Made by a program: the position numbers and the translations under genes. This document shows positions 1 to 64,000 of a stretch of 64,000 nucleotides of DNA, in pieces. The notes beneath the pieces were generated by a model. It did not search any database. It was not told where the DNA came from and saw only the letters and a program-made list of their open reading frames with translations. The DNA lies in contig NZ_LMPP01000002.1 of the NCBI RefSeq assembly GCF_001423885.1, positions 1-64,000 of the forward strand, read 5' to 3'. The stretch's first letter is position 1. The number at the start of each line of letters is the position of its first letter. Origin of the DNA: Rathayibacter sp. Leaf185. Its GTDB lineage: Bacteria > Actinomycetota > Actinomycetes > Actinomycetales > Microbacteriaceae.

Positions 1-285
1 CAGCTCCAGCTTCTTCGCCTCCAGCAGCTCCCGGAACCTGAACACGATCTGCTGACGCTTCGCCAGCGACGTGTCCCGCCACGCCGGGAACGCGGCCTTC
101 GCGGACGCGACGGCCGCATCGATCTCGGCCTGGTTCGCGAGCGCGACCTCGCGAGTCACGATGCCCAGCGCCGGGTCGTAGACCGGCGACGTCCGGCCCG
201 ACGACGACGCCGACAGCGCCCCATCGATCCAGTGGCCGACGGTCGTGACGGTGGTGAGCGGCTCGATGCCGGTGGTCTCGGACAT
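1..285 (-). CDS. iolA: Methylmalonate-semialdehyde dehydrogenase (CoA-acylating), N-terminal part, cut by window edge
   Basis: The first 95 codons run from an ATG at 285 off the left edge of the window. The N-terminus has the IolA/MmsA pattern, with VGHWIDGA followed by a SGRTSPVYDPALG segment and EIDAAVASAKAAFPAW. This family converts malonate or methylmalonate semialdehyde to acetyl-CoA or propionyl-CoA and is the last step of myo-inositol catabolism. A good ribosome site (AAGAAGGA on the coding strand) lies just upstream. The gene is third in a minus-strand run after iolC and the Cgl0159-type aldolase, 53 bases from the aldolase stop, which supports iolA over a valine-pathway mmsA. The catalytic cysteine region is outside the window. 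Confidence 0.85.
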   Translation of the reverse strand, partial: MSETTGIEPLTTVTTVGHWIDGALSASSSGRTSPVYDPALGIVTREVALANQAEIDAAVASAKAAFPAWRDTSLAKRQQIVFRFRELLEAKKLEL

Positions 286-338
286 GATTCCTTCTTCTCT
301 GGAGGCTTCTGTGGAGGGTCGGAGGGTGAGCCCGGGGC

Positions 339-1247
339 TCAGGTGGGAGTGCCGTGCACGAGGGCCGCGGCGGTGTCGACGGCGGAGGCGACGTCTCCGT
401 CGGCCGGGTAGATGAGGGTGCGGCCGACCACGAGACCGCGGACGCCGGGCAGCGCGAGCGCGTCGCGCCACTTCGCGTAGACGGCCTCGGGGCTGCCCTG
501 CGGGTCGCCGCCGAGCAGGAGCGTGGGCATCGTCGTCGCCGCCATGACACGCTCCATCCCGTCGACGACGGGCAGCTTCATCCACGTGTACGCCGAGGTC
601 GAGCCGAGGCCCGAGGCGATGGCGATCGAGGTGATGACGGCGTCGGCGCTGAGGTCGTTGACGACTCGACCGTCGACCCACTCGCTCAGGAAAGGCTCGA
701 GCATGATCGGGATCCGCGCCGCCGCGGCGGCGGTGACGGCACGCGCGTTGGCCTCGATGGTCGCGACCGACCCCGCGTCGGAGAGGTTGACGCGCAGCAG
801 GGTCTTGGCGAAGTCGAGACCGTCGCGGACGATCCCGTCGATGTCGTAGCCCGTGAAGCGGTCGTCCATCTCGAAGGAGGCGCCGCGGAGTCCGCCGCGG
901 TTCATCGAGCCCACGACGATCTTGTCGTCGAGCAGCCCGAGGAGGGCGAGGTCGTCGATGATGTCGGGGGTGCCGAGCACGCCATCGACCCCGGGGCGGG
1001 ACAGAGCGGTGGCGAGGCGGTCGAGCAGGTCGTACCGGTCGGCCATCGCCATGTCGTCACTGCGGACGCCGAGTGCCCCGCGTGCCGGGTGATCGGCCGC
1101 GACGATGAAGAGGCGGCCGTTCTCGCCGAGGAGCGGGCGGCGGCGGCGCGCCGCGAGCATCCGTGCCACGGCGGTCGGATCCTCGGCGCGGAGCCGCCGC
1201 AGCCGCTCGAAGGCGCCGCTGGGCAGGAGGCCCTCAGACGACGACAT
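339..1247 (-). CDS. Cgl0159-family (beta/alpha)8 aldolase-like protein of the inositol operon
   Basis: This 302-residue protein resembles the Cgl0159 family, TIM-barrel proteins of the class I aldolase/DeoC type found in actinobacterial iol clusters. Visible features are LFIVAADHPARGALG near residue 45, VVGSMNRGGLRGASFEMDDR in the middle, and a C-terminal GVRGLVVGRTLIYP phosphate-site-like segment. It probably does the IolJ job, splitting 5-dehydro-2-deoxy-D-gluconate 6-phosphate into dihydroxyacetone phosphate and malonate semialdehyde; that is inferred from position between iolC and iolA. The open frame extends to 1421, but ATG 1247 is chosen because upstream residues look like out-of-frame iolC and because it overlaps the iolC stop by 14 bases, as expected for translational coupling. 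Confidence 0.8.
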   Translation of the reverse strand: MSSSEGLLPSGAFERLRRLRAEDPTAVARMLAARRRRPLLGENGRLFIVAADHPARGALGVRSDDMAMADRYDLLDRLATALSRPGVDGVLGTPDIIDDLALLGLLDDKIVVGSMNRGGLRGASFEMDDRFTGYDIDGIVRDGLDFAKTLLRVNLSDAGSVATIEANARAVTAAAAARIPIMLEPFLSEWVDGRVVNDLSADAVITSIAIASGLGSTSAYTWMKLPVVDGMERVMAATTMPTLLLGGDPQGSPEAVYAKWRDALALPGVRGLVVGRTLIYPADGDVASAVDTAAALVHGTPT

Positions 1248-2202
1248 CGCTGCGCTCCTCGAGGAACCGCTCGACCTCGTCGGAGGTCGGCATGGCGGTC
1301 GAGCACTCGCGGCGGGAGGCGACGATCGCGCCGGCCACGTTGGCGAAGCGGAGGATCCGCTCGAGGTCCCACCCCTCGATGAGCCCGTGGGTGAGGGCGC
1401 CGCCGAAGCTGTCTCCGGCACCGAGCCCGTTGACGACCTCGACGGGGAACGGCGCGACCTCGACGGTCTCGGATCGCGTCTTGGCGAGGACTCCGCGGGG
1501 GCCCTGCTTCACGATCGCGAGCTCGACTCCGCGCTCGAGGAGGGCGTCCGCCGCTCGGTGCGGATCGGTCTCGCCGACTGCGATCTCGCACTCCTCGCGA
1601 TTGCCGACGGCGACGCTCACCCACTCCAGCGCCTTCGCGACCTCCTGCGACGCCCGCGCCGGCGAGCTCCAGAACATCGGCCGGTAGTCGAGGTCGAGCA
1701 CGGTGAGCGCTCGGCGCTCGCGGGCCTTCCAGGCGATGAAGTGCGCCGATCGGCTCGGCTCCTCGGTGAGGCCGGTGACGGTGGACCAGTAGACCGTGGC
1801 GCGGTGGATCGCGTCGAGGTCGAGGGACTGCGCCGTGATCGCGAGGTCGGGAGCCTTGGGCTTGCGGTAGAAGTACAGCGGGAAGTCGTCCGGGGGGAAG
1901 ATCTCGCAGAACGTGATGGGCGTCGCGAGGTCGGGCTCGGTGCCGACGAACTCGTCCGACACCCCGAGTCGACGCAGCTCCCGCTTCACGTAGCGGCCGA
2001 ACGGGTCGTCGCCCGTCCGCGAGATCAGGGCGGCGGAGCGGCCGTGCCGCGCGGCCGCAACGGCCACGTTCGCCGCGCTGCCGCCGAGGTACTTGCCGAA
2101 GGTCTCGACGTCCTCGAGGCCGAGGCCGTCCTGGAGCGGATAGATGTCGACGCCGACGCGGCCGATCGTCAGCACGTCGTAGGTCGTGGTCGAGGGTGTC
2201 AT
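1234..2202 (-). CDS. iolC: 5-dehydro-2-deoxygluconokinase
   Basis: This is a PfkB-family sugar kinase of 322 residues. It has the N-terminal glycine-rich YLGGSAANVAVAAARHG segment near residue 40 and the C-terminal catalytic motif GLGAGDSFGGAL, with the likely base at Asp264. IolC phosphorylates 5-dehydro-2-deoxy-D-gluconate in inositol catabolism. The assignment rests on fold, length and the following aldolase and iolA genes; other PfkB kinases would be harder to reconcile with that context. It is the first gene of the minus-strand iol operon. No good ribosome site is visible before ATG 2202, so initiation may be leaderless or weak. Confidence 0.85.
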   Translation of the reverse strand: MTPSTTTYDVLTIGRVGVDIYPLQDGLGLEDVETFGKYLGGSAANVAVAAARHGRSAALISRTGDDPFGRYVKRELRRLGVSDEFVGTEPDLATPITFCEIFPPDDFPLYFYRKPKAPDLAITAQSLDLDAIHRATVYWSTVTGLTEEPSRSAHFIAWKARERRALTVLDLDYRPMFWSSPARASQEVAKALEWVSVAVGNREECEIAVGETDPHRAADALLERGVELAIVKQGPRGVLAKTRSETVEVAPFPVEVVNGLGAGDSFGGALTHGLIEGWDLERILRFANVAGAIVASRRECSTAMPTSDEVERFLEERSDVVV

Positions 2203-2238
2203 ACGCCGGTGTACAACTTTCTGTCGAGGCGGCGACCG

Positions 2239-2271
2239 GGGGAGCGGCGCGGACCGGGCCGTGCGCTCCCC
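2239..2271 (-). terminator. Possible terminator after the GH36 gene
   Basis: Eight-base perfect arms, GGGGAGCG (2239-2246) and CGCTCCCC (2264-2271), enclose a 17-base GC-rich loop. The hairpin lies between the end of the alpha-galactosidase gene and iolC, both on the minus strand. No clear T-run follows, so termination is inferred. Confidence 0.4.
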
Positions 2272-2298
2272 GCAGGTCGTGGCTCCACCCTAACTCAT

Positions 2299-2310
2299 AT
2301 GTCCTGACAT
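2299..2310. promoter_or_regulatory. Candidate operator upstream of iolC
   Basis: ATGTC-CT-GACAT is a perfect 5-base inverted repeat in the otherwise unremarkable 121-base gap upstream of iolC. A further TGTACA palindrome sits at 2210-2215, eight bases from the iolC start. Either could be a GntR-type inositol regulator site; no regulator gene lies next to them. Confidence 0.3.
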
Positions 2311-2323
2311 GCGAACATGCTGA

Positions 2324-4486
2324 TCAGAGTCGCACCACCGAGTAGACGACTCCGCTCTCCGGGCGCAGGAGCGGCGCCGTCAGTCCCGCGCTCACGAGGA
2401 GGCCACCCGAGAGCTCGATCCCCGAGTCGCCCCACCACGGCGCCGGAGTGACGCGGTCGCCGCCCGTCCCGAGGGTCACGGGAGTCACGCGGTAGACCGC
2501 CTGCGGATCGAGCCCGGGCAGGCGGACGCGTCCCGGCGAGACGACCCCCGACCGCGCGAGTGAGACATACGAGTAGAGGGCGGCGCTGCGGTCGGAGGCG
2601 ACCACTCCGTTCACCGCGATCGTCTCGTCGGGGTGGTCGAGGCGCACCAGGTCGCCGCCGTGCAGCAGCGCGCGGTGCTCGCGGTAGAACGCGATCCATT
2701 GGCCGAGCTCGGCGCGCTCGGCGTCCGTCGCCGCTCGCAGGTCCCACTCGATGCCCAGGTGCCCGAACACCGCAGTGACGGCGCGGAACGACAGATCGTG
2801 CCACCGGCCGGTGGTGTGCGAGACGCCCGAGGCGATGTGCGAGCCCATCAGCTCCGGCGGGACGAGCTGCGTCGTCCACCGGTTCATCTGCTGGCGGTCC
2901 AGAGGATCGATGTTGTCGGACACCCAGACCCGGTCGGTGCGCTCGAGCACCCCGAGGTCGACGCGCGCGCCGCCGGAGGAGCACGACTCGATCTCGAGCG
3001 AGGGGTACCGCTCCTTGATCTCGTCGACCAGCCGGTAGAAGGCGAGGGTCTGGGCGTGCACTCCGGCGCGGCCGGCGGGGGCGGTGCCCGCGTCCACGAG
3101 ATCGCGGTTGTGATCCCACTTGATGTAGGCGATGTCGTACTCGTCGAGGATCGCGAAGATCGCGCCCCGGATGTGCTCGAAGCACTCGGGGATCCCGAGG
3201 TTCAGCACCTGCTGGTTGCGGGAGGAGACCGGGAGACGTCCGCCGGTCGCCATGATCCACTCCGGGTGCGCGCGGGCGAGATCGGAGTCGAGGTTGACCA
3301 TCTCGGGCTCGAACCAGAGCCCGAACTGCATGCCGAGCGAGCGGACGCGGTCGACGAGCGGGTGGAGCCCCTCGGGCCAGACCTCGGGCGAGACGACCCA
3401 GTCGCCGAGCCCCGAGGTGTCGTCGCGACGGCTGCCGAACCAGCCGTCGTCGAGCACGTAGCGCTCGACGCCGAGGGCGGCGGCCTGCTCGGCGAGCTCG
3501 ACCAGCACGTCGAGGTCGTGGTCGAAGTAGACCGCCTCCCAGACGTTGAGGGTGACGGGCCGCGGAGTGGCGGGGTGCTGCGGTCGTGCCCGCAGCATCC
3601 GGTGGAACCGGCGGGCGACCGCGTCGAGGCCGACTCCGTGGGCGGCGTAGAGCCACGGGCTCCGGTAGCTCTCCCCCTGAGCGAGCCGGACCTCGCCCGG
3701 GAGCAGCAGCTCGCCTCCGCCGAGGACCTGCACCCCGGTCGAGACGCGCTCGACCTGGTGCACGTGGTTGCCCGACCAGCCGACGTGGAGACTCCAGATC
3801 TCGCCGCCGGCGAAGCCGAAGCCGGGCTCGCCCACTGAGAGCAGGGTCGCCGCATCGGCTCCGGTGCGACCGTGCCGACCCTCCCGGCGGTGGGTCCCGA
3901 CGGTCACCGACGAGCGCTGCGGGACCCGCTCCTTGCCCCAGCGACCCGCGAAGTCGAGGATCTCGCTCGCCGCGGGGGTGACGGGCAGGGCGAGGAGGAG
4001 CTCGTCGAGCTGGTAGACCCCGGCACCGAGGTTCGTGACCTCGGCACGCAGCCGCGCGATGCCGGAGGCGTCCATCTCGACCGCGAGATCGAGAGCGAGG
4101 GCAGCGACCGGGTCCTCCGCGTGCACGGTCAGGACGCGGGCCTCCACGACACCTCCGGTGAGCGGTTCGCCGTCGGCCCGGGCGCCGACGACCCGGAACC
4201 GGGGGGAGAAATCGGCGCCGGCGCGGGAGCCGTTCAGGCCCGGCCTGCCGCTCCAGCCGGTCCACTCCTCGGGGAGGAGGGCCAGCCGGACGGGCTCGTC
4301 CACGTCGTTGGGGCCGGGCCGGGCCGTCGCCGAGAGGGCGAGCGCCTCGAAGGCGACGGAATCGAGGGGGCCGCAGTCGGTGCCCCAGTGCAGGACCGCG
4401 GGGAGCAGCGAGTCGCTGAGGTCGAGGACGAGGGCGACGCCGGCGGCGCGCAGCACGGCCCCGGTCGTGGCGGTGGTGCCGGTCAT
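2324..4486 (-). CDS. GH36 alpha-galactosidase
   Basis: A 720-residue GH36 enzyme, the usual length of the bacterial family, which removes terminal alpha-1,6-galactose from raffinose-type sugars and galactosides. After an N-terminal beta-sandwich, the barrel carries VTLNVWEAVYF, VLDDGWFGSRRDD and FGLWFEPEM. The nucleophile is Asp458 in YIKWDHNRD, and the acid/base is Asp524 in VSDNIDPLDR. No signal peptide is visible, so the enzyme is cytoplasmic. ATG 4486 is chosen over upstream frame extension because GGAAGGA precedes it and it overlaps the LacI stop (ATGA). It is the last gene of the operon of two permeases, binding protein and LacI, so transported galactosides are the expected substrate. 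Confidence 0.93.
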   Translation of the reverse strand: MTGTTATTGAVLRAAGVALVLDLSDSLLPAVLHWGTDCGPLDSVAFEALALSATARPGPNDVDEPVRLALLPEEWTGWSGRPGLNGSRAGADFSPRFRVVGARADGEPLTGGVVEARVLTVHAEDPVAALALDLAVEMDASGIARLRAEVTNLGAGVYQLDELLLALPVTPAASEILDFAGRWGKERVPQRSSVTVGTHRREGRHGRTGADAATLLSVGEPGFGFAGGEIWSLHVGWSGNHVHQVERVSTGVQVLGGGELLLPGEVRLAQGESYRSPWLYAAHGVGLDAVARRFHRMLRARPQHPATPRPVTLNVWEAVYFDHDLDVLVELAEQAAALGVERYVLDDGWFGSRRDDTSGLGDWVVSPEVWPEGLHPLVDRVRSLGMQFGLWFEPEMVNLDSDLARAHPEWIMATGGRLPVSSRNQQVLNLGIPECFEHIRGAIFAILDEYDIAYIKWDHNRDLVDAGTAPAGRAGVHAQTLAFYRLVDEIKERYPSLEIESCSSGGARVDLGVLERTDRVWVSDNIDPLDRQQMNRWTTQLVPPELMGSHIASGVSHTTGRWHDLSFRAVTAVFGHLGIEWDLRAATDAERAELGQWIAFYREHRALLHGGDLVRLDHPDETIAVNGVVASDRSAALYSYVSLARSGVVSPGRVRLPGLDPQAVYRVTPVTLGTGGDRVTPAPWWGDSGIELSGGLLVSAGLTAPLLRPESGVVYSVVRL

Positions 4487-5535
4487 GCGAGTGGTCCTTC
4501 CGAGCGGTCGGCCCTGCGGCGGGCGCCGCATCCGCAGGATTCGCGGAGGACGAGCTCGCCGCGGAAGGCGGTGTGACCGGAGCTGGGTGATGAGGCGGAG
4601 ATGACGGTGTCGATCGCCCGGCGCGCCATGACGGCGACGGGCTGCTGGAGGGTGGTGAGTCGGGGGATGCTGAACGCCGATTCGGAGGTGCCGTCGTACG
4701 AGATGATCGCGAGCTCCTCCGGGACGCGGATCCCGAGGTCGGCGGCGCCGCGCAGGAGGCCGATCCCGACCAGGTCGGATCCGGCGAAGACGGCGTCGGG
4801 CCGATCCGGACCGGAGAGCAGGCGCTCGGCGGCGAGGAGACCGCCCTCTCTGGTCCAGCTGGTGATCTCGACGCTGCCGCGCGGCAGGCCGGCGGCCGAG
4901 AGGGCCTCCTCCCAGCCGATCTGGCGGAGGTCCCTGGCGCCGGTCGGGTCGGAGCTGGCACCGATCACCAGGTCGATCGAGCGGCAGCCGTGCACCTCCA
5001 CGAGGTGCCGGACGACGGTGTGCGCGCTCTCCACGGCGTCGAGACCCAGGGAGGGGACCCCGGCGACGGAGTGGAACGAGTCGATCAGGACGGTCGGGAT
5101 CGTCGGATCGGCGGCGGGCTGCAGGCTCTCGTGGAACACGCTCGCGAGGATGACCCCGTCGACCCCCCGCGAGTGCATCTCGTTCAGGAGCGTGACCTCC
5201 CGGGCCGGATCGTCGTGGGTGTTGGCGATGAGGAGGGCGTAGCCGCGCTCGGTGGCCGCGGTCTCGATCTGCAGCGCGTACTCGGCGAAGTACGGGTTGC
5301 TGGTGTCGGGCATGAGCAGGGCGAGCACGTGGGTCCGACCCGATCGCAGGGCGCGTGCGCTGCTGTTGGGCCGGTAGCCGAGCGCCTCGATGGCGTCGCG
5401 CACCCGGCGCTCCTTCTCGGGAGTGACGTTCTTCGCCCCGGTGACGACGTAGCTGACGACGGCGGTGCTCACCCCGGCCCGCTCCGCGACGTCGTTGCGG
5501 GTGGGCGCCCGGCGTGATCGTGCTGTGTCCGCCAT
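4483..5535 (-). CDS. LacI-family transcriptional regulator of the alpha-galactoside operon
   Basis: A 350-residue LacI/GalR protein. The N-terminal helix-turn-helix reads NDVAERAGVSTAVVSYVVTG and is followed by the hinge YRPNSSARALRSGRTHVL and a periplasmic-binding-protein-like sensor domain ending in LVLRESCGCGA. ATG 5535 has a GAGGAGG ribosome site; upstream in-frame codons lie within the hairpin that follows the binding-protein gene. It is encoded inside the operon, between the binding protein and GH36, and its stop overlaps the GH36 start. It is the best candidate to bind the paired CTAC-N4-GTAG sites at 9033-9068. The inducer is inferred to be a galactoside. Confidence 0.9.
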   Translation of the reverse strand: MADTARSRRAPTRNDVAERAGVSTAVVSYVVTGAKNVTPEKERRVRDAIEALGYRPNSSARALRSGRTHVLALLMPDTSNPYFAEYALQIETAATERGYALLIANTHDDPAREVTLLNEMHSRGVDGVILASVFHESLQPAADPTIPTVLIDSFHSVAGVPSLGLDAVESAHTVVRHLVEVHGCRSIDLVIGASSDPTGARDLRQIGWEEALSAAGLPRGSVEITSWTREGGLLAAERLLSGPDRPDAVFAGSDLVGIGLLRGAADLGIRVPEELAIISYDGTSESAFSIPRLTTLQQPVAVMARRAIDTVISASSPSSGHTAFRGELVLRESCGCGARRRADRSEGPLA

Positions 5536-5557
5536 CGACGGCCTCCTCGAGAGGGGA

Positions 5558-5584
5558 GGGGGGCCCGGACGGTCCGGGCCCCCC
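5558..5584 (-). terminator. Strong hairpin after the binding-protein gene
   Basis: Thirteen-base complementary arms (5558-5570 and 5572-5584, all G/C but for one A-T pair) form a near loop-less stem just downstream of the binding-protein stop and upstream of the LacI start. It probably acts as a partial terminator and 3'-end stabiliser that raises binding protein over the downstream regulator and enzyme. Confidence 0.7.
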
Positions 5585-5593
5585 GCTCTGCTG

Positions 5594-6985
5594 CTATTCA
5601 AACAGCGCGTTCACCTGGTCGTTGGCGTCGGTCAGCGACGAGGGGTCGGCCTGGCCCTCGAGAACGGCGTCGACCGCGGGGGTCATGATGCCGGCGATCT
5701 TCGCGGCGTTGTCCGTGATCGGGAACAGGAACGTGGTCTTGTCGTCGACCTGCTGGGTGAAGGCGCTCACATCGATGCCGCGGTCCGAGAACGCGGTCTG
5801 CGCCTTCTCCGTGCCGCTCGGGATGGCCGGGAAGACGACACCCTGCTCGCCGATGACGTCCTGGCAGGCGGGCGAGGCCATGTACTCCACCCACGCCGCC
5901 GACGCGTCCTTGTTGTCGGAGCCGGCCCAGATCGAGTCGGCGAGTCCGTTGAACATGGTCGAGCGCTTGCCGTCGGGGCCGGCCGGGGTAGGCGCGATCC
6001 CCACGTCGATCCCGCTGAGGCCGGTGAACGAGTTGATGTTCCACGATCCGTTCGTGAGCATCGCGTACTTGCCGGCGCCGAAGGTCTGCGTCGAGTCGCT
6101 GCCCGTGACGGCGGCCACCGAGGGCATGTAGCCCTTCTCGATCATCCGGGCCGTCCAGCCGATCGTGTCCTGGAAGCGCTCGTCGTCGTAGTTGTACTTC
6201 GTGCCCCACGGGTTCTTGTCGGTGTAGGTCCAGCCCGTGGTGCCGGCGTACATGCTCCACTGGGTCTGGCCGTTGCCGCCGCCCGATCCGCCGTCGAGGC
6301 CGAGGCCGTAGACGGCGACGCGGGTCTTGTCGAAGCCGGACTCGTCGCCGCGGACGCCGTTCACGTCGACGGTGAGATGCGCGATCGCCTGCTCGTAGCT
6401 GCCGCCGTCCTCCGGGTTCCACTGGAGGTCGGCGATCTGCTCGGGCGTGTAGCCGCCGTCGCTGATCAGCGCCTGGTTGTAGAAGACCGCGACCGTGTCC
6501 CAGTCCTTCGGGAGGCCGTAGCGGTTGCCGTCCTGACCGACCCAGAGGTCGGCGAGGCCGTCCTGGTACTGGCCGACGTCGATGCCGTCCTTGTCGACCA
6601 CGCCGTCGAGCGCGACGAGCTGGTCGTTGTTCACGAAGTCCGCGAACTTCGACAGGTGGTCGGTGAACACGTCCGGGGCGGTGCCGGCGACGAATCCGTT
6701 GGTGAGCTTCGTCCAGTAGTCGTCCCACGAGTACTGCGAGATCGTGACGGTGACGTCCGGGTTCGCCTCGTGGAACGCGTCGGCGCAGCTCTGGTAGGCC
6801 GCCTTCTGGTTGTTGTCCCACAGCCAGTAGTCGATGGTGCCGGAGGCGGCGCTGGTGTCGATGTCGGCGCCGTCGGACGAGCCGGCGGCGGCGCCGGAGC
6901 CGCCGCCGACGCAGCCGGCGAGGGAGAGTCCGAGGGCGGTGACGCCGGCGAGGGCGAGGGCGGACCTCTTGAGGGTTCGGGACAT
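5594..6985 (-). CDS. Sugar ABC transporter substrate-binding lipoprotein
   Basis: A 463-residue extracellular solute-binding protein of the carbohydrate (CUT1) type. The N-terminus is a lipoprotein signal, MSRTLKRSALALAGVTALG with lipobox LAGC and Cys26 as the lipidation site. The mature start is a Gly/Ser/Asp linker followed by TIDYWLWDNNQKAAYQ and the typical APDVFTDHLSKFADFV region. It should present an oligosaccharide, by context an alpha-galactoside, to the permeases encoded just upstream. ATG 6985 is chosen because the signal peptide starts there; the longer frame adds unrelated residues. GAAAGG is upstream. No ATPase is encoded nearby, so a shared MsiK-like ATPase is inferred. Confidence 0.92.
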   Translation of the reverse strand: MSRTLKRSALALAGVTALGLSLAGCVGGGSGAAAGSSDGADIDTSAASGTIDYWLWDNNQKAAYQSCADAFHEANPDVTVTISQYSWDDYWTKLTNGFVAGTAPDVFTDHLSKFADFVNNDQLVALDGVVDKDGIDVGQYQDGLADLWVGQDGNRYGLPKDWDTVAVFYNQALISDGGYTPEQIADLQWNPEDGGSYEQAIAHLTVDVNGVRGDESGFDKTRVAVYGLGLDGGSGGGNGQTQWSMYAGTTGWTYTDKNPWGTKYNYDDERFQDTIGWTARMIEKGYMPSVAAVTGSDSTQTFGAGKYAMLTNGSWNINSFTGLSGIDVGIAPTPAGPDGKRSTMFNGLADSIWAGSDNKDASAAWVEYMASPACQDVIGEQGVVFPAIPSGTEKAQTAFSDRGIDVSAFTQQVDDKTTFLFPITDNAAKIAGIMTPAVDAVLEGQADPSSLTDANDQVNALFE

Positions 6986-7044
6986 GGTGCTGCGACCTTT
7001 CTGCTTCATTGCGAGGGAGGGGGTGCGAGGGAAGGGGGAGTGCG

Positions 7045-7998
7045 TCACTTGACGCCGGAGTAGCCGATGGAGTCGACGATCCGGCGGCCGAACGCGAGGA
7101 AGAGGATCAGGACGGGGACGGCGGCGACGAGAGTGGCGGCCATCAGGCCCGCCCAGTCGGGGCTGCCGTTGGGGGTCTGCGAGCGGAAGACGCCGAGCGC
7201 GACGGTGAGGACGCGCGACTCCTCCGTGTTGCCCGCGAGCAGCGGCCAGAAGTAGTCGTTCCAGGTGTTGATGTAGGTGAGGATCCCGAGCGTGGCCAGG
7301 GGGGCGACGCTCATCGGCACGATCAGCCGGAAGAAGATCCGGAGCTTGCCTGCGCCGTCGAGCTCGGCCGCCTCCTCGATCTCGCGGCTGATGCCGAGGA
7401 AGAACTGGCGGAGGAAGAACACGGCGAACGGGGTCATCAGGAGGGACGGCAGGGCGAGACCGGGGATCGTGTTGAGCAGCCCGAGGTCGCGCATCAGCAC
7501 GAAGTTGGGCAGCGCCGTGAAGATCGGCGGCACCATCAGCGCCGTGAGGAACGCGGAGAACACGAGGTCGCGGCCCGGCCAGCGCAGGCGGGCGAAGGCG
7601 TACGCCGCGAGCGAGCAGAACAGCAGCTGACCGGCGGTGACGAGCGTGGCGTAGAGGACCGAGTTGCGCAGGTAGAGCCAGAACTCGACGGAGGCGCCCG
7701 ACCCGCCCTCGGCGATCGCCTGCTCCTGGGTCGCGAAGCCGAGGACTCGGGCGAACGCGCCCCAGGTGAACTCGACCGGCAGCAGCGAGGTCGGATTGCT
7801 CGCGAGAGCGTTCTCGGTCGAGAAGGCCGTGCGGATCATCCAGAAGAAGGGGAACAGCGTCACGACGAGGGCGAGGATCATCGCGGCCCAGGCGAGGACG
7901 CGTCCGATGCTCGGACGGCGGAGCCCGGAGCGGCGGGGTGAGCCGGGGCCCGGGGCGGCGGGGCCGACAGCGGCGTCGGCGACGAGTGTGGAGGTCAT
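7045..7998 (-). CDS. Sugar ABC transporter permease, MalG type
   Basis: A 317-residue inner-membrane permease. A hydrophilic N-terminal tail rich in Pro and Arg precedes the first membrane segment, WAAMILALVVTLFPFFWMI. The EAA loop that contacts the ATPase is visible as EIEEAAELDGAGKLRIFFRLIVP. The C-terminus is FGRRIVDSIGYSGVK, characteristic of MalG-like proteins. It forms a heterodimer with the MalF-type protein encoded ten bases upstream and is followed, after 59 bases, by the binding-protein gene. Confidence 0.93.
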   Translation of the reverse strand: MTSTLVADAAVGPAAPGPGSPRRSGLRRPSIGRVLAWAAMILALVVTLFPFFWMIRTAFSTENALASNPTSLLPVEFTWGAFARVLGFATQEQAIAEGGSGASVEFWLYLRNSVLYATLVTAGQLLFCSLAAYAFARLRWPGRDLVFSAFLTALMVPPIFTALPNFVLMRDLGLLNTIPGLALPSLLMTPFAVFFLRQFFLGISREIEEAAELDGAGKLRIFFRLIVPMSVAPLATLGILTYINTWNDYFWPLLAGNTEESRVLTVALGVFRSQTPNGSPDWAGLMAATLVAAVPVLILFLAFGRRIVDSIGYSGVK

Positions 7999-8007
7999 CG
8001 GGGATCC

Positions 8008-8937
8008 CTAGGCGAGGTCGGACTGGTCGGCGCGCATCAAGCGGAGCTGGAAGAACGCGACGCAGGCGAGGATGAGGAGCAGGACGACCGAGATCGCACT
8101 GGCGTAGCCGAAGTCGTTCTCACCGAAGCCGACCTGGTAGATGTAGTACTGGATCACCCGGGTGGCGTTGACCGGCCCGCCTCTGGTCGTCACGGCGACG
8201 GTGTCGAACACCTGGAACGAGCCGGTGACGGTGATGACGAGCACCAGCGCGAGGATCGGCCGCAGCAGCGGCAGGGTGATCCTCCAGAACGAGCGCCACT
8301 CGGTCGAGCCGTCGATCGCGGCCGCCTCGTAGACGTACGGCGGGATCATCTGCAGCCCGGCGAACACGAGCAGCGCGGTGTATCCCATGTGCCGCCAGAC
8401 GTTCACCAGCGCGATCGTCGGGATCGCCCAGCCGGAGTCGGCGAAGAACGGGATCCGGGTCAGGCCGAGCCACTCGATCACGCTGTTCACGAATCCGAGC
8501 TGGTAGTCGAGCAGCAGGAACCAGATCATCGCCGCGATCACGTTCGAGATCAGGAACGGCAGCAGGATCGTGCCGCGGATGACGACCGACTGGGTCAGCC
8601 GGTGCATCAGGACCGCGAGCCCGACGGCGACGATCGTCTGGACGACGATGTTGATGGCGACGTACTGCAGTGTCACGCCGACCGAGTTCCAGAACAGGGG
8701 GTCGGAGGCGAGGCGCACGTAGTTGTCGAGACCGATGAACGACGGAGCGCTCATCAGGTTGTAGTCGGTGAAGCTCAGGTAGATGCCGCGGACGGACGGG
8801 GCGACGTAGAACGCCCCGAAGCCGATGGCGGCGGGAAGCACGAACGCGAGGGCGACGAGGACCTCGCGGCGTCGGGCGGCTCGGCGGCCGGGGGAGACCG
8901 TGGGCCGTGAGGCGAGGCCGGAACGCGTCGCGCTCAT
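8008..8937 (-). CDS. Sugar ABC transporter permease, MalF type
   Basis: A 309-residue permease with six predicted membrane segments, starting with VLVALAFVLPAAIGFGAFYVAPSV. The EAA loop reads YEAAAIDGSTEWRSFWRITLP. It pairs with the MalG-type permease downstream. ATG 8937 gives the expected family N-terminus (MSATRSGLASRPTV), while the much longer open frame upstream crosses the operator region and reads low-complexity residues, so it was not used. It is the first gene of the minus-strand alpha-galactoside operon and shares the 219-base divergent control region with the GH-D protein at 9157. Confidence 0.92.
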   Translation of the reverse strand: MSATRSGLASRPTVSPGRRAARRREVLVALAFVLPAAIGFGAFYVAPSVRGIYLSFTDYNLMSAPSFIGLDNYVRLASDPLFWNSVGVTLQYVAINIVVQTIVAVGLAVLMHRLTQSVVIRGTILLPFLISNVIAAMIWFLLLDYQLGFVNSVIEWLGLTRIPFFADSGWAIPTIALVNVWRHMGYTALLVFAGLQMIPPYVYEAAAIDGSTEWRSFWRITLPLLRPILALVLVITVTGSFQVFDTVAVTTRGGPVNATRVIQYYIYQVGFGENDFGYASAISVVLLLILACVAFFQLRLMRADQSDLA

Positions 8938-9032
8938 CGGTCGTCCTGCTCGCCGCGGGGGGCGCGGGTCGGATGAGGTAGCACGGTGACTCCTTCGTCG
9001 AAAGCCGTGGGAACGCCCGGTCGGGCGGTCGG

Positions 9033-9068
9033 CTACTCGTGTAGCTAGAGGGGAAGCTACACGGGTAG
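9033..9068. promoter_or_regulatory. Pair of LacI-type operators in the divergent control region
   Basis: CTACTCGTGTAG (9033-9044) and CTACACGGGTAG (9057-9068) both fit CTAC-Y-CGTG-TAG with a central CG; the second reads in the opposite sense. Their centres are 24 bases apart, and together they form 14-base arms matching at 13 positions. They lie between the MalF-type permease start and the GH-D gene start, where the operon's own LacI regulator would control both directions. Confidence 0.65.
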
Positions 9069-9156
9069 ATTGTGGGCGCGCAAGGTTTGCGTCAATGTCG
9101 TGACAATTACCCGTCATCTGTCGCGAATCGTCCCGCCTCGGCCCGAAGGAGCCCCC

Positions 9157-10764
9157 GTGACAGAGCTGACCGTCCCCGCCCCCGATTCGATCCGGGTGCA
9201 GATCGACCCGTCGGAACCGTTCAGGGACGCCGCCCGCTCGGGCGTCGAGGTCTCGCTGACCTCGGCCGGGAGGGGACTGCGCATCGACGTCGGAGCGCTC
9301 GCCGGCGTCTCGCGGGTCGCTCTGCGCTGGCGCGAGGCGACGCCCGGCTCCGCGCGGGTGCTCGGCGACGCGTGGGAGCGCTCGTACGGCGAGCTCGAGT
9401 GGCGCGCGGTGCGACCGGAGCGGGTGCTGCCGTGGACGGCCCTCATCGCCGATCCGCTCTCCGGCGCGACCCGCGGCCTCGGCGTCGAGGTCCGCGGCGG
9501 CGCCTTCGCGTTCTGGCAGGTCGATCGGGCCGGGGTCACGCTGACGCTCGATCTGCGCAGCGGCGGCGCGGCCGTCCGCCCGGGCGATCGGGCGATCCAC
9601 GCCGCCACCCTCCGTCGGACGGCATCCGACGCGGGACCCTTCCGCGCACAGCAGGAGCTGATGCGCCTGCTCTGCACCGACCCGCTCGACACGTCGGGGC
9701 CGCTCGTCGGCGCGAACAACTGGTACTACGCCTACGGTCGCGACTTCGGGCTCGACGCCGTCGTCCGCGACGCGCGTCTGGTCGCCGACCTCGCCGGCGA
9801 CCACGCGGTGCGCCCGTTCGGCGTCATCGACGACGGCTGGAGCCTCGACGGGACCGCCGACGGGCTCGCCGCCTCACCGGGCCCGTGGCGTCGCGGGCGA
9901 CCGGAGGAGTTCCCGGACATGGCCGAGGCCGCCCAGGCGATCCGCGAGCAGGGCGTGCGACCGGGCGTCTGGTTCCGGCCGCTGCTGACGCGGGACGCCG
10001 CGATCGAGGGCGCCCGTGCGTCCCGGGACGGAGCGATCGCGCTCGATCCCACCTCTCCCGCGGTCCTCGATCTCGTGACCGAGGACTTCGCGCGGCTGAG
10101 CGGCTGGGGGTTCGAGCTCATCAAGCACGACTTCTCGACCTACGACCTGCTCGGCCAGTGGGGCCCCGACATGGGCGCGTCGCCGGGCGACGGGCCTGCC
10201 CTCCACGACCCGGCGACCACCACGGCGGAGGCGCTCGTCGGCTTCTACCGCGCGGCCCTCGCGGCCTCGGGTGACGCGCTGGTGCTCGGCTGCGACGTCG
10301 TCGGGCACCTCGCGGCGGGGCTCGTGCACGCGCAGCGCATCGGCGACGACACCTCCGGCCTCGACTGGGATCGGACGCGGCGCGTGGGAGTCAACACCCT
10401 CGCCTTCCGTCTGGCGCAGCACGGCGCCTTCTTCACCGCCGACCCGGACTGCGTGGCGAGCACGCCGGGTACCGACTGGACGCTGAACCGGCGCTTCCTC
10501 GACCTCGTGGCGCGCAGCGGCACCGCCCTGTTCGTCTCGGTCGATCCGGCGACCCGGACCGAGTCCGTCGACGGCGACCTGGCGGCGGCCCTGCGGATCG
10601 CGCTCGACGGCGGCGCTCCCGGCGGCATCGAGCCGGTCGACTGGCTCGAGTCCCCGACTCCGTCGACCTGGCGCATCGGAGGCGAGACCGTCGAGTACGA
10701 CTGGCTGGAGCCTGACGGCGCGGATCCGTTCGAGCCGTTCGTCTCGGCGAGCCCGGAGGTCTGA
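9157..10764 (+). CDS. GH36/GH27-like alpha-galactosidase superfamily protein (clan GH-D)
   Basis: A 535-residue protein with an N-terminal beta-rich domain, then a TIM barrel resembling clan GH-D. Visible barrel motifs are GANNWYYAYGRDF, RPFGVIDDGW, RPGVWFRPLL and WGFELIKHDFSTYD. Asp325 in KHDF sits where the GH36/GH27 nucleophile lies (KWDHN in canonical GH36). The acid/base may be in RIGDDTSG. The usual SDN motif is absent, so it is a divergent member and the substrate is uncertain. GTG 9157 is preferred because GAAGGA precedes it by six bases. It is transcribed away from the alpha-galactoside transport operon and probably shares its regulator. Confidence 0.7.
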   Translation: MTELTVPAPDSIRVQIDPSEPFRDAARSGVEVSLTSAGRGLRIDVGALAGVSRVALRWREATPGSARVLGDAWERSYGELEWRAVRPERVLPWTALIADPLSGATRGLGVEVRGGAFAFWQVDRAGVTLTLDLRSGGAAVRPGDRAIHAATLRRTASDAGPFRAQQELMRLLCTDPLDTSGPLVGANNWYYAYGRDFGLDAVVRDARLVADLAGDHAVRPFGVIDDGWSLDGTADGLAASPGPWRRGRPEEFPDMAEAAQAIREQGVRPGVWFRPLLTRDAAIEGARASRDGAIALDPTSPAVLDLVTEDFARLSGWGFELIKHDFSTYDLLGQWGPDMGASPGDGPALHDPATTTAEALVGFYRAALAASGDALVLGCDVVGHLAAGLVHAQRIGDDTSGLDWDRTRRVGVNTLAFRLAQHGAFFTADPDCVASTPGTDWTLNRRFLDLVARSGTALFVSVDPATRTESVDGDLAAALRIALDGGAPGGIEPVDWLESPTPSTWRIGGETVEYDWLEPDGADPFEPFVSASPEV

Positions 10765-10774
10765 CGGCCGGGGA

Positions 10775-10950
10775 GTCGCGTTCGGCTCGTTGAACCGCGA
10801 CGGGCTCGCGGAATGCGCTGGTATCGACGAGCCGAACCGAATCCTGCGAGCCGGAGGGCGTCGTCGGTCGTGTTCGGCTCGCGGAACAGCGTTCGGCTCG
10901 CAGAATCCGCTCGTTCCTGCGAGCCGAACGTGATTCTGCGAGCCGGAGAC
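10775..10950. repeat. Cluster of inverted and direct repeats between convergent genes
   Basis: The gap between the GH-D gene and rhaB is built almost entirely of variants of TTCGGCTCGCNGAA and its complement. Perfect inverted pairs include CGTTCGGCTCG (10890-10900) with CGAGCCGAACG (10920-10930), and GGCTCGCAGAATC (10895-10907) with GATTCTGCGAGCC (10932-10944). The pairs overlap, so alternative stems are possible. It may work as a bidirectional terminator, but the number of copies is more than a terminator needs. Confidence 0.8.
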
Positions 10951-10966
10951 ATGCCGGAGACAGCCG

Positions 10967-12388
10967 TCAGCGGGGCGTGTAGCGGACCGGCGGGAACGCC
11001 GCCCGGACCAGGGCGCGCAACGACTCCAGCGACCCCGTCGCCAGACCCTGCGCCCGCGCCTGCACGAGGATGTTGCCGATCGCCGTCGCCTCGACCGGAC
11101 CGGCGAGCACGGTCAGTCCGGTGCGGTCGGCCGTCAGCTGGCAGAGCAGCTCGTTCTGCGAGCCTCCGCCGACCACGTGCACCGCGCCGATCCGCTTGCC
11201 CGAGAGCGCGGTCGCCTGCTCGAGCGTCGTGGCGTAGGCCTCGGCCAGCGACTCGAGGATCGAGCGGACGAACTCCGCCCGGGTCCGCGGCTGGGCGAGG
11301 CCGCGCTCGACGCACCACTCGACGATCCGCCCCGGGATGTTGCCCGGCGGGGTGAAGCGGTCGTCGGCCGCGTCGAAGGTCGTGATCGGCCCGCGGATCG
11401 CGGCGGCCTCGGCGAGCAGCGACGTCAGATCGATCCGCTCGCCCGTCTGCTTCTCCCACGTGCGGATCGACTCCGACAGGAGCCAGAGACCCGACACGTT
11501 CTTCAAGAACCGGACACGCCCGTCGACGCCGCCCTCGTTGGTGAAGTTGGCGGCCCGACCCTCCAGCGAGACCACCGGCTTCTCGAGTTCGACGCCGACG
11601 AGCGACCAGGTTCCGCTCGAGATGTACGCGATGTCGTCGTCGGTCGACGGCACCGCGACGACGGCCGAGGCCGTGTCGTGGGAACCGACGGCGACGACTC
11701 CGAGCCGCGGGGGCGCGCCGAGTTCGGCGGCGACCGCGGGCAGCAGCGGGCCGAGCGCGGAGCCCGGCTCGATCAGCGGCGCGAGGATCTCGTGCGGAAG
11801 GTCGAGGCGCGCGAGGAGCTCGTCGTCCCACGCGCGGGTGTCGGGGCGCAGCAGCCCCGTGGTGGAGGCGTTCGTGATCTCGGTCGCGGCGACGCCGGTC
11901 AGCCAGTAGCCGATCAGATCCGGGATCAGCAGCGCCCGATCGGCGAGCGCGAGCGTCTCGCGCTCGGCCGCGAACTGGAACAGCGTGTTGAACGCGAGGT
12001 GCTGGAGCCCGTTGCGCCGGTAGAGCTCATCGGCGCCGATGCGCGCGTGCACGTCGACGACTCCGCGCGCTGTGCGCTCGTCGCGGTAGTGGTACGGCGC
12101 GCCGAGCATCCGGCCCTGGCGCAGCAGCGCGTAGTCGACGGCCCAGGAGTCGACGCCGATCGAGACGACATCGGGCTCCTCGCGCAGGGCGTCGGCGAGA
12201 CCGGCGCTCAGGGACCTATACAGCTCGAGGACGTTCCAGTGCAGGCCCGAGGCCGACGCCTCCGTCACGCGCACCGGCTGGTTCGGGAACCGGGCGACGT
12301 GGCGCATCCGCAGCTCGTCGCGACCGACGTAGCCGAGGATCACCCGGCCGCTGGTCGCGCCGAGGTCGACGGCGGCGACGGCCTTCAT
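10967..12388 (-). CDS. rhaB: Rhamnulokinase
   Basis: A 473-residue FGGY-family kinase that phosphorylates L-rhamnulose. The N-terminal ATPase-fold motif is AVDLGATSGRVILG. SIGVDSWAVDYALL, NASTTGLL, AVGSHDTASAVVAVP, YISSGTWSLVGVE and the C-terminal VVGGGSQNELLCQLTADRTG are all characteristic of RhaB rather than xylulokinase or glycerol kinase. ATG 12388 overlaps the stop of the upstream aldolase/dehydrogenase gene (ATGA), so the two are translationally coupled. The gene ends beside the repeat cluster that separates it from the convergent GH-D gene. Confidence 0.93.
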   Translation of the reverse strand: MKAVAAVDLGATSGRVILGYVGRDELRMRHVARFPNQPVRVTEASASGLHWNVLELYRSLSAGLADALREEPDVVSIGVDSWAVDYALLRQGRMLGAPYHYRDERTARGVVDVHARIGADELYRRNGLQHLAFNTLFQFAAERETLALADRALLIPDLIGYWLTGVAATEITNASTTGLLRPDTRAWDDELLARLDLPHEILAPLIEPGSALGPLLPAVAAELGAPPRLGVVAVGSHDTASAVVAVPSTDDDIAYISSGTWSLVGVELEKPVVSLEGRAANFTNEGGVDGRVRFLKNVSGLWLLSESIRTWEKQTGERIDLTSLLAEAAAIRGPITTFDAADDRFTPPGNIPGRIVEWCVERGLAQPRTRAEFVRSILESLAEAYATTLEQATALSGKRIGAVHVVGGGSQNELLCQLTADRTGLTVLAGPVEATAIGNILVQARAQGLATGSLESLRALVRAAFPPVRYTPR

Positions 12389-14418
12389 CGGAGGAAGGCC
12401 GCCGCGACACCCGCGTCGACCGGCACGTGCAGCCCGGTGGTGTGCGAGAAGTCGGACGTGCAGAGCGCGAACACCGCGTTGGCGACGTTCTCGGGGACGA
12501 CCTCGCGCTTGAGGATGGTGCGCTGGGCGTAGAACCTGCCCAGGTCCTCCTCCTCGATGCCGTAGGTCTTGGCGCGGTTGGCGCCCCAGCCGGAGGCGAA
12601 GATGCCGGAGCCGCGGACCACGCCGTCGGGGTTGATGCCGTTGACCTTGATGCCGAACTCGCCGAGCTCGGCTGCGAGCAGACGGACCTGGTGGGCCTGA
12701 TCGGCCTTCGTCGCCGAGTAGGCGATGTTGTTCGGGCCGGCGAACACCGAGTTCTTCGACGAGATGTAGATGATGTCGCCGCCGAGCTTCTGGTCGACGA
12801 GCACCCGCGCGGCCGCCTTCGAGACGAGGAAGGAGCCCTTGGCCATCACGTTGTGCTGCAGGTCCCAGTCGGCCTCGGTGGTGTCGAAGAGCGACTTCGA
12901 GAGCGAGAGGCCGGCGTTGTTGACGACCAGGTCGAGCCCGCCGAACGCGAGGACGGTCGCGTCGATGGCCGCCTGCACGGCGGTCTCGTCCGAGACGTTC
13001 GCGGCGATGCCCACGGCGACGTCCGTCGATCCGAGCTCGGCCGCGGCAGCCCGCGCCTTGGCGAGGTCGAGGTCGGCGATGACGACGCAGGCGCCCTCGG
13101 CGGCGAGGCGGGTGGCGATGGCCTTGCCGATGCCGGAGGCGGCCCCCGTCACGAGCGCGATGCGGGAGGCGAGGGGCTTGGGCTCGGGCATCCGCTGCAG
13201 CTTCGCCTCCTCGAGCGCCCAGTACTCGATGCGGAACTTCTCGGCCTCGTCGATCGGCGCGTAGGTCGAGATCGCCTCGGCGCCGCGCATCACGTTGATC
13301 GCGTTGACGTAGAACTCGCCGGCCACGCGCGCGGTCTGCTTGTTCGCGCCGTACGAGAACATGCCGACACCGGGCACCAGCACGACGAGCGGGTCGGCGC
13401 CGCGGATCGCGGGGCTCTCGGGAGTCGCGTGAGCGTCGTAGTAGGCCTGGTAGTCGGCGCGGTACGCCTCGTGCAGCGCGGGCAGGCGCTCGAGGATCTC
13501 GGCGACGGAGGCGGAGGCCGGCAGGTCGACCAGCAGCGGCTTCACCTTGGTGCGGAGGAAGTGGTCGGGGCACGAGGTGCCGAGCGCCGCGAGGCGCGGG
13601 TGCTCGGTGCTCGCGAGGAAGTCGAGGACCTCGGCGGAGTCGGTGAAGTGGCCGACCTGCGGCCGGTCGTGCGACGCGATCCCGCGCAGGTGAGGGGCGA
13701 GGGCGGCGGCCTTGGCGCGGCGCTCCTCCTCGGGGAGGGCGGCGTAGCCCTCGAGGGCCGGGCCGAACGGCTCGGGAGCGCCGTGCTCGGCGATGTACGC
13801 GGCGGCGGTGGCGATGATCTCGAGAGAGTTCGCCTCCGCCTCGGCGCTCGTGTCGCCCCAGGCGGTGATGCCGTGACCGCCGAGGATCGCCCCGATCACG
13901 CCGGGGTTCGCCTCCTTGATCGCCGCGATGTCGAGGCCGAGCTGGAAGCCGGGGCGGCGCCACGGGACCCACGCGACCCGGCCGCCGAACGCCTCGGCGG
14001 TGAGCCGCTCGCCGTCGGCGGCCGTCGCGAAGGCGATGCCGGAGTCGGGGTGCAGGTGGTCGACGTGCGCCGCGTCGACGAGGCCGTGCATGGCGGTGTC
14101 GATCGAGGGGGCCGCGCCACCCTTGCCGTGCAGCGTGTAGTCGAAGGCGGCGACCATCTCGTCCTCGCGGTCGAGGCCGGGGTAGACGTTCGCGAGCGCG
14201 CGGAGGCGGTCGAGCCGCAGGACCGCGAGACCGGACTCCTTCAGGGTGCCGAGGTCGCCTCCGGAGCCCTTGACCCACATCAGCTCGACGGGCTCGCCGG
14301 TGACGGGGTCGGTCTCGACGCCCTTCGCGGAGGTGTTGCCGCCCGCGTAGTTCGTGTTCTTCGGGTCGGCGCCGAGTCGGTTCGAGCGGGCGATGAGCTC
14401 TGCGGCGGTCGAGGCCAT
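12385..14418 (-). CDS. Bifunctional rhamnulose-1-phosphate aldolase / short-chain dehydrogenase
   Basis: A 677-residue fusion of the RhaEW type. Residues about 1-400 form a class II aldolase domain with NYAGGNTSAKG, WVKGSGGDL, HLHPDSGIAF (zinc-type histidines) and GGHGITAWGDT. Residues about 425-677 form a short-chain dehydrogenase with the nucleotide motif VTGAASGIGKA, NNAGLSLSKS and the catalytic YSATKADQ. The aldolase yields dihydroxyacetone phosphate and L-lactaldehyde, and the dehydrogenase domain is taken to oxidise the lactaldehyde. ATG 14418 has GGAGAAG upstream. It is the first gene of the rha operon, directly followed by rhaB. No rhamnose isomerase gene is present in the window. Confidence 0.93.
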   Translation of the reverse strand: MASTAAELIARSNRLGADPKNTNYAGGNTSAKGVETDPVTGEPVELMWVKGSGGDLGTLKESGLAVLRLDRLRALANVYPGLDREDEMVAAFDYTLHGKGGAAPSIDTAMHGLVDAAHVDHLHPDSGIAFATAADGERLTAEAFGGRVAWVPWRRPGFQLGLDIAAIKEANPGVIGAILGGHGITAWGDTSAEAEANSLEIIATAAAYIAEHGAPEPFGPALEGYAALPEEERRAKAAALAPHLRGIASHDRPQVGHFTDSAEVLDFLASTEHPRLAALGTSCPDHFLRTKVKPLLVDLPASASVAEILERLPALHEAYRADYQAYYDAHATPESPAIRGADPLVVLVPGVGMFSYGANKQTARVAGEFYVNAINVMRGAEAISTYAPIDEAEKFRIEYWALEEAKLQRMPEPKPLASRIALVTGAASGIGKAIATRLAAEGACVVIADLDLAKARAAAAELGSTDVAVGIAANVSDETAVQAAIDATVLAFGGLDLVVNNAGLSLSKSLFDTTEADWDLQHNVMAKGSFLVSKAAARVLVDQKLGGDIIYISSKNSVFAGPNNIAYSATKADQAHQVRLLAAELGEFGIKVNGINPDGVVRGSGIFASGWGANRAKTYGIEEEDLGRFYAQRTILKREVVPENVANAVFALCTSDFSHTTGLHVPVDAGVAAAFLR

Positions 14419-14432
14419 GACTTCTCCGTCTG

Positions 14433-14468
14433 TGTGATCGAACGTGTTAACTATCACAGAAGCTAACA
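14433..14468. promoter_or_regulatory. Candidate operator of the rhamnose operon
   Basis: In an AT-richer stretch upstream of the aldolase/dehydrogenase gene are two overlapping inverted repeats: TGTGAT (14433-14438) with ATCACA (14453-14458), and TGTTA (14445-14449) with TAACA (14464-14468). The neighbouring DeoR-family regulator is the likely ligand. Confidence 0.45.
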
Positions 14469-14541
14469 GTCGAGGTGGCGGGGAGTCAACAGAGCGCGAG
14501 GTGAACACCGGGCGACCGTCTCGACCTCGGGCGGGCGCGCC

Positions 14542-15288
14542 TCACCGCAGCTCGACCAGTCCGCGGAACGGCTCGAGCCGCTCGTCGGACGGATCGAGCT
14601 CGGTGACCATCACGCTGATCGCCGCCCAGTCGAGCGCCCTGGCGAGTGCCGACCGCTCGAGCTTCGACGAGTCGACGAGCAGGACCGTCTCGCTCGAGGC
14701 GGCGACGAAGACCCGCTTGACCTGCGCCTCCTGCAGCGTCACCTCGCTGGTGCCCGTGATCGAGACGGCCGAGGCCGAGGTGAAGAAGCGGTCGTAGTGC
14801 AGCTCGGCGGCACTCGCGCAGGCGAGGGGGCCGACGAAGCTGTCGGTCTCCTCCTCGAGCTCACCGCCGATCAGCACGACCCGGGCGCGGGTCGCGCGGG
14901 CGCTGGCGTGGTTCTCGAGCGAGTTCGTCGCGATCAGGAGCGCCGGCGACTCGGGGGCGGCACCGAGGAAGGTCCCCGCCGTCGAGGAGGCGTCGACCGC
15001 GACGGCGCCGGAGGCGGGCAGCAGGGCGACGGCCTTGCGCGCGATCCCGCGCTTCGCGGCGGCTCCGGCGGCGAGGCGCTCGGCGAAGGGGCGGGGGCGG
15101 AGTGCGGCGACCGCACCACCGCGGACCCGGCTGAGCCGGCCCTCCGCCTCGAGATCGGCGAGGTCGCGCCGCACCGTCATGGTCGAGACGTCGAGCTCGG
15201 CGGCCGCGTCGTCGAGGCGGATCGCGCCGTCGCGCTCGAGGAGGCCGATCAGCCGAGCGCGCCGCTCAGCGGAGTCCACCGTGGCCAT
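14542..15288 (-). CDS. DeoR-family transcriptional regulator (probable rhamnose regulator)
   Basis: A 248-residue DeoR/GlpR-type regulator. The N-terminal winged helix-turn-helix reads LDDAAAELDVSTMTVRRDLADLE, followed by the family signature RVRGGAV. The C-terminal DeoRC sugar-phosphate sensor contains AVDASSTAGTFLG, IATNSLENHAS and LLVDSSKLERSALA. It lies directly upstream of the rha operon on the same strand, so control of rhamnose catabolism by a phosphorylated intermediate is the natural inference. ATG 15288 keeps the expected N-terminus (ATVDSAERRARL). Confidence 0.88.
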   Translation of the reverse strand: MATVDSAERRARLIGLLERDGAIRLDDAAAELDVSTMTVRRDLADLEAEGRLSRVRGGAVAALRPRPFAERLAAGAAAKRGIARKAVALLPASGAVAVDASSTAGTFLGAAPESPALLIATNSLENHASARATRARVVLIGGELEEETDSFVGPLACASAAELHYDRFFTSASAVSITGTSEVTLQEAQVKRVFVAASSETVLLVDSSKLERSALARALDWAAISVMVTELDPSDERLEPFRGLVELR

Positions 15289-15351
15289 GCCGCTCCGTTC
15301 CCGCAGCCGCGTGGGCGCCCGCCCGGTCGAGCGTAGTGTCGCGGCCGCGGG

Positions 15352-16887
15352 TCAGCTCCGCTTCTCGCCGTCGCGGCGGACCTGGTGGGCGGGGTCGCGC
15401 CCCGTGACCGGGAAGGGGCCGGTCACACCCTCGCGGAGCGCGGCGATCCGGAGGATGCGGTCGCGCTGGAGGAACCAGCCGGCGATCAGGAGCGGGATGA
15501 CGATCACGAGGGACGCGATGGTCAGGGTTCCGACCGGGAAGTCGATCGCCATCAGCACGAGCACCACCGCCAGGAACACCAGCGTGAGCCAGGAGGTGAC
15601 CGGGGCGCCGGGGAGCCTGAAGGACGGCTCCTTCACGAGGCCCTTCTTCGCCCACTGCCGCAGCCGCATCTGGCAGAGGATGATCGTGCCCCACGCCGTG
15701 ATGATGCCCAGGCTCGCGATGTTGAGGGCGATCTCGAACGCCTGGCTCGGCACGAAGTAGTTCAGCACCACTCCGGCGACCGTGAAGGACGCGGTGAGCA
15801 GGATGCCCGCGTAGGGGACACCACCGCGGGACATCTTCGTCGTCCACTTCGGCGCGGATCCGTTCATGCCCATGGAGTGCAGCGCGCGACCGGTCGAGTA
15901 CAGGCCGGCGTTGAGCGAGGAGAGCGCGGCGGTGAGCACGACGAAGTTCATGATCGAGCCGGCGATCGTGCCCACCTCGGGGCCGCCGATCGACGAGAAG
16001 AAGGTGACGAAGGGGCTCTCGCCCTCCTTGTAGGCGGTGTAGGGCAGCAGCAGCGACAGCAGGACGATCGAGCCCACGTAGAAGACCGCGATGCGCACGA
16101 TGACCGAGTTGATCGCGCGCGGGATGACCTTCTCGGTGTTCTGCGTCTCTCCAGACGCCGTGCCGACGAGCTCGATGGCCGCGTAGGCGAACACGACCCC
16201 CTGCATCACGAGGACCGCGGGGAGCAGGCCGTTGGGGAGGATCCCGCCGTTCTCGGACAGGATCGAGATCCCCGTCTGCACGCTCTCGCCGCCGGCCTGG
16301 ACGGGGAAGGCGAAGATCAGCCAGACGAGAGCGACCACGAGGAACGCGACCAGCGCGGTGACCTTGATCAGGGCGAACCAGAACTCGAGCTCGCCGAACA
16401 CCTTGACCGCGACCATGTTCGCGGCGAGGACGACGACGAGAGCGATCAGCGCGAGCAGCCACTGCGGCGCCGCGGTGAACGCCGACCAGTACTTGAGGTA
16501 GACGGCGACCGCTGTCGTGTCGACGATGGAGGTCATCGCCCAGTTGAGGAAGTACATCCAGCCGGCCGCGTAGGCGAACTTCTCGCCGTAGAACTCGCGG
16601 GCGTACGAGATGAACGAGCCCGACGACGGGCGGTGCAGCACGAGCTCGCCGAGGGCGCGGAGGATGAAGAAGGCGAAGATCCCCGCGACCAGGTAGGCGA
16701 TCGCCAGCGCGGGCCCGGCCGAGTTGAGGCGGCCGCCCGCACCGAGGAAGAGCCCGGTGCCGATCGCCCCGCCGATGGCGATCATCTGCAGCTGCCGGGG
16801 CTTCAGGCCGTGCTGGTAGCCCTCCTGCTCGTGCGAGAAGTCCTGCGCGGGCGAGCGGTCCTCGCCGATGTCGTCCTGGGCTGTCAT
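15352..16887 (-). CDS. APC-family amino acid permease, probably L-asparagine type
   Basis: A 511-residue membrane transporter of the amino acid-polyamine-organocation family with about 12 membrane segments. The start, [28 protein letters not shown], is the classic AAT-subfamily signature, with [22 protein letters not shown] following. Overall it looks closest to AnsP/GabP-type permeases. The hydrophilic N-terminus is acidic, and the C-terminus ends in a charged tail. The substrate cannot be fixed from sequence alone. It stands alone between the DeoR regulator and the VOC gene, all on the minus strand, with a terminator separating it from the VOC protein gene. Confidence 0.85.
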
Positions 16888-16963
16888 GGCGGCACGCTAC
16901 TTGCCTCGTGCCCCCCTCCGCTCGCGGATCAACGGAACCTGTGGACGGAATGAAAAGACCCGA

Positions 16964-16990
16964 GGGTGGGGAGGACGAGGCTCCCCACCC
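16964..16990 (-). terminator. Rho-independent terminator of the VOC gene
   Basis: Perfect ten-base arms GGGTGGGGAG (16964-16973) and CTCCCCACCC (16981-16990) with a seven-base loop lie just downstream of the VOC gene stop. On the minus strand the stem is followed by GGTCTTTTCA, giving a short U-run. Confidence 0.8.
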
Positions 16991-16996
16991 CGCTCC

Positions 16997-17419
16997 TCAC
17001 TCGCCCCAGGAGACCTCGAGGTCGATCACCCAGGTGACGCCGAAGCGGTCGCGGATCATGCCGTACAGCGGCGACCAGGAGGCCGGCCCGAACGGCACGA
17101 CGACCGTGGCTCCCTCGGCGAGCGTCGTCCAGTAGCCCTGCAGCTCGTCGGCGTCGGTGCCCCGCACCGAGACGAAGACGGGGATCGTGCCGGGGTCGTA
17201 GGGCGTGTGCGACGGCACGTCGTACGCCATCACGTGGAAGCCGGTCTCGGAGGCGACCTGGCCCCACATCAGCTGGTCCGCCTCCTCGGGTGCTGTCACG
17301 TTCTGGGCATCGGAGTAGCTCAGTGCGTCGAGCCGGCCGCCGAAGACGGACTGGTAGAAGGTGAGCGCCTCGCGCGCCCGGCCGCGGAAGTTGAGGTGGG
17401 TCGTGGTGGTGATGCTCAT
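16997..17419 (-). CDS. VOC-family (PhnB/3-demethylubiquinone-methyltransferase-like) protein
   Basis: A 140-residue single-domain VOC protein. It has the PhnB-type opening LNFRGRAREALTFYQSVFGG, the central MWGQVASETGFHVMAYDVP strand, and the C-terminal SPLYGMIRDRFGVTWVIDLE. Such proteins are often called glyoxalase-like, but their substrates are mostly unknown. The gene is transcribed divergently from a WYL-type regulator, an arrangement seen for DNA-binding repressors of VOC genes; here the regulator is decayed. GAGCAGAC-like sequence precedes the ATG, a weak ribosome site. Confidence 0.85.
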   Translation of the reverse strand: MSITTTTHLNFRGRAREALTFYQSVFGGRLDALSYSDAQNVTAPEEADQLMWGQVASETGFHVMAYDVPSHTPYDPGTIPVFVSVRGTDADELQGYWTTLAEGATVVVPFGPASWSPLYGMIRDRFGVTWVIDLEVSWGE

Positions 17420-17503
17420 GGTCTGCTCCTCTGATCGCCGGGATCTCTTCCCGGAGGCACCGACTCTCGCCCCAGAAGAGGACGAATACCGTCCTCTTCT
17501 CGA

Positions 17504-18282
17504 ATGAGCATCGGCCGCATGACCTCGGCCTCCTCTCGTGTGCTCCGCCTGCTCTCGCTCCTGCAGGTACGTCGGGTCTGGCCGGGCGAGCTGCTGTCGG
17601 AGCGGCTCGAGATCACGCCGCGGACGGTGCGGCGCGACATCGACCGGCTGCGCGGGATGGGCTACCGGATCCGCGCGATCAAAGGCCCCGACGGCGGATA
17701 CCGGCTCGACGCGCTCCGCTTCACGACGATGACTCCGGAGGCACCCGTCGTGGCGCCCGAGGTGCTCGTCGCGGTGTCCGCGGCGGTGCGGGCGCGCGAG
17801 GTGCTGCGATTCGACTACTCCGGCGCCGAGGTGCCTCGACGTGTCGAGCCGCACCACCTCGTCTCGCGGGAGAGGCGCTGGTACCTCGTCGGCTGGGATC
17901 TCGACCGGGACGACTGGCGGGTGTCCCGCGCCGATCGGCTGGCGCCCCGGACGCCTCGCGGCGCGCGCTCCCTGGAGGCGGTGTCGCAGCGTTCCTCGAC
18001 GCCCGGTTCATGGGCGGAGAAGCGGGTGGCGGCTGGCCGTGCCGGGGCTCCGTGAGGCTCGGGCTGCAGGTGAGCGAGGTGCAGCCGTACGCGGTGGACG
18101 GCGCGGTCGAGGACCTCGGCGCCGACGGGTGCCGGCTCTCGCTCGGCGCGTGGACGTGGGAGGCGCTCGCCGCGTCGTTCGGCCGGTTCGGCGGCGAGAT
18201 GAGTGCGGTGGAACCCGCGGAGCTGGTTGCGGCGTTCGGGGTGCTCGCCCGGGGGTTCGAGGCTGCTGCTACGGGTCGATGA
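17504..18282 (+). pseudogene. Decayed YafY/WYL-domain transcriptional regulator (internal deletion and frameshift)
   Basis: The first frame starts as a normal helix-turn-helix regulator, SSRVLRLLSLLQVRRVWPGE then TPRTVRRDIDRLRGMGYRI and GPDGGYRLDA. It then jumps to VLVAVSAAVRAREVLRFDYSG and the WYL core RRWYLVGWDLDRDDWRVSR. The region normally between these parts (roughly 70-90 residues) is missing in frame. Near 17965 the frame breaks: the matching C-terminal part, LPGGGVAAFLDARF and on to LVAAFGVLARGFEAAA, continues in another frame to 18282. The first frame alone ends at 18055 after 183 residues. A single-base error could explain the frameshift but not the deletion. It sits divergent to its likely former target, the VOC gene. 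Confidence 0.8.
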
Positions 18283-18450
18283 GCATCTGAGGCTCCTCCA
18301 CAGGGCGGATTCCGCGACCGACTTTCCTGTTGCCATCCGAGCGTGGCCATACTCGGGTGGGTCCGGGCATACGGTTCCCTCGCTGCACTCGACGCAGCCC
18401 GCATCGCCCACTCGGGCGACGGCACTCCGAGATCAGAAACGGGTTCCACC

Positions 18451-18759
18451 ATGTCCCTCCGCACCCCCGGCTCACGCCGCTCCTTCCTCACCGGCCTCGC
18501 CCTGGCGGGCACGATCCTGGCCGCTCCGGCGGCCGCCGCCGCGTACACGACCTCCTATCCCGAGGGAGGGACCTGGATCCACGGGGTCAGCAGCGGGAGG
18601 GTGCTGTCGTCGTACCAGCACGGGTCGCGGTGGCACCGGGCCTCGGTCGACAACGGGACGCTGTACCGATCGTCGTGCCGGGCCCCGTCCGGCACGGCTG
18701 CTGTCAGCGCGCCCGCCCGGCCGCTCCAGGTCGATTACGCCTACTACAGCTTCTGCTGA
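18451..18759 (+). CDS. Lactococcin 972-family bacteriocin precursor
   Basis: A 102-residue secreted peptide. The N-terminus is a signal peptide with a twin-arginine motif (SRRSFLTG, residues 8-15), a hydrophobic run and AAPAAAAA before the likely cleavage near residue 31. The mature part has the lactococcin 972 pattern: EGGTW near its start, GVSSGRVLSSYQHG in the middle, and an aromatic C-terminus DYAYYSFC like the YYNFW end of lactococcin 972. That bacteriocin binds lipid II and blocks septum formation. Two cysteines (Cys76, Cys102) could form a disulfide, unlike the cysteine-free prototype. The next two genes are the family's usual membrane protein and ABC ATPase. The ribosome site is weak. 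Confidence 0.9.
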   Translation: MSLRTPGSRRSFLTGLALAGTILAAPAAAAAYTTSYPEGGTWIHGVSSGRVLSSYQHGSRWHRASVDNGTLYRSSCRAPSGTAAVSAPARPLQVDYAYYSFC

Positions 18760-18776
18760 GCCGCCTTCCGCCGGTG

Positions 18777-18796
18777 GGTGGGGCTCAGGCCCCGCC
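18777..18796 (+). terminator. Hairpin between bacteriocin and membrane-protein genes
   Basis: GGTGGGGC (18777-18784) pairs with GCCCCGCC (18789-18796) around a TCAG loop, with one G-U pair. It lies 17 bases after the bacteriocin stop and has no U-run, so partial termination that favours precursor over export proteins is the likely role. Confidence 0.5.
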
Positions 18797-18817
18797 ACCC
18801 CTACAGCAGGGAGAGCT

Positions 18818-20872
18818 GTGAGAAGCAGGAGTGTGATCCTGGGGTACGTCCTGGCCGTCGTCCTCGCGGCGGTGCTCTCGGCCGTCTTCGTGCGTGCCTT
18901 CGACGCGCTCGGACCGGTCTGGAACGGCGGCTGGCAGTTGCGCGTCTCGGGTGAGGCCACTCCGGAGGTCAGCGCCGACGAGCTCTACCGGGAGCTCGCC
19001 TCCCTGGTCGAGCAGCGGGGGATCGACCTGGTCAGGCACGTCGCGGACTCGGACGATCCGGCGACGGTGCGTCACCTCTTCGTCGCAGGCCACGGCGCTG
19101 CTGCCGAGCTGCTCCGCGACGGGTACGGCGCCGTCGACACCTCGCGGACCACGACGGTGGCACCCCTGCTCGACCTCGGTTCACTCGACCCTCGCGGTGC
19201 CTATCTCGTCGGCGGTGAGCGCGACGACGCGGTGGCTGTGCTCGCCGTGATGCAGGCGGAGGGGTGGGCGGGCGAGGTCTCGCCCTACGCCTCCGGGATC
19301 GACGTCGACACGTACCGGGAGTACGGAGACCTGATGCGGGTGCTCGGCATCGCTCTCCTCGGGGTCGCCGTCCTGGTCGGCGCGGGGACACTGCTCCGGA
19401 GCCGCGCTCACGGCGTCCAGCGCCTGCACGGAGCGGGGTCGATGGGAATCCTGCTCACCGAGTGGAGACATCTCGCTCCGCCGGTGCTCGTTCTCTCGCT
19501 CGGCGGTCTGGCCGCGCTGGCAGGCGCAGGGAGTGCCCTCAACGGGCTGGCCCAGCTGCCGACGATCGCCGTGCTCTTCACCCGGCTGCTCGGGCTGCTC
19601 CTGCTCGCGGCCGTCGTCGCGCACGTGCTGTCGATCGCGCTCACCGACGGCCGTCGGGTGATCGACCAGGTCAAAGGTGAGATCGACGGCTGGTGGGTGC
19701 TCGTCGGTGTCTACGCCGTCCGCGTCCCCGCGGTCCTGGTCCTCCTCGCCGTCGTCGCGGCGCTCGGGCAGAGCGCCCGAGTGGCCGATGTCGAGAGCAG
19801 GAGCCGAGAGTTCTGGAGCACTGCGGGCGACGCGGTGACGATCGCCCTCGCCGGGTACGCGAGCGAGGACGAGTACCGCGCGGCAGTCCCGGAGCTCGCA
19901 GCGCTCGTCGAGTCGCAGGCCTCTTCGGGGCGGGTGGTTCTCGTCGAGCCGTCGGTCGGCGAGGAGCGGGACGTGCTCCTCGTCAACGAGGGGTACCTCG
20001 CCGCGGTGCAGGTCCTCGGCAGCGACGGAGAGCGGCTGCTCGACGTCCCCGACGGCGTGATCACCGTTCTGGAGCCCGAGGACACCGGCGAGGAGCGCCG
20101 ACAGTCGTTGCTGGCCGATCTCCGCAGCTGGCAGGAGATCCAGGTCCACGTCCAGGCACCCGCGTCGGGAACCGCCGGTCTCCCGATCGCAGAGCGCATC
20201 ATCCCCTCGGGCCAGACGCTCTACACGTTCCGCACGCTCGACTCCGACCTCTACTCCAGGGAGACCACCCTCGACGACCCGATCGTCATCGTCGTGCCTT
20301 CGGTCTCGGTCGTCGCTCCCTCGGAACTCTTCTCGGCGATCACCCGCGGTGCGGTCGTCTTCACGGCTCCCGAGTCGATCCCGGAAGCGGTCGAGGAACG
20401 AGGGCTCTCCCGCATCGTCGCCTCGATCACGCCGGTCGCCTATCAGGCGAACGAGCAGTACCAGCGAGCCCTCGGCACCCACTCGATCAACCTGATCGGT
20501 CTCGCCGGGGGTGCCCTGGTGGTCCTCCTCACCGGACTCATCGCGGCCGTGGTGCTCGTCGAGAAAGACCGGCAGCGCGCCTTCGTGCACCACTTCTCGG
20601 GGCTCGGACCGCTGTCCGCGCATCGGAAGGGGCTCCTCCTCGAGGGAGTGCTGCTGGCGGCGACGCTCGTGCTCGCGGTGGTGCCGATGTGGCTCCGGGA
20701 CCCGCGAGACGTGCAGACCGTCCTCGACCTCGGAACGGTCGACACCGAGACCTTCGTCATCGAGCAGACCGCGCTGGCGGTGGGGTTGACCGTGCTCAGC
20801 GGTGCGCTCCTCGTCGCGTGCCTCGGGCTCGCTCACGTCCGCGCGGCCCGCTCGCGCTCCGTCGACTCCTGA
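18818..20872 (+). CDS. Bacteriocin-associated integral membrane protein (lactococcin 972 locus)
   Basis: A 684-residue membrane protein of the kind that accompanies lactococcin 972 genes (bacteriocin-associated integral membrane family, DUF1430-like). An N-terminal membrane segment (ILGYVLAVVLAAVLSAVFV) is followed by a large extracytoplasmic region. A central group of membrane spans starts at LMRVLGIALLGVAVLVGAG. A second outer domain and a C-terminal group (LIGLAGGALVVLLTGLIAAVVL, LLLEGVLLAATLVLAVVPMWL, ALAVGLTVLSGALLVACLGLA) follow, an FtsX/MacB-like layout. GTG 18818 is chosen for the AGGGAG site six bases upstream. It probably forms the immunity/export complex with the ATPase encoded 25 bases downstream. 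Confidence 0.88.
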   Translation: MRSRSVILGYVLAVVLAAVLSAVFVRAFDALGPVWNGGWQLRVSGEATPEVSADELYRELASLVEQRGIDLVRHVADSDDPATVRHLFVAGHGAAAELLRDGYGAVDTSRTTTVAPLLDLGSLDPRGAYLVGGERDDAVAVLAVMQAEGWAGEVSPYASGIDVDTYREYGDLMRVLGIALLGVAVLVGAGTLLRSRAHGVQRLHGAGSMGILLTEWRHLAPPVLVLSLGGLAALAGAGSALNGLAQLPTIAVLFTRLLGLLLLAAVVAHVLSIALTDGRRVIDQVKGEIDGWWVLVGVYAVRVPAVLVLLAVVAALGQSARVADVESRSREFWSTAGDAVTIALAGYASEDEYRAAVPELAALVESQASSGRVVLVEPSVGEERDVLLVNEGYLAAVQVLGSDGERLLDVPDGVITVLEPEDTGEERRQSLLADLRSWQEIQVHVQAPASGTAGLPIAERIIPSGQTLYTFRTLDSDLYSRETTLDDPIVIVVPSVSVVAPSELFSAITRGAVVFTAPESIPEAVEERGLSRIVASITPVAYQANEQYQRALGTHSINLIGLAGGALVVLLTGLIAAVVLVEKDRQRAFVHHFSGLGPLSAHRKGLLLEGVLLAATLVLAVVPMWLRDPRDVQTVLDLGTVDTETFVIEQTALAVGLTVLSGALLVACLGLAHVRAARSRSVDS

Positions 20873-20897
20873 TCCCCCCGACCTCGAAAGGGACACC

Positions 20898-21533
20898 GTG
20901 ATCCTCGCCACCGACCTGACCAAGGGCTACGGCCGGCGCTCGCTCTGGAGCGGACTCGACGTGACCGTCGCCTCCGGCAGCACACTCGCGCTGACCGGAG
21001 CGAGCGGCAGCGGCAAGTCGACGCTGCTCAACTGCCTCGGGCTGCTCGACGCCCCCGACTCCGGCTCGATCGAGGTCGACGGGGAGGAGATCACGCGTCT
21101 GCGGGCGAGCGGCCGACGGCGCTTCCGGAGGCACCGGCTCGGCTACCTGTTCCAGAGCTACGCCCTCGTCGACACCGCCACCGTCGAGCAGAACCTCGCG
21201 ATCGCACTGGGGGAGCGCCGCGGTAGGGCGGGCCGGTTCGAGGGCGCACTCGACCGGGTCGGCCTCGGTGGGCGGGGGCGCGAGCGGGTGTCGCGGCTCA
21301 GCGGAGGGGAGCAGCAGCGGGTCGCCCTCGCGCGCCTCCTCGTCAAGAGCCCGACCGTCGTGCTCGCCGACGAGCCCACCGGAGCCCTCGACTCCGAGAA
21401 CGCCGCGATGGTGCTCGACGTGCTCACCGAGCTCGCCGGCCACGGCGCGAGCGTCGTCGTCGCCACGCACGACGACTCCATCGCGAGCTGGTGCGACGCG
21501 AGACTCCACCTCTCTGCGCCGGTGCGAGCGTGA
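20898..21533 (+). CDS. ABC transporter ATP-binding protein of the lactococcin 972 locus
   Basis: A 211-residue ABC ATPase of the short, single-domain MacB/LolD-like type. Walker A is GASGSGKST, the Q-loop lies in YLFQSYALVDTATVEQNL, the signature is LSGGEQQR, Walker B is VVLADEPTGALD, and the H-loop is VVVATHDDS. GTG 20898 follows GAAAGGGA. It matches the putative bacteriocin-export ATPase that ends lactococcin 972 operons. With the preceding membrane protein it should handle export of, or protection from, the peptide. As the precursor has its own signal peptide, protection or extraction from the membrane is at least as likely as export. Confidence 0.9.
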   Translation: MILATDLTKGYGRRSLWSGLDVTVASGSTLALTGASGSGKSTLLNCLGLLDAPDSGSIEVDGEEITRLRASGRRRFRRHRLGYLFQSYALVDTATVEQNLAIALGERRGRAGRFEGALDRVGLGGRGRERVSRLSGGEQQRVALARLLVKSPTVVLADEPTGALDSENAAMVLDVLTELAGHGASVVVATHDDSIASWCDARLHLSAPVRA

Positions 21534-21626
21534 GACGCGGGTCCGGTCGGGCGCGGAGTCGAGGGGTTGCCACGGGGCGCGAGAAGGGATGGGCTGGCGG
21601 GACGACAGAGAGAAGAGAGGTGTCTC

Positions 21627-21869
21627 ATGACGCAGACCTTCCCCGCATGGTTGCGGGATCAGGAGAAGAGGGACGACGAGGTCGGCGAGTTCGCCCAGAC
21701 CTTCGCCGGCCGCGACGATCTGCCCGAGCACGGCGGCCGCGCGATCTACGACGGCTACTTCGCGAGCGAGCCCGCCTCGGCGCAGAGCGGGCTCGACCGG
21801 GCCTGGATGGAGTTCCAGGCGCACCCCGAGCCGTCCGCGACGTCCGACGAGCCGGAGGGACTCCGATGA
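21627..21869 (+). CDS. Small hypothetical protein, YozE/SAM-like
   Basis: An 80-residue acidic protein. Its first 45 residues, FPAWLRDQEKRDDEVGEFAQ then GRDDLPEHGGRAIYDGYF, have the layout of YozE-like SAM-fold proteins (aromatic-W-L start, a D-E/P-hydrophobic helix, and a final Y). This is only a by-eye resemblance. The tail is Glu/Pro-rich. AGAGAGG precedes the ATG. Its stop overlaps the next small gene (ATGA), so the two form a unit. It lies after the bacteriocin locus but 93 bases away, and no link to bacteriocin function can be shown. Confidence 0.6.
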   Translation: MTQTFPAWLRDQEKRDDEVGEFAQTFAGRDDLPEHGGRAIYDGYFASEPASAQSGLDRAWMEFQAHPEPSATSDEPEGLR

Positions 21870-22024
21870 GCGACCCGTCGTCACTGGAGAACCAGACGCC
21901 GAGCCCCGTGGAGGACCCGCTGGACCAGCCGGACAAGCCCTCGCAGGCCGAGGGCGAGGATGAGCTCGACACCCCGGTCGAGGTCCTGCCGGCCGACGGC
22001 AGGCCCTCGAAGGCCGAGGGCTGA
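21866..22024 (+). CDS. Small acidic hypothetical protein
   Basis: A 52-residue, highly acidic, Pro/Glu/Asp-rich and probably disordered protein (for example VEDPLDQPDKPSQAEGEDEL). It overlaps the preceding 80-residue gene by four bases, and a GGAGGGA ribosome site sits inside that gene's end. Small acidic proteins like this are common in Microbacteriaceae, but no function is recognised. The coupling and good ribosome site are the main reasons to call it real. Confidence 0.55.
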   Translation: MSDPSSLENQTPSPVEDPLDQPDKPSQAEGEDELDTPVEVLPADGRPSKAEG

Positions 22025-22040
22025 CCCAGGGCGAGCAGGG

Positions 22041-22100
22041 GGGACCCGGACCGTCGAGAGGTCGCGCTCCCGCGCGCGGCCTCGTCGGTCCGGGGTTCCC
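22041..22100. terminator. Convergent terminator hairpin
   Basis: CGGACCG (22047-22053) pairs with CGGTCCG (22086-22092), and the flanking GGGACC/GGTTCCC bases extend the stem imperfectly. The loop is GC-rich and about 32 bases long. It lies between the small acidic gene and the convergent TPR-like gene. Confidence 0.5.
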
Positions 22101-22136
22101 TCACCGCCGGACGTCAGCAGGAGCTGGACAGCACGC

Positions 22137-23045
22137 TCAGCGGCTCGCTGCCGCCATCAGCTCCTGGGCCTCCGGGCTCTCGGGGTAGAGCGCGAGGACG
22201 CGTTCGAGGTCGCGGCGGGCCGGAGCGCGGCGCCCGTCGGCCAGGTGAGTGCTCGCCCGCTCGAACAGGGCCTCGACGCGCAGCTCGATCGGACGGGCGG
22301 TGGTCACGTTCGGCCGCACCACCTTGTCGAAGGCGTCGAGCGAGCTCTCGATCAGTCCGAGCTCCCGCAGGGCGATCCCGCGCCGGATCAGCACGGCCGC
22401 TGACGCCGCATCGATGTTCATGACGGGCGCCGAGAACCGGGCCACGTCGCTCCACCTCCGCCGGGCCGAGTACAGCGAGGCGAGCGTCGACGCCGCGAGA
22501 GTCGACGGCTCCAGCGCCTCGACGGCGGCCGTCGCGCCCGAGGGGTCGTCGGTCGAGGCGAGCTCGGCGTAGAGCAGGCGCAGCGCCGTCGCGTCCAGCG
22601 GCACGTCGACGTCGAGGCCAGCACTCAGCGGCAGATGCGCCGAGAGACCGATCCCGTAGCGGCGGAGGAACGGGTCGGCCGCCGGGTCGTAGCGGGTGCG
22701 CACCAGCCAGCCGGCCAGGCGGATCGCGCGGTCGTCCTCGGGCCGAGCCAGCGCATCACGGACGAGCTCGATGACGGCGGCGAGACGGGAGCCCTCGGGC
22801 GAGGTGGCGGTCGCCTCGTGCAGCTCCGATGCGGGGGCACCCGTCCGGATCAGGCGGATGAGCGGCGCCTCCCACGGCTGCGCGAGAGCCGACGGGCGCA
22901 CGAGCCCCGGGCCGCTCGGCATCGTCAGGGCGGCCGACAGTCGGGAGCGAGCGCGCCGGCCGGACAGCGCTGGGCCGACGACCGGGTGCAGGCGAGCACC
23001 TGCGAGGCTGCGGAGCTCGCCCTGCTGCCGGAATCCGACTCCCAC
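22137..23045 (-). CDS. Hypothetical protein with TPR-like C-terminal region
   Basis: A 302-residue protein starting at GTG 23045, with AGGGGGA as ribosome site. The N-terminus (VGVGFRQQGELRSLAGARLHP) is not hydrophobic. The rest is helical and Ala/Leu/Arg-rich. The last third looks like tetratricopeptide repeats: AAVLIRRGIALRELGLIESSLDAF, then RVEALFERASTHLADGRRAPARRDLERVLALYPESPEAQEL, which has the A-x-x-x-P-x-x-A spacing of a TPR end. No catalytic motif is seen. It is probably a cytoplasmic protein-interaction protein. It stands alone, with terminators on both sides. Confidence 0.65.
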   Translation of the reverse strand: MGVGFRQQGELRSLAGARLHPVVGPALSGRRARSRLSAALTMPSGPGLVRPSALAQPWEAPLIRLIRTGAPASELHEATATSPEGSRLAAVIELVRDALARPEDDRAIRLAGWLVRTRYDPAADPFLRRYGIGLSAHLPLSAGLDVDVPLDATALRLLYAELASTDDPSGATAAVEALEPSTLAASTLASLYSARRRWSDVARFSAPVMNIDAASAAVLIRRGIALRELGLIESSLDAFDKVVRPNVTTARPIELRVEALFERASTHLADGRRAPARRDLERVLALYPESPEAQELMAAASR

Positions 23046-23126
23046 TGCCCGTCCCCCTGCGCTCGACGGAGGAACCCGAAACGCCCCCCGAATGCCCGAG
23101 TTTACGGGTTTCCGCGGTGCACTTCC

Positions 23127-23202
23127 CCCCGAAAGGGGCCCGATATCGAGGCGTCGATCGACGGATGCACCGAGTGGCCGTCCCCGAGGGGGCGGCCACT
23201 CG
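23127..23202 (-). terminator. Tandem hairpins ending the Gfo/Idh-ThuA operon
   Basis: CGAGTGGCCG (23171-23180) and CGGCCACTCG (23193-23202) are perfect ten-base arms whose inner CCCC-GAG-GGGG also pairs, forming one long stem next to the stop of the oxidoreductase gene. A second small stem, CCCC-GAAA-GGGG, lies at 23127-23138. Together they insulate the operon from the TPR-like gene's promoter region. Confidence 0.75.
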
Positions 23203-24363
23203 TCACACCGAGGTGAACCGCGACGAGTCCGCGGCGCTGCGCTCGACCGCGTCGAGCACGCGCTGCACCTGCAGAGCGTCCCTGAACGACGGCGTCGGCT
23301 GGCGGCCCTCGGCGATCGCGGTGACCAGATCGACCACCTGGTGGCTGAACACGTGCTCGTAGCCGAGTCCGTGCCCGGTCGGCCACCAGTTGCCCGCGTA
23401 CGGGTGAGAGGGCTCGGTGACCTGGATCCGCCGGAAGCCCTGCGCCTCCTCGGGATCGCGGCCGTCGTAGTACTCGAGCTCGTTCATGCGCTCGAAGTCG
23501 AAGGCCACCGAGCCGTGCTCGCCGTTGATCTCGATGCGGTTCGCGTTGCGGCGTCCGAGCGCCACCCGCGTCGACTCGAACACGCCGAGCGCGCCCCCGG
23601 AGAAGGTCGCCGTGAAGGCGGCGGCGTCGTCGACCGTGACGGGTCCGCGCTCGGCCCCCTCCTCGGCGCGCCCGCCGAGCCCTGCCTGCTCCGAGAGCAC
23701 CGGGCGGTCGGTGACGAACGTGCGCAGCATCGCCGAGACTCCCGCGATGCTCTGGCCGGTGAGCCACTGGGCCGTGTCGATGCTGTGCGCACCGATGTCG
23801 CCGAGCGCTCCCGAGCCCGCCTTCTCCTTGTCGAGTCTCCAGGTCAGCGGGGCCTCGGAGGAGCTCAGCCAGTCCTGCAGGTACTGCCCGCGGACGTGCC
23901 GGATCTCGCCGAGCCTGCCCTCCTCGATGAAGCGCTTGGCGAGCGCCAGAGCCGGCGTCCGGCGGTAGCTGAAGCCGCACATCGCGACTCCCTCGGCGGC
24001 GTCGGCGGCCGCGGTCATCTCCTCCGCCTCCGGGACCGAGCGCGCCAGCGGCTTCTCGCAGAGCACGTGCTTGCCGGCCTGGAGGGCCGCGATCGCGATC
24101 TCGGCGTGCTGGTCGCCCGGCGTGACGATGTCGACGAGATCGATGTCGTCGCGCGCGATCACCTCGCGCCAGTCGATCGACGACTCCTCGGCGCCGAAGT
24201 TCTGCGCCGCAGCGGAGGCACGGCCGGCGTCACGCCCGACGACGACCGCGAGCTGCGGGTGCAGCGGGAGCTCGAAGAAGCGCGGCGCGGTCCGCCAGGC
24301 CTGGGCGTGGGCGCGGCCCATGAAGGCGTGGCCGATCATCGCCACTCGCAGTGTGGTGGTCAT
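23203..24363 (-). CDS. Gfo/Idh/MocA-family oxidoreductase (first of a pair)
   Basis: A 386-residue NAD(P)-dependent sugar dehydrogenase-like protein. The N-terminal Rossmann motif is VAMIGHAFMGRAHAQAW (GHAFMG in place of GxGxxG). The diagnostic GKHVLCEKPLARS lies near residue 95. The C-terminal domain contains GALGDIGAHSIDTAQWLTG, with the family's conserved D-x-G-x-H. The final part (GYEHVFSHQVVDLVTAI) is typical of the family. It is the last gene of the ThuA-Gfo/Idh-Gfo/Idh operon and probably acts on a keto-sugar or polyol glycoside. Confidence 0.88.
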   Translation of the reverse strand: MTTTLRVAMIGHAFMGRAHAQAWRTAPRFFELPLHPQLAVVVGRDAGRASAAAQNFGAEESSIDWREVIARDDIDLVDIVTPGDQHAEIAIAALQAGKHVLCEKPLARSVPEAEEMTAAADAAEGVAMCGFSYRRTPALALAKRFIEEGRLGEIRHVRGQYLQDWLSSSEAPLTWRLDKEKAGSGALGDIGAHSIDTAQWLTGQSIAGVSAMLRTFVTDRPVLSEQAGLGGRAEEGAERGPVTVDDAAAFTATFSGGALGVFESTRVALGRRNANRIEINGEHGSVAFDFERMNELEYYDGRDPEEAQGFRRIQVTEPSHPYAGNWWPTGHGLGYEHVFSHQVVDLVTAIAEGRQPTPSFRDALQVQRVLDAVERSAADSSRFTSV

Positions 24364-24385
24364 GGTTGTTCTCCGTTCGCGGGGT

Positions 24386-25495
24386 CTAGGCGCCGACGGG
24401 CGCGAGCTCGCCCGTGGTCGTCTGCAGCGGCACGACCTCGGGTCGCTCCACCGTGCTGACCAGCGTGACGACCGCCTTGTCGCGACTCGAGCTCAGGACG
24501 GCATCCATGATCTCGAGCACGTGCAGACCCAGCCTGCCGGAGGCGCGGTGCGGCCGCCCCTCCTCGATCGCCTCGGCGATGTCGGCGAGACCGACTCCGC
24601 GGCCCGTGTCGATGTAGCCGGCCGAGTCGGGGACGCTCTCCCACTCTCCGTCGCGCACCGCGATCTCGACCGCGTCCGAGAACATGTTCGGATCGGGGAC
24701 GGCGAGGGTCCCCTCCGTGCCGTAGATCTCGAACTTCGGAGCGCGGCTCTTCCAGACCTCGAAGCTGACGGTCACGGTGGTCGTGACGCCGTTCGCGTGC
24801 TCGAGCAGCGCGCTGATGTGGGTGTCGATCGACACCTCGATCGGCGTGCCCGCGCGGGGTCCGGATTCGATCGTCCGCGGCCGGGACGAACGCGTCGCGA
24901 CTCCGGTGACGCGCACGACCGGCCCGAAGAAGTGCACGAGCGCCGTGAGGTAGTAGGGGCCCATGTCGAGCAGCGGGCCGCCTCCCGGCTGGTAGTAGAA
25001 CTCGGGCGCGGGGTGCCAGCGCTCGTGCCCGGGTGCGGTCCACTGCACCTGGGCGGCGATCGGCTCGCCGATGACGCCGGACTCGAGGGTGCGGCGAGCG
25101 GTCTGGATCCCCGTGCCGAGGACGGTGTCGGGGGCGCTGCCGAAGCGCAGGCCCAGCTGCTCGGCGAGGTCGAGCATCGGAGCCGCCTCCGCCGGGTTCA
25201 GGCCCAGCGGCTTCTCGGCGAAGACGTGCTTGCCGGCCTGGAGCGCCCGCGTGCCGATCTCGACGTGGGCCGCGGGGATCGTGAGGTTGAGCACCGCGTC
25301 GACCTCGGGGTCGGTGAGCAGCTCGTCGACCGAGAGGGCGCGCACGCCCTGCTCGGCGGCGACCTCGCGGGCGCGCTCGGTGTTCAGATCGGCGACCGCG
25401 ACCAGGCGCAGGCCGGGGAAGGTCGGGAAGTTCGCGAGGTACTGCTCGCTGATCTTGCCGACTCCGACGATTCCGACTCTCAGCGGGAGGCCCAC
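24386..25495 (-). CDS. Gfo/Idh/MocA-family oxidoreductase (second of the pair)
   Basis: A 369-residue NAD(P)-binding oxidoreductase. It opens with VGIVGVGKISEQYL (Rossmann GxGxxS), has AGKHVFAEKPLGLNP and continues with the GGGPLLDMGPYYLTALVHFFGP segment typical of dehydrogenases next to ThuA genes. GTG 25495 is preferred because GAGGGGA precedes it by six bases and the start overlaps the ThuA stop by 16 bases. The paired dehydrogenases and ThuA resemble clusters that modify disaccharides by way of 3-keto intermediates; that link is inferred. Confidence 0.88.
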   Translation of the reverse strand: MGLPLRVGIVGVGKISEQYLANFPTFPGLRLVAVADLNTERAREVAAEQGVRALSVDELLTDPEVDAVLNLTIPAAHVEIGTRALQAGKHVFAEKPLGLNPAEAAPMLDLAEQLGLRFGSAPDTVLGTGIQTARRTLESGVIGEPIAAQVQWTAPGHERWHPAPEFYYQPGGGPLLDMGPYYLTALVHFFGPVVRVTGVATRSSRPRTIESGPRAGTPIEVSIDTHISALLEHANGVTTTVTVSFEVWKSRAPKFEIYGTEGTLAVPDPNMFSDAVEIAVRDGEWESVPDSAGYIDTGRGVGLADIAEAIEEGRPHRASGRLGLHVLEIMDAVLSSSRDKAVVTLVSTVERPEVVPLQTTTGELAPVGA

Positions 25496-26196
25496 AGAAG
25501 TCCCCTCTCGATGATGGTGCGGACGTTGGCGTCCTGGAGGATCTCGACGCGGTGGCCCGGGGTCGAGACGAAGATGCGGCCCTCGCCCCAGAGGCGGGTC
25601 CAGATCGCGGGGGAGGTGATCGGGCGGTGCCACGGGTCCCACGGTCGGACCGCCTGGGTGGTGGTCGCGAGCACGTCGTTGTAGTCGTCGTGCAGCACCC
25701 AGTACTGCTCGGTGGTCAGCTCGAAGTCGCCGATGCCCTGCGTGATCGGGTGGTCGGCGGCGGCCGGCGTCATCTCGATCGTGTGCGGCACGTAGTTGTC
25801 GGACTGCTCGCCGGTGCGCTCGTCGGGGTGCTTGCCCGGGTGCGAGGCGAACTGGCCGCCGATGAGCTGGAGGTAGTCGGAGTTGTTGCGGTACGAGTCC
25901 GCGATGCCGCCGTGCCAGCCGGCGAGGCCGGTGCCGTTCTCGATCGCCGCGCGGAGCCCGACGAACTCGGGCCACTCGATCGAGGTCATCGTGTTCGACT
26001 GCACGATCAGGTCGACGGTGCGGAGGTACTCCTCGTCGGCGTAGACGGCGGTCGACTCCTCGACGCGCACCTCGAACCCGTTCTCGGCGAGGAAGGGGAG
26101 GAAGAGCTCGGTCGCCTCGACGGGCTGGTGCCCGTCCCAGCCGCCGCGGACGACGAGCGCCCTCCTGCCGGGGGTGGTCGGGGAGTGGTCGGTCAT
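25480..26196 (-). CDS. ThuA domain-containing protein
   Basis: A 238-residue ThuA-family protein with a glutamine-amidotransferase-like fold. Visible blocks are ALVVRGGWDGHQPVEATELF at the start, GTGLAGWHGGIADSYRNNSDYLQLIGGQFASHPG in the middle, and RLWGEGRIFVSTPGHRVEIL near the end. ThuA was named for trehalose utilisation in Sinorhizobium, where it works with the dehydrogenase ThuB. Here it leads an operon of two Gfo/Idh/MocA genes. ATG 26196 follows GAGGA; earlier in-frame codons cross the operator at 26245. The divergent LacI gene at 26383 is the likely regulator. Confidence 0.88.
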   Translation of the reverse strand: MTDHSPTTPGRRALVVRGGWDGHQPVEATELFLPFLAENGFEVRVEESTAVYADEEYLRTVDLIVQSNTMTSIEWPEFVGLRAAIENGTGLAGWHGGIADSYRNNSDYLQLIGGQFASHPGKHPDERTGEQSDNYVPHTIEMTPAAADHPITQGIGDFELTTEQYWVLHDDYNDVLATTTQAVRPWDPWHRPITSPAIWTRLWGEGRIFVSTPGHRVEILQDANVRTIIERGLLWASR

Positions 26197-26244
26197 CGTC
26201 GTCCTCGCTGTGCCGGGCGGATCGCTCCGCGTTCTTCGTCGAAC

Positions 26245-26359
26245 TTGCGCAAAACAATGCCCCACGGAGGGGCGCTCGACCATTCTGTCCCTCGTCGCCC
26301 GGCCAGGCAAGCGGGACTACGAGCCTGAGAAGGCAGAAAGAATTGTCTGAGTTGCGCAA
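26245..26359. promoter_or_regulatory. Two identical LacI-type operators between the ThuA operon and its regulator
   Basis: The perfect palindrome TTGCGCAA, with the central CG typical of LacI operators, occurs at 26245-26252 and 26352-26359. One lies close to the ThuA gene start and the other just before the LacI start. The 107-base centre spacing (about ten turns) would allow loop formation. Confidence 0.7.
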
Positions 26360-26382
26360 TCGGGGTGGGCTACGGTGGCAGC

Positions 26383-27411
26383 ATGGACGGCACCGGCGCG
26401 ACTCCCAAGCCCACGATGGCGCGCATCGCCGCGCTCGCCGCGACCAGCGTGCCGACGGTGTCGAAGGTCCTCAACGGCGGGACCGACGTGTCGGAGGCGA
26501 CCAGGCTCCGCGTGATGGAGGCGGCCCACCAGCTCGGCTACCGGCGCCGTCCGAAACTGCGGCCCGCGGCCGAGGACCCCCGAGTCGCGAGCATCGTCGA
26601 CGTCGTCGTCGGCCACCTCGACGGGAGCTGGATCGGCCCCGTCCTCGGCGGGATCGAGGAGGAGGCGTCGGCCGCGGGGGTCGACCTCGTGCTCACCCGG
26701 GCGCGGCGCGACGGCGACTGGGTCAGCCGCCTCCTCCGCCGTCCCTCGCTCGGGGCGATCGTGGTGCTGGTCGCGGTGTCACCCGCGCAGCTGCACCTGC
26801 TGACCACCGCCGACATCCCGGTCGTCGTCGTCGACCCGAGCACCCGGCCCCCGGCCGACGTGGCGAGCATCGGCGCGACCAACTGGGACGGCGGGCGCAT
26901 GGCGGCCGAGTACCTGCTCGGTCGCGGCCACACCCGCATCGGCGTCCTCGGCGGCGCACGGTCGCAGCTCTACAGCAACGCGAGGATCGACGGCTTCACC
27001 ACGGCACTGCGCGCGGCGGGCGTCGAGGCGGTCGGCATCGCGTACTGCGAGTGGGACCGCGAGCAGGCCCGGTCGGCCGCGGGCGCGATGCTACGCGCCT
27101 CCGTGCCGCCGACCGCGGTCTTCGCCTGCTCGGACAGCATGGCGCTGGGCGTCTACGAGGCGGCCGACGACCTGAGGCTGCGGATCCCCGACGACCTGAG
27201 CGTGATCGGCTTCGACGACGTGAAGGAGTCGGCCTGGGCGACGCCGCCGCTGACCACTGTTCAGCAGCCGATCGCCGAGATGGGCGCGGCGGCGTTCCGG
27301 ATGCTGCACCAGGCGCACCGGTCGTCGCGGCCCGTTGCGTCGAGTGCGAAGCGGATGGAGCTGGAGACGCGCCTGATCGAGCGCGCGTCGGTGGCGGCTC
27401 CGCGGAACTGA
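26383..27411 (+). CDS. LacI-family transcriptional regulator (divergent to the ThuA operon)
   Basis: A 342-residue LacI/GalR protein. The helix-turn-helix is MARIAALAATSVPTVSKVLNG, and the hinge helix is YRRRPKLRPAAE. The sensor domain includes VDPSTRPPADVASIGATNWDGGRMAAEYL and IPDDLSVIGFDDVKESAWATPPLTTVQQP. The long gap between the two helices and VSKVLNG matches XylR/LacI-like members of actinobacteria. ATG 26383 is chosen over GTG 26365 because of the usual distance to the helix-turn-helix, though the ribosome site is weak. It probably represses both itself and the ThuA operon through the TTGCGCAA pair. Confidence 0.9.
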   Translation: MDGTGATPKPTMARIAALAATSVPTVSKVLNGGTDVSEATRLRVMEAAHQLGYRRRPKLRPAAEDPRVASIVDVVVGHLDGSWIGPVLGGIEEEASAAGVDLVLTRARRDGDWVSRLLRRPSLGAIVVLVAVSPAQLHLLTTADIPVVVVDPSTRPPADVASIGATNWDGGRMAAEYLLGRGHTRIGVLGGARSQLYSNARIDGFTTALRAAGVEAVGIAYCEWDREQARSAAGAMLRASVPPTAVFACSDSMALGVYEAADDLRLRIPDDLSVIGFDDVKESAWATPPLTTVQQPIAEMGAAAFRMLHQAHRSSRPVASSAKRMELETRLIERASVAAPRN

Positions 27412-27421
27412 GGGTCCGCGG

Positions 27422-28018
27422 TCAGGGCTGCCGCAGGTGCGGCCGCAGCACCGCCTCGACGAGTCCGAGCTGGCGCGCGGGCTCGGTGACGGATCCGCGG
27501 GTCACCCACTCGACCTGCTGACCGGACATGACCGACAGCAGCAGGTCGACGACCGATTCGAGGGGCGTGCCGGCCGCGAGCTCGCCCGCGGCGACCGCCT
27601 CGCGCAGCCGATCGGCGATCGCGGCGCGCCACTCTCCGTCGACGCTCGACACGGTGGAGGCGAGCGAGTCGATCACCGCGACCCGGCCCCAGAACGAGAC
27701 GACGAGTCGCGCCTCCGCTCGGGTCACCGCGTCGAGCGGCAGGATCTCGGTCACCATCGCGCGCAGCGCCGCGAGGCCGGAGAGTCCGGCAGCGCGCTCG
27801 GCGATCCGCTCGTTGGTGCGGCGGAACACGACGTCGAACGCTCCGGACAGCACGGCGTCGAAGTTCGGGAAGTAGTGCCAGAGCGAGCCGGTGGCCACGC
27901 CCAGCTCGGCGGCGATCGCGCGCGAGGTGGCGGCCTCGAGTCCGTCGCGGTCGGCGATCCGCAGCAGCGCGTCGACGATCGCACGGCGTCGGGCGTCGTG
28001 GTCGACGATCTTCGGCAT
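27422..28018 (-). CDS. TetR-family transcriptional regulator of the amine locus
   Basis: A 198-residue TetR protein. The N-terminal DNA-binding domain reads RRAIVDALLRIADRDGLEAA then TSRAIAAELGVATGSLWHYFPNFDAVL, the standard TetR helix-turn-helix. The C-terminal ligand domain is less conserved, with DAVTRAEARLVVSFWGRVAV. It is transcribed away from the APC permease and amine oxidase genes, and a perfect inverted repeat lies between. It is therefore the probable amine-responsive repressor of that operon. Its stop lies ten bases from the convergent LacI gene's stop, where a CCGCGG pair (27400-27405, 27416-27421) may form a small shared hairpin. Confidence 0.88.
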   Translation of the reverse strand: MPKIVDHDARRRAIVDALLRIADRDGLEAATSRAIAAELGVATGSLWHYFPNFDAVLSGAFDVVFRRTNERIAERAAGLSGLAALRAMVTEILPLDAVTRAEARLVVSFWGRVAVIDSLASTVSSVDGEWRAAIADRLREAVAAGELAAGTPLESVVDLLLSVMSGQQVEWVTRGSVTEPARQLGLVEAVLRPHLRQP

Positions 28019-28094
28019 GACTCCATTCTCGGGGAGCAGCGGTGCCGGCCCCGTCGGTCGCGGACGTTAACGCGACCGTAATCAGACCGAAACG

Positions 28095-28118
28095 GTTATT
28101 GAGCGCTGGCTCAATAAC
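28095..28118. promoter_or_regulatory. TetR-type operator
   Basis: GTTATTGAGC and GCTCAATAAC are perfect ten-base arms around GCTG. The site lies in the 206-base gap between the TetR gene and the APC permease gene, 77 bases from the TetR start, and stands out as AT-rich in GC-rich DNA. A TetR dimer binding here could control both directions. Confidence 0.75.
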
Positions 28119-28224
28119 GTTGCGCACGACGCTTCCCGATGCTCCTCCCGGGATGCGCCCGATGCCCCTCCCGGCCCCTGTCCGCGCCGGTTCCGCTGCT
28201 CCTCCCTCAGCCCTGGAGGCTCCC

Positions 28225-29697
28225 ATGGTCATGCCCGTCGACACCCTCGTCGTCGCCGAACCCGCTCGCCTGCGCGGCTCGCTCGGACCCACCGCGATCG
28301 TCTTCATGGTGATCGCCGCCGCCGCCCCGCTCACCGTCGTCGCGGCGAGCCCGATCGGGATGGCGCTCACGAACGGCGGGGGAGTCCCCGCGAACTACCT
28401 GATCGCGGGAGTCGTCCTGCTGCTGTTCGCCGTCGGCTTCACGACGATGGCGCACCACATCAAGGACGCCGGCGCCTTCTACTCGTTCATCGGAGCGGGC
28501 CTCGGCCGGCTCGTGGGGAGCGGTGCCGCGTTCCTCGCGCTCTTCACCTACCTCGCGATCCAGACCGCGATCTACGCCTTCTTCGGTTTCTCGACCTCGG
28601 CGCTCCTCGACTCGCTCGGCGTCGCCGGGACGCCGTGGACGCTCTGGTCGGCGCTGGCCATCGCGGCGGTCGGGCTGCTCGGGTACCGCGACATCGACCT
28701 CTCGGCGAAGGTGCTCGGTGTACTGCTCGTGCTCGAGGTGCTCGTGATCGTGGTGCTGGCCGTCGCCGTCCTGGCGCGCGGCGGCAGCGAGACGGAGGGG
28801 GTCACCGTCGCGTCCTTCTCGCCCGCGGTCGTGCTCTCCGGCCCGGTCGGGCTCGGCGTGATGATGGCCTTCGGCGGCTACACCGGCTTCGAGTCCACGG
28901 CGATCTTCCGCGACGAGGCCCGCGACCCGAAGCGGACGATCCCACGGGCGACCTACGCCGCGGTGATCGCGATCGGCGTCTTCTACACCCTCGCCACCTG
29001 GGCGCTCGTGGTCGCCTGGGGTACCGGCGGTCTCCAGGGTCTCGCGCTCGAGCACACCGGCGATCTGCTGCAGCTCACCGCGACCACCTACGTCGGCTCG
29101 TGGCTCGCCCAGGCCATCGCCGTGCTCCTGTGCACGAGCCTGCTGGCCTGCGTCATCTCGTTCCACAACGTGGTCAGCCGCTACCTGCACTCGCTGGGGC
29201 GCACCGGCCTGCTGCCCGCCGGTCTCGCGGGCACGCACTCGGCGCACGGCTCACCGCACCGCGCCTCCGTGGTCGTGACCGTCGTCTCCGTGCTCCTCCT
29301 CATCGTCTGGACCGCGAGCGGTTGGGATCCGCTGCTGCAGGTGTTCACCTGGATCTCCTCCGTCGGCGCGATCGGCATCATCCTGCTCTTCGTGCTCGCC
29401 TCGGTCGCGGTGATCGCGTTCTTCGCCCGCACCCGTCTCGACCGCCGCGCGTGGAACACGGTCGTCGCTCCCGTCCTCTCCCTGGTCGGCCTGGTCACCG
29501 TTCTCGTGCTCGCCGTCACCAACTTCCCGACCCTCACGGGCTCGACCGATCCGGTGCTCAACACGGCGCTCGCGGGCAGCGCCGTCGGCGCCTTCGCAAT
29601 CGGCCTCGCCGTCGCCCTGTGGGTGCGCCGCGCCCGCCCGTCGCGGTGGGCGCTGGTCCGCTTCGACTCCCGTGACGACTCCGCCCCCTCTCTCTGA
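28225..29697 (+). CDS. APC-family amino acid/amine permease
   Basis: A 490-residue transporter of the APC superfamily with 12 or more membrane segments. The first is FMVIAAAAPLTVVAASPIGMAL, preceded by a short cytoplasmic tail with RLRGSLGPTAIVFM. A conserved region reads MMAFGGYTGFESTAIFRDEARDPKRTIPRATYA, as in ethanolamine and amino-acid permeases. The neighbouring copper amine oxidase suggests that the substrate is a primary amine or an amino acid that gives one. ATG 28225 follows GGAGG by five bases; a second ATG six bases on is possible. Confidence 0.87.
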   Translation: MVMPVDTLVVAEPARLRGSLGPTAIVFMVIAAAAPLTVVAASPIGMALTNGGGVPANYLIAGVVLLLFAVGFTTMAHHIKDAGAFYSFIGAGLGRLVGSGAAFLALFTYLAIQTAIYAFFGFSTSALLDSLGVAGTPWTLWSALAIAAVGLLGYRDIDLSAKVLGVLLVLEVLVIVVLAVAVLARGGSETEGVTVASFSPAVVLSGPVGLGVMMAFGGYTGFESTAIFRDEARDPKRTIPRATYAAVIAIGVFYTLATWALVVAWGTGGLQGLALEHTGDLLQLTATTYVGSWLAQAIAVLLCTSLLACVISFHNVVSRYLHSLGRTGLLPAGLAGTHSAHGSPHRASVVVTVVSVLLLIVWTASGWDPLLQVFTWISSVGAIGIILLFVLASVAVIAFFARTRLDRRAWNTVVAPVLSLVGLVTVLVLAVTNFPTLTGSTDPVLNTALAGSAVGAFAIGLAVALWVRRARPSRWALVRFDSRDDSAPSL

Positions 29698-29736
29698 CAC
29701 CGCCCGCCGGCCCTCCCTCTCGCTCTGGAGCAGATC

Positions 29737-31776
29737 ATGACCTCGACCACCGACACCGCCCTCGCCGCCTGCATCCCCCTCGCGACGCATCCGCTCGACT
29801 CTCTGCACCCCGGTGAGATCGACCGGTTCCGCGCCGCCCTCGACGCGGCGGGACTCGTCAGCGAGTCGACCCGCTTCGCCTCCGTGCTGCTCCGCGAGCC
29901 GCACAAGAGCGCCGTGCTCGCCTTCACCCCCGGTGATGCGGTGCCGCGCGAGGTCACCGGCCTGATCACCGACCTCGCCGCGAACACCCTGACCCAGGTC
30001 GTCGTCGACCTGATCACGGGATCCGTCGCTGCCGACCGCCTCGACCCCGCCGTGACCGGCTGGGGGCCCTCGCTGAACGAGGACTTCCCCGCCGCCGATG
30101 CGCTGGTCAAGTCCGACGAGCAGTGGGTCGACGCCCTGGCCCGCCGCGGCGTCACCGAGCTCGACCGCGTGCGGACCGTCCCGCTCTCGGCCGGCGTCTA
30201 CGGCTACGACGACGAGGTCGGCGTGCGCGTCTACCGGGTCCTCGCCTTCTGGCAGGAGTACCCGACCGACTCCGTCTGGGCCCACCCGATCGACGGAGTC
30301 GTCGCCCACGTCGATCTGACGAACGGACGGGTGCTCCGGGTGGTCGAGACGGACGTGATGCACGTGCCGCGGGAGTCGGGCGACTACCTCGACCCGGCTG
30401 TCCGCGGCCCTGAACGGACGACGCTGAAGCCGATCAGCATCACCCAGCCCGAGGGGGTCTCGTTCGAGCTCGACGGATCGGTGCTGCGCTGGCAGAACTG
30501 GGAGGTCCGGATCGGGTTCAACGGACGCGAGGGGCTCACGCTGCACCAGCTCTCCTTCGAGGACCAGGGTCGCAAGCGCCCGATCATGTACCGCGGCTCG
30601 ATCTCGGAGATGGTGGTGCCCTACGGCGACCCCACTCCCACGCACGCCTGGCAGAACTACTTCGACGTCGGCGAGTACCAGTTCGGCCGCCTCGCCAACT
30701 CGCTCGAACTCGGCTGCGACTGCGTGGGCGAGATCAGCTACCTCGACGCGGTCGTCGTCGACGACCTGGGAGCCCCGACCACGATCCGCAACGCGATCTG
30801 CATCCACGAGGAGGACGCCGGGATCCTCTGGAAGCACACCGACGACTTCTCGGGCACGAGCGAGACCCGCCGACAGCGCCGCCTCGTCATCTCGTTCTTC
30901 GTCACCGTCGGCAACTACGACTACGGCTTCTACTGGTACCTCTCGCTCGACGGCACGATCGAGCTCGAGAGCAAGGCGACCGGCATCGTCTTCGCCTCCG
31001 GGCATCCCGGCGGCGACTACCCGTACGCCTCCGAGCTCGCCCCCGGCCTCGGCGCGCCGTTCCACCAGCACCTCTTCTCGGCCCGCCTCGACATGACGGT
31101 CGACGGAGTCGCGAACGCGGTCGACGAGATCGAGATCCAGCGGGTGCCGACCGGCCCCGGCAACCCGTGGGGCAACGCTCTGGGCCGCAGCGTCACTCCG
31201 CTGATCAGCGAGGCCGAGGCGCAGCGCCTCGCCGACAACGCGGTCGGCCGCGTCTGGAGCGTGCGCTCGACCGAGACGACCAACCGCATGGGGCACGCCC
31301 CCGCCTACGTCCTGCACCCCGAGGGCAGGCCCGTCCTCGCGGCGGCCGACGACTCGTCCGCCCGCTCGCGCGCCGGCTTCTCGGCGAAGCACCTGTGGGT
31401 GACGCAGTACGACCGCGACGAGATGTGGGCCGCGGGCACGATCGTGAACCAGAACCCGGGCGGCGCGGGCCTGCCCGCCTACGTGCAGGGCGACCGGCCG
31501 CTGATCGGCGAGGACCTCGTGCTCTGGCACACCTTCGGCCTGACGCACTTCCCGCGGCTCGAGGACTGGCCGATCATGCCCGTGGACACCGCGGGCTTCG
31601 TGCTCAAGCCCGACGGGTTCTTCGACCGCAACCCGACCCTCGACGTCCCGGCCGTGGTGGGAGCGGCGCACTGCGCTCCGGAGCACCACGCGGGACACGT
31701 AGGCCACGGACACGAGGGCCACGGACACGGCGGCCACGGCCACGGCGGAGACGCCGGCGCCCACGCAGCGGGCTGA
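29737..31776 (+). CDS. Copper-containing primary-amine oxidase with His-rich C-terminal tail
   Basis: A 679-residue copper amine oxidase, closely patterned on the Arthrobacter globiformis enzyme. It oxidises primary amines to aldehydes, giving ammonia and hydrogen peroxide. The Tyr converted to the topaquinone cofactor is Tyr394 (VGNYDYGFYW). The catalytic base is Asp310 (NYFDVGEY). The copper ligands are His443 and His445 (HQHLFSARLD) and His598 (HTFGLTHFPRLEDWP). There is no signal peptide. After the family's normal end, residues about 650-679 form a His/Gly repeat tail (GHGHEGHGHGGHGHGG), which could bind copper for cofactor formation. It lies 39 bases after the permease gene. Confidence 0.95.
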   Translation: MTSTTDTALAACIPLATHPLDSLHPGEIDRFRAALDAAGLVSESTRFASVLLREPHKSAVLAFTPGDAVPREVTGLITDLAANTLTQVVVDLITGSVAADRLDPAVTGWGPSLNEDFPAADALVKSDEQWVDALARRGVTELDRVRTVPLSAGVYGYDDEVGVRVYRVLAFWQEYPTDSVWAHPIDGVVAHVDLTNGRVLRVVETDVMHVPRESGDYLDPAVRGPERTTLKPISITQPEGVSFELDGSVLRWQNWEVRIGFNGREGLTLHQLSFEDQGRKRPIMYRGSISEMVVPYGDPTPTHAWQNYFDVGEYQFGRLANSLELGCDCVGEISYLDAVVVDDLGAPTTIRNAICIHEEDAGILWKHTDDFSGTSETRRQRRLVISFFVTVGNYDYGFYWYLSLDGTIELESKATGIVFASGHPGGDYPYASELAPGLGAPFHQHLFSARLDMTVDGVANAVDEIEIQRVPTGPGNPWGNALGRSVTPLISEAEAQRLADNAVGRVWSVRSTETTNRMGHAPAYVLHPEGRPVLAAADDSSARSRAGFSAKHLWVTQYDRDEMWAAGTIVNQNPGGAGLPAYVQGDRPLIGEDLVLWHTFGLTHFPRLEDWPIMPVDTAGFVLKPDGFFDRNPTLDVPAVVGAAHCAPEHHAGHVGHGHEGHGHGGHGHGGDAGAHAAG

Positions 31777-31780
31777 CGCG

Positions 31781-32308
31781 GTGCCTCCGCTCCTGACCGC
31801 CGCGATGCTCGGGTCGGCGGTGCTCGCCACCTGCTGCACCGTCGCCGATCCGCACCGGCCCGGACGCGCGCGGATGCGGCTCGCGTCGCTGGTCATGCTC
31901 GCCGCGATGCTGGACGTCGCCCTGGTCGGTGCGGTGCTCCCGCTCGTCTGGGCGGTCGCGGTGGCCGTCGCGGGAGTCTGGGCGGTGGCGGCCGAGCGGG
32001 GCGGCTCCCCGGCGCAGGCGGGTCTGCGGGCGCACCGCGGCGTCGCGGCGATCACGATGGGCGCTCTGATGGTCGGCCACTCCGGCGGCGGCTCCGGTCA
32101 CGGGCACGCGATGCTCGACGCGGGGCTCGTCGTCGTCGCCATGGGCGCAGTCGTGGTCGTCGGAGGCGTGCTGCTCACGGTCTCGCTGCTCGCGGGGTCG
32201 CGGCTCGCCGGGTCGCGGCTCGCCGGGTCGACGCGGCCGCGCGAGCGCCTCGCCGCACTCGAGCCCGCGCTGATGGCGCTCGCCGTGGGGGCGATGCTCG
32301 CGGCCTGA
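31781..32308 (+). CDS. Hypothetical membrane protein downstream of the amine oxidase
   Basis: A 175-residue protein of four or five membrane segments, starting at GTG 31781 only four bases after the amine oxidase stop, so the two are probably co-translated. Segments are LLTAAMLGSAVLATCCTVAD, LASLVMLAAMLDVALVGAVLPL then VWAVAVAVAGVWAVAA, and a pair around VVVAMGAVVVVGGVLLTVSLLAG. A loop GHSGGGSGHGHAML and CC in the first segment are possible metal ligands. It is of unknown function; a role in copper supply to the neighbour oxidase is suggested only by these residues and position. Confidence 0.65.
   Translation: MPPLLTAAMLGSAVLATCCTVADPHRPGRARMRLASLVMLAAMLDVALVGAVLPLVWAVAVAVAGVWAVAAERGGSPAQAGLRAHRGVAAITMGALMVGHSGGGSGHGHAMLDAGLVVVAMGAVVVVGGVLLTVSLLAGSRLAGSRLAGSTRPRERLAALEPALMALAVGAMLAA
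32189..32233 (+). repeat. Three 15-base tandem repeats inside the membrane-protein gene
   Basis: Units at 32189-32203, 32204-32218 and 32219-32233 are CTCGCSGGGTCGCGG variants encoding LAGSR-LAGSR-LAGST. The number of units could vary between strains by slippage. Confidence 0.7.
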
Positions 32309-32355
32309 GGAGTCGCGGGCGTCGCTCCGATGACGGTCCGCTCGCGGCGTCAGCG

Positions 32356-34761
32356 TCAGGCGACCGTCAGCTCCACCACCGCGTCGTCGATCCCCTCGGC
32401 TGAGGCTCGCACGGTCACGCGGCCCGCGCCCGTCGGCCGGACGACCGCCAGAGCGCGCCCGTCGAACGTCGTGCGGGTCACCGCGTCGAAGCGCTCGGTC
32501 GTCGCCGGAGCGCCGGTGCCGTAGCCCGCGAGCACCCCCGCGCCCTCGACCGAGACCGTCACGGGGCGGTCGTCGCCCGTCACCAGCACGCCGTTCTCGC
32601 CCCGGAGCTCGAGCGCGATGAACGCGAGATCCTCGTCGCCGGCGTCGAGGGTCGAGCGGTCGGCCGAGGCCACGAGCCGCACCGCACCGGTCGCCGTCCG
32701 CAGCGTCGCGCGACCGGTCTCGACGCCTCCGGTCAGCGCGATCGCCGTCAGCGTTCCCGCCCGGTACGTCGTCTCGAGGGTCGCCAGCATCGGCCGAACG
32801 CCACCGATCGCCGCTCGTCCCACCTCGACGTCGTCCAGGAGCAGCACGACCTCCTCCGCATCCGCCGCGACCTCGACGGTCACCGGCGCGCCCTCGGAGT
32901 ACGGCCAGGTCCAGGAGGAGACGGAGTCGCTCCACGCCCACGGCGACTGCATCGTGATCGTGTTCCCGTGGTGCTCGGGGCGCAGGACCGCGATCGCCGG
33001 CTCGGCGCGCAGGCCCCAGACGATCTCGCGGTAGTACGAGATCGGGCGCCTGCTGCCCGTGATGTCGAAGTCGCCGCACCAGGCGGTGAGGTATGGGAAC
33101 TCGCGCTCGAGCCCGCCGTTCGCGGCCGGATCCTCGGCGTACGAGGTGGCGCCGATGCCGACCTCGCCGAGGTAGTCCCAGCCGGTCCAGGTGAAGTCGC
33201 CGATCACGTTCGGGTTCGCGAGCACCATCGGCCACAGCTCGCCGATGCGCGACGGGAAGGTCTCGGAGCCGACGATCACCCGGTGCGGGAAGGTCACCGC
33301 ATCCGCCGCGTAGCGCCCGTCGGCGTAGTTCAGCCCCAGCACGTCGAGCACCGAGCTCGACTCGGCGGTGCGCCGGGTGACGGCCTCGGAGGAGCCGATC
33401 GCGCTCATCATCCCGGCGCCCGACTCGCCCATCAGCTCGTTGAGCCCCTGCTCGGCCTGGAGGATGTCGTCGAGCTCGTCGAGGACGGCCAGCGCGGCGT
33501 TCACTCCGTTGGTCACCGGCCGGGTCGGGTCGAGGGCGCGGACGTGCTCGGCGAGATCACGGGCCTGCGCGGCCCCGTGGGGAGTGCCTGCCTCGACGAT
33601 CTCGTTGCCGATCGAGTACATGATCACGCTCGGGTGGTTGTAGTCCTTGGCGACCATCGACTCGAGGTCGGCCCGCCACCACTGGGCGAAGTCGAGCGCG
33701 TAGTCGTAGTCGGTCTTGCCGCGCGCCCACATGTCGAACGCCTCGTCCATGACGAGCATCCCGAGCCGGTCGCACGCGTCGAGCATCGACGGCGAGGCCG
33801 GGTTGTGCGCGGTGCGGATCGCGTTGAAGCCCGCCTCCTTGAGCAGCTCGATGCGGCGGAACTCGGCGCGTGCGATCGATGCCGCCCCGAGCGGCCCGTT
33901 GTCGCTGTGGAGGCAGGCGCCGCGCAGCAGCACGGGCTCGCCGTTGATCCGCAGGCCCTTGCGCGGGTCGACGGTCACCGTGCGGATGCCGTGCACCGTC
34001 ACCACCGCGTCCTCGCCGATCGACGTGGTGGCGGTGTAGAGGTGCGGCGACTCGACGCTCCAGAGCTCGGGCTGCTGCACGTACAGGCGCTGGCGCACCA
34101 CGGCGGTGCGGCCCGGCGCGACGGTGACGGGCGTCCGCTCGCTCTCGACGGTGAGTGCTCCGGAGGCGAGACTCGTCTCGACGGTGCGGTGAGCGGTGAC
34201 GAGACCGCGGTTCACGACGCTCGTGGCGACCTCGACGACCGCCTGGTCGTCCTCGACGCGCACCGTCGTGATCCGCACGCCGTCGGGCTCGATGTGCACG
34301 GCCTCGTCCACGTGCAGCAGCACCGGCCGGTGGAGCCCCGCGCCGGCGTACCAGCGGGTGTCCTGGCCCGAGCGCACCTCGATCCGCAGGGTGTTCTCCG
34401 CGCCGAAGCGGAGGAACGGGGTCAGCTCGACGAAGAAGCGCGCGAAGCCGTCGGCCCGGTTCCCGACGAACTCGTCATTGAGGAACACCATCGCGTGCCG
34501 GAACGCGCCCTGGATCTCGAGCCGGACGACCCGTCCCTCCCAGTCGGCGGGCGCCTCGAACGTCTTGACGTAGCTGAAGGCTCCGGCGGGGTAGTAGGCG
34601 GAGCTGCCTCCGCCGGGCACGTCGGCCGAGCGATCGGCGTCGCGCAGCGCGTCGTGCGGGAGGGTGACAGCCACGGAATCGTCAGCGCCCTTCTGAGCGG
34701 CGGCGAACGGGCCGCGGGGAGCCCTGACCGTCCAGTCGGAGGTGAACGGGGTGACGGTCAT
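32356..34761 (-). CDS. GH2 beta-galactosidase (DUF4982-containing type)
   Basis: An 801-residue GH2 enzyme without signal peptide. The N-terminal sugar-binding domain includes LPHDALRDADRS and YAGAGLHRPVLLHV. The barrel has GINGEP-like GLRINGEPVLLRGACLHSD, then FNAIRTAHNPASPSMLDACDRLG. The acid/base is Glu387 (YSIGNEIVEAG), and the nucleophile is Glu500 (IVGSETFPSR). The C-terminal DUF4982-like and Ig-like domains end in VVELTVA. The family splits terminal beta-galactosides (some act on glucuronides). It stands alone on the minus strand with a LacI-type operator about 35 bases upstream of its start. No dedicated regulator lies beside it. Confidence 0.92.
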   Translation of the reverse strand: MTVTPFTSDWTVRAPRGPFAAAQKGADDSVAVTLPHDALRDADRSADVPGGGSSAYYPAGAFSYVKTFEAPADWEGRVVRLEIQGAFRHAMVFLNDEFVGNRADGFARFFVELTPFLRFGAENTLRIEVRSGQDTRWYAGAGLHRPVLLHVDEAVHIEPDGVRITTVRVEDDQAVVEVATSVVNRGLVTAHRTVETSLASGALTVESERTPVTVAPGRTAVVRQRLYVQQPELWSVESPHLYTATTSIGEDAVVTVHGIRTVTVDPRKGLRINGEPVLLRGACLHSDNGPLGAASIARAEFRRIELLKEAGFNAIRTAHNPASPSMLDACDRLGMLVMDEAFDMWARGKTDYDYALDFAQWWRADLESMVAKDYNHPSVIMYSIGNEIVEAGTPHGAAQARDLAEHVRALDPTRPVTNGVNAALAVLDELDDILQAEQGLNELMGESGAGMMSAIGSSEAVTRRTAESSSVLDVLGLNYADGRYAADAVTFPHRVIVGSETFPSRIGELWPMVLANPNVIGDFTWTGWDYLGEVGIGATSYAEDPAANGGLEREFPYLTAWCGDFDITGSRRPISYYREIVWGLRAEPAIAVLRPEHHGNTITMQSPWAWSDSVSSWTWPYSEGAPVTVEVAADAEEVVLLLDDVEVGRAAIGGVRPMLATLETTYRAGTLTAIALTGGVETGRATLRTATGAVRLVASADRSTLDAGDEDLAFIALELRGENGVLVTGDDRPVTVSVEGAGVLAGYGTGAPATTERFDAVTRTTFDGRALAVVRPTGAGRVTVRASAEGIDDAVVELTVA

Positions 34762-35108
34762 GGCGGGTCCGATCGAGAAGGCAGAGGCGTGGCTGCGAAA
34801 CGTTTCCGACTGTTTCTCCGCGCTCCACGGAGCCTACGTGCCGTGGTGAGCGTCGGTCAACGGCGCCGGGAAGAAACAGTTTCCTGTGAACCGGCGGTCG
34901 CCTCGCCGCTATCCGGAAGGTGCGGTGGTCGCGCCCGACTACCGCGTCGTGTGAGTTCTGACGGGGTCCCGCGTCGCTCCGCGAGGGGAGGACATGCTCG
35001 CGAAGCGCCCGAGCCGAGGGGGCCGCAGGCCGTTGCTGCGCGGATCCGTCGAGGCCGGTCGAACAGCGAGCGCGCCTGGCGCGAGATCGTCGCCGTCCCG
35101 CGGAGGCG
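34762..35108. other. 347-base gap upstream of the GH2 gene
   Basis: This stretch separates the GH2 start from the Lrp-type gene's stop. It holds the GAAACGTTTC site and a related GAAAC-A-GTTTC site near the GH2 gene. The remaining 220 bases carry no credible gene or repeat that I can see. Confidence 0.5.
34797..34883. promoter_or_regulatory. LacI-type operator(s) upstream of the GH2 gene
   Basis: GAAACGTTTC (34797-34806) is a perfect ten-base palindrome with central CG, 36 bases upstream of the GH2 start on the minus strand. A related GAAAC-A-GTTTC lies at 34873-34883. The regulator is not adjacent; one of the LacI proteins here or elsewhere must bind. Confidence 0.6.
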
Positions 35109-35633
35109 TCAGCGCGGGCCGCCCCGTCGTGCGCCGCTCTGACGGGTGCCGAGCGGCAGCACGACATGCTCCTGGAGGTGCTGGTAGACCACCGAGGTGC
35201 GGACGTCGGCGACCTCGCGGCGCTGGGTCAGCTCGTCGATGACGAAGGCGTAGAGGTCGTCGTTGTCGCGGACCGCGACGTGGATGATGAAGTCCTCGTT
35301 GCCGGCGGTGACGAAGACGCCGACCGTCTCGTCGAGGCCGGCCACCCAGTCGCGGAACGCCTCGATGACGTCGCGCGAGGGAGGCCGGATGCGGACGGCG
35401 ATCAGCGCCTGCACTCCTCGGCCGATGGTCGCGAGATCGACCGCGAGGGTCGCCCGCACGATCACGCCGCGGCTGCGCAGGCTCCTCGTCCGGTCGAGCG
35501 CGGTCGTCGGGCTGACGCCGACCGCCGCGGCGAGGTCTCGGTTCGTCATCCGTGCATCCGACTGCAGAACGCGCAGGATCCGGATGTCGAGCTCGTCAAG
35601 AGAGGTTCCACGGGCGTTCCACTGGTCATTCAT
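35109..35633 (-). CDS. Lrp/AsnC-family transcriptional regulator
   Basis: A 174-residue Lrp/AsnC regulator. The N-terminal helix-turn-helix reads LDELDIRILRVLQSDARMTN then RDLAAAVGVSPTTALDRTRSL. The C-terminal RAM ligand domain contains QALIAVRIRPPSRDVIEAFR and VVYQHLQEHVVLPL. ATG 35633 gives MNDQWNARGTSLDELD. The gene is divergent from the DUF2000 gene with only 72 bases between, so local control of that gene is likely, as Lrp-type regulators often act on a divergent neighbour. Confidence 0.9.
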   Translation of the reverse strand: MNDQWNARGTSLDELDIRILRVLQSDARMTNRDLAAAVGVSPTTALDRTRSLRSRGVIVRATLAVDLATIGRGVQALIAVRIRPPSRDVIEAFRDWVAGLDETVGVFVTAGNEDFIIHVAVRDNDDLYAFVIDELTQRREVADVRTSVVYQHLQEHVVLPLGTRQSGARRGGPR

Positions 35634-35705
35634 ACGGACATCCTGCGCCGGAGTACCGGCTTCGCCTACCTTTCGGTGACCGTGCCGCACGACCCGAGGA
35701 GCACC

Positions 35706-36179
35706 ATGAGCGACCACATCGACCCCGCCGTCGGCTTCGCACCCGACGAGATCGACACCTCCGTGCCGACCCGTGCCGCCCGCCTCAAGTGGGTCGTCGT
35801 CGTCGACGAGGCGCTGCCGCCCGGCCGGGCCGTCAATGCCGCGATCTGCGTGAGCGCGGCGACCGCGGCCGGAGTCACTGGGCTTCTCGGTCCCTCGACT
35901 CACGACGCGACCGGCTCGGCGCATCCCGGTCTCCCGTGGGCGGGGTGCACGGTGCTGGCCGCCGACGCGGCGACCCTCCGCGTGATCCGCGCGAAAGCGG
36001 AGGCGCACGAGGGCACCTTCGTCGCCGACATGCCGGCCGCGGCGCAGGCGACCCGCGTCTACGACGACTACGCCGCCTCCGTGGCGAGCGCGGGGGAGCT
36101 CGACTACCTCGCGGTCAGCCTCGTCGGGCCGAAGAATCGCATCGACAAGATCGGGGGGCGCCTGCCGCTGCTGCCGTAG
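35706..36179 (+). CDS. DUF2000 family protein
   Basis: A 157-residue protein of the DUF2000 family, which adopts a peptidyl-tRNA hydrolase II-like fold; its function is not established. Visible family traits are KWVVVVDEALPPGRAVNAAICVSAATAAGVTGLLG near residue 28 and LAVSLVGPKNRIDKIGGRLPLLP at the end. GAGGAG precedes the ATG by four bases. It is divergently arranged with an Lrp-type regulator, a pairing that suggests induction by an amino acid or related small molecule. Confidence 0.85.
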   Translation: MSDHIDPAVGFAPDEIDTSVPTRAARLKWVVVVDEALPPGRAVNAAICVSAATAAGVTGLLGPSTHDATGSAHPGLPWAGCTVLAADAATLRVIRAKAEAHEGTFVADMPAAAQATRVYDDYAASVASAGELDYLAVSLVGPKNRIDKIGGRLPLLP

Positions 36180-36294
36180 GGGCTCTCCGGAGTCCGGGGT
36201 GGGTCGTCCTCCACAGGAGCTCTCCGGGCGTGAGTTTCCGGGCTTCGCACGGCACGGCCGGCCGGGTGCCGGTGATTCCTGGTTCGCTCCTGGC

Positions 36295-37626
36295 ATGGAT
36301 GAATCAGGTGAGCCCGTCACGGTGGAAGCGCAGCTCGGCGCGGTCGAGTCGCTCACCGACCTCGCTGCGCGCGCAGGGTTCTCGTCGGCGCAGTTCCTCT
36401 TCACGCGGGCTACGGCGCTGCACCTGGCACGTCGTGCGGCGCTCGAGATCCCGGACGTGTTCGCGCGCAGTGGCCGGTCCTCCCGCAGTGAGTCGCAGGA
36501 GCTTGTGGAGCGGTCGATCCGCGCGGAGCTGGCGGTGTCGCAGCGGATGACCGAGCGGATGGTGCGCCGGAACCTGGAACTGGCGCGGCTGCTGTTCGAG
36601 GATCTGCCGCTCACTCGTGCGGCGCTGGCTGAGGGCCGCCTGCTGTGGGAGGCGTGCGAGGCGATCTGCGACGCGGCGGCCACCCTGCCGGCCACGGTCC
36701 GGGGCGAGCTGGATGAGAGTGCGATCGATCTGGCGCTCACGATGAATCCGACTCAGCTGCGCAGAGCGGTCGCGCGGATGCGGGACGAGCTGCACGAAGA
36801 CCCTCTGGCCGTGCGGCACGTCCGTGCCAGGCAGGACCGCAGTGTCTGGGTGAGACCGGAGATCGACGGGATGGCGACGCTGTGTGCACTGCTGCCGGCG
36901 ACCCTCGCGGTGGGCGTGTACGACCGTCTCGACCGCATCGCCCGCACCCTGCGCGAGGGCGACGGCTCTGGCGACGGGCGGACCCTGTCGCAGCTGCGCG
37001 CCGACGCCCTGACCGATCTGCTCTGCGACGGCGACATCACCGGCACCACCCCGATCGCCGACGAGGACGACGCGCCCTCGACGTTCGTGCCGGGGGTGCG
37101 CGCCGAGGTGCGGCTGACGCTCGCCGCGAGCACCGCCACCGACGCCGACGACACCCCCGCCGACCTCGACGGATACGGCCTCATCCCCGCCGACATAGCC
37201 CGCGAGCTCGTCGGAGTCGGCGCGTCGTTCACGCGGATCCTGACCGACCCGGACACCGGCACCGTCGCCTCCGTCGGACGCACCCACCGCGTCCCGCCAC
37301 AGCAGATGCGACTCCACCTGCAACTGCGCGATCAGACCTGCCGCTTCCCCGGCTGCACCCGCCCCGCCTCCACCAGCGAGGCCGACCACACCATCGAGTG
37401 GCGCAACGGAGGCGAGACCGCGCTCCACAACCTGGCCTCGCTCTGCACGAGTCACCACCACGTCCGCCACGGTGACCGTTGGACCTACCGCCTGCACCCC
37501 GACGGCAGCGCCGAGTGGACCACTCCGACGGGCCGTCGCGTCACCACCCGTCCGGCGGTCCCCCTCGGAGGTCCACCGAAGTCACCCCCGCGACCACGGT
37601 GCGACGATGCACCGCCACCGCTCTGA
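36295..37626 (+). CDS. DUF222 / 13E12-type HNH endonuclease-like protein
   Basis: A 443-residue protein of the DUF222-HNH architecture abundant in Actinobacteria (13E12 repeat family of mycobacteria). The first 300 residues are the helical DUF222 domain (RRNLELARLLFEDLPLTRAALAEGRLLWEACEAI). The C-terminal HNH domain has the zinc Cys pair and catalytic residues in TCRFPGCTRPASTSEADHTIEWRNGGETALHNLASLCTSHH (shown here only to identify its limits: Cys pair, ADH, N-x-x-x-LC-x-x-HH). ATG 36295 is preferred; upstream sequence in frame is unlike the family. The function is unknown; many genomes hold many divergent copies, so it may be a selfish or repeated element. Confidence 0.88.
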   Translation: MDESGEPVTVEAQLGAVESLTDLAARAGFSSAQFLFTRATALHLARRAALEIPDVFARSGRSSRSESQELVERSIRAELAVSQRMTERMVRRNLELARLLFEDLPLTRAALAEGRLLWEACEAICDAAATLPATVRGELDESAIDLALTMNPTQLRRAVARMRDELHEDPLAVRHVRARQDRSVWVRPEIDGMATLCALLPATLAVGVYDRLDRIARTLREGDGSGDGRTLSQLRADALTDLLCDGDITGTTPIADEDDAPSTFVPGVRAEVRLTLAASTATDADDTPADLDGYGLIPADIARELVGVGASFTRILTDPDTGTVASVGRTHRVPPQQMRLHLQLRDQTCRFPGCTRPASTSEADHTIEWRNGGETALHNLASLCTSHHHVRHGDRWTYRLHPDGSAEWTTPTGRRVTTRPAVPLGGPPKSPPRPRCDDAPPPL

Positions 37627-37716
37627 CGTGCTCCGGATCCTCTGCGGAGACGCACGCCGCTCGTGCGCCGTGGCGGGGTCGCTGTGTGGGAGATCCTCGA
37701 CGCGGACCGCTCGGCG

Positions 37717-38127
37717 TCAGTTGATGATCTCGGCCCGCTCGTCGGCGCGCAGAACGGCCAGGCGATCACGCCAGGCGCGCAGTGCCTCCGGGGTCGGCCG
37801 CGTCCAGTCGGTGACTTCGTCGACGATCCGGAGGGGGTCGGTGCTGCGGTACGACCGGGTCGGGTTGCCCGGGAACTTCTTGTCGGTGACGTTCGGGTCG
37901 TCCTCGAACGGCCCCATGGGCTGGACGGCGTAGACCCGCGGCTCGGCGTCTCCGGGAGCGAGCTCGGCCGCGAGGCCGGCACCGTCGGCGTTCGCCGTGA
38001 AGTAGACGTGGTTCATCACGATCTCGGGCCGGTAGTTCGATCGGAAACCCGCCGTGAGGAGGTCGCCGATCCGCAGATCGGCCTTCGTGCCGTGGAAGAA
38101 CGGCCCGTCGTCATGCGCAGCGCTCAT
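37717..38127 (-). CDS. arr: NAD+-rifampin ADP-ribosyltransferase
   Basis: A 136-residue protein matching the Arr family in length and pattern: PFFHGTKADLRIGDLLTAGF at the start, YRPEIVMNHVYFTANADGAGLAAELA in the middle, VYAVQPMGPFEDDPNVTDKKFPGNPTRSYRS, and the end DWTRPTPEALRAWRD. Arr transfers ADP-ribose from NAD+ to the C23 hydroxyl of rifampin and so inactivates it; chromosomal copies occur in many actinobacteria. ATG 38127 fits the family start. It is a single gene, convergent with the HNH gene, with nothing mobile recognisable around it. Confidence 0.92.
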   Translation of the reverse strand: MSAAHDDGPFFHGTKADLRIGDLLTAGFRSNYRPEIVMNHVYFTANADGAGLAAELAPGDAEPRVYAVQPMGPFEDDPNVTDKKFPGNPTRSYRSTDPLRIVDEVTDWTRPTPEALRAWRDRLAVLRADERAEIIN

Positions 38128-38249
38128 GGCGACAGGGTAGACGGGGTAGCGCGAGGTCGGCGGAGAGGACGATGTCGCCCGCTCCGCGGCTTCTCGCAGG
38201 CCTACCGTGCCTGCGGGGTCGCCCCGCGGCAGCGCACGGGGTAGTCCGG

Positions 38250-38447
38250 TCAGCTTCGGAAGACCGACCACTCCTTGGCGTCGTATCGCACCGCGGTGCC
38301 GCCGACGTCGAGCAGCCAGCCGTCGACGTCGCGCGCCTCGACCTGGCCGATCGCGACCTCGGTCACCCAGCCGCTGCGCGTGTTGCGCCACCGGATCAGC
38401 TTCACGTGACGCCCGCGCTCGTCCATCCGACTGTTCCTGTCCGCCAT
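38250..38447 (-). CDS. Small hypothetical protein
   Basis: A 65-residue basic protein (RNTRSGWVTEVAIGQVEARD then VDGWLLDVGGTAVRYDAKEW) with a plausible beta-strand pattern. Start could be ATG 38447 or the second Met seven codons in; neither has a strong ribosome site. The family is not recognised. It lies between arr and the LLM oxidoreductase on the minus strand. Confidence 0.5.
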   Translation of the reverse strand: MADRNSRMDERGRHVKLIRWRNTRSGWVTEVAIGQVEARDVDGWLLDVGGTAVRYDAKEWSVFRS

Positions 38448-38535
38448 CCGCCCACTATGACCCGGAGGAGTGTCGGGAATCCGCTGTTGACAGAGGGCCC
38501 CGGTCCGCTCGCATGCCGTCTCCTACACTCGGACG

Positions 38536-39411
38536 ATGCGCCACGGAATCGTCATCCTCCCGCAGGAGCCCTGGACCACCGCCCGCCGCAAGTGGCAGTC
38601 GGCCGAGGGGCTCGGCTTCGATCACGCGTGGACATACGATCACCTGTCGTGGCGCTCACTCGCCGATCAGGTCTGGCACGCGACCGTCCCCACGCTCACC
38701 GCGGCGGCCGTCGTCACCGAGACCATCCGGCTCGGCACCTTCGTGGCTTCGCCGAACTTCCGGCATCCGGTGCCGTTCGCGAAGGAGCTCGCGACCCTCG
38801 ACGACATCTCGGGCGGGCGCTTCGTGCTCGGCGTCGGCTCGGGCGGCACCGGCTTCGACGCCACCGTGCTCGGCCAGCCGCTGCACTCGCCCCGCGAGCG
38901 GCATGAGCGCTACGTCGAGTTCGTCTCGGCGCTCGACGAGCTGCTGCGCCACGAGACTCCTGGCTCGGGCGGCATCGACATCGACGGCCGCTGGTTCACG
39001 GCCCGCGGCGCCCGGATGGTCGGCGAGCCGGTGCAGCGTCCGCGCCTGCCCTTCGTCCTCGCCGCGAACGGACCGAAGGGGCTCGCGCTGGTCGCTGAGC
39101 GCGCGCAGGGCTGGGTCACCACCGGACCCGAGGCGGCGACGAGCGAGGAGTGGTGGGCCGCGGTCGCCGTCCTCGGCCGCCGCCTCGACGACGCGCTGGA
39201 GGCGGCGGGCCGCGACCCCCGCTCCCTCGAGCGCCACCTCTCGCTCGACTCCGGACCGCACTTCTCGCTCGAGAGCGTCGCCCGCTTCGACGAGATGGCC
39301 GGGCGCGCCGAGGAACTCGGCTTCACCGACGTGATCTCGCACTGGCCGCGCGCTGACGGTCTCTACGCGGGCGACGACGACGTGCTCTACGACGTCGCCT
39401 CGCGGTTCTAG
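38536..39411 (+). CDS. LLM-class flavin-dependent oxidoreductase
   Basis: A 291-residue luciferase-like monooxygenase-family protein with a TIM-barrel pattern: GLGFDHAWTYDHLSWRSL, LGTFVASPNFRHPVPFAKELATLDDISGGRFVLGVGSGG and RLPFVLAANGPKGLALVAERAQGWVTTG. These match F420- or FMN-dependent members. The conserved DDISGGRFVLGVGSG block is diagnostic. Substrate is not predictable. The next gene, a membrane protein, begins four bases after the stop, so they may be co-transcribed. Confidence 0.88.
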   Translation: MRHGIVILPQEPWTTARRKWQSAEGLGFDHAWTYDHLSWRSLADQVWHATVPTLTAAAVVTETIRLGTFVASPNFRHPVPFAKELATLDDISGGRFVLGVGSGGTGFDATVLGQPLHSPRERHERYVEFVSALDELLRHETPGSGGIDIDGRWFTARGARMVGEPVQRPRLPFVLAANGPKGLALVAERAQGWVTTGPEAATSEEWWAAVAVLGRRLDDALEAAGRDPRSLERHLSLDSGPHFSLESVARFDEMAGRAEELGFTDVISHWPRADGLYAGDDDVLYDVASRF

Positions 39412-39415
39412 CGGA

Positions 39416-39886
39416 ATGCCCGCGGTCCTGCGCGGCGCTGCCCGACCCGGCGCCCTGATCGGCCTGGTCAGCGCCGCCGTGATCGCGTTCCTGTACCTCG
39501 TCTCCGTCGTCGGCTGGGGGATGGACGGGCGCGCGCCGGCGTCGGGCTGGGTCGCGATCGTCGCTGCCGCGCTCGTGGGAGCGCTTGCGGGTGGAGTCGC
39601 GATCGGCACCCAGCGCGCGCTCGGGGCGCCGCGCGTCCTGGCTCCGCTCGTGGCGCCGGTACTGGTGGCCCTGGTGGCGGTCGCGGCAGCGATCGTCGTG
39701 CTCCCGTTCGATCCCGACGGCTCCCTCGCGCTGACGGTCGCCGTGATGGTCCCGTTCGCCGTGATCGCAGTCACCCTCGCGACCGCGCTCGCCGCCTTCA
39801 CCGACGCGTCGCGGTGGCGGCCGATCGGAGGCGTCGCCGCGGTCGTCATCGCCCTCGCGCTGATCACGGGCCTCGTTGCCGAGTAG
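39416..39886 (+). CDS. Hypothetical membrane protein
   Basis: A 156-residue protein with four clear membrane segments: LIGLVSAAVIAFLYLVSVVG, VAIVAAALVGALAGGVAIG, VLAPLVAPVLVALVAVAAAI and AVMVPFAVIAVTLATALAAF, then a last one at the end (GGVAAVVIALALITGLVA). No motif was recognised. It begins four bases after the LLM gene's stop and is convergent with the nucleoside hydrolase. Confidence 0.7.
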   Translation: MPAVLRGAARPGALIGLVSAAVIAFLYLVSVVGWGMDGRAPASGWVAIVAAALVGALAGGVAIGTQRALGAPRVLAPLVAPVLVALVAVAAAIVVLPFDPDGSLALTVAVMVPFAVIAVTLATALAAFTDASRWRPIGGVAAVVIALALITGLVAE

Positions 39887-39892
39887 CCCGCG

Positions 39893-40756
39893 TCAGCGCG
39901 TCCCGAATGCGCGAAGCTTCGCGATGAGGTCCTCGATCAGCCAGCGCGTGTCGAACGCCTCGCAGACGCGGATCGCGTGCGGGCCGACCTCCGGCAGCAG
40001 GTCGCCCGACGTCGAGAACCGCGGCGCCGGCCGCGAGCGCCAGCGGCCGCCCGCCGGGTTCATCACCGCGCCGATCGCCGGGCTGTCGCCGAGCGAGCGG
40101 AAGTCGAGCGGCCCGTAGTCGAGGGTGGCGTTGAAGGCGATGAGCTGGTCGACGAGGTAGTCGGCGAGCGGGCTCGTGCCGCTGAGGCGGGCGCGCAGCT
40201 CAGCATGGCCGATGCCGACCATCGTGTAGACGGGCATCGGGATCTGCCAGACCGCGACTCCGGAGGCCATCACAGCGTTCGCCGCGGCGACGTCGTTGAT
40301 GAGGTTGAACTCGGGGTGGTACGCGGGGATCTCGTCGTAGGGAGGCCCGCCGACCCAGACCACGACGACGTCGCGGGAGGCGATCGCGGGCTCCTCGAGG
40401 AGCGCCGAGGCGACGTCGGTCAGAGGGCCGAGCACCGCGATCCAGAGGCGGCCGGCGTCGCGCAGGGCCTCGTCCACGATTAGGCGCGAGCCCTCGGAGG
40501 GCGCGGCCGTGCGCTCGTCGGCCAGCGGGTCCGCGGAGCCGTCCATGACCGGCACGGAGGCGCCGGCCAGGCCGACCGCGCGATCGATCTCCCGCCGCGA
40601 GGCGTCGCGGCTGCCGGCGCGCCCGAAATGCGCCGAGACGAGCCCGCGGATGTCGAGGGTCGAGGTCAGCAGGGCCTGCACGATGGCGAACTGGTCGTCG
40701 GCCTCGTTGGCGGCATCGGTGCTGATGATCAGCCGGTGCGGCGGCGGCGGGGTCAT
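39893..40756 (-). CDS. Inosine-uridine nucleoside hydrolase-like protein
   Basis: A 287-residue protein of the nucleoside hydrolase (IunH) fold, which hydrolyses N-ribosyl bonds with a calcium-bound aspartate cluster. The N-terminal Asp-rich site is STDAANEADDQFAIVQALL, a variant of DTDPGxDDxxAI. GPLTDVASAL matches the family's LGPLTN block, and AYHPEFNLINDVAAANAV matches the later PxAEFNxxxDPEAA block. It overlaps the upstream LacI gene by four bases (ATGA). With a sugar-type regulator as partner, an N-glycoside or ribonucleoside substrate is likely, but variant active-site residues make it uncertain. Confidence 0.83.
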   Translation of the reverse strand: MTPPPPHRLIISTDAANEADDQFAIVQALLTSTLDIRGLVSAHFGRAGSRDASRREIDRAVGLAGASVPVMDGSADPLADERTAAPSEGSRLIVDEALRDAGRLWIAVLGPLTDVASALLEEPAIASRDVVVVWVGGPPYDEIPAYHPEFNLINDVAAANAVMASGVAVWQIPMPVYTMVGIGHAELRARLSGTSPLADYLVDQLIAFNATLDYGPLDFRSLGDSPAIGAVMNPAGGRWRSRPAPRFSTSGDLLPEVGPHAIRVCEAFDTRWLIEDLIAKLRAFGTR

Positions 40757-41754
40757 GCCGACTCGCGCTGGACGAGGGTGGTCGCGAGGATCGGCTGCCG
40801 GTCGACCTCGCGCCCCTGAACGACGGCGAGCACGGTCTCGGCGGCGACGCGTCCCATGTCCTCCAGCGGCTGGCGGACGGTGGTGAGCGTCGGATCCGAG
40901 GTGGTCGCGACCACGACGTCGTCGAAGCCGACGACCGCGACGTCGGCCGGCACCCGCCGCCCCGAGGCCTGCAGCACCCGGATGGCGCCGTTGGCCATCA
41001 GGTCGGAGGAGGCGAAGACTCCGTCGAGGTCGGGGTGGCGCTGCAGCAGGCGCGCCATGGCGGCCGAGCCGCTCTCGAGGGTGAACTCGCCGTGCACGAT
41101 CGGGCTGTGGTCGATGCCGAGCTCGGTGAGCTCGTCGCGCCAGCCCCGGATGCGATCGCGCGCCGGCTCCATGTCGTGCGGCCCCGCGATGATGCCCAGG
41201 CGGCGGCGCCCGGCGTCGGCCAGAGCCCGCGCGGCGAGCCTGCCGCCTCCGTAGTTGTCGGAGTCGACGACGATCGCGTCGGGAGCGAGGGCGACGCGCG
41301 GCCGCCCGACCCAGGCGATCGGCACGGGGGAGTCGACGAGCGCCTGGGCGAGGTGCGTGATCTCGTGCTGCAGGATGATGATCGCTCCGTCGACCGCGCG
41401 GGAGCGCAGGAACTTGGGGATGCGGTCGCCGTCGTCGTGGTCGGCCGGCAGCAGCACGGGCTGCACCTCGCCGGCATAGAGGCCCTTGGCGGCGCCCTTG
41501 AGCACCGAGGTGAAGAACGTGCCGGTCAAGCTGTCGAGCTCGTTGAAGGCGACGATGAGGGCGATCGCGCCGGCCCGGCCGCCGCGCAGCATCCGCGCGG
41601 CGCTGTTCGCCTCGTAGCCCAGCTGCTTGGCGGCGTGCTCGACCGCGGCCGACATCCGGACGTCGACGTTCGTGCCGCCCGCGAGGACTCTCGCGGCCGT
41701 GGCGCGCGAGACGCCCGCCGCCTGGGCGACGTCCACCAGCGTGGGTCGAGTCAT
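40753..41754 (-). CDS. LacI-family transcriptional regulator (probable regulator of the second glycan locus)
   Basis: A 333-residue LacI/GalR protein with helix-turn-helix LVDVAQAAGVSRATAARVLAGG and hinge YEANSAARMLRGGRAGAIAL. The sensor has DNYGGGRLAARALADAGRRRLGIIAG and ADVAVVGFDDVVVATTSDPTLTTVRQP. ATG 41754 follows GAAGGA. It is divergent from the ABC/GH3 operon and overlaps the nucleoside hydrolase gene. GAGATCG-type palindromes lie in the shared 530-base control region and again at 56269, so this protein is the best candidate for regulator of both. It could instead respond to a nucleoside. Confidence 0.9.
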   Translation of the reverse strand: MTRPTLVDVAQAAGVSRATAARVLAGGTNVDVRMSAAVEHAAKQLGYEANSAARMLRGGRAGAIALIVAFNELDSLTGTFFTSVLKGAAKGLYAGEVQPVLLPADHDDGDRIPKFLRSRAVDGAIIILQHEITHLAQALVDSPVPIAWVGRPRVALAPDAIVVDSDNYGGGRLAARALADAGRRRLGIIAGPHDMEPARDRIRGWRDELTELGIDHSPIVHGEFTLESGSAAMARLLQRHPDLDGVFASSDLMANGAIRVLQASGRRVPADVAVVGFDDVVVATTSDPTLTTVRQPLEDMGRVAAETVLAVVQGREVDRQPILATTLVQRESA

Positions 41755-42284
41755 GCTGCTTCCTTCTGAGCGAGGAGTCGGCCGGGGGCACCCCTGGTTT
41801 CGATCTCCAGATTCCCACGGGGAGGACACCCCGTGGGCTGATCACGTCCGGTTTGCGAAAGTTCCCTTGAATACTAGGGGAGATCGATATCTCACGGCGC
41901 GGTAACGAGTGTCGGATGTCGCTTGCATACCGCTCGCGGGGCGGCTACGGTGGCGCCCAAGAGATCGTTCTCTAGGAGCTCCGGTTCCGAGACATTCCAG
42001 CAGATCCCCGATGAAGAGGACTTGTCGTGACACGAAGCCCGACGGCCGCAGCGGCTCCCCGGAGCGCACCGCCGCTCCTGCACGCGGCGCCCGACCTCTG
42101 ACCCACCGCGGAGTCGGCGCGAACCCGCACCGCCTCTGCGACCTCCCCGGTCGGGACCACCGCTCCCGGCTCCGAGGCCCTCCTCGTCGATCCGTCGATC
42201 GACCCGCACCTCGTCCTTCCCTCACCGCTTCCCCCTCACCGCTGAGCGGGGCCGCACCTTCCGATACATCAAGGAGACATTGCA
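41755..42284. promoter_or_regulatory. 530-base divergent control region with three inverted repeats
   Basis: The gap between the LacI gene and the binding-protein gene holds a perfect nine-base inverted repeat CCCACGGGG/CCCCGTGGG (41814-41822, 41829-41837), the palindromes GAGAT-CGAT-ATCTC (41880-41893) and AGAGA-TCGT-TCTCT (41960-41973), and about 300 further bases of GC-rich leader. The last two share a motif with the site at 56269 and fit LacI operators. No stable gene is visible in the leader. Confidence 0.6.
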
Positions 42285-43589
42285 GTGACGCAAACGAACA
42301 TCTTCCAGCGCTCGGCCTTCTCGCGCCGCGGCTTCATCTCGGTCGCCGGCGGCACGCTCGCCGTCGCGACCCTCGCCGCCTGCTCGAGCGGCGGCGGCTC
42401 GACGAGCGACGACCCGAACGCCGAGGTCGCGTTCTGGTCGTTCACCGGCATCAACGCGAAGGACAGCGTCGGCGAGTACCTCGCGAAGATGCCCGACGCG
42501 AAGGTCAAGCTGACCGAGGTCGGCAGCACGGTCGAGACGGCGACCGCCCTCACCGCCGCGCTGGCCGGAGGCAAGGTCCCCGACCTGGTCATGATCCAGA
42601 ACGACGACCTGCCCCAGTTCGTCGCCAACCCGGGCAACTTCCTCGACCTCCGCACCCTGGGCGGCGACGACGTCGCCTCCGCCTACCTGCCGTGGGCCGC
42701 CTCCGCCGCGACCGGGGAGGACGGCTCGGTCGTCGGCATCCCGACCGACGTCGGCGGGCTCGGCTTCGCCTACCGCGCCGACCTGTTCGAGCAGGCCGGA
42801 CTGCCGACCGATCCGACCGAGGTCGCGGCGATGTGGAGCGACTGGGACGCGTTCATCGCCATGGGCGAGAAGTACACGGCCGCGACCGGGAAGCCCTTCA
42901 TCGACAACATCGAGACCAGCGTCTTCTTCTCGACGGTGAACCAGGTCTCCGAGAAGTACTACTCGCCCGACGGCGAGGTCGTCTACGACTCCAACCCGCA
43001 GGTCGAGGAGGCCTTCAAGGTCGCCGTCGACACCTACGACGCGGGCATCAGCGCCGGCATCGCCGCCTGGTCCTCCGGCTGGGCCCCCGGCCGCGCCAAC
43101 GGCGCCTTCGCCGTGACCATCGCCCCGTCGTGGATCCTCTCGGGCATCAAGACCGACGCCCCGGACACCGCCGGGAACTGGCGCATCGCGAGTGTCCCCG
43201 GAGTCGGTGGCAACTGGGGCGGCAGCGTCATCGCCATCCCGGCTCGCGCCGCGAACCCCGAGGCCGCCTGGCAGTACATCAAGACGATGATGTCGGCCGA
43301 GGGCCAGACCGACCACTTCGAGCAGTCGGGCACCTTCCCGGCGGCCGTCGACGCGGTGTCGAGCCCCGAGGTCGCCGCGTACACCGACCCGTTCTTCGGC
43401 GACTCGAAGATCGGCGAGGTCATGGCCACCTCGGTCGAGCAGTTCCCCTCCTTCTACAACGGCCCCGACACGACCGCCATCAACGGCGCGCTGCTCAACA
43501 CGCTCGTTGAGCTGGAGTCGGGCAACGTCACCTCCGACAAGGCGTGGACGACCGCCCTCGACACGGCCAAGCAGGCCATCGGCGGCTGA
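42285..43589 (+). CDS. Sugar ABC transporter substrate-binding lipoprotein (second system)
   Basis: A 434-residue extracellular solute-binding protein of the CUT1 type. The signal has a twin-arginine motif (FSRRGFISV) and a lipobox LAAC, so it may be a Tat-exported lipoprotein. The mature start SSGGGSTSDDPNAEVAFWSFTG is typical, and VPDLVMIQNDDLPQFVANPG follows. GTG 42285 is preceded by AAGGAGA. The ligand is probably an arabinose- or galactose-containing oligosaccharide, judging from the glycosidases nearby. A strong hairpin lies after the stop. Confidence 0.92.
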   Translation: MTQTNIFQRSAFSRRGFISVAGGTLAVATLAACSSGGGSTSDDPNAEVAFWSFTGINAKDSVGEYLAKMPDAKVKLTEVGSTVETATALTAALAGGKVPDLVMIQNDDLPQFVANPGNFLDLRTLGGDDVASAYLPWAASAATGEDGSVVGIPTDVGGLGFAYRADLFEQAGLPTDPTEVAAMWSDWDAFIAMGEKYTAATGKPFIDNIETSVFFSTVNQVSEKYYSPDGEVVYDSNPQVEEAFKVAVDTYDAGISAGIAAWSSGWAPGRANGAFAVTIAPSWILSGIKTDAPDTAGNWRIASVPGVGGNWGGSVIAIPARAANPEAAWQYIKTMMSAEGQTDHFEQSGTFPAAVDAVSSPEVAAYTDPFFGDSKIGEVMATSVEQFPSFYNGPDTTAINGALLNTLVELESGNVTSDKAWTTALDTAKQAIGG

Positions 43590-43606
43590 CAGCCCCACCC
43601 ACCCGA

Positions 43607-43635
43607 GTGGCCCGGCGCGATGAGCGCCGGGCCAC
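43607..43635 (+). terminator. Hairpin after the second binding-protein gene
   Basis: GTGGCCCGGCGC (43607-43618) and GCGCCGGGCCAC (43624-43635) are perfect 12-base arms around GATGA. With no U-run, it is more likely a stabiliser or partial terminator between the binding protein and the permeases. Confidence 0.75.
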
Positions 43636-43656
43636 CTCTTCGACGGAGGTTCCCCC

Positions 43657-44628
43657 ATGTCAACGGCGACAGCCACAGTTCCCCCCGGGCAGCGCAAGCA
43701 GCCCGCAGCCCCGGTCCAGAAGGCGATGCGGATCCGCAACTCGCTCTCGGAGCAGATCGCGCCCTACGCGTACATCGCGCCCTTCTTCCTCATCTTCATC
43801 GTCTTCGGGCTCTTCCCCCTCCTCTTCACGTTCTACGTGTCGCTGTTCGACTGGAACCCGATCGGCGAGCAGGTGTTCGTCGGCTTCAAGAACTTCGAGA
43901 TGCTCTTCCAGGACGGCCGCTTCTGGAACGCCCTGCTGAACACCTTCGGCATCTTCCTGATCTCGACGATCCCGCAGCTGCTCTTCGCACTGTTCCTCGC
44001 GCACCTGCTCAACCACGCGCGCCTGCGCTGGGCGAACTTCTTCCGCATGGCGCTGCTGGTGCCGTACATCACCTCCGTCGCCGCGACCGCGATCGTCTTC
44101 GCGCAGATCTTCGACAAGAACTTCGGACTCATCAACTGGGTCCTCGGCCTGGTCGGGCTGCCATCGGTGAACTTCCTCGCGACGAACTACGGCTCGTGGA
44201 TCCTGATCTCGACGATGGTGTTCTGGCGCTGGTTCGGCTACAACACGCTGCTCTACCTGGCCGGTCTGCAGTCGCTGCCGCGCGAGATGTTCGAGGCCGC
44301 CTCGGTCGACGGAGCATCGAGCTGGCAGCAGTTCCGCCACCTCACGATCCCGGCGCTGCGTCCGATCATCGTCTTCACCGTGATCATGTCGACCATCGGC
44401 GGTCTGCAGATCTTCACGGAGCCGTTGCTCGCCGCTCCCGAATCGGGCCTCACCTGCGGCGCCGGGCGGCAGTGCCAGACCCTCGCGCTGTTCCTCTACG
44501 AGCAGGGCTTCAGCCAGTTCAAGTTCGGCTACGGATCGGCGATCGGCGTCGTGCTGTTCGTGATCGTGGTCGTCGTCTCGCTGCTCAACTTCTACCTCTC
44601 CACGCGCACCCGGAAGGCGGCTGTCTGA
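43657..44628 (+). CDS. Sugar ABC transporter permease, MalF type (second system)
   Basis: A 323-residue permease. After a 38-residue cytoplasmic tail, membrane segments begin with PYAYIAPFFLIFIVFGLFPLLF. The EAA loop reads MFEAASVDGASSWQQFRHLTIP. A loop with TCGAGRQCQTLALFLYEQGF precedes the last segment. It forms a heterodimer with the MalG-type protein, whose gene overlaps its stop by one base. CGGAGG precedes the ATG. Confidence 0.93.
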   Translation: MSTATATVPPGQRKQPAAPVQKAMRIRNSLSEQIAPYAYIAPFFLIFIVFGLFPLLFTFYVSLFDWNPIGEQVFVGFKNFEMLFQDGRFWNALLNTFGIFLISTIPQLLFALFLAHLLNHARLRWANFFRMALLVPYITSVAATAIVFAQIFDKNFGLINWVLGLVGLPSVNFLATNYGSWILISTMVFWRWFGYNTLLYLAGLQSLPREMFEAASVDGASSWQQFRHLTIPALRPIIVFTVIMSTIGGLQIFTEPLLAAPESGLTCGAGRQCQTLALFLYEQGFSQFKFGYGSAIGVVLFVIVVVVSLLNFYLSTRTRKAAV

Positions 44629-45530
44629 TGTCCGATGTGATCGATCAGGCCGTTCCCCAGGCCCTCGCGCCGACGGCGAAGACGGCGGCGCTGCCCAAGC
44701 GCCGCGGCAAGGGAGGCGGAGTCGGCTGGCCGACGTACGTGTTCCTCGTCGTCGCCGTGATCGTCTCGGTGTTCCCGCTCTACTACATGTTCGTGGTCGC
44801 GTCCGTGGGAGCCACGGCCGTCACGTCGATCCCGCCGCGCCTCTACCCCGGCTTCAACTTCATGGCCGTCGCCGAGAAGGTCTTCGACACGGTTCCGTTC
44901 GTCGCCTCCCTGATCAACAGCGCGTTCGTCTCGCTGACGGTCGCGGTGCTCTCGGCGATCCTCTGCGCGATGGCGGGCTTCGCGTTCGCCAAGCTGCAGT
45001 TCCCGGGGCGCAACGTCCTGTTCCTCATCGTCCTTCTGACGATGACCGTGCCCGCCCAGCTCAGCGTGATCCCGCAGTACCTGATCGTGTCGTGGCTCGG
45101 CTGGGTCGACACGCTGCAGGCCATCATCGTGCCCGGGCTCGCGAGCGCCTTCGGCATCTTCTGGATGCGCCAGCACATGTCGACGACGGTCAGCGACGAG
45201 CTGATCCAGGCGGCCCGCATCGACGGTGCGAACTCGTGGCAGCTGTTCTGGCGGATCGCGTTCCCGGTCGTCCGGCCGGCCGCGTTCGTGCTCGGGCTGA
45301 TCACCTTCACGGCCGTGTGGAACGACTTCATGTGGCCCTTCATCGTGCTGAAGTCGCCGGAGCTCTTCACGGTGCAGATCGCGCTGAAGCAGCTCCAGGC
45401 CAACCGCTCGATCGACGTCGCCCTGGCGATGGGCGGATCGTTCATGGCCACGCTGCCGCTGCTGATCGCCTTCTTCTTCGTCGGCCGCCGCATGGTGTCG
45501 GGGATCATGGACGGGGCGTTCAAGGGCTGA
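44628..45530 (+). CDS. Sugar ABC transporter permease, MalG type (second system)
   Basis: A 300-residue permease. The N-terminal tail is basic (LPKRRGKGGG), followed by WPTYVFLVVAVIVSVFPLYYMFVV. The EAA loop is DELIQAARIDGANSWQLFWRIAFP. The start overlaps the MalF gene stop by one base, and the stop overlaps the GH3 start by one base, a tightly coupled transport-and-hydrolysis operon. No ATPase gene is present, as in the first ABC system. Confidence 0.93.
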   Translation: MSDVIDQAVPQALAPTAKTAALPKRRGKGGGVGWPTYVFLVVAVIVSVFPLYYMFVVASVGATAVTSIPPRLYPGFNFMAVAEKVFDTVPFVASLINSAFVSLTVAVLSAILCAMAGFAFAKLQFPGRNVLFLIVLLTMTVPAQLSVIPQYLIVSWLGWVDTLQAIIVPGLASAFGIFWMRQHMSTTVSDELIQAARIDGANSWQLFWRIAFPVVRPAAFVLGLITFTAVWNDFMWPFIVLKSPELFTVQIALKQLQANRSIDVALAMGGSFMATLPLLIAFFFVGRRMVSGIMDGAFKG

Positions 45531-47860
45531 TGCTCCACGACGCCACCACCACGCCGCCCGCGAGCAGTCCACCGGGGCTGGGGTGGCGGGACAGCACTCT
45601 GCCTCCGGTCGAGCGCGCCCGCCTCCTGACCCTCGAGCTGACGCTCGAGGAGAAGGCCGCCCAGCTCGGGTCGATCTGGCTCACCGATGCGGCCGACGAC
45701 TTCGCCCCCACGCTCGAGGGCGGGCCGGAGACGGCCGCCGATCCGTTCGACGGCGGCCTGGGCCAGCTCACCCGGGTCTTCGGCACTGAGCCGGTCACGG
45801 TCGCCGAGGGGGTCCGCCGCCTGCGTGAGCTGCAGGAGCGGGTCGTCCGCTCGAACCGGCTCGGGATCCCCGCTATCGCCCACGAGGAGTGCCTCACCGG
45901 CCTCGCGGCGTACGGGGCCACCGCGTTCCCGACTCCGCTGGCCTGGGCCGCGACGTTCGACGAGGACCTCGTCGGCGAGATGGCGGGGGCGATCGGATCG
46001 GACATGCGCGCCCTCGGTATCCACCAGGGGCTCGCGCCCGTCGTCGACGTGGTGAAGGACTACCGCTGGGGCCGCGTCGAGGAGACGCTCGGCGAGGATC
46101 CGTATCTGGTGTCGCAGCTCGGCGCGGCCTACGTGGCCGGGCTCGAGGGTGCCGGAGTGATCTCGACGCTGAAGCACTTCGCCGGCTACGCCGCCTCGCG
46201 CGGCGCCCGCAACCACGCCCCTGTGAGCATGGGCGCGCGGGAGCTCGCCGACACGGTGCTGCCTCCGTTCGAGGCGGCGCTGCGGCACGGAGGCGCGCGG
46301 AGCGTCATGACGTCGTACACGGATGTCGACGGCGTGCCGAGCAGCTCGAACCGGCACCTGCTGACCGGGATCCTGCGCGAGCAGTGGGGCTTCGAGGGCA
46401 CCGTGGTGGCCGACTACTGGGCCGTGCCGTTCCTGCACGCGATGCACCACGTCGCCGTCGATACCGCGGACGCCGGACGCCTGGCACTGCGGGCGGGCCT
46501 CGACGTCGAGCTGCCGACGACGGCCGCCTACGCTCAGCTGCCCCGCCTCATCCGCGAGGGAGTCGTCGACGAGCGCGACCTCGATCGCTCGGTCGAGCGC
46601 CACCTCCGCCACAAGTTCGAGGCAGGGCTCTTCGACGACGCGCCGCTCGTGCCCCCGGGCGCCGAGAGCGTCGACCTCGACAGCGCGCGCAACCGGGCGA
46701 TCTCAGCGCGGCTGGCCGAGGAGTCGGTGGTGCTGCTGCGCGACGACGATGCTCTGGCGCTGCTCGCCTCCGGGACCGTCGCGGTGGTCGGGCCCGCAGC
46801 GGACCAGTTCAGGAGCCTGATCGGCTGCTACGCGTTCCCCAACCACGTGCTCGCCAAGCACCCCGGGCACGACCTCGGGATCGAGATCCCGACCCTGCTC
46901 ACGGCACTGCGCGACGAGCTCGGCGAGGAGCGGGTGCGCTTCGCGGTCGGCGGCGCGATCACCTCCGACGACGCCTCCGCTCTGCCCGAGGCCGTGTCCG
47001 CGGTGCAGGGCAGTGACGTCGCCGTGGTCGTGGTCGGCGACATCGCCGGACTGTTCGGCGACGGCACTTCGGGCGAGGGCTGCGACGCGACCGACCTGCG
47101 GCTGCCCGGCTCGCAGGAGGCGCTGGTCGCGGCCGTGCTCGAGACCGGGGTGCCGACGATCCTGGTCGTGCTGTCGGGACGGCCCTATGCGCTGGGAGCG
47201 TTCGACGCGGCGCGCGGAGTCGTGCAGGCGTTCTTCCCGGGGGCCGACGGAGCCGCGGCGGTCGCCGGCGTGCTGTCGGGCCGGGTCGCGCCGACCGGGA
47301 GGCTGCCGGTGCAGATCCCGCGGCACCCGTCCTCGTCGACCACTTACCTGCAGCCGGCGCTCGGGCGCACGAATCCGGGGATCTCGGCGCTCGACTCCAC
47401 TCCGCTCCACCCGTTCGGGTTCGGGATCACCCGCGGCGAGGTCGTCTACGAGTCGCTCGACGCGGCGACGACGCTCAGCACCGAGGGGACCCTCGACGCG
47501 GCCGTGTCGCTCCGCAACGACGGAGAGGCGACGGTCGAGGTCGTGCAGCTGTACATGTCGTTCCCGTCGGCGCCGATCGTGCGCCCGGTCGTCCAGCTGT
47601 TGGGCTATGCGCGGGTGCCGCTCGGCGCGGGCGAGCGGCTGACGGTGCACTTCCATGTCGACGCCGCACGACTGGCGGCGACGGGGGAGGACGGCGCGCT
47701 CGCCGTCGAGCCGGGCCCGCTGCGCCTCGTGGCGGGAGCGTCGGCCGCCGACGCCGCCGTCACGGCCGATGTGCGGATCGTCGGCGAACGCCGCGTGCTC
47801 GCGGAACGCGCGCTGCGCACTCCGTGGTCGGTCGTCTCCGCGGGGACCGGAGCGGACTGA
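45530..47860 (+). CDS. GH3 beta-glycosidase (beta-glucosidase / beta-xylosidase type)
   Basis: A 776-residue GH3 enzyme with three domains: TIM barrel, alpha/beta sandwich and a C-terminal fibronectin-III-like domain (VQLYMSFPSAPIVRPVVQLLGYARV). The nucleophile is Asp295 in GTVVADYWAV. LAPVVDVVKDYRWGRVEETLGEDPYLV and STLKHFAGYAASRGARN are the KHF-type barrel motifs. The N-terminus is hydrophilic, so it acts in the cytoplasm. It is the fourth gene of the ABC operon and probably hydrolyses the imported oligosaccharide. Beta-glucosidase, beta-xylosidase and alpha-L-arabinofuranosidase activities all occur in this subgroup; the choice is open. Confidence 0.92.
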   Translation: MLHDATTTPPASSPPGLGWRDSTLPPVERARLLTLELTLEEKAAQLGSIWLTDAADDFAPTLEGGPETAADPFDGGLGQLTRVFGTEPVTVAEGVRRLRELQERVVRSNRLGIPAIAHEECLTGLAAYGATAFPTPLAWAATFDEDLVGEMAGAIGSDMRALGIHQGLAPVVDVVKDYRWGRVEETLGEDPYLVSQLGAAYVAGLEGAGVISTLKHFAGYAASRGARNHAPVSMGARELADTVLPPFEAALRHGGARSVMTSYTDVDGVPSSSNRHLLTGILREQWGFEGTVVADYWAVPFLHAMHHVAVDTADAGRLALRAGLDVELPTTAAYAQLPRLIREGVVDERDLDRSVERHLRHKFEAGLFDDAPLVPPGAESVDLDSARNRAISARLAEESVVLLRDDDALALLASGTVAVVGPAADQFRSLIGCYAFPNHVLAKHPGHDLGIEIPTLLTALRDELGEERVRFAVGGAITSDDASALPEAVSAVQGSDVAVVVVGDIAGLFGDGTSGEGCDATDLRLPGSQEALVAAVLETGVPTILVVLSGRPYALGAFDAARGVVQAFFPGADGAAAVAGVLSGRVAPTGRLPVQIPRHPSSSTTYLQPALGRTNPGISALDSTPLHPFGFGITRGEVVYESLDAATTLSTEGTLDAAVSLRNDGEATVEVVQLYMSFPSAPIVRPVVQLLGYARVPLGAGERLTVHFHVDAARLAATGEDGALAVEPGPLRLVAGASAADAAVTADVRIVGERRVLAERALRTPWSVVSAGTGAD

Positions 47861-48023
47861 CACGGCGCCCTCGGGGGAGGGGCTCTGGAAGTGCGGTGCC
47901 CTGTGCGGGTGCCGCGCCTCCCGTAGCGCGACCCGGCCGTATCGCAAGGCCCCTGTGCGGCCGGGCGCGCTGACCTAGCGTGAGAATCACCTCGCTCCGG
48001 CGGGGACCATCCTGAGGAGAGAC

Positions 48024-48845
48024 ATGCCCGCACTGACCGACACCTTCACCCTGTCCAACGGAGTCACGATCCCGAAGATCGGATTCGGCACCTGGCAGAT
48101 CGAGGACGGGCCCGACGCCTATGACGCGGTGACCACGGCTCTCGCGGCCGGCTACCGCCACCTCGACACGGCCCGCGGCTACGGCAACGAGGCCAGCGTC
48201 GCCCGCGCCCTGCGCGACAGCGGCGTGCCCCGCGACGAGGTCTTCATCACGACGAAGCTGCCCGCCGAGGTCAAGGACTACGAGGGCGCGAAGGCCAGCT
48301 TCGAGACGACGATGGCCGCGCTCGAACTCGACTACGTCGACCTGTACCTCATCCACGCTCCGTGGCCCTGGTCGGACATGGGCTCGGACCACCGCGACGG
48401 CAACATCGCGGCCTGGACGGCGATGCAGGAGATCTACGCGGCGGAGCGCTCGCGCGCGATCGGCGTCTCGAACTTCGCCGTCGCCGACCTCGAGTCGCTG
48501 ATCGCGGCGACCGACGTCGTGCCGCACGCGAACCAGATCCGCTGGTTCGTCGGCAACACGCAGGACGAGACGACGGCGTACTGCCGCGAGGCCGGGATCC
48601 TCGTCGAGGGCTACTCGCCGCTCGCGACCGGCGGCCTGCTCGAGAACTCCGACATCGCGGCGATCGCCGACGGCTACGGGAAGTCGGTCGCGCAGCTGTG
48701 CATCCGCTACCTGCTCGAGAAGGACGTGCTGCCGCTGCCGAAGTCGACGACGCCCTCGCGCATCCGCGAGAACGCCGACGTCGACTTCACGATCTCGCCC
48801 GAGGACCTCGCGGCCCTCGACGCCCTCGTCGACACGGAGTCCTGA
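48024..48845 (+). CDS. Aldo/keto reductase
   Basis: A 273-residue NADPH-dependent aldo/keto reductase of the 2,5-diketo-D-gluconate reductase type. Family motifs are PKIGFGTWQI, GYRHLDTARGYGNEASVARAL (with the catalytic Asp and Tyr), VFITTKLPAE (Lys), DYVDLYLIHAPWP (His) and AIGVSNFAVADL. The NADP end LPLPKSTTPSRIRENADV is present. ATG 48024 follows GAGGAGA. It lies after the ABC/GH3 operon with a 163-base gap, so it has its own promoter. It may reduce a sugar released by the neighbouring enzymes. Confidence 0.9.
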   Translation: MPALTDTFTLSNGVTIPKIGFGTWQIEDGPDAYDAVTTALAAGYRHLDTARGYGNEASVARALRDSGVPRDEVFITTKLPAEVKDYEGAKASFETTMAALELDYVDLYLIHAPWPWSDMGSDHRDGNIAAWTAMQEIYAAERSRAIGVSNFAVADLESLIAATDVVPHANQIRWFVGNTQDETTAYCREAGILVEGYSPLATGGLLENSDIAAIADGYGKSVAQLCIRYLLEKDVLPLPKSTTPSRIRENADVDFTISPEDLAALDALVDTES

Positions 48846-48859
48846 GCGCGGCTCCACTC

Positions 48860-48904
48860 CGCAGTAGTTGTCGTACTCGGTAGTCGAGTACGACAACTAC
48901 TGCG
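48860..48904. repeat. Perfect 20-base inverted repeat between convergent genes
   Basis: Arms at 48860-48879 (CGCAGTAGTTGTCGTACTCG) and 48885-48904 are exact complements, with a GTAGT loop. It sits in the short gap between the convergent aldo/keto reductase and GH27 genes, where it could end both transcripts. It is much longer and more AT-rich than other hairpins in the window and has no T-run, so a mobile or recombination origin is possible. Confidence 0.85.
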
Positions 48905-48927
48905 TTCTCAGCGCCTGCCGCCCCTGG

Positions 48928-50190
48928 TCAGGAGTCGAAGCGCAGGAGGCGCACGCCGTGGGGGTCGACGCGCAGGGGCACGGCGCCGTCGACCGGCTCG
49001 AGGGGTGCGCCGCTCCAGACGTCGACCGGCGTACCGGCCACGCCGAGATCGGCGAGATGCACCCTCAGCGAGGTTCCGGCCTCGCCCAGCCAGAACACCG
49101 CGCGCCACTGCGTCGCGCCGCGCGAGGCGGCCCAGACGACGAGCTCGCCGTCGCGCACGATCTCGCGGCTGGAGTCGCTGCCGAGCAGGGCGAGCACGTC
49201 GTCGTTCGTGAGCAGCGCGAGGGTCTCGTCCGGAGTGTCGGGCAGGTGCCCGCCGAACATCAGCGGTGAGCGCATCAGGCACCAGAGCGTCATCAGCGTG
49301 CGCTGCTCGGCCGCGGTGAAGCGCGAGAGCCGGTCCTCGCCCACGTGCGCGCGGATCCCGATGCGGCCCAGCGGCAGCATGTCGGCGTCCGCCCACGCCC
49401 CGAGCCGCTGGTGCGGAGCCCACCGCGCGGCCCTCTGGAACTGCTCGTGGAGCGCCGACCAGTCGTCCCAGAAGTCGTCCGAGATCCGCCAGAGCTGGGC
49501 GTTCGCGCGCAGCACCTCGAGGTTCTCGAGCGAGAGCTGCTTGCCGGGCGAGAGGCTCAGCGTCATCGGCCGGCCGGAGGCGTCGATCGCGCGGGAGATC
49601 GCGGCGATCTCGTCGGCCTGGATCGGCGGGTAGAGCACGTCGTCGAGCTTGACGAAGTCGACACCCCAGGTGGCCAGCTGCGCGAGCACCGAGTCGTAGT
49701 ACTCCTGCGCTCCGGGCGCGCTCATGTCGACGCCGTAGTTGTCGGGGTTCCAGGGGCAGACGTTCGATCGGTCGGCGATGTCGGCGCAGGTCGCCTCCGA
49801 GCCGAGGATCGGGAGCCGCTCCTGGGCAGCACGCCGCGGCACGCCCCGCATCAGGTGCACCCCGAAGCGCAGGCCGAGCGCGTGCACGCGGGCGGCGAGC
49901 GCGGTGAAGCCGCCCTCGGCCGCCGACGGGAAGCGGCCGACCGCGGGCTGCGGCCGCCCCCACGCGTCGAGCACCGGCTCCGACACCTCCTGGTAGTCGC
50001 TCGTGCCCGGGTTCGGCTCGTACCACTGGATGTCGACGACGACGGTGTCCCAGCCGTGCGGCAGCAGGTGCTCGGCCAGGTACTCGGCGTTGGCCAGCAC
50101 CTCCGCCTCGGTGACGGAGGCGCCGAAGCAGTCCCAGCTGTTCCAGCCCATCGGCGGGCGGAGCGCGGTGCGCAGGCGATCGGGTGTCAT
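48928..50190 (-). CDS. GH27 alpha-galactosidase
   Basis: A 420-residue clan GH-D enzyme with the diagnostic GH27 start PPMGWNSWDCFGASVTE. TIM-barrel blocks include VVVDIQWYEP and LGLRFGVHLMRG. The nucleophile is Asp183 (FVKLDDVLY), and the acid/base is Asp238 (RISDDFWDDW). A C-terminal beta domain follows. There is no signal peptide. The start overlaps the stop of the preceding GH51-like gene by four bases. It is the last gene of the GH36-GH51-GH51-GH27 operon; beta-L-arabinopyranosidase activity is also known in this family. Confidence 0.92.
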   Translation of the reverse strand: MTPDRLRTALRPPMGWNSWDCFGASVTEAEVLANAEYLAEHLLPHGWDTVVVDIQWYEPNPGTSDYQEVSEPVLDAWGRPQPAVGRFPSAAEGGFTALAARVHALGLRFGVHLMRGVPRRAAQERLPILGSEATCADIADRSNVCPWNPDNYGVDMSAPGAQEYYDSVLAQLATWGVDFVKLDDVLYPPIQADEIAAISRAIDASGRPMTLSLSPGKQLSLENLEVLRANAQLWRISDDFWDDWSALHEQFQRAARWAPHQRLGAWADADMLPLGRIGIRAHVGEDRLSRFTAAEQRTLMTLWCLMRSPLMFGGHLPDTPDETLALLTNDDVLALLGSDSSREIVRDGELVVWAASRGATQWRAVFWLGEAGTSLRVHLADLGVAGTPVDVWSGAPLEPVDGAVPLRVDPHGVRLLRFDS

Positions 50191-52460
50191 GCGGAAGCTC
50201 TTTCGTCGAAGGTCGTTTCTCCGGTGGCCGCCCGGATCCTGAGCGACGTGATCGACCAGGCAGGCACCTCGGCCAGCACCTCGTCGACCCCGTGCAGAGT
50301 CGTCTCGACCCGGCGCAGCGGCGAGGGCTCGAAGGCCGCGCCCGCGAGGGGGTCGCCGCCCTCGAGCAGAACGGAGTCGGCGACGACGGCCCCGTCGACG
50401 GCGACGCGTGCGGACACCGCGGCGTCGCCTCCGTTCACGATCGTCACGACGGTCTCGGCACCGCGGGAGGTCGCCCCCACCGCCACCTCGCGGTACGGCC
50501 GGCGGTCGTCGACGTGGTCGTGCACGAGCACGCCGTCGTGCCGCACGGTGATCCGCGAGCCGTCGCGCTCGATCTCGACGCGCCGCGGCACGCCGGTCTG
50601 CACGCCCCCGAAGATGTACGGGCCGTCGACCTCGTCGCCGAAGCCCTCATCGCGGCGCGACAGGATCAGCGATCGGTTGCGCCAGCTGCCCACGATCACC
50701 TCGTGCGTGGTGCCGGAGTCGGGGTCGCCGAGGACCACGTCGAAGCCCTCGACGCCGTCGAGCCGTGTGGCCGTGAACGCGAGGGAGCGGGTGCCGGCCG
50801 GGATCGCGAGGGGCGCCTCCGGGTGCTCGTCGTCGACGACGACGTCGGGCAGGGCCGCGCCGTCGGCGACGATGCCGGTGAACGAGGTGCGCGCGCCGGG
50901 CGACCGCAGCAGTGCGGGGCCCAGGCGCGGCTCGGGCTGCTCGCGCCGCACGTCCCCCGAGACGGTGACCGGCAGTACGCGGTCGCCGCGGTGCGCCGCG
51001 AAGAGGGCGTGCACGTCGTAGGCCGCCGAGCCGATCACCTCGTCGTCGGTGAAGTAGATCAGGTCGGGCGTCCACTGGGTCTCGACGACGCGGGCGAGCA
51101 GCGGCGCGTACGACGCCATCCGCACCACGTCGGAGTTGCGCTCGAGGCCGATCATGTACGCCGCCTCGGCGACCGCCGAGCGCACCGTCGAGCCGCGCGC
51201 CGCCCACTCGCCGAGGTACACGGCCGGGCCGGTGCGGTCGGCGGAGTCGTAGCGCTCGTGGTTCTGCCAGTGCCAGCGCGGCGAGCGGTAGCCGTGCTCG
51301 TCGACGAGGTCGATGTCGAGGCGCCGCGCGAGCTCCCAGCCCGCCTCGAAGTCGCGGCCGAACGGCCACGGACCGGCCGTGCCGATCAGCGCGACCTCGG
51401 GATGCGCCTCCTGGAGTGCCTGCGCGATCAGCTCGAAGCGCTCGGTGAACTGCGCGTCGACGGTGTCCTCGTTGCCGACGCCGAGCATCCGCAGGCCGAA
51501 GGGAGCCGGGTGCCCCGCCGCCGCGCGCACGGCGCCCCAGCGCGAGTCGACGTCGCCGTTCGCGTACTCGACGAGGTCGAGCACGTCCTGCACGTACTGC
51601 GGCATGCGCCCGATCGGGATCGCCTGCGCGCCGCCCGGTGTGTTCTGGCAGCTGACCCCGGCGGCGACGATCGGCAGCGGAGTCGCGCCGAGCGCCTCGC
51701 AGAGCAGGAAGTACTCGTGATAGCCGATCGCCATCGACTGGTGGTAGCCCCACGTGTTGGGCAGCGGGCGGCGCTGCTCGCGGGGGCCGACCGTGGTCTT
51801 CCAGTGGTACATGTTGTCGAGCCCGAAGCCGTGGACGAGGCAGCCGCCGGGAAAGCGGACGAACGCGGGCTCCAGCGCGCGCAGCGCCTCGACGAGGTCG
51901 GGGCGGAAGAGGATCGGCTCGCCGGCCGCGTCGAGCGGTCGCAGCTCGACGAGGTCGACGTCGACTCCGGTGCCCTCGAGCACGAGGCGCGTGCGGTGGG
52001 CGTCGGGGGCCGGCAGGTCGGTCTCGATCACGCGCCACTCGGCGGTGAGGGGCAGATCGACCGTCCCCGCGCCGTCGAGCCTCGCGGACAGCCGGCCCTC
52101 CGCCTCCGCCGCCCGGGCCCACAGACGCAGGCGCAGTGTGGGCGACGGCACGGGCATTCCGTCGTCGTTGTAGCCGCGGTTCACGAGCACGGCGTCGACG
52201 AGCCGCAGGTGCGTGGCGTTGGCCGAGCTCACGCCGTCGGCGCTGCGGACGCGCGCCTCGCCCGACTCCACCGACCACCCTGTCAGCGGACTCCAGCCCG
52301 GCCGGTCGGCGGGCCCGGCCTCGACGTCGCCGTTCTGCACGAGGTCGGCGTTGAGCCCGCCGTCGAGCGCGAAGTTGATGTCCTCGAGGAACAGCCCCCA
52401 GAGGTCGGGGCTGACCTCGCGGCCGGTCGGAGCGCCGACGGTGATCCGCAGGTCGCTCAC
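50187..52460 (-). CDS. GH51-like alpha-L-arabinofuranosidase (large, multi-domain)
   Basis: A 757-residue protein of the larger GH51 type, with an N-terminal carbohydrate-binding-like region (WGLFLEDINFALDGGLNADLVQNGDVE), then the barrel. The acid/base is Glu331 (GVGNEDTV), and the nucleophile is Glu418 (YLGEWAARG). FVRFPGGCLVHGFGLDNMYHWKTTVGP is the family's RFPGG block. A LamG-like beta domain (residues about 540-680) lies in the C-terminal part. It starts at GTG 52460, overlapping the upstream stop (GTGA). The enzyme should remove arabinofuranose from arabinans or arabinogalactans. Confidence 0.85.
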   Translation of the reverse strand: MSDLRITVGAPTGREVSPDLWGLFLEDINFALDGGLNADLVQNGDVEAGPADRPGWSPLTGWSVESGEARVRSADGVSSANATHLRLVDAVLVNRGYNDDGMPVPSPTLRLRLWARAAEAEGRLSARLDGAGTVDLPLTAEWRVIETDLPAPDAHRTRLVLEGTGVDVDLVELRPLDAAGEPILFRPDLVEALRALEPAFVRFPGGCLVHGFGLDNMYHWKTTVGPREQRRPLPNTWGYHQSMAIGYHEYFLLCEALGATPLPIVAAGVSCQNTPGGAQAIPIGRMPQYVQDVLDLVEYANGDVDSRWGAVRAAAGHPAPFGLRMLGVGNEDTVDAQFTERFELIAQALQEAHPEVALIGTAGPWPFGRDFEAGWELARRLDIDLVDEHGYRSPRWHWQNHERYDSADRTGPAVYLGEWAARGSTVRSAVAEAAYMIGLERNSDVVRMASYAPLLARVVETQWTPDLIYFTDDEVIGSAAYDVHALFAAHRGDRVLPVTVSGDVRREQPEPRLGPALLRSPGARTSFTGIVADGAALPDVVVDDEHPEAPLAIPAGTRSLAFTATRLDGVEGFDVVLGDPDSGTTHEVIVGSWRNRSLILSRRDEGFGDEVDGPYIFGGVQTGVPRRVEIERDGSRITVRHDGVLVHDHVDDRRPYREVAVGATSRGAETVVTIVNGGDAAVSARVAVDGAVVADSVLLEGGDPLAGAAFEPSPLRRVETTLHGVDEVLAEVPAWSITSLRIRAATGETTFDERASA

Positions 52461-53971
52461 ACCAGCCTCAGCGAGATCGTCGCGAACGAGTGCGGCGGCA
52501 GCGTCACCCGCAGCCCCGTCGCGGTCGCCTCGACGGCGTCGAACGGAACCGGGCTCACGTCATCGGCTGCACCCGGGCGGTTGTGCGCCTCGGGCCGGTC
52601 GGCGCTCAGGAGGCGCCCGGTCGCGTCGGCGACCGAGCCGCCACGGAAGTCGAGCGCGATCTCGAGCGGCGCGTCGAGGTCGACGTTGGTGAGCGAGACG
52701 AGCACCCGTCCGTCCTTCGTGCTCGCGGAGGCGGACGCGACGGGGATCTCACGGCCGTCGACCTCGTGGGTCGGCCCGGCGAGCGTCGTCGGCAGCACCG
52801 TCGCCTCGTGGTGCCCCTTGTTCATCTCGAAGACGTGATAGGTGGGCGTGCGCACCATCTCGCCTCCGTCGGGGTCGGTCAGCAGCATCGCCTGCAGCAC
52901 GTTCACGGTCTGCGCGATGTTGGCCATCGAGAGCCGGTCGGCGAAGGAGTGGAAGACGTCGAAGTGCCAGGCCGCCACCATCGCGTCGCGGATCGTGTTC
53001 TGCTGGAAGAGGAAGCCAGGGTGCGTACCCGGCTCGACGTCCCACCAGGTGCCCCACTCGTCGAGCACCATGCCGTACTGCTTCTCGGGGTCGTACACGT
53101 CCATCACCGCGGCGTGCGAACGGAGGAGCTCCTCGATGCCCTGCGCGGCGACGATCGTGCTCCAGTAGGTGTCGGCGTCGAACTCGGTCGCGCTGCCCTT
53201 CGCCGACCAGCTGCCGCCGATCGTGTAGTAGTGCACCGAGATCGACTCCCACGGCACGGACGAGAAGGGGTGCCCGCCGATCTCGGGGATCACCTGCATC
53301 AGCGTCTCGGTCCACGACGTGTCGGCTCCGTCGGCCCCCGCGGCGATGCGGTGCAGCGGAGTGTCGTTGCCGCTCTGGCAGAAGGTGCCGAACTGCCGCG
53401 CGAGGTCGGCGTAGGCGCCGGCGCGCATGTTGCCGCCGCAGCCCCAGGTCTCGTTGCCCAGACCCCAGTAGCGCACGGTCCAGGGCTCCTCGCGACCGTT
53501 CGCGCGGCGGAGGTCGGCCATCGGGGACTTCCCCGCGCCGGTGAGGTACTCGACCCAGTCGGCCATCTCCTGCACCGTGCCCGAGCCGATGTTGCCCGAG
53601 ACGTAGGCGTCGGCGCCGAGCAGCTCGCAGAGCGCCATGAACTCGTGGGTGCCGAACGAGTTGTCCTCGGCGACTCCGCCCCACAGCGTGTTGATGAGGC
53701 CGGGGCGCTGGTCTCGCGGGCCGATGCCGTTGGTCCAGTGGTAGCGGTCGGCGAAGCAGCCGCCCGGCCAGCGGAGGTTGGGGATGTCGAGGGCCTTCAG
53801 CGCCTCGACGACGTCGAGACGGATGCCGCCGACGTTCGGCACCGTCGAGTCCTCACCGACCCAGAAGCCGTCGTAGATGCAGCGGCCGAGGTGCTCGGCG
53901 AAGTGGCCGTACAGGTGCTTGCTGATCGTGGCGCCGGGGCGGTCGAGGTCGACGGTGACGGTGGTGTTCAC
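52457..53971 (-). CDS. GH51 alpha-N-arabinofuranosidase
   Basis: A 504-residue GH51 enzyme of classic intracellular AbfA length. Blocks are ISKHLYGHFAEHLGRCIYDG, LRWPGGCFADRYHWTNGIGP and NTLWGGVAEDNSFGTHEFM. The acid/base is Glu174 (GLGNETWG), and the nucleophile is Glu305 (LDEWGTWW). GTG 53971 (VNTTVTVDL) is chosen because GGAG precedes it and it begins at the family's usual position. The gene lies between GH36 and the second GH51-like gene, so two different arabinofuranosidases share one operon. Confidence 0.93.
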   Translation of the reverse strand: MNTTVTVDLDRPGATISKHLYGHFAEHLGRCIYDGFWVGEDSTVPNVGGIRLDVVEALKALDIPNLRWPGGCFADRYHWTNGIGPRDQRPGLINTLWGGVAEDNSFGTHEFMALCELLGADAYVSGNIGSGTVQEMADWVEYLTGAGKSPMADLRRANGREEPWTVRYWGLGNETWGCGGNMRAGAYADLARQFGTFCQSGNDTPLHRIAAGADGADTSWTETLMQVIPEIGGHPFSSVPWESISVHYYTIGGSWSAKGSATEFDADTYWSTIVAAQGIEELLRSHAAVMDVYDPEKQYGMVLDEWGTWWDVEPGTHPGFLFQQNTIRDAMVAAWHFDVFHSFADRLSMANIAQTVNVLQAMLLTDPDGGEMVRTPTYHVFEMNKGHHEATVLPTTLAGPTHEVDGREIPVASASASTKDGRVLVSLTNVDLDAPLEIALDFRGGSVADATGRLLSADRPEAHNRPGAADDVSPVPFDAVEATATGLRVTLPPHSFATISLRLV

Positions 53972-54035
53972 GAAGGACTCCAGTGTGATCGTGGGGGAGG
54001 GCCGGCCGCGGCGCGGTGCGCGGCCGAGGTGCAGG

Positions 54036-56240
54036 TCAGGCGTCGACGCGGACGGCGCGCAGCACCAGGGCCCGGTCGCCGTGGAAGGTGGGCAGCTCGA
54101 GGCCCGCCTCGCGGAGGAGGCTCCCCGAGTACGAGGGCGCGTCGGCATCGCTGTCGAGGGGGACGGTGCCCTCGAGCCAGCGCGGGCTCAGCCACCCCGG
54201 CCCGAGCGATCCGGGCCGGGCGGCCTCGAGGCGGTAGCGCACCCCGGGCAGCAGGCCCGGGAGGCGGAGGCGGCGCCGGGAGTCCGCGGACAGGGACGGG
54301 GTCACGACCGTGTAGAGCGCCTCCGAGCCGTCCTGCGCGACGACACCGCGCAGCGACGGGGCGTCGTCGTCGAAGTCGCCGCTGCCGACGACGCGACCGG
54401 TCGAGATCAGGCCGCGGTGCTCCTTGAACGACGCGATCCAGGAGGCGAGCACCGCCTCCTCCTCGCCGGTCAGCTCGCGGATGTCCCACTCGATGCCGAA
54501 GTGCGCGAGGAACGCGACCGCGCAGCGGGTGTGCAGATCGCTCGTGCGCCCGGTGATGGAGTTGACCGGCGACGCGACATGCGAGCCGAGCATCTCGGGA
54601 GGCACGAGGAGGCCGGTCCAGCGCAGCATCCGCGAGCGGTCGAGCGGGTCCTGGTTGTCGGAGGTGTGCACGCGGTCGGTGCGCTCGAGGATCCCGAGGT
54701 CGACGCGGCCGCCTCCGGAGGCGCAGCTCTCGATCTCGAGCTCGGGGTGCCGCTCGCGCAGCGCGTCGAGCAGGCGGTAGACGGCGAGCGTCTGCTCGTG
54801 CACGGCGGCGGCTCCCGTGGCGGGGTGGCCGGCGTCGATCAGATCGCGGTTGTGGTCCCACTTGAGGTAGGCCACATCGAGGTCGACGATCAGTCCGTCG
54901 AGGACGCCCAGGAGGTGCGCGAACGCCTCCGGGTTGGTCAGGTCGAGGACCTGCTGGTGGCGGAAGCGCGGCGGGAGCTCGGGGCGGGCGCGCAGGATCC
55001 AGTCGGGGTGGGCGCGGGCGAGGTCCGAGTCCTCGTTGATCATCTCGGGCTCGACCCAGAGGCCGAACTCCATCCCGAGTCCGCGGACGTGCTCGGCGAG
55101 CGGGCCGAGACCGTCGGGCCAGGAGAGGGGGTCGGGCGTCCAGTCGCCGAGTCCTCTGGTGTCGTCGTGGCGGCCGAGGAACCAGCCGTCGTCGAGTACG
55201 CAGCGCTCGACTCCGAGGGCCGCGGCGCGGGTGGCGAGGTCGGAGAGGGTGGCGAGGTCCTGCTCGAAGTAGACCGCCTCCCACACGTTGAGGGTCACGG
55301 GGCGCGGGCGCCGGGAGGAGCGCGAGCGCTCGCGGAGGAAGCCGTGGAAGCGGGCGGCCGCGGTGTCGAGGCCGACGCCGAACGAGCCGTAGACCCAGGG
55401 CGACTCGTAGCTCTCGCCGCTCGCGAGCCGGACTTCGCCGGGCAGCAGCAGCTCGCCGCCGCGGAACGCCAGGTGCCCGTCGCTCCGCTCGACCGCGTGC
55501 TCGTGGTCGCCGCCGATGCCGACGTGGCAGAGCCAGACCCGCCCGGAGTCGGCGTCGAAGCCGGGCGTGCCGATCGCGACGACGGTGGTCGCGTCGAGCC
55601 CGGTGCGCCCGCGTCGCGACGAGCGTGAGTGGGTGCCGACGACGACGGGGTGGCGCTGCGGGATCTTCTCGGTGCTCCAGCGGCCGGAGAAGTCGAGGAT
55701 CTCGCGCGCGTCGGTGGTGATGCGGAGGGCGGGATCGACTCCGATGACCTCGAGGGGCTCTGCGGAGTCGCTCTCGTTGGTCACCGTCACCCGGGTCCGG
55801 AGGAGTCCCTGCGGCGAGAGATCGATCTCTAGCAGGACGCCGACTCCGGCCCACTCGTCCCTCGCCTCGATGCGCGCGAGGCCCGACTCGCGCTGTACGA
55901 CACCGCCCTCGGCAAGGGTCTCGCCTGCCACCGAGACGGAGGCGACCCGCAGTCGCGGAGACCAGGCCGCCCCCGCCCGGTGGGTGCGCAGACCGGGCAG
56001 GCCACTCCAGCCGTAGGTGTGCTCGGGCAGCACCGTGGGCTCGTAGGGCATGTCGGAATCCCCGTCGATCCCCGGCCGCAGGGGAGTTCCGGTGTAGTCG
56101 AGGAGCTCGTCGTCGCTCGCGCGGATCGGCGCACCCCAGTGCGCGAGGACGGGCAGATCCTCTCCCGACTGGGTGAGGAGGACGGAGACGTCATCAGTGA
56201 CGAAATGGATCACCCGGGGGGATTGCATACGGACATTCAT
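54036..56240 (-). CDS. GH36 alpha-galactosidase (second copy)
   Basis: A 734-residue GH36 enzyme, paralogous to the one at 2324-4486. Motifs are VTLNVWEAVYFEQD, CVLDDGWFLGRHDD and FGLWVEPEM. The nucleophile is Asp462 (YLKWDHNRD), and the acid/base is Asp528 (HTSDNQDPLDR). There is no signal peptide. Start ATG 56240 is used; a second ATG at 56228 is equally possible because neither has a clear ribosome site. It leads the minus-strand operon and faces the GH127 operon across only 61 bases that hold one operator. Confidence 0.93.
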   Translation of the reverse strand: MNVRMQSPRVIHFVTDDVSVLLTQSGEDLPVLAHWGAPIRASDDELLDYTGTPLRPGIDGDSDMPYEPTVLPEHTYGWSGLPGLRTHRAGAAWSPRLRVASVSVAGETLAEGGVVQRESGLARIEARDEWAGVGVLLEIDLSPQGLLRTRVTVTNESDSAEPLEVIGVDPALRITTDAREILDFSGRWSTEKIPQRHPVVVGTHSRSSRRGRTGLDATTVVAIGTPGFDADSGRVWLCHVGIGGDHEHAVERSDGHLAFRGGELLLPGEVRLASGESYESPWVYGSFGVGLDTAAARFHGFLRERSRSSRRPRPVTLNVWEAVYFEQDLATLSDLATRAAALGVERCVLDDGWFLGRHDDTRGLGDWTPDPLSWPDGLGPLAEHVRGLGMEFGLWVEPEMINEDSDLARAHPDWILRARPELPPRFRHQQVLDLTNPEAFAHLLGVLDGLIVDLDVAYLKWDHNRDLIDAGHPATGAAAVHEQTLAVYRLLDALRERHPELEIESCASGGGRVDLGILERTDRVHTSDNQDPLDRSRMLRWTGLLVPPEMLGSHVASPVNSITGRTSDLHTRCAVAFLAHFGIEWDIRELTGEEEAVLASWIASFKEHRGLISTGRVVGSGDFDDDAPSLRGVVAQDGSEALYTVVTPSLSADSRRRLRLPGLLPGVRYRLEAARPGSLGPGWLSPRWLEGTVPLDSDADAPSYSGSLLREAGLELPTFHGDRALVLRAVRVDA

Positions 56241-56268
56241 ACCGTCGATCCTGACCTGAGTACAGTGA

Positions 56269-56280
56269 GAGATCGATCTC
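56269..56280. promoter_or_regulatory. LacI-type operator between the GH36 and GH127 operons
   Basis: GAGATCGATCTC is a perfect 12-base palindrome with central CG, placed in the 61-base divergent gap. It matches the palindromes at 41880-41893 and 41960-41973 in their GAGAT/ATCTC or AGAGA/TCTCT arms. Confidence 0.65.
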
Positions 56281-56301
56281 GATCAACGAAGAGGAGCTCC
56301 C

Positions 56302-58125
56302 ATGCCGCTGTCGCAGCTGGCCCCCGCCGACACCCGTCTCGCGGGCGGGACGTTCGACCAGCGCCGCCGCCTGAACCGGGCCTACCTGCTCTCGCTCGAG
56401 GACGACGCGCTGCTGCAGAACTTCCTGATCGAGGCCGGCATCGGTGATCAGGGCTGGCACCTGCACCCCTCGCAGGACAGCCGGGAGGCTCGCGGTCTCG
56501 ACCGCCACTGGGGCTGGGAGACGCCCGGCTCGCAGCTGCGCGGCCACTTCCTCGGGCACTGGCTCTCGGCCGTGGCCCGCGAGGTCGCGGTGACGGGCGA
56601 CGCCCTGCTCCGCGCGCGGCTCGACTCCGTGCTCGACGGGCTCGAGCGCTGCCAGGAGGCGAACGGCGGAGGCTGGATCTGGGCGATCCCGCGCACGTTC
56701 CTCGACCGCCTCGCCGCCGGCCGCCCGATCTGGGCGCCGCAGTACGACATGCACAAGACGCTGATGGGTCTCGTCGACGTGCACCGAGACCTCGGCGACG
56801 AGCGGGCGCTGCGGATGGCCGTCGCCGCGACCGCTCCGCTGCTCGAGTGGGTGCGCGGTTTCGACGACGACGCGTTCCAGGTGATCCTCGATGTCGAGAC
56901 CGGCGGGATGCTCGAGGTCTGGGCCGACCTCCTCGAGGCGACCGGCGACCCCGTCTACGCGGAGCTGCTCGAGCGCTACTACCGCCGCGACTTCTTCGAC
57001 GGGCTGCTCGCCGGCCGCGACATGCTGACGAACAAGCACGCGAACACGACGATCCCCGAGGTGCTCGGCGCCGCACGCGCCTACGAGGTCACGGGTGACG
57101 AGCGCTGGCGGAGGATCGTCGAGGCCTACTGGGAGCAGGCGGTCACCCTGCGCGGCACGTTCTGCACCGGCGGCCAGACCTCGGGTGAGATCTGGACGCC
57201 CCCGTTCGAGTTCGCCGCCCGCCGCGGCGAGAAGACGCAGGAGCACTGCAGCGTCTACAACATGATCCGGCTCGCCGACGTGCTGCTGCGCTGGACGGGC
57301 GACCTCGCCTACGCCGACTACATCGAGCTCAACCTGGTCAACGGGATCCTCGCCCAGCAGAATCCGCGGACGGGGATGGTCGCGTACTTCCTCCCGCTCG
57401 AGGGCGGAGCGCGGAAGGACTGGGGCACCCCCACCGAGGACTTCTGGTGCTGCCACGGCACGCTGGTGCAGGCGCACACGCGCCACTCCGGCCTCGTGTT
57501 CTACCTCGCCGAGGACGGCGAGCTGGTGATCGCCCAACACCTCGGCGCGCGGGCCCGCGTCGAGACCCCGCTCGGCGAGGTGAGCGTGCGGGTCGAGGTG
57601 CTCGACAACGCGGGCTACGTCGGCCCCGACGCGAACGCGGGCGACGCGGGCGACGCGCACCGCCCCTCCGTGTCGCGGCTGCGGGTCGAGATCGAGTCGG
57701 CGGAGGGGGTCGCGCAACGCGTGCGGGTGCGCGTGCCCTCGTGGACGGTCGGCGAGCCGACGGTCGCGGGAGACGCGGCGCTCGCCGACGGGGCGCTAGT
57801 GATCGAGCACACCGGCGGGCGCACGAGCGTCGACCTCGGCTTCGGCCTCGAGGTGCGCGCGGTGCCGATCCCCGACGAGCCGGGCACGGTCGCGTTCGTC
57901 GAGGGCCCGGTGGTGCTCGCCGGTCTCGTCGACCGCGAGGTGACCTTGGTCGGCGAGCCGTCGACGGCCGCGTCGCTGCTCGCCCCCGACAACGAGCGGC
58001 AGTGGACGCAGTGGCTCCGCGGCCACCGGACCACCGGCCAGCCGTCCTCGATCCGCTTCCGGCCGCTGCACGAGGTCGTCGACGAACCCTTCTCGCTCTA
58101 CTTCCCGGTCTCGACCGGGAGCTGA
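56302..58125 (+). CDS. GH127 beta-L-arabinofuranosidase (DUF1680)
   Basis: A 607-residue (alpha/alpha)6-barrel protein of GH127. The zinc-thiolate site known from HypBA1 is visible: Glu314 and Cys316 in TQEHCSVYNM, and Cys383-Cys384 in EDFWCCHGT, with Cys383 as the likely nucleophile. Glu296 in GQTSGEIWTPP is the likely acid/base. The start LSQLAPADTRLAGGTFDQRRRLNRAYLLSL is typical of the family. There is no signal peptide. GAGGAG precedes the ATG. Released beta-L-arabinofuranose comes from hydroxyproline-linked chains in plant extensin-like glycoproteins, which fits the arabinose theme of the locus. Confidence 0.93.
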   Translation: MPLSQLAPADTRLAGGTFDQRRRLNRAYLLSLEDDALLQNFLIEAGIGDQGWHLHPSQDSREARGLDRHWGWETPGSQLRGHFLGHWLSAVAREVAVTGDALLRARLDSVLDGLERCQEANGGGWIWAIPRTFLDRLAAGRPIWAPQYDMHKTLMGLVDVHRDLGDERALRMAVAATAPLLEWVRGFDDDAFQVILDVETGGMLEVWADLLEATGDPVYAELLERYYRRDFFDGLLAGRDMLTNKHANTTIPEVLGAARAYEVTGDERWRRIVEAYWEQAVTLRGTFCTGGQTSGEIWTPPFEFAARRGEKTQEHCSVYNMIRLADVLLRWTGDLAYADYIELNLVNGILAQQNPRTGMVAYFLPLEGGARKDWGTPTEDFWCCHGTLVQAHTRHSGLVFYLAEDGELVIAQHLGARARVETPLGEVSVRVEVLDNAGYVGPDANAGDAGDAHRPSVSRLRVEIESAEGVAQRVRVRVPSWTVGEPTVAGDAALADGALVIEHTGGRTSVDLGFGLEVRAVPIPDEPGTVAFVEGPVVLAGLVDREVTLVGEPSTAASLLAPDNERQWTQWLRGHRTTGQPSSIRFRPLHEVVDEPFSLYFPVSTGS

Positions 58126-58139
58126 CAATCAGGACCCCC

Positions 58140-59405
58140 ATGACCTCCGACGCGCCCGCGACCGGCGCTCCCGCCCTCGCGATCCCCCGCTCGCGGTTCC
58201 TGCTCCCGATCTTCGCGATGCTCGTCGGCTTCGGGCCGCTGACGATCGACCTCGTCCTGCCCTTCCTCCCGACGCTGCAGACCGATCTCGGCGTCTCGGT
58301 CGCGACCGCGCAGCTGGTCGTGACCGGCGCGACGTTCGGCTTCGCCGCGGGCCAGCTCGTGTCGGGCCCGCTGAGCGATGCGGTCGGTCGAAAGTGGCCG
58401 CTCGGAGTCTCGGCCGCGCTGCACATCGTGGCGAGCCTTGTCGCCGCGACGACCTCCGACACCGCGGTGCTGCTCTCGGCGCGCTTCGTGCAGGGGGCGG
58501 CGTGCACGGCGGCCGGAGTCGTCGTCACGGCGATCGTCCGCGACCTCTACAGCGGCAAGCGGCTCGTGACGATGCTCGCGAACCTCGCGGTGATCGTGTC
58601 GGTCTTCCCGATCCTCGTCCCGTCGGTCGGGGCGCAGCTGACCAAGATCATCGACTGGCGCGGCTCGTTCCTCGCCGTCGCCGTCTGGGGAGCGGTCGCG
58701 ACCGTGATCGCGCTGGTCGTGCTGCCCGAGACCCTGCCTCCCGAACGACGGCACCAGGGCGGACTCGCGCCGTCGCTGCGCAACTCCTTCGGGATGCTCC
58801 GACGGCCGCGCGTGATCGCGCTCGCCGCCGCCTCGGCCGCCGGATGGTCGATCGGCTTCGCCTACCTCGCGACCGCACCGTTCCTCTACACGAACGTCTA
58901 CGAGGTCGGCCCCGACCTCTACGGGCTGCTGTTCCTCGCCACCTCGCTCGTGACGATCGCGGTCGGGCAGACGACGGGCCGCGTGATCGTGCCGCGGTTC
59001 GGCCCGCGGTTCGCGATGATCGCCTCCGCGATCGTGACCGCCCTCGGTGCCGTCATCGTCGCGGCGCTCGCCCTCGCCGGCACTCCACCGCTCTACGTCG
59101 TGGTCGGCGGGCTCACCTTCGCCCTCGCCGGCCGCTCGCTCGGATTCGCGCCGGTGCAGTACCTGTCGCTGCAGGGCCCGTCGAGCGAGGCGGGGAGCGT
59201 CACGGCGATCCTCGGCACGGTCAGCTTCACCGCCGCCGGGCTGGTGATGCCGGTGATGGGTGCGTACGCCGAGGTGTCGCTCCTGCCGTTCGCGATCCTC
59301 CTGGTCGTCGCGGCTCTGGTGGAGGGCACCGTGGCACTGCTGTTCCGCCCCGGATCGCGGCACTTCGACTCCGGTGGCACACGACTCGACGATGAGAGAG
59401 GCTGA
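58140..59405 (+). CDS. MFS transporter, Bcr/CflA-like
   Basis: A 421-residue major facilitator with 12 membrane segments. The first is LLPIFAMLVGFGPLTIDLVLPFLPTLQ, as in Bcr/CflA efflux proteins. The motif A loop is GPLSDAVGRKWPLG, and motif-B-like R is in RFVQGAACTAAGVVVTAIVRDLY. It starts 14 bases after the GH127 stop and is followed by the next gene after one base, so it belongs to the glycosidase operon. That placement makes sugar transport (efflux or uptake) as likely as drug resistance. Confidence 0.85.
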   Translation: MTSDAPATGAPALAIPRSRFLLPIFAMLVGFGPLTIDLVLPFLPTLQTDLGVSVATAQLVVTGATFGFAAGQLVSGPLSDAVGRKWPLGVSAALHIVASLVAATTSDTAVLLSARFVQGAACTAAGVVVTAIVRDLYSGKRLVTMLANLAVIVSVFPILVPSVGAQLTKIIDWRGSFLAVAVWGAVATVIALVVLPETLPPERRHQGGLAPSLRNSFGMLRRPRVIALAAASAAGWSIGFAYLATAPFLYTNVYEVGPDLYGLLFLATSLVTIAVGQTTGRVIVPRFGPRFAMIASAIVTALGAVIVAALALAGTPPLYVVVGGLTFALAGRSLGFAPVQYLSLQGPSSEAGSVTAILGTVSFTAAGLVMPVMGAYAEVSLLPFAILLVVAALVEGTVALLFRPGSRHFDSGGTRLDDERG

Positions 59406-59406
59406 C

Positions 59407-61602
59407 ATGGACTCCCTGGCACTGCACTGCGGCGGCTACACCCTGCACGTCCGAGCGGGCGGGATCGAGGTCGAGGCGGACGGCCGGATCCTCTACGCCA
59501 ACCCCCGGCCGATGTTCGTGACGGTCAAGACGGCCTTCGCGGTCAGCGAGTTCTCGGACGGCGCGTACTCCGAGGTGGTCGAGACCGGAGGAGCGATCGA
59601 GGCCCGCGGCACGATGACCGTGCCGTCGGGATCGGTCTTCGCCTTCACCGACGTCTACGAGGCGATCGGCGAGGGCGTGCGGGTGAGCCGCGAGGTCGAG
59701 GTGCTCGAGGAGGGGGACGACCTCGGCTTCTCGACCAAGGTCTCCCTGTCGATGCTCGAGTCCGACGCCGTCCGCGACTACGACTGCTTCGCGCCGGGGG
59801 TCCGCTACCGGCAGAACGAGTACGCGCCGGGCGAGGATCTCGACGCCGAGTACTTCTGGCGGCGCGAGACGCGCTCCGCTCTCCCGCTCTTCGCGATGCA
59901 GAACAGGGCGTCGGGAGAGACGGCGACGCTCGCGCGCTGGGCGGCCGACGTGACGCTGCCGACCCCCGACGTCGTGTGGTCCGAGAACTTCACCGACCCG
60001 CTCTGCACCGTCGGGGCGATCGGCATGAGCCGGCCGCAGAGCCGGACCCTGAACTACCTCTACTACGGCTTCGGCGTGCGCAGGCCGCTCGACGTCGCTC
60101 CGGCGGGGCTCTCGATCGACTACGTCTACCCGGCCGCCGACGGGGAGCTGCCGCTCGACAACCCGTACGCGGGCCTCGACTACGACGAGGCGCCGAAGCG
60201 GTTCCAGCGGATGAATCACCCCGTGACCGCCGGCTTCGTGCAGAGGTACTCGGTCGCGCTCACCTTCGGCCGCTACGACGGCTTCGCCTCGATGATGCGC
60301 GAGGTCTGGCGCGAGGCGTACGCGCGCCTGCGCGACACCCTGTTCGAGGTCGACAACGAGCGCCACTACCGCCACGGGATGGAGATCCTGAACCGGTACA
60401 CCCGGCAGTACGGAGACTCGTGGGGGCTGCCCTTCGCCTGCCAGCTGCCCGACATGGACGTCTCGAGCGTCTCTTTCCAGTTCGGCTTCGTGGGTCAGCA
60501 GCCGGGGATCGGCTATCAGCTGATCCGCTACGGAGACCGCGAGGGCGTGCCGGAGGCGTTCGAGAAGGGCGTCGGCGTGATCGACTTCTGGGCGCGCGAG
60601 GCCCTGACCGCCTCGGGCCTGCCGCAGATGTGCTGGAACCCGACGCTCGGCGGCTTCGAGCCCTACCCGCACTACCTCAGGATGCTCGCGGACGGCGTGG
60701 AGGCGGTGCTCGACGCCTACCTCCACCTCCGCGCGAAGGGCGACGAGCGCGCAGGCTGGCTCGAGTTCTGCCGGCGTGCGGCCGACTGGCTGGTGCGCGT
60801 GCAGAACGACGACGGCAGCTTCCACCGGGCGTACCACTCCGACAGCTCGGTCCGGATGGACTCGCGCTCGAACACCCCGAGCGTGATCCGGTTCCTGGTG
60901 CAGTTCCACCTCGTCTCCGGCGACCCGACGTATCGGGAGGCGGCGATCCGCGCCGGCGAATGGACGTACGAGAACAGCCACCGCACCCTCGAGTACCGCG
61001 GCGGCACGTGCGACAACGCCGATGTCCAGGACAAGGAGGCGGGCATCTACGCCCTCTTCGGCTTCCTCGCCCTCTACGACCTGACCGGCGAGGACCGCTG
61101 GCTCGAGGGCGCGACGCGCGCCGCCGACTACACCGAGACGTGGACGTACGCCTGGTCGTTCCCGGTGCGCAGTCCGTGGCCGAAGCACCCCTTCAACCGC
61201 TACTCGATCAGCGGCCAGAGCATCATCACGATCGGTGGAGGCGCCGACGTGTACATGGCCGCGTGCTCCTACTCGTACTACCGGCTGCACCTGATCACCG
61301 GCGACGAGCACTACCTCGACGTCGCCGAGTTCCTCCACAACAACACGCGGCAGTCGACCGACGTCGACGGCAGCATCGGCTACGCGATGCCCGGCCTCGG
61401 CCACGAGAGCGGCGACTTCGCGAGCCAGACCCTGCAGAGCCACTACCACTGGCTGCCGTGGTGCACCTTCGTCGAGGTCGACCCGTCGTCGCGCCTGTTC
61501 GACACCTTCGGCGTCTACGAGATCGCGGAGGCGCAGCGCCTGCCCGCGGAGGAGCGCGCGGCGCGGAACCGCATCTACGACACCTACGGGAAGGTCGGCT
61601 GA
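59407..61602 (+). CDS. Uncharacterised 731-residue protein, probable (alpha/alpha)6-barrel glycoside hydrolase or lyase
   Basis: No family was recognised with confidence. The first 300 residues are beta-rich (YTLHVRAGGIEVEADGRILYANPRP). The rest looks like a helical toroid with aromatic-rich repeats: ADWLVRVQNDDGSFHRAYHS, AGEWTYENSHRTLEYRGGTCDN, DKEAGIYALFGFLALYDLTGEDRW and AACSYSYYRLHLITGDEHYLDVAEFLHNN. Acidic residues near QNDDGSF and HESGDFASQ are candidate catalytic sites. There is no signal peptide. GAGAGG precedes ATG 59407. As third gene of the GH127-MFS operon it is very likely a carbohydrate enzyme; some six-hairpin lyases have the same layout. Confidence 0.6.
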   Translation: MDSLALHCGGYTLHVRAGGIEVEADGRILYANPRPMFVTVKTAFAVSEFSDGAYSEVVETGGAIEARGTMTVPSGSVFAFTDVYEAIGEGVRVSREVEVLEEGDDLGFSTKVSLSMLESDAVRDYDCFAPGVRYRQNEYAPGEDLDAEYFWRRETRSALPLFAMQNRASGETATLARWAADVTLPTPDVVWSENFTDPLCTVGAIGMSRPQSRTLNYLYYGFGVRRPLDVAPAGLSIDYVYPAADGELPLDNPYAGLDYDEAPKRFQRMNHPVTAGFVQRYSVALTFGRYDGFASMMREVWREAYARLRDTLFEVDNERHYRHGMEILNRYTRQYGDSWGLPFACQLPDMDVSSVSFQFGFVGQQPGIGYQLIRYGDREGVPEAFEKGVGVIDFWAREALTASGLPQMCWNPTLGGFEPYPHYLRMLADGVEAVLDAYLHLRAKGDERAGWLEFCRRAADWLVRVQNDDGSFHRAYHSDSSVRMDSRSNTPSVIRFLVQFHLVSGDPTYREAAIRAGEWTYENSHRTLEYRGGTCDNADVQDKEAGIYALFGFLALYDLTGEDRWLEGATRAADYTETWTYAWSFPVRSPWPKHPFNRYSISGQSIITIGGGADVYMAACSYSYYRLHLITGDEHYLDVAEFLHNNTRQSTDVDGSIGYAMPGLGHESGDFASQTLQSHYHWLPWCTFVEVDPSSRLFDTFGVYEIAEAQRLPAEERAARNRIYDTYGKVG

Positions 61603-61626
61603 GCCCCCCGCACTGCGGCTGTCGGC

Positions 61627-61658
61627 GTGCACGCCCGATCGCCGGATCGGGCGTGCAC
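61627..61658 (+). terminator. Terminator hairpin of the GH127 operon
   Basis: GTGCACGCCCGATC (61627-61640) and GATCGGGCGTGCAC (61645-61658) are perfect 14-base arms around GCCG, 25 bases after the stop of the 731-residue protein gene. No U-run follows. The rest of the 169-base gap shows nothing else. Confidence 0.75.
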
Positions 61659-61771
61659 CGCGACATCGAGCGTGCGCGCCGGCCGGCTGAGTCGGCGTCG
61701 TGTGCCGACAGCCTGCCGCCGAGCACGCCGATGACGGACCGGAACGAGCTCGCGTCGAGGGGCGCGGGTGC

Positions 61772-62176
61772 TCAGCCGAGCAGCGACAGCGCCGAGAGCC
61801 CGATGAACGGCACCATCACGAGGAAGCAGATCGTGCCGTAGTGCCGGAAACCCGAGAAGGATCCAGGCCCTCCCACGAGTCGGCTGAGCGCTCCCGTGAC
61901 GATCGGCGGGAGGAGGAACAGCAGGAGCCACGGTGCCAGGGTCACGGCACTCGGCGCGGTCCAGTCCGGGTAGTCGTCGCGGTCCAGTGGTGGGAGCCGC
62001 ACGAGGAAGAACGCGACGGTGAGCAGTGCGGCCGGGACGACGGACAGGCTGGTGAGTGCGATCGCCGTGAAGCGCGCGCCCCGCTCGCGGGAGGGCCGTC
62101 CTCGTCCGGCCACGACCGGCGCTTCTTCGTCGGAGTGCTCGTCCGGACCCGCGCTGTCGAACCGGATGCGTCCCAT
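61772..62176 (-). CDS. Hypothetical membrane protein
   Basis: A 134-residue protein with an acidic and basic N-terminal tail (FDSAGPDEHSDEEAPVVAG then RGRPSRERGARF) and three membrane segments: FTAIALTSLSVVPAALLTVAFFLV, VTLAPWLLLFLLPPIVTGAL and ICFLVMVPFIGLSALSLL. It has no recognised motif. ATG 62176 gives this compact form; an earlier in-frame Met would add residues unlike the rest. It is separated by 200 bases from the upstream LacI gene. Confidence 0.65.
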   Translation of the reverse strand: MGRIRFDSAGPDEHSDEEAPVVAGRGRPSRERGARFTAIALTSLSVVPAALLTVAFFLVRLPPLDRDDYPDWTAPSAVTLAPWLLLFLLPPIVTGALSRLVGGPGSFSGFRHYGTICFLVMVPFIGLSALSLLG

Positions 62177-62376
62177 CGTCCTATCATGCCGAGCCCCCCC
62201 CGGCATCGAAGGCTCCGTGCTGCGCATCCAGCGCCGGCCAGGCAGGCCCGCCGCGCGCGATCTGCGCGACCGTCAGCGGCTCTCCGAGTCGGCACCACAC
62301 TCCGTCCGCCCGACCGTCACCGAGAACCTGCTCCGGATCCACGGCGAAGATCTCTGCGCAGAGACACGTGATCCCG

Positions 62377-63390
62377 TCACGAGTCCGAGCGCAGGCCGAT
62401 CCGGATCGCTGTCGATTCGCGCGGGATGAGCCGCGCTCGGGGAACATGCCCGGTCGGAGGGGCCTCACCGAGCGCGGCGCTGAGCGCCAGTTGTGCGACG
62501 TGTCTTCCGAGGCCCTCGTCGTCGATGAAGACGCTCGAGAGCGAGGGGACGAAGAGTCGTGCGAGCGGGGCGTCGTCGTGACCCACGACTGCGAGCTGCT
62601 CCGGTACGGAGATCCCCAGGCGCAGGGCTGCCCCGACGACGATCGCAGCGATCTCATCGTTGTACGCGACGATGCCGTCCACGCCGTTCACTCGCCAATC
62701 GGACACCGCGTCACGCGCGGTCTCCGCATCGATGCGCACGCTGGCGAGCGCGCCCCTTCCGAGAGCGTCGCAGGCTGCCGACGCGATGCGGTGGCGGGCT
62801 GTGGAGATCTCGGAGAGCCGGACATCCGTCGGGGCTGCGAACGCCAGTCGCCGCCGCCCCTGCTCAGCCAGGTGGTTCACCTGGAGGCGTGGGCCGTCTC
62901 CCCAGGAGAAGCCTTCGGCGCTCAGCGGCTGATCCGGACCCGGGATCACCGCTGTCACTCCTGCAGCGCGGATCATGTCGGCCTGCTCGCGGGTGAAGGG
63001 GACCATGCCGAGGACGACGTCCGGTTGCAACGTCTCCCAGAGTGGACGTGCTCTGCCGCCCACGTGAGGCGTCATCGTGACGAGGGAGTAACCGGCTTCG
63101 TCCAGCGCTGTCGATGCTTGATCGATGTGCCGACTCATGGAGTACTCCATCGGCCAATCGGGCAGTACCAGGAGGACGATCTTGCTCCGTCCGCTGGCGA
63201 GAGCCTTCGCTGCCAGATGGGGCCGGTAACCGAGGCGCTGCGCGGCGGCGATGACTCTGCTCTTCGTCATCTCGGAGATCGTCTGTCCGGGGGTCGAGTT
63301 CAGCACGAACCCGACAGTGGCCCGCGAGACACCGACCTCGCGCGCGATGTCGGCAGCGGTGACTCGTCGATCGGCCGTCGTATGCGTCAT
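62377..63390 (-). CDS. LacI-family transcriptional regulator (divergent to the GPH/SLC45-like transporter)
   Basis: A 337-residue LacI/GalR protein. The helix-turn-helix is AADIAREVGVSRATVGFVLNSTPG with hinge YRPHLAAKALASGRSKIVLL. The sensor includes FSWGDGPRLQVNHLAEQGRRRLAFA and LGISVPEQLAVVGHDDAPLARLFVPSLSSVFID. ATG 63390 is preceded by GGGAGGG. It faces the transporter gene at 63543, with repeated GCTAGC-containing sites between. GC content is slightly lower than in the neighbouring glycosidase genes. Confidence 0.9.
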   Translation of the reverse strand: MTHTTADRRVTAADIAREVGVSRATVGFVLNSTPGQTISEMTKSRVIAAAQRLGYRPHLAAKALASGRSKIVLLVLPDWPMEYSMSRHIDQASTALDEAGYSLVTMTPHVGGRARPLWETLQPDVVLGMVPFTREQADMIRAAGVTAVIPGPDQPLSAEGFSWGDGPRLQVNHLAEQGRRRLAFAAPTDVRLSEISTARHRIASAACDALGRGALASVRIDAETARDAVSDWRVNGVDGIVAYNDEIAAIVVGAALRLGISVPEQLAVVGHDDAPLARLFVPSLSSVFIDDEGLGRHVAQLALSAALGEAPPTGHVPRARLIPRESTAIRIGLRSDS

Positions 63391-63422
63391 CGAACCCTCC
63401 CATCGGAGCCTATCGCTTGACC

Positions 63423-63515
63423 GCGCTAGCTGAGCCTGCAGGCCTCCTCGCCAGACCACTTGCACGCGCTAGCTCAAAGGCGCTAGTCTCGCGCCACTAG
63501 CTCGCTCTAGTTTTC
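63423..63515. promoter_or_regulatory. Repeated GCTAG operator-like sites upstream of the transporter gene
   Basis: GCGCTAGCTGAG (63423-63434) and GCGCTAGCTCAA (63466-63477) are direct copies. CGCTAGTCTC at 63481 and CCACTAGCTCGC/CTCTAG after it are further variants. A possible -35 TTGCAC (63460-63465) and -10 TAGTCT (63484-63489) overlap these sites, as expected for LacI repression. Confidence 0.6.
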
Positions 63516-63542
63516 GATCGGTATCTGACAATGGAGTCCTAC

Positions 63543-64000
63543 ATGGCCACGCCCGCGCGCGACGTCCCACCCTCTGGAGCTCCTGCTCCGTTCCCGATCC
63601 CTTCGGCACCTGCTGCCCAGGAGGAGACGATCGCGACCGAGCAGACTCCGCCTGCGGAGCAGAAGGTCAGCGCTCTCTACATCTGGTTGCAGGTTCTGGG
63701 CCAGTTCGGTGTCTTCATCGCGTTCATCACGCCGATCGCGATCTCGCTCTCCATCCGCCTCGCCGAGCTCGCCCCGGGCCGGGAGGAGTACCTCGGCTAC
63801 ATCACCGGTTCGGGCGCTCTCGTCGTGATGCTGACGGGGCCGCTGCTCGGAACGCTCAGCGACCGGACCCGGACGCGTCTCGGTCGGCGTCGCCCGTTCC
63901 TGATCGTGGGCACCCTGCTGGGAATCGTGTCCCTGATCGTCATGGCACTCGCGCCGAACCCTCTCGTGCTCGGCGCCGGATGGATCCTCGCTCAGCTGGG
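63543..64000 (+). CDS. MFS sugar transporter (GPH/SLC45-like), N-terminal part, cut by window edge
   Basis: The first 152 codons are visible. After a 50-residue Pro/Ala-rich tail, two or more membrane segments follow: LYIWLQVLGQFGVFIAFITPIAISL and YITGSGALVVMLTGPLLGTLSD. The loop SDRTRTRLGRRRPFLIVGTLLG is characteristic of glycoside-pentoside-hexuronide and SLC45-like sugar transporters. ATG 63543 is favoured because GGAG lies six bases before it; an in-frame ATG at 63531 is possible. Divergent from a LacI regulator, it probably imports a disaccharide. Confidence 0.8.
   Translation, partial: MATPARDVPPSGAPAPFPIPSAPAAQEETIATEQTPPAEQKVSALYIWLQVLGQFGVFIAFITPIAISLSIRLAELAPGREEYLGYITGSGALVVMLTGPLLGTLSDRTRTRLGRRRPFLIVGTLLGIVSLIVMALAPNPLVLGAGWILAQL

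Follow-up and report, generated by a model that had tools for sequence, protein, structure and literature searches.

A complete lactococcin 972 (Lcn972) locus occupies positions 18451 to 21533 of the window, the 64,000-nucleotide stretch of a Rathayibacter sp. Leaf185 contig that was analyzed, and represents a known type of bacteriocin system in a form specific to one clade. It comprises a precursor gene, a gene for a large integral membrane protein, and one for an ABC ATPase, all on the same strand, with gaps of 58 bases between the precursor and membrane protein genes and 25 bases between the latter and the ATPase gene (Table 1). The original prediction had placed these genes in the order known for Lcn972 loci, and both the coordinates and the family matches agree with this. 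We propose, with a probability of roughly 0.6, that they form an operon of the Lcn972 family for a Tat-exported, disulfide-closed, lipid II-targeting peptide, with the membrane protein and ATPase providing self-protection. If this is true, a Gram-positive bacterium would be exporting a bacteriocin through Tat. Its identification extends a small and little-studied bacteriocin family to Rathayibacter.

Table 1. Features of the Lcn972-family locus in the window
Feature	Positions	Strand	Details
Lcn972-family precursor gene	18451..18759	+	PF09683, 37.1 bits; 2lgn by sequence
Predicted signal peptide, residues 1-31	18451..18543	+	Sequence and 8-precursor alignment; putative cleavage AAA/Y
Twin-arginine motif S-R-R-S-F-L, residues 8-13	18472..18489	+	SRRS kept in 8/8 copies
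Predicted mature bacteriocin, residues 32-102	18544..18756	+	7748.4 Da reduced, pI 9.1
Cys76 codon	18676..18678	+	
Cys102 codon, last residue	18754..18756	+	
Bacteriocin-associated integral membrane protein, TIGR01654-like	18818..20872	+	684 aa; GTG start; profile links
ABC ATPase, L_ocin_972_ABC-like	20898..21533	+	211 aa; GTG start; TIGR03608, 206.5 bits

Family affinities of the three gene products

The precursor reading frame extends from an ATG at 18451 to a TGA at 18757-18759 and encodes 102 amino acids. Residues 39-99 match positions 2-62 of the 62-position Pfam profile PF09683 (Lactococcin_972), with a score above the cut-off of 22 bits, and this is the sole PF09683 match found in the source genome. 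The precursor sequence also matches the solved Lcn972 structure, 2lgn, with an E value of 5.6e-4. A second family structure, 9hkj (a literature search for "9HKJ" found no paper), is reached at 0.11 with the single precursor sequence and at 1.3e-4 with a four-sequence profile. Against the NCBIfam model TIGR01653, the precursor scores 28.8 bits (E 1.1e-6), below the cut-off of 32.1; as an annotated family member from Lactiplantibacillus plantarum falls short too, at 28.5 bits, this cut-off is not decisive for membership. Structure predictions of the mature precursor and the membrane protein, each from four sequences, had mean pLDDT values of 38.8 and 38.9, respectively, too low for a fold to be read from them.

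Of the 199 NCBIfam families matched by the ATPase, TIGR03608 (L_ocin_972_ABC) scores highest, with FtsE 41 bits behind. The score stays under the cut-off of 254.85 bits; since the ATPases of two annotated Lcn972 loci, at 203.5 and 232.7 bits, do so as well, we do not take the shortfall as a counter-argument.

The membrane protein has no match of its own in Pfam or NCBIfam up to an E value of 0.1, and its affinities emerge from profile comparisons. At E values below 1e-4, a profile of the eight Rathayibacter copies recovers 13 of the 17 further large membrane proteins encoded behind Lcn972 precursors in the family sample, and iteration brings in the remaining four; six of these 17 were scanned with TIGR01654, which gave two clear matches (5.1e-15 and 3.8e-12), one marginal match (0.02), and none for the other three. 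A tblastn search of plasmids with the window protein returned one record, a Streptomyces plasmid protein encoded directly downstream of an annotated Lcn972 bacteriocin, which matches TIGR01654 at 1e-10 and the Rathayibacter profile at 1.5e-78 (hhalign probability, 100); a plasmid search with another protein of the large-membrane type, G197, found nothing. The L. plantarum counterpart is detected at 2.3e-20 with a combined 25-protein profile, for which no decoy among 55 membrane proteins does better than 0.056 and none of 200 shuffles better than 2.2. When the profile is restricted to Rathayibacter, the counterpart reaches just 0.013 (best shuffle, 0.55; hhalign probability, 5.8), and hence this link depends on the wider profile. 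Through these intermediates, namely, the Streptomyces protein and the combined profile, sequence comparison places the window protein, albeit diverged, in the bacteriocin-associated membrane family (TIGR01654/DUF1430).

The original prediction had named a precursor without a family match, or partners falling in unrelated FtsX/MacB groups, as outcomes that would speak against it. What was found is a precursor that matches PF09683 and a membrane protein that joins the TIGR01654 group rather than the FtsX-like decoys. The profile searches that it suggested gave a direct match for the precursor, no direct hit for the membrane protein, and a score below the TIGR03608 cut-off for the ATPase.

All eight Rathayibacter copies, the window's included, display the order precursor, membrane protein, ATPase. 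The seven others have precursors 61-92% and membrane proteins 45-82% identical to those of the window, and the constancy of the order indicates that the three-gene arrangement is more than chance. The same order is seen on a plasmid of L. plantarum and on one of Streptomyces, where the precursors are annotated as "lactococcin 972 family bacteriocin."

A conserved twin-arginine signal

Read by eye in the eight aligned copies, the precursor N terminus has the features of an export signal: a basic start, an uncharged hydrophobic stretch, and AAA before the core. The twin-arginine motif in this signal agrees with the SRRSFLTG-type signal of the original prediction. In all eight copies, SRRS is followed by F or L and then by L, I, or V, and all of them fit the pattern S/T-R-R-x-F/L-L/I/V plus a hydrophobic stretch, which we take to be the Tat-substrate pattern of TatP. 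Tat-type tags are the kind used for the export of already folded proteins. The residue before SRRS is G in seven copies and R in G331, whose motif is partly doubled. Across the eight copies, the second arginine is encoded by CGC, CGG, or CGT and the preceding serine by TCA, TCC, or TCG; these silent changes imply that the protein letters are held while the DNA drifts. Seven of the eight signals lack lysine, and other signals of the family, again by eye, mostly have a lysine start in the ordinary Sec manner. The source genome encodes TatC (PF00902, 8.1e-56). Judged on its sequence, the precursor is likely to be exported via Tat.

To place this signal within the family, we took a census of 95 precursors, in which as many as 75 residues ahead of the core were read; it consisted of 92 precursors plus those of G399, G400, and G401, which were found upstream of the membrane protein gene. 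The Tat pattern fits seven of the 92, five of them from Rathayibacter. The other two were rejected: the motif of G178:C1:2530573 lies upstream of the signal that it has in common with its near relative G360, and that of G673e lies upstream of the gene start. In the other 87 precursors read, no visible signal fits the pattern, the N terminus being out of view in several rows (e.g., G216, G731a, G1057, G750, G735, and G483). One near miss, G098:C3, falls outside the pattern yet is Tat-like in look.

In a tree of the membrane proteins, the eight Rathayibacter sequences form a single clade with a support of 100/100. The tree was midpoint rooted for drawing and only this clade was used; its cysteine labels were assigned manually on the basis of the loci, with G150, whose core is cut, labelled "none." Given this single clade, the signal looks like one gain that has been kept since, and the eight motif copies, sharing one origin, are not independent events. 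The claim of a distinct subgroup therefore holds for the twin-arginine motif, which marks the eight-copy clade, and fails for the cysteine pair.

Cysteine pairs across the actinobacterial branch

As originally predicted, the mature peptide has exactly two cysteines, Cys76 and the last residue, Cys102. The pair is kept in all eight Rathayibacter copies, the second cysteine being the final residue in six of them and the penultimate one in two. The original prediction regarded such a pair, with one member C-terminal, as unusual. This is true in comparison with the Lactococcus prototype: the 2lgn stretch aligned to the precursor has no cysteine, and to our knowledge the whole prototype has none. 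Among actinobacterial relatives, the pair is common: 65 of 91 distinct cores have exactly two cysteines, 20 have none, three have three, two have one, and one has six. The two cores counted as having one cysteine (G889 and G903) each have a further cysteine shortly before the point where the match begins, and two of the 95 cores, those of G150 (in-frame stop) and G216 (partial match), were left out of the count. Hence, we rejected two cysteines as the mark of a subgroup.

One cysteine lies within the last two residues in 35 of the 65 two-cysteine cores. By layout, 23 of the pairs are close, with the cysteines at most 10 positions apart; 25 are of a Streptomyces type, with one cysteine closely preceding a His and the other at the C-terminal end; 10 pair the C-terminal end with another position (the eight Rathayibacter copies, G731b, and G960); and seven have the remaining layouts. 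The window layout is thus common to two precursors, G731b and G960, with signals outside the Tat pattern. The regularity of the pairing suggests that disulfides may occur throughout the actinobacterial branch, and the varied placements of the pair on one domain offer natural material on peptide stabilization.

Distribution, neighborhood, and a second partner cassette

PF09683 was found in 43 of 398 genomes sampled from the family, 22 of 396 from the order, 13 of 394 from the class, and 4 of 396 from the phylum, in samples that overlap and each include the window's genome. The window-type membrane protein occurs in 8 of 15 Rathayibacter genomes, always with a like precursor upstream of its gene and an ATPase downstream; named relatives, 67-73% identical to it, come from Rathayibacter sp. 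VKM Ac-2754, SD072, and VKM Ac-2857. Upstream, an amino-acid permease gene is present in five of the eight loci (the window, G116, G045, G399, and G400). G331 gave no permease match in the stretch examined, though this should reach it; G301 gave no match to any neighbor gene tested; and the G401 locus is close to a contig end. Downstream, genes for YozE-like, TPR-like, and oxidoreductase proteins are common to the window, G331, and G116. Among papers on Rathayibacter and bacteriocins, the one consulted, in part, refers to a lantibiotic cluster in R. toxicus and does not use the word lactococcin; with few subscription papers covered, this is weak evidence of absence.

As a separate observation, two types of partner cassettes follow the precursor in 52 loci of the family and are not seen together. 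The large-membrane-protein cassette is present in 24 (for G087, the sole evidence is a match 3.7 kb upstream), the second in 27 (in four of which only its first gene was found), and neither in one. The second cassette encodes an approximately 200-residue lipoprotein-like protein, an approximately 350-residue adaptor-like protein, an ABC ATPase, and an FtsX-like permease, designations that reflect our interpretation of protein size, hydrophobic stretches, and a single weak match to PG_binding_1 (0.095). The close cysteine pair occurs in 23 of the 27 second-cassette loci versus 2 of the 24 with the large membrane protein. A literature search combining lactococcin 972, lipoprotein, and FtsX found no paper.

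Proposed mechanism and alternatives

We envisage that the Tat translocase would export the precursor by means of its twin-arginine signal, probably already folded as the small beta-structured domain of the family. Signal peptidase would cleave after residue 31, and the resulting 71-residue cationic peptide would close a Cys76-Cys102 bond outside the cell. The mature peptide might then target the cell walls of related bacteria in the manner of Lcn972, namely, through lipid II binding at the septum, and the membrane protein and ABC ATPase could constitute a dedicated pump protecting the producer. Lcn972 itself blocks septal cell wall synthesis by binding lipid II, according to the available parts of PMC4055356 and PMC12345188. 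Activity may differ among family members, as Sil of Streptococcus iniae, in the portion of its report at hand, was found not to kill, unlike Lcn972. In evolutionary terms, we give even odds to a switch from Sec to Tat on one Rathayibacter stem, with folded export followed by a Cys76-Cys102 lock near the C terminus.

The chief competing interpretation, less probable than Tat export although it merits serious consideration, retains the bacteriocin locus and has the peptide leave via Sec, the arginine pair being no more than the positively charged beginning of a standard signal in an organism rich in arginine. The genome is indeed high in GC, and shuffled versions of each signal produce the Tat pattern in 3.2-9.7% of cases. 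Moreover, other signals of the family mostly begin with lysines, and PMC3415414, the only paper found on lactococcin 972 together with twin-arginine, assigns its family member, Lmo2776 of Listeria, to Sec in the part available. Such a reading sits poorly with the retention of SRRS plus F/L plus L/I/V in every copy while the mature parts diverge, and with the near absence of lysine from these signals. At the other extreme, it is highly improbable that an unrelated small secreted protein merely adjoins a chance FtsX/MacB-type ABC pair. The membrane protein's want of a direct family match is what such a reading has in its favor; the gene order held in eight copies opposes it, and the profile links to known members, set against a best decoy of 0.056, contradict it.

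Two further alternatives concern function. The membrane protein and ATPase might have a role in peptide export or release instead of producer protection, which we consider unlikely. TIGR03608 is named "putative bacteriocin export ABC transporter," and PMC4289311, as available, describes one Lcn972 partner as a transporter and its companion as an immunity protein. Against this, the precursor bears its own signal peptide, orf2-orf3 of the prototype are treated as immunity genes (PMC4055356), and the DUF1430 membrane protein is taken as likely immunity (PMC12345188), both in the accessible portions. The accessible text of PMC11796350 states the functions of the B and C genes as unverified for any lactococcin 972 locus; there, producers inhibit strain D39, which has B and C without the bacteriocin gene, and also a locus-less D39, and activation of these genes by D39-type strains was not apparent in the conditions examined. 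As D39 is inhibited with or without the locus and the genes are seemingly inactive, this part of the study leaves protection by B and C unsettled. Less probable still is that the product, a secreted protein of the Lcn972 fold, acts in some other capacity, such as a signal or a host or envelope factor, and is not antibacterial. Consistent with this, the literature examined held no activity of any Rathayibacter member, and S. iniae Sil is also described, in the available part of its report, as immunomodulating; dedicated partner genes in all eight copies argue against it, as do the antibacterial effects reported, in similarly partial sources, for Lcn972, Sil, streptococcin B, and mediterrocin. 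We favor the self-protecting, Tat-exported bacteriocin. Close relatives whose signals are ordinary make the locus a clean test case for the export of a folded bacteriocin through Tat.

Comparison with known systems

Lactococcin 972 of Lactococcus lactis (pBL1; PDB 2lgn) resembles the window locus in the precursor family, by sequence, and in its genes for a precursor, membrane protein, and ABC ATPase, as described in the available parts of PMC4055356 and PMC4289311. It differs in that the window signal has a twin-arginine motif and the window mature part two cysteines. The plasmid locus of Streptomyces sp. NBC_01298 likewise has an annotated precursor, a TIGR01654-like protein, and an ATPase in the same order, and its precursor has two cysteines, one next to the C terminus. 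Unlike the window, both its precursors lack the twin-arginine motif, and its first cysteine precedes the conserved His, whereas that of the window lies in a later segment. L. plantarum pL1277-3 shares the order of an annotated precursor, a TIGR01654 protein, and a TIGR03608-like ATPase; its precursor, in contrast, has neither cysteine nor twin-arginine motif and carries a long segment before the core. Streptococcin B, Sil, and mediterrocin, as the available portions of their reports describe them, are peptides of the Lcn972 family that have membrane and ABC partners and for which inhibition is reported; they differ from the window system in their Bacillota hosts and, for Sil and mediterrocin, in predicted signals of 25 residues.

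Partner cassettes and the cysteine pair of the precursors

Among the 52 family loci, 27, a count that takes in 4 loci showing the first gene only, have the lactococcin 972 (Lcn972) precursor followed by a second cassette in place of the large membrane protein type. As read from protein size, hydrophobic stretches, and one weak match, this cassette comprises lipoprotein-like and adaptor-like proteins, an ABC ATPase, and an FtsX-like permease; in a scan of the example from L056 against Pfam and NCBIfam, three of its four proteins had no match above the cut-off. A close cysteine pair is present in the precursor at 23 of the 27 second-cassette loci versus 2 of the 24 large membrane protein loci. 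More generally, 65 of the 91 distinct Lcn972 cores, drawn from the sampled genomes (family, class, order, and phylum samples) and the Rathayibacter loci, have exactly two cysteines; the residues nearly always come in a pair, and that pair occupies several distinct sites in the alignment. Judged from these sequences, it is as if a single disulfide had repeatedly changed position within one Lcn972 domain.

Both kinds of locus also occur in a single Rathayibacter genome, G116 (L049 and L052), one combining a Tat-type signal with the large membrane protein and the other possessing the second cassette. Elsewhere, the signal of the L042 precursor (G098:C3), MFGKLKARRSIVAG, is Tat-like in look, yet falls outside the pattern used (S/T-R-R-x-F/L-L/I/V); its sequence is possibly an independent case of such a signal.

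Locations of the second cassette and of other features of Lcn972 loci
Feature	Location	Strand	Position or related loci
Second partner cassette, example	L056:250-3693	-	downstream of Lcn972 precursor
Second partner cassette, further loci			L052, L079, L086, L090, L091, L045
Presumed WYL-type regulator gene	window 17504-18282	+	directly upstream of Lcn972 locus
Tandem precursors	G673:C11:213825-214661		L111, L110, L096
Paired precursors	L137:1834-3218	opposite strands	Streptomyces plasmid
Interrupted precursor	G150:C1:2736342-2736536		L078

Presumed regulator gene and further precursor arrangements

The gene preceding the window locus, which we take to encode a WYL-type regulator, is apparently broken: its two parts are out of frame with each other and an internal stretch is absent, while in three other Rathayibacter genomes (G331, G116, and G401) both parts share one frame. 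Precursors may also be multiplied, with three different ones in tandem within ~840 bases of one genome and two near-identical copies on the Streptomyces plasmid. At L078, the precursor is interrupted by an in-frame stop and adjoined by a membrane-protein gene, which is open, and an ATPase gene, an arrangement that recalls those pneumococcal scb loci that are devoid of a bacteriocin gene.
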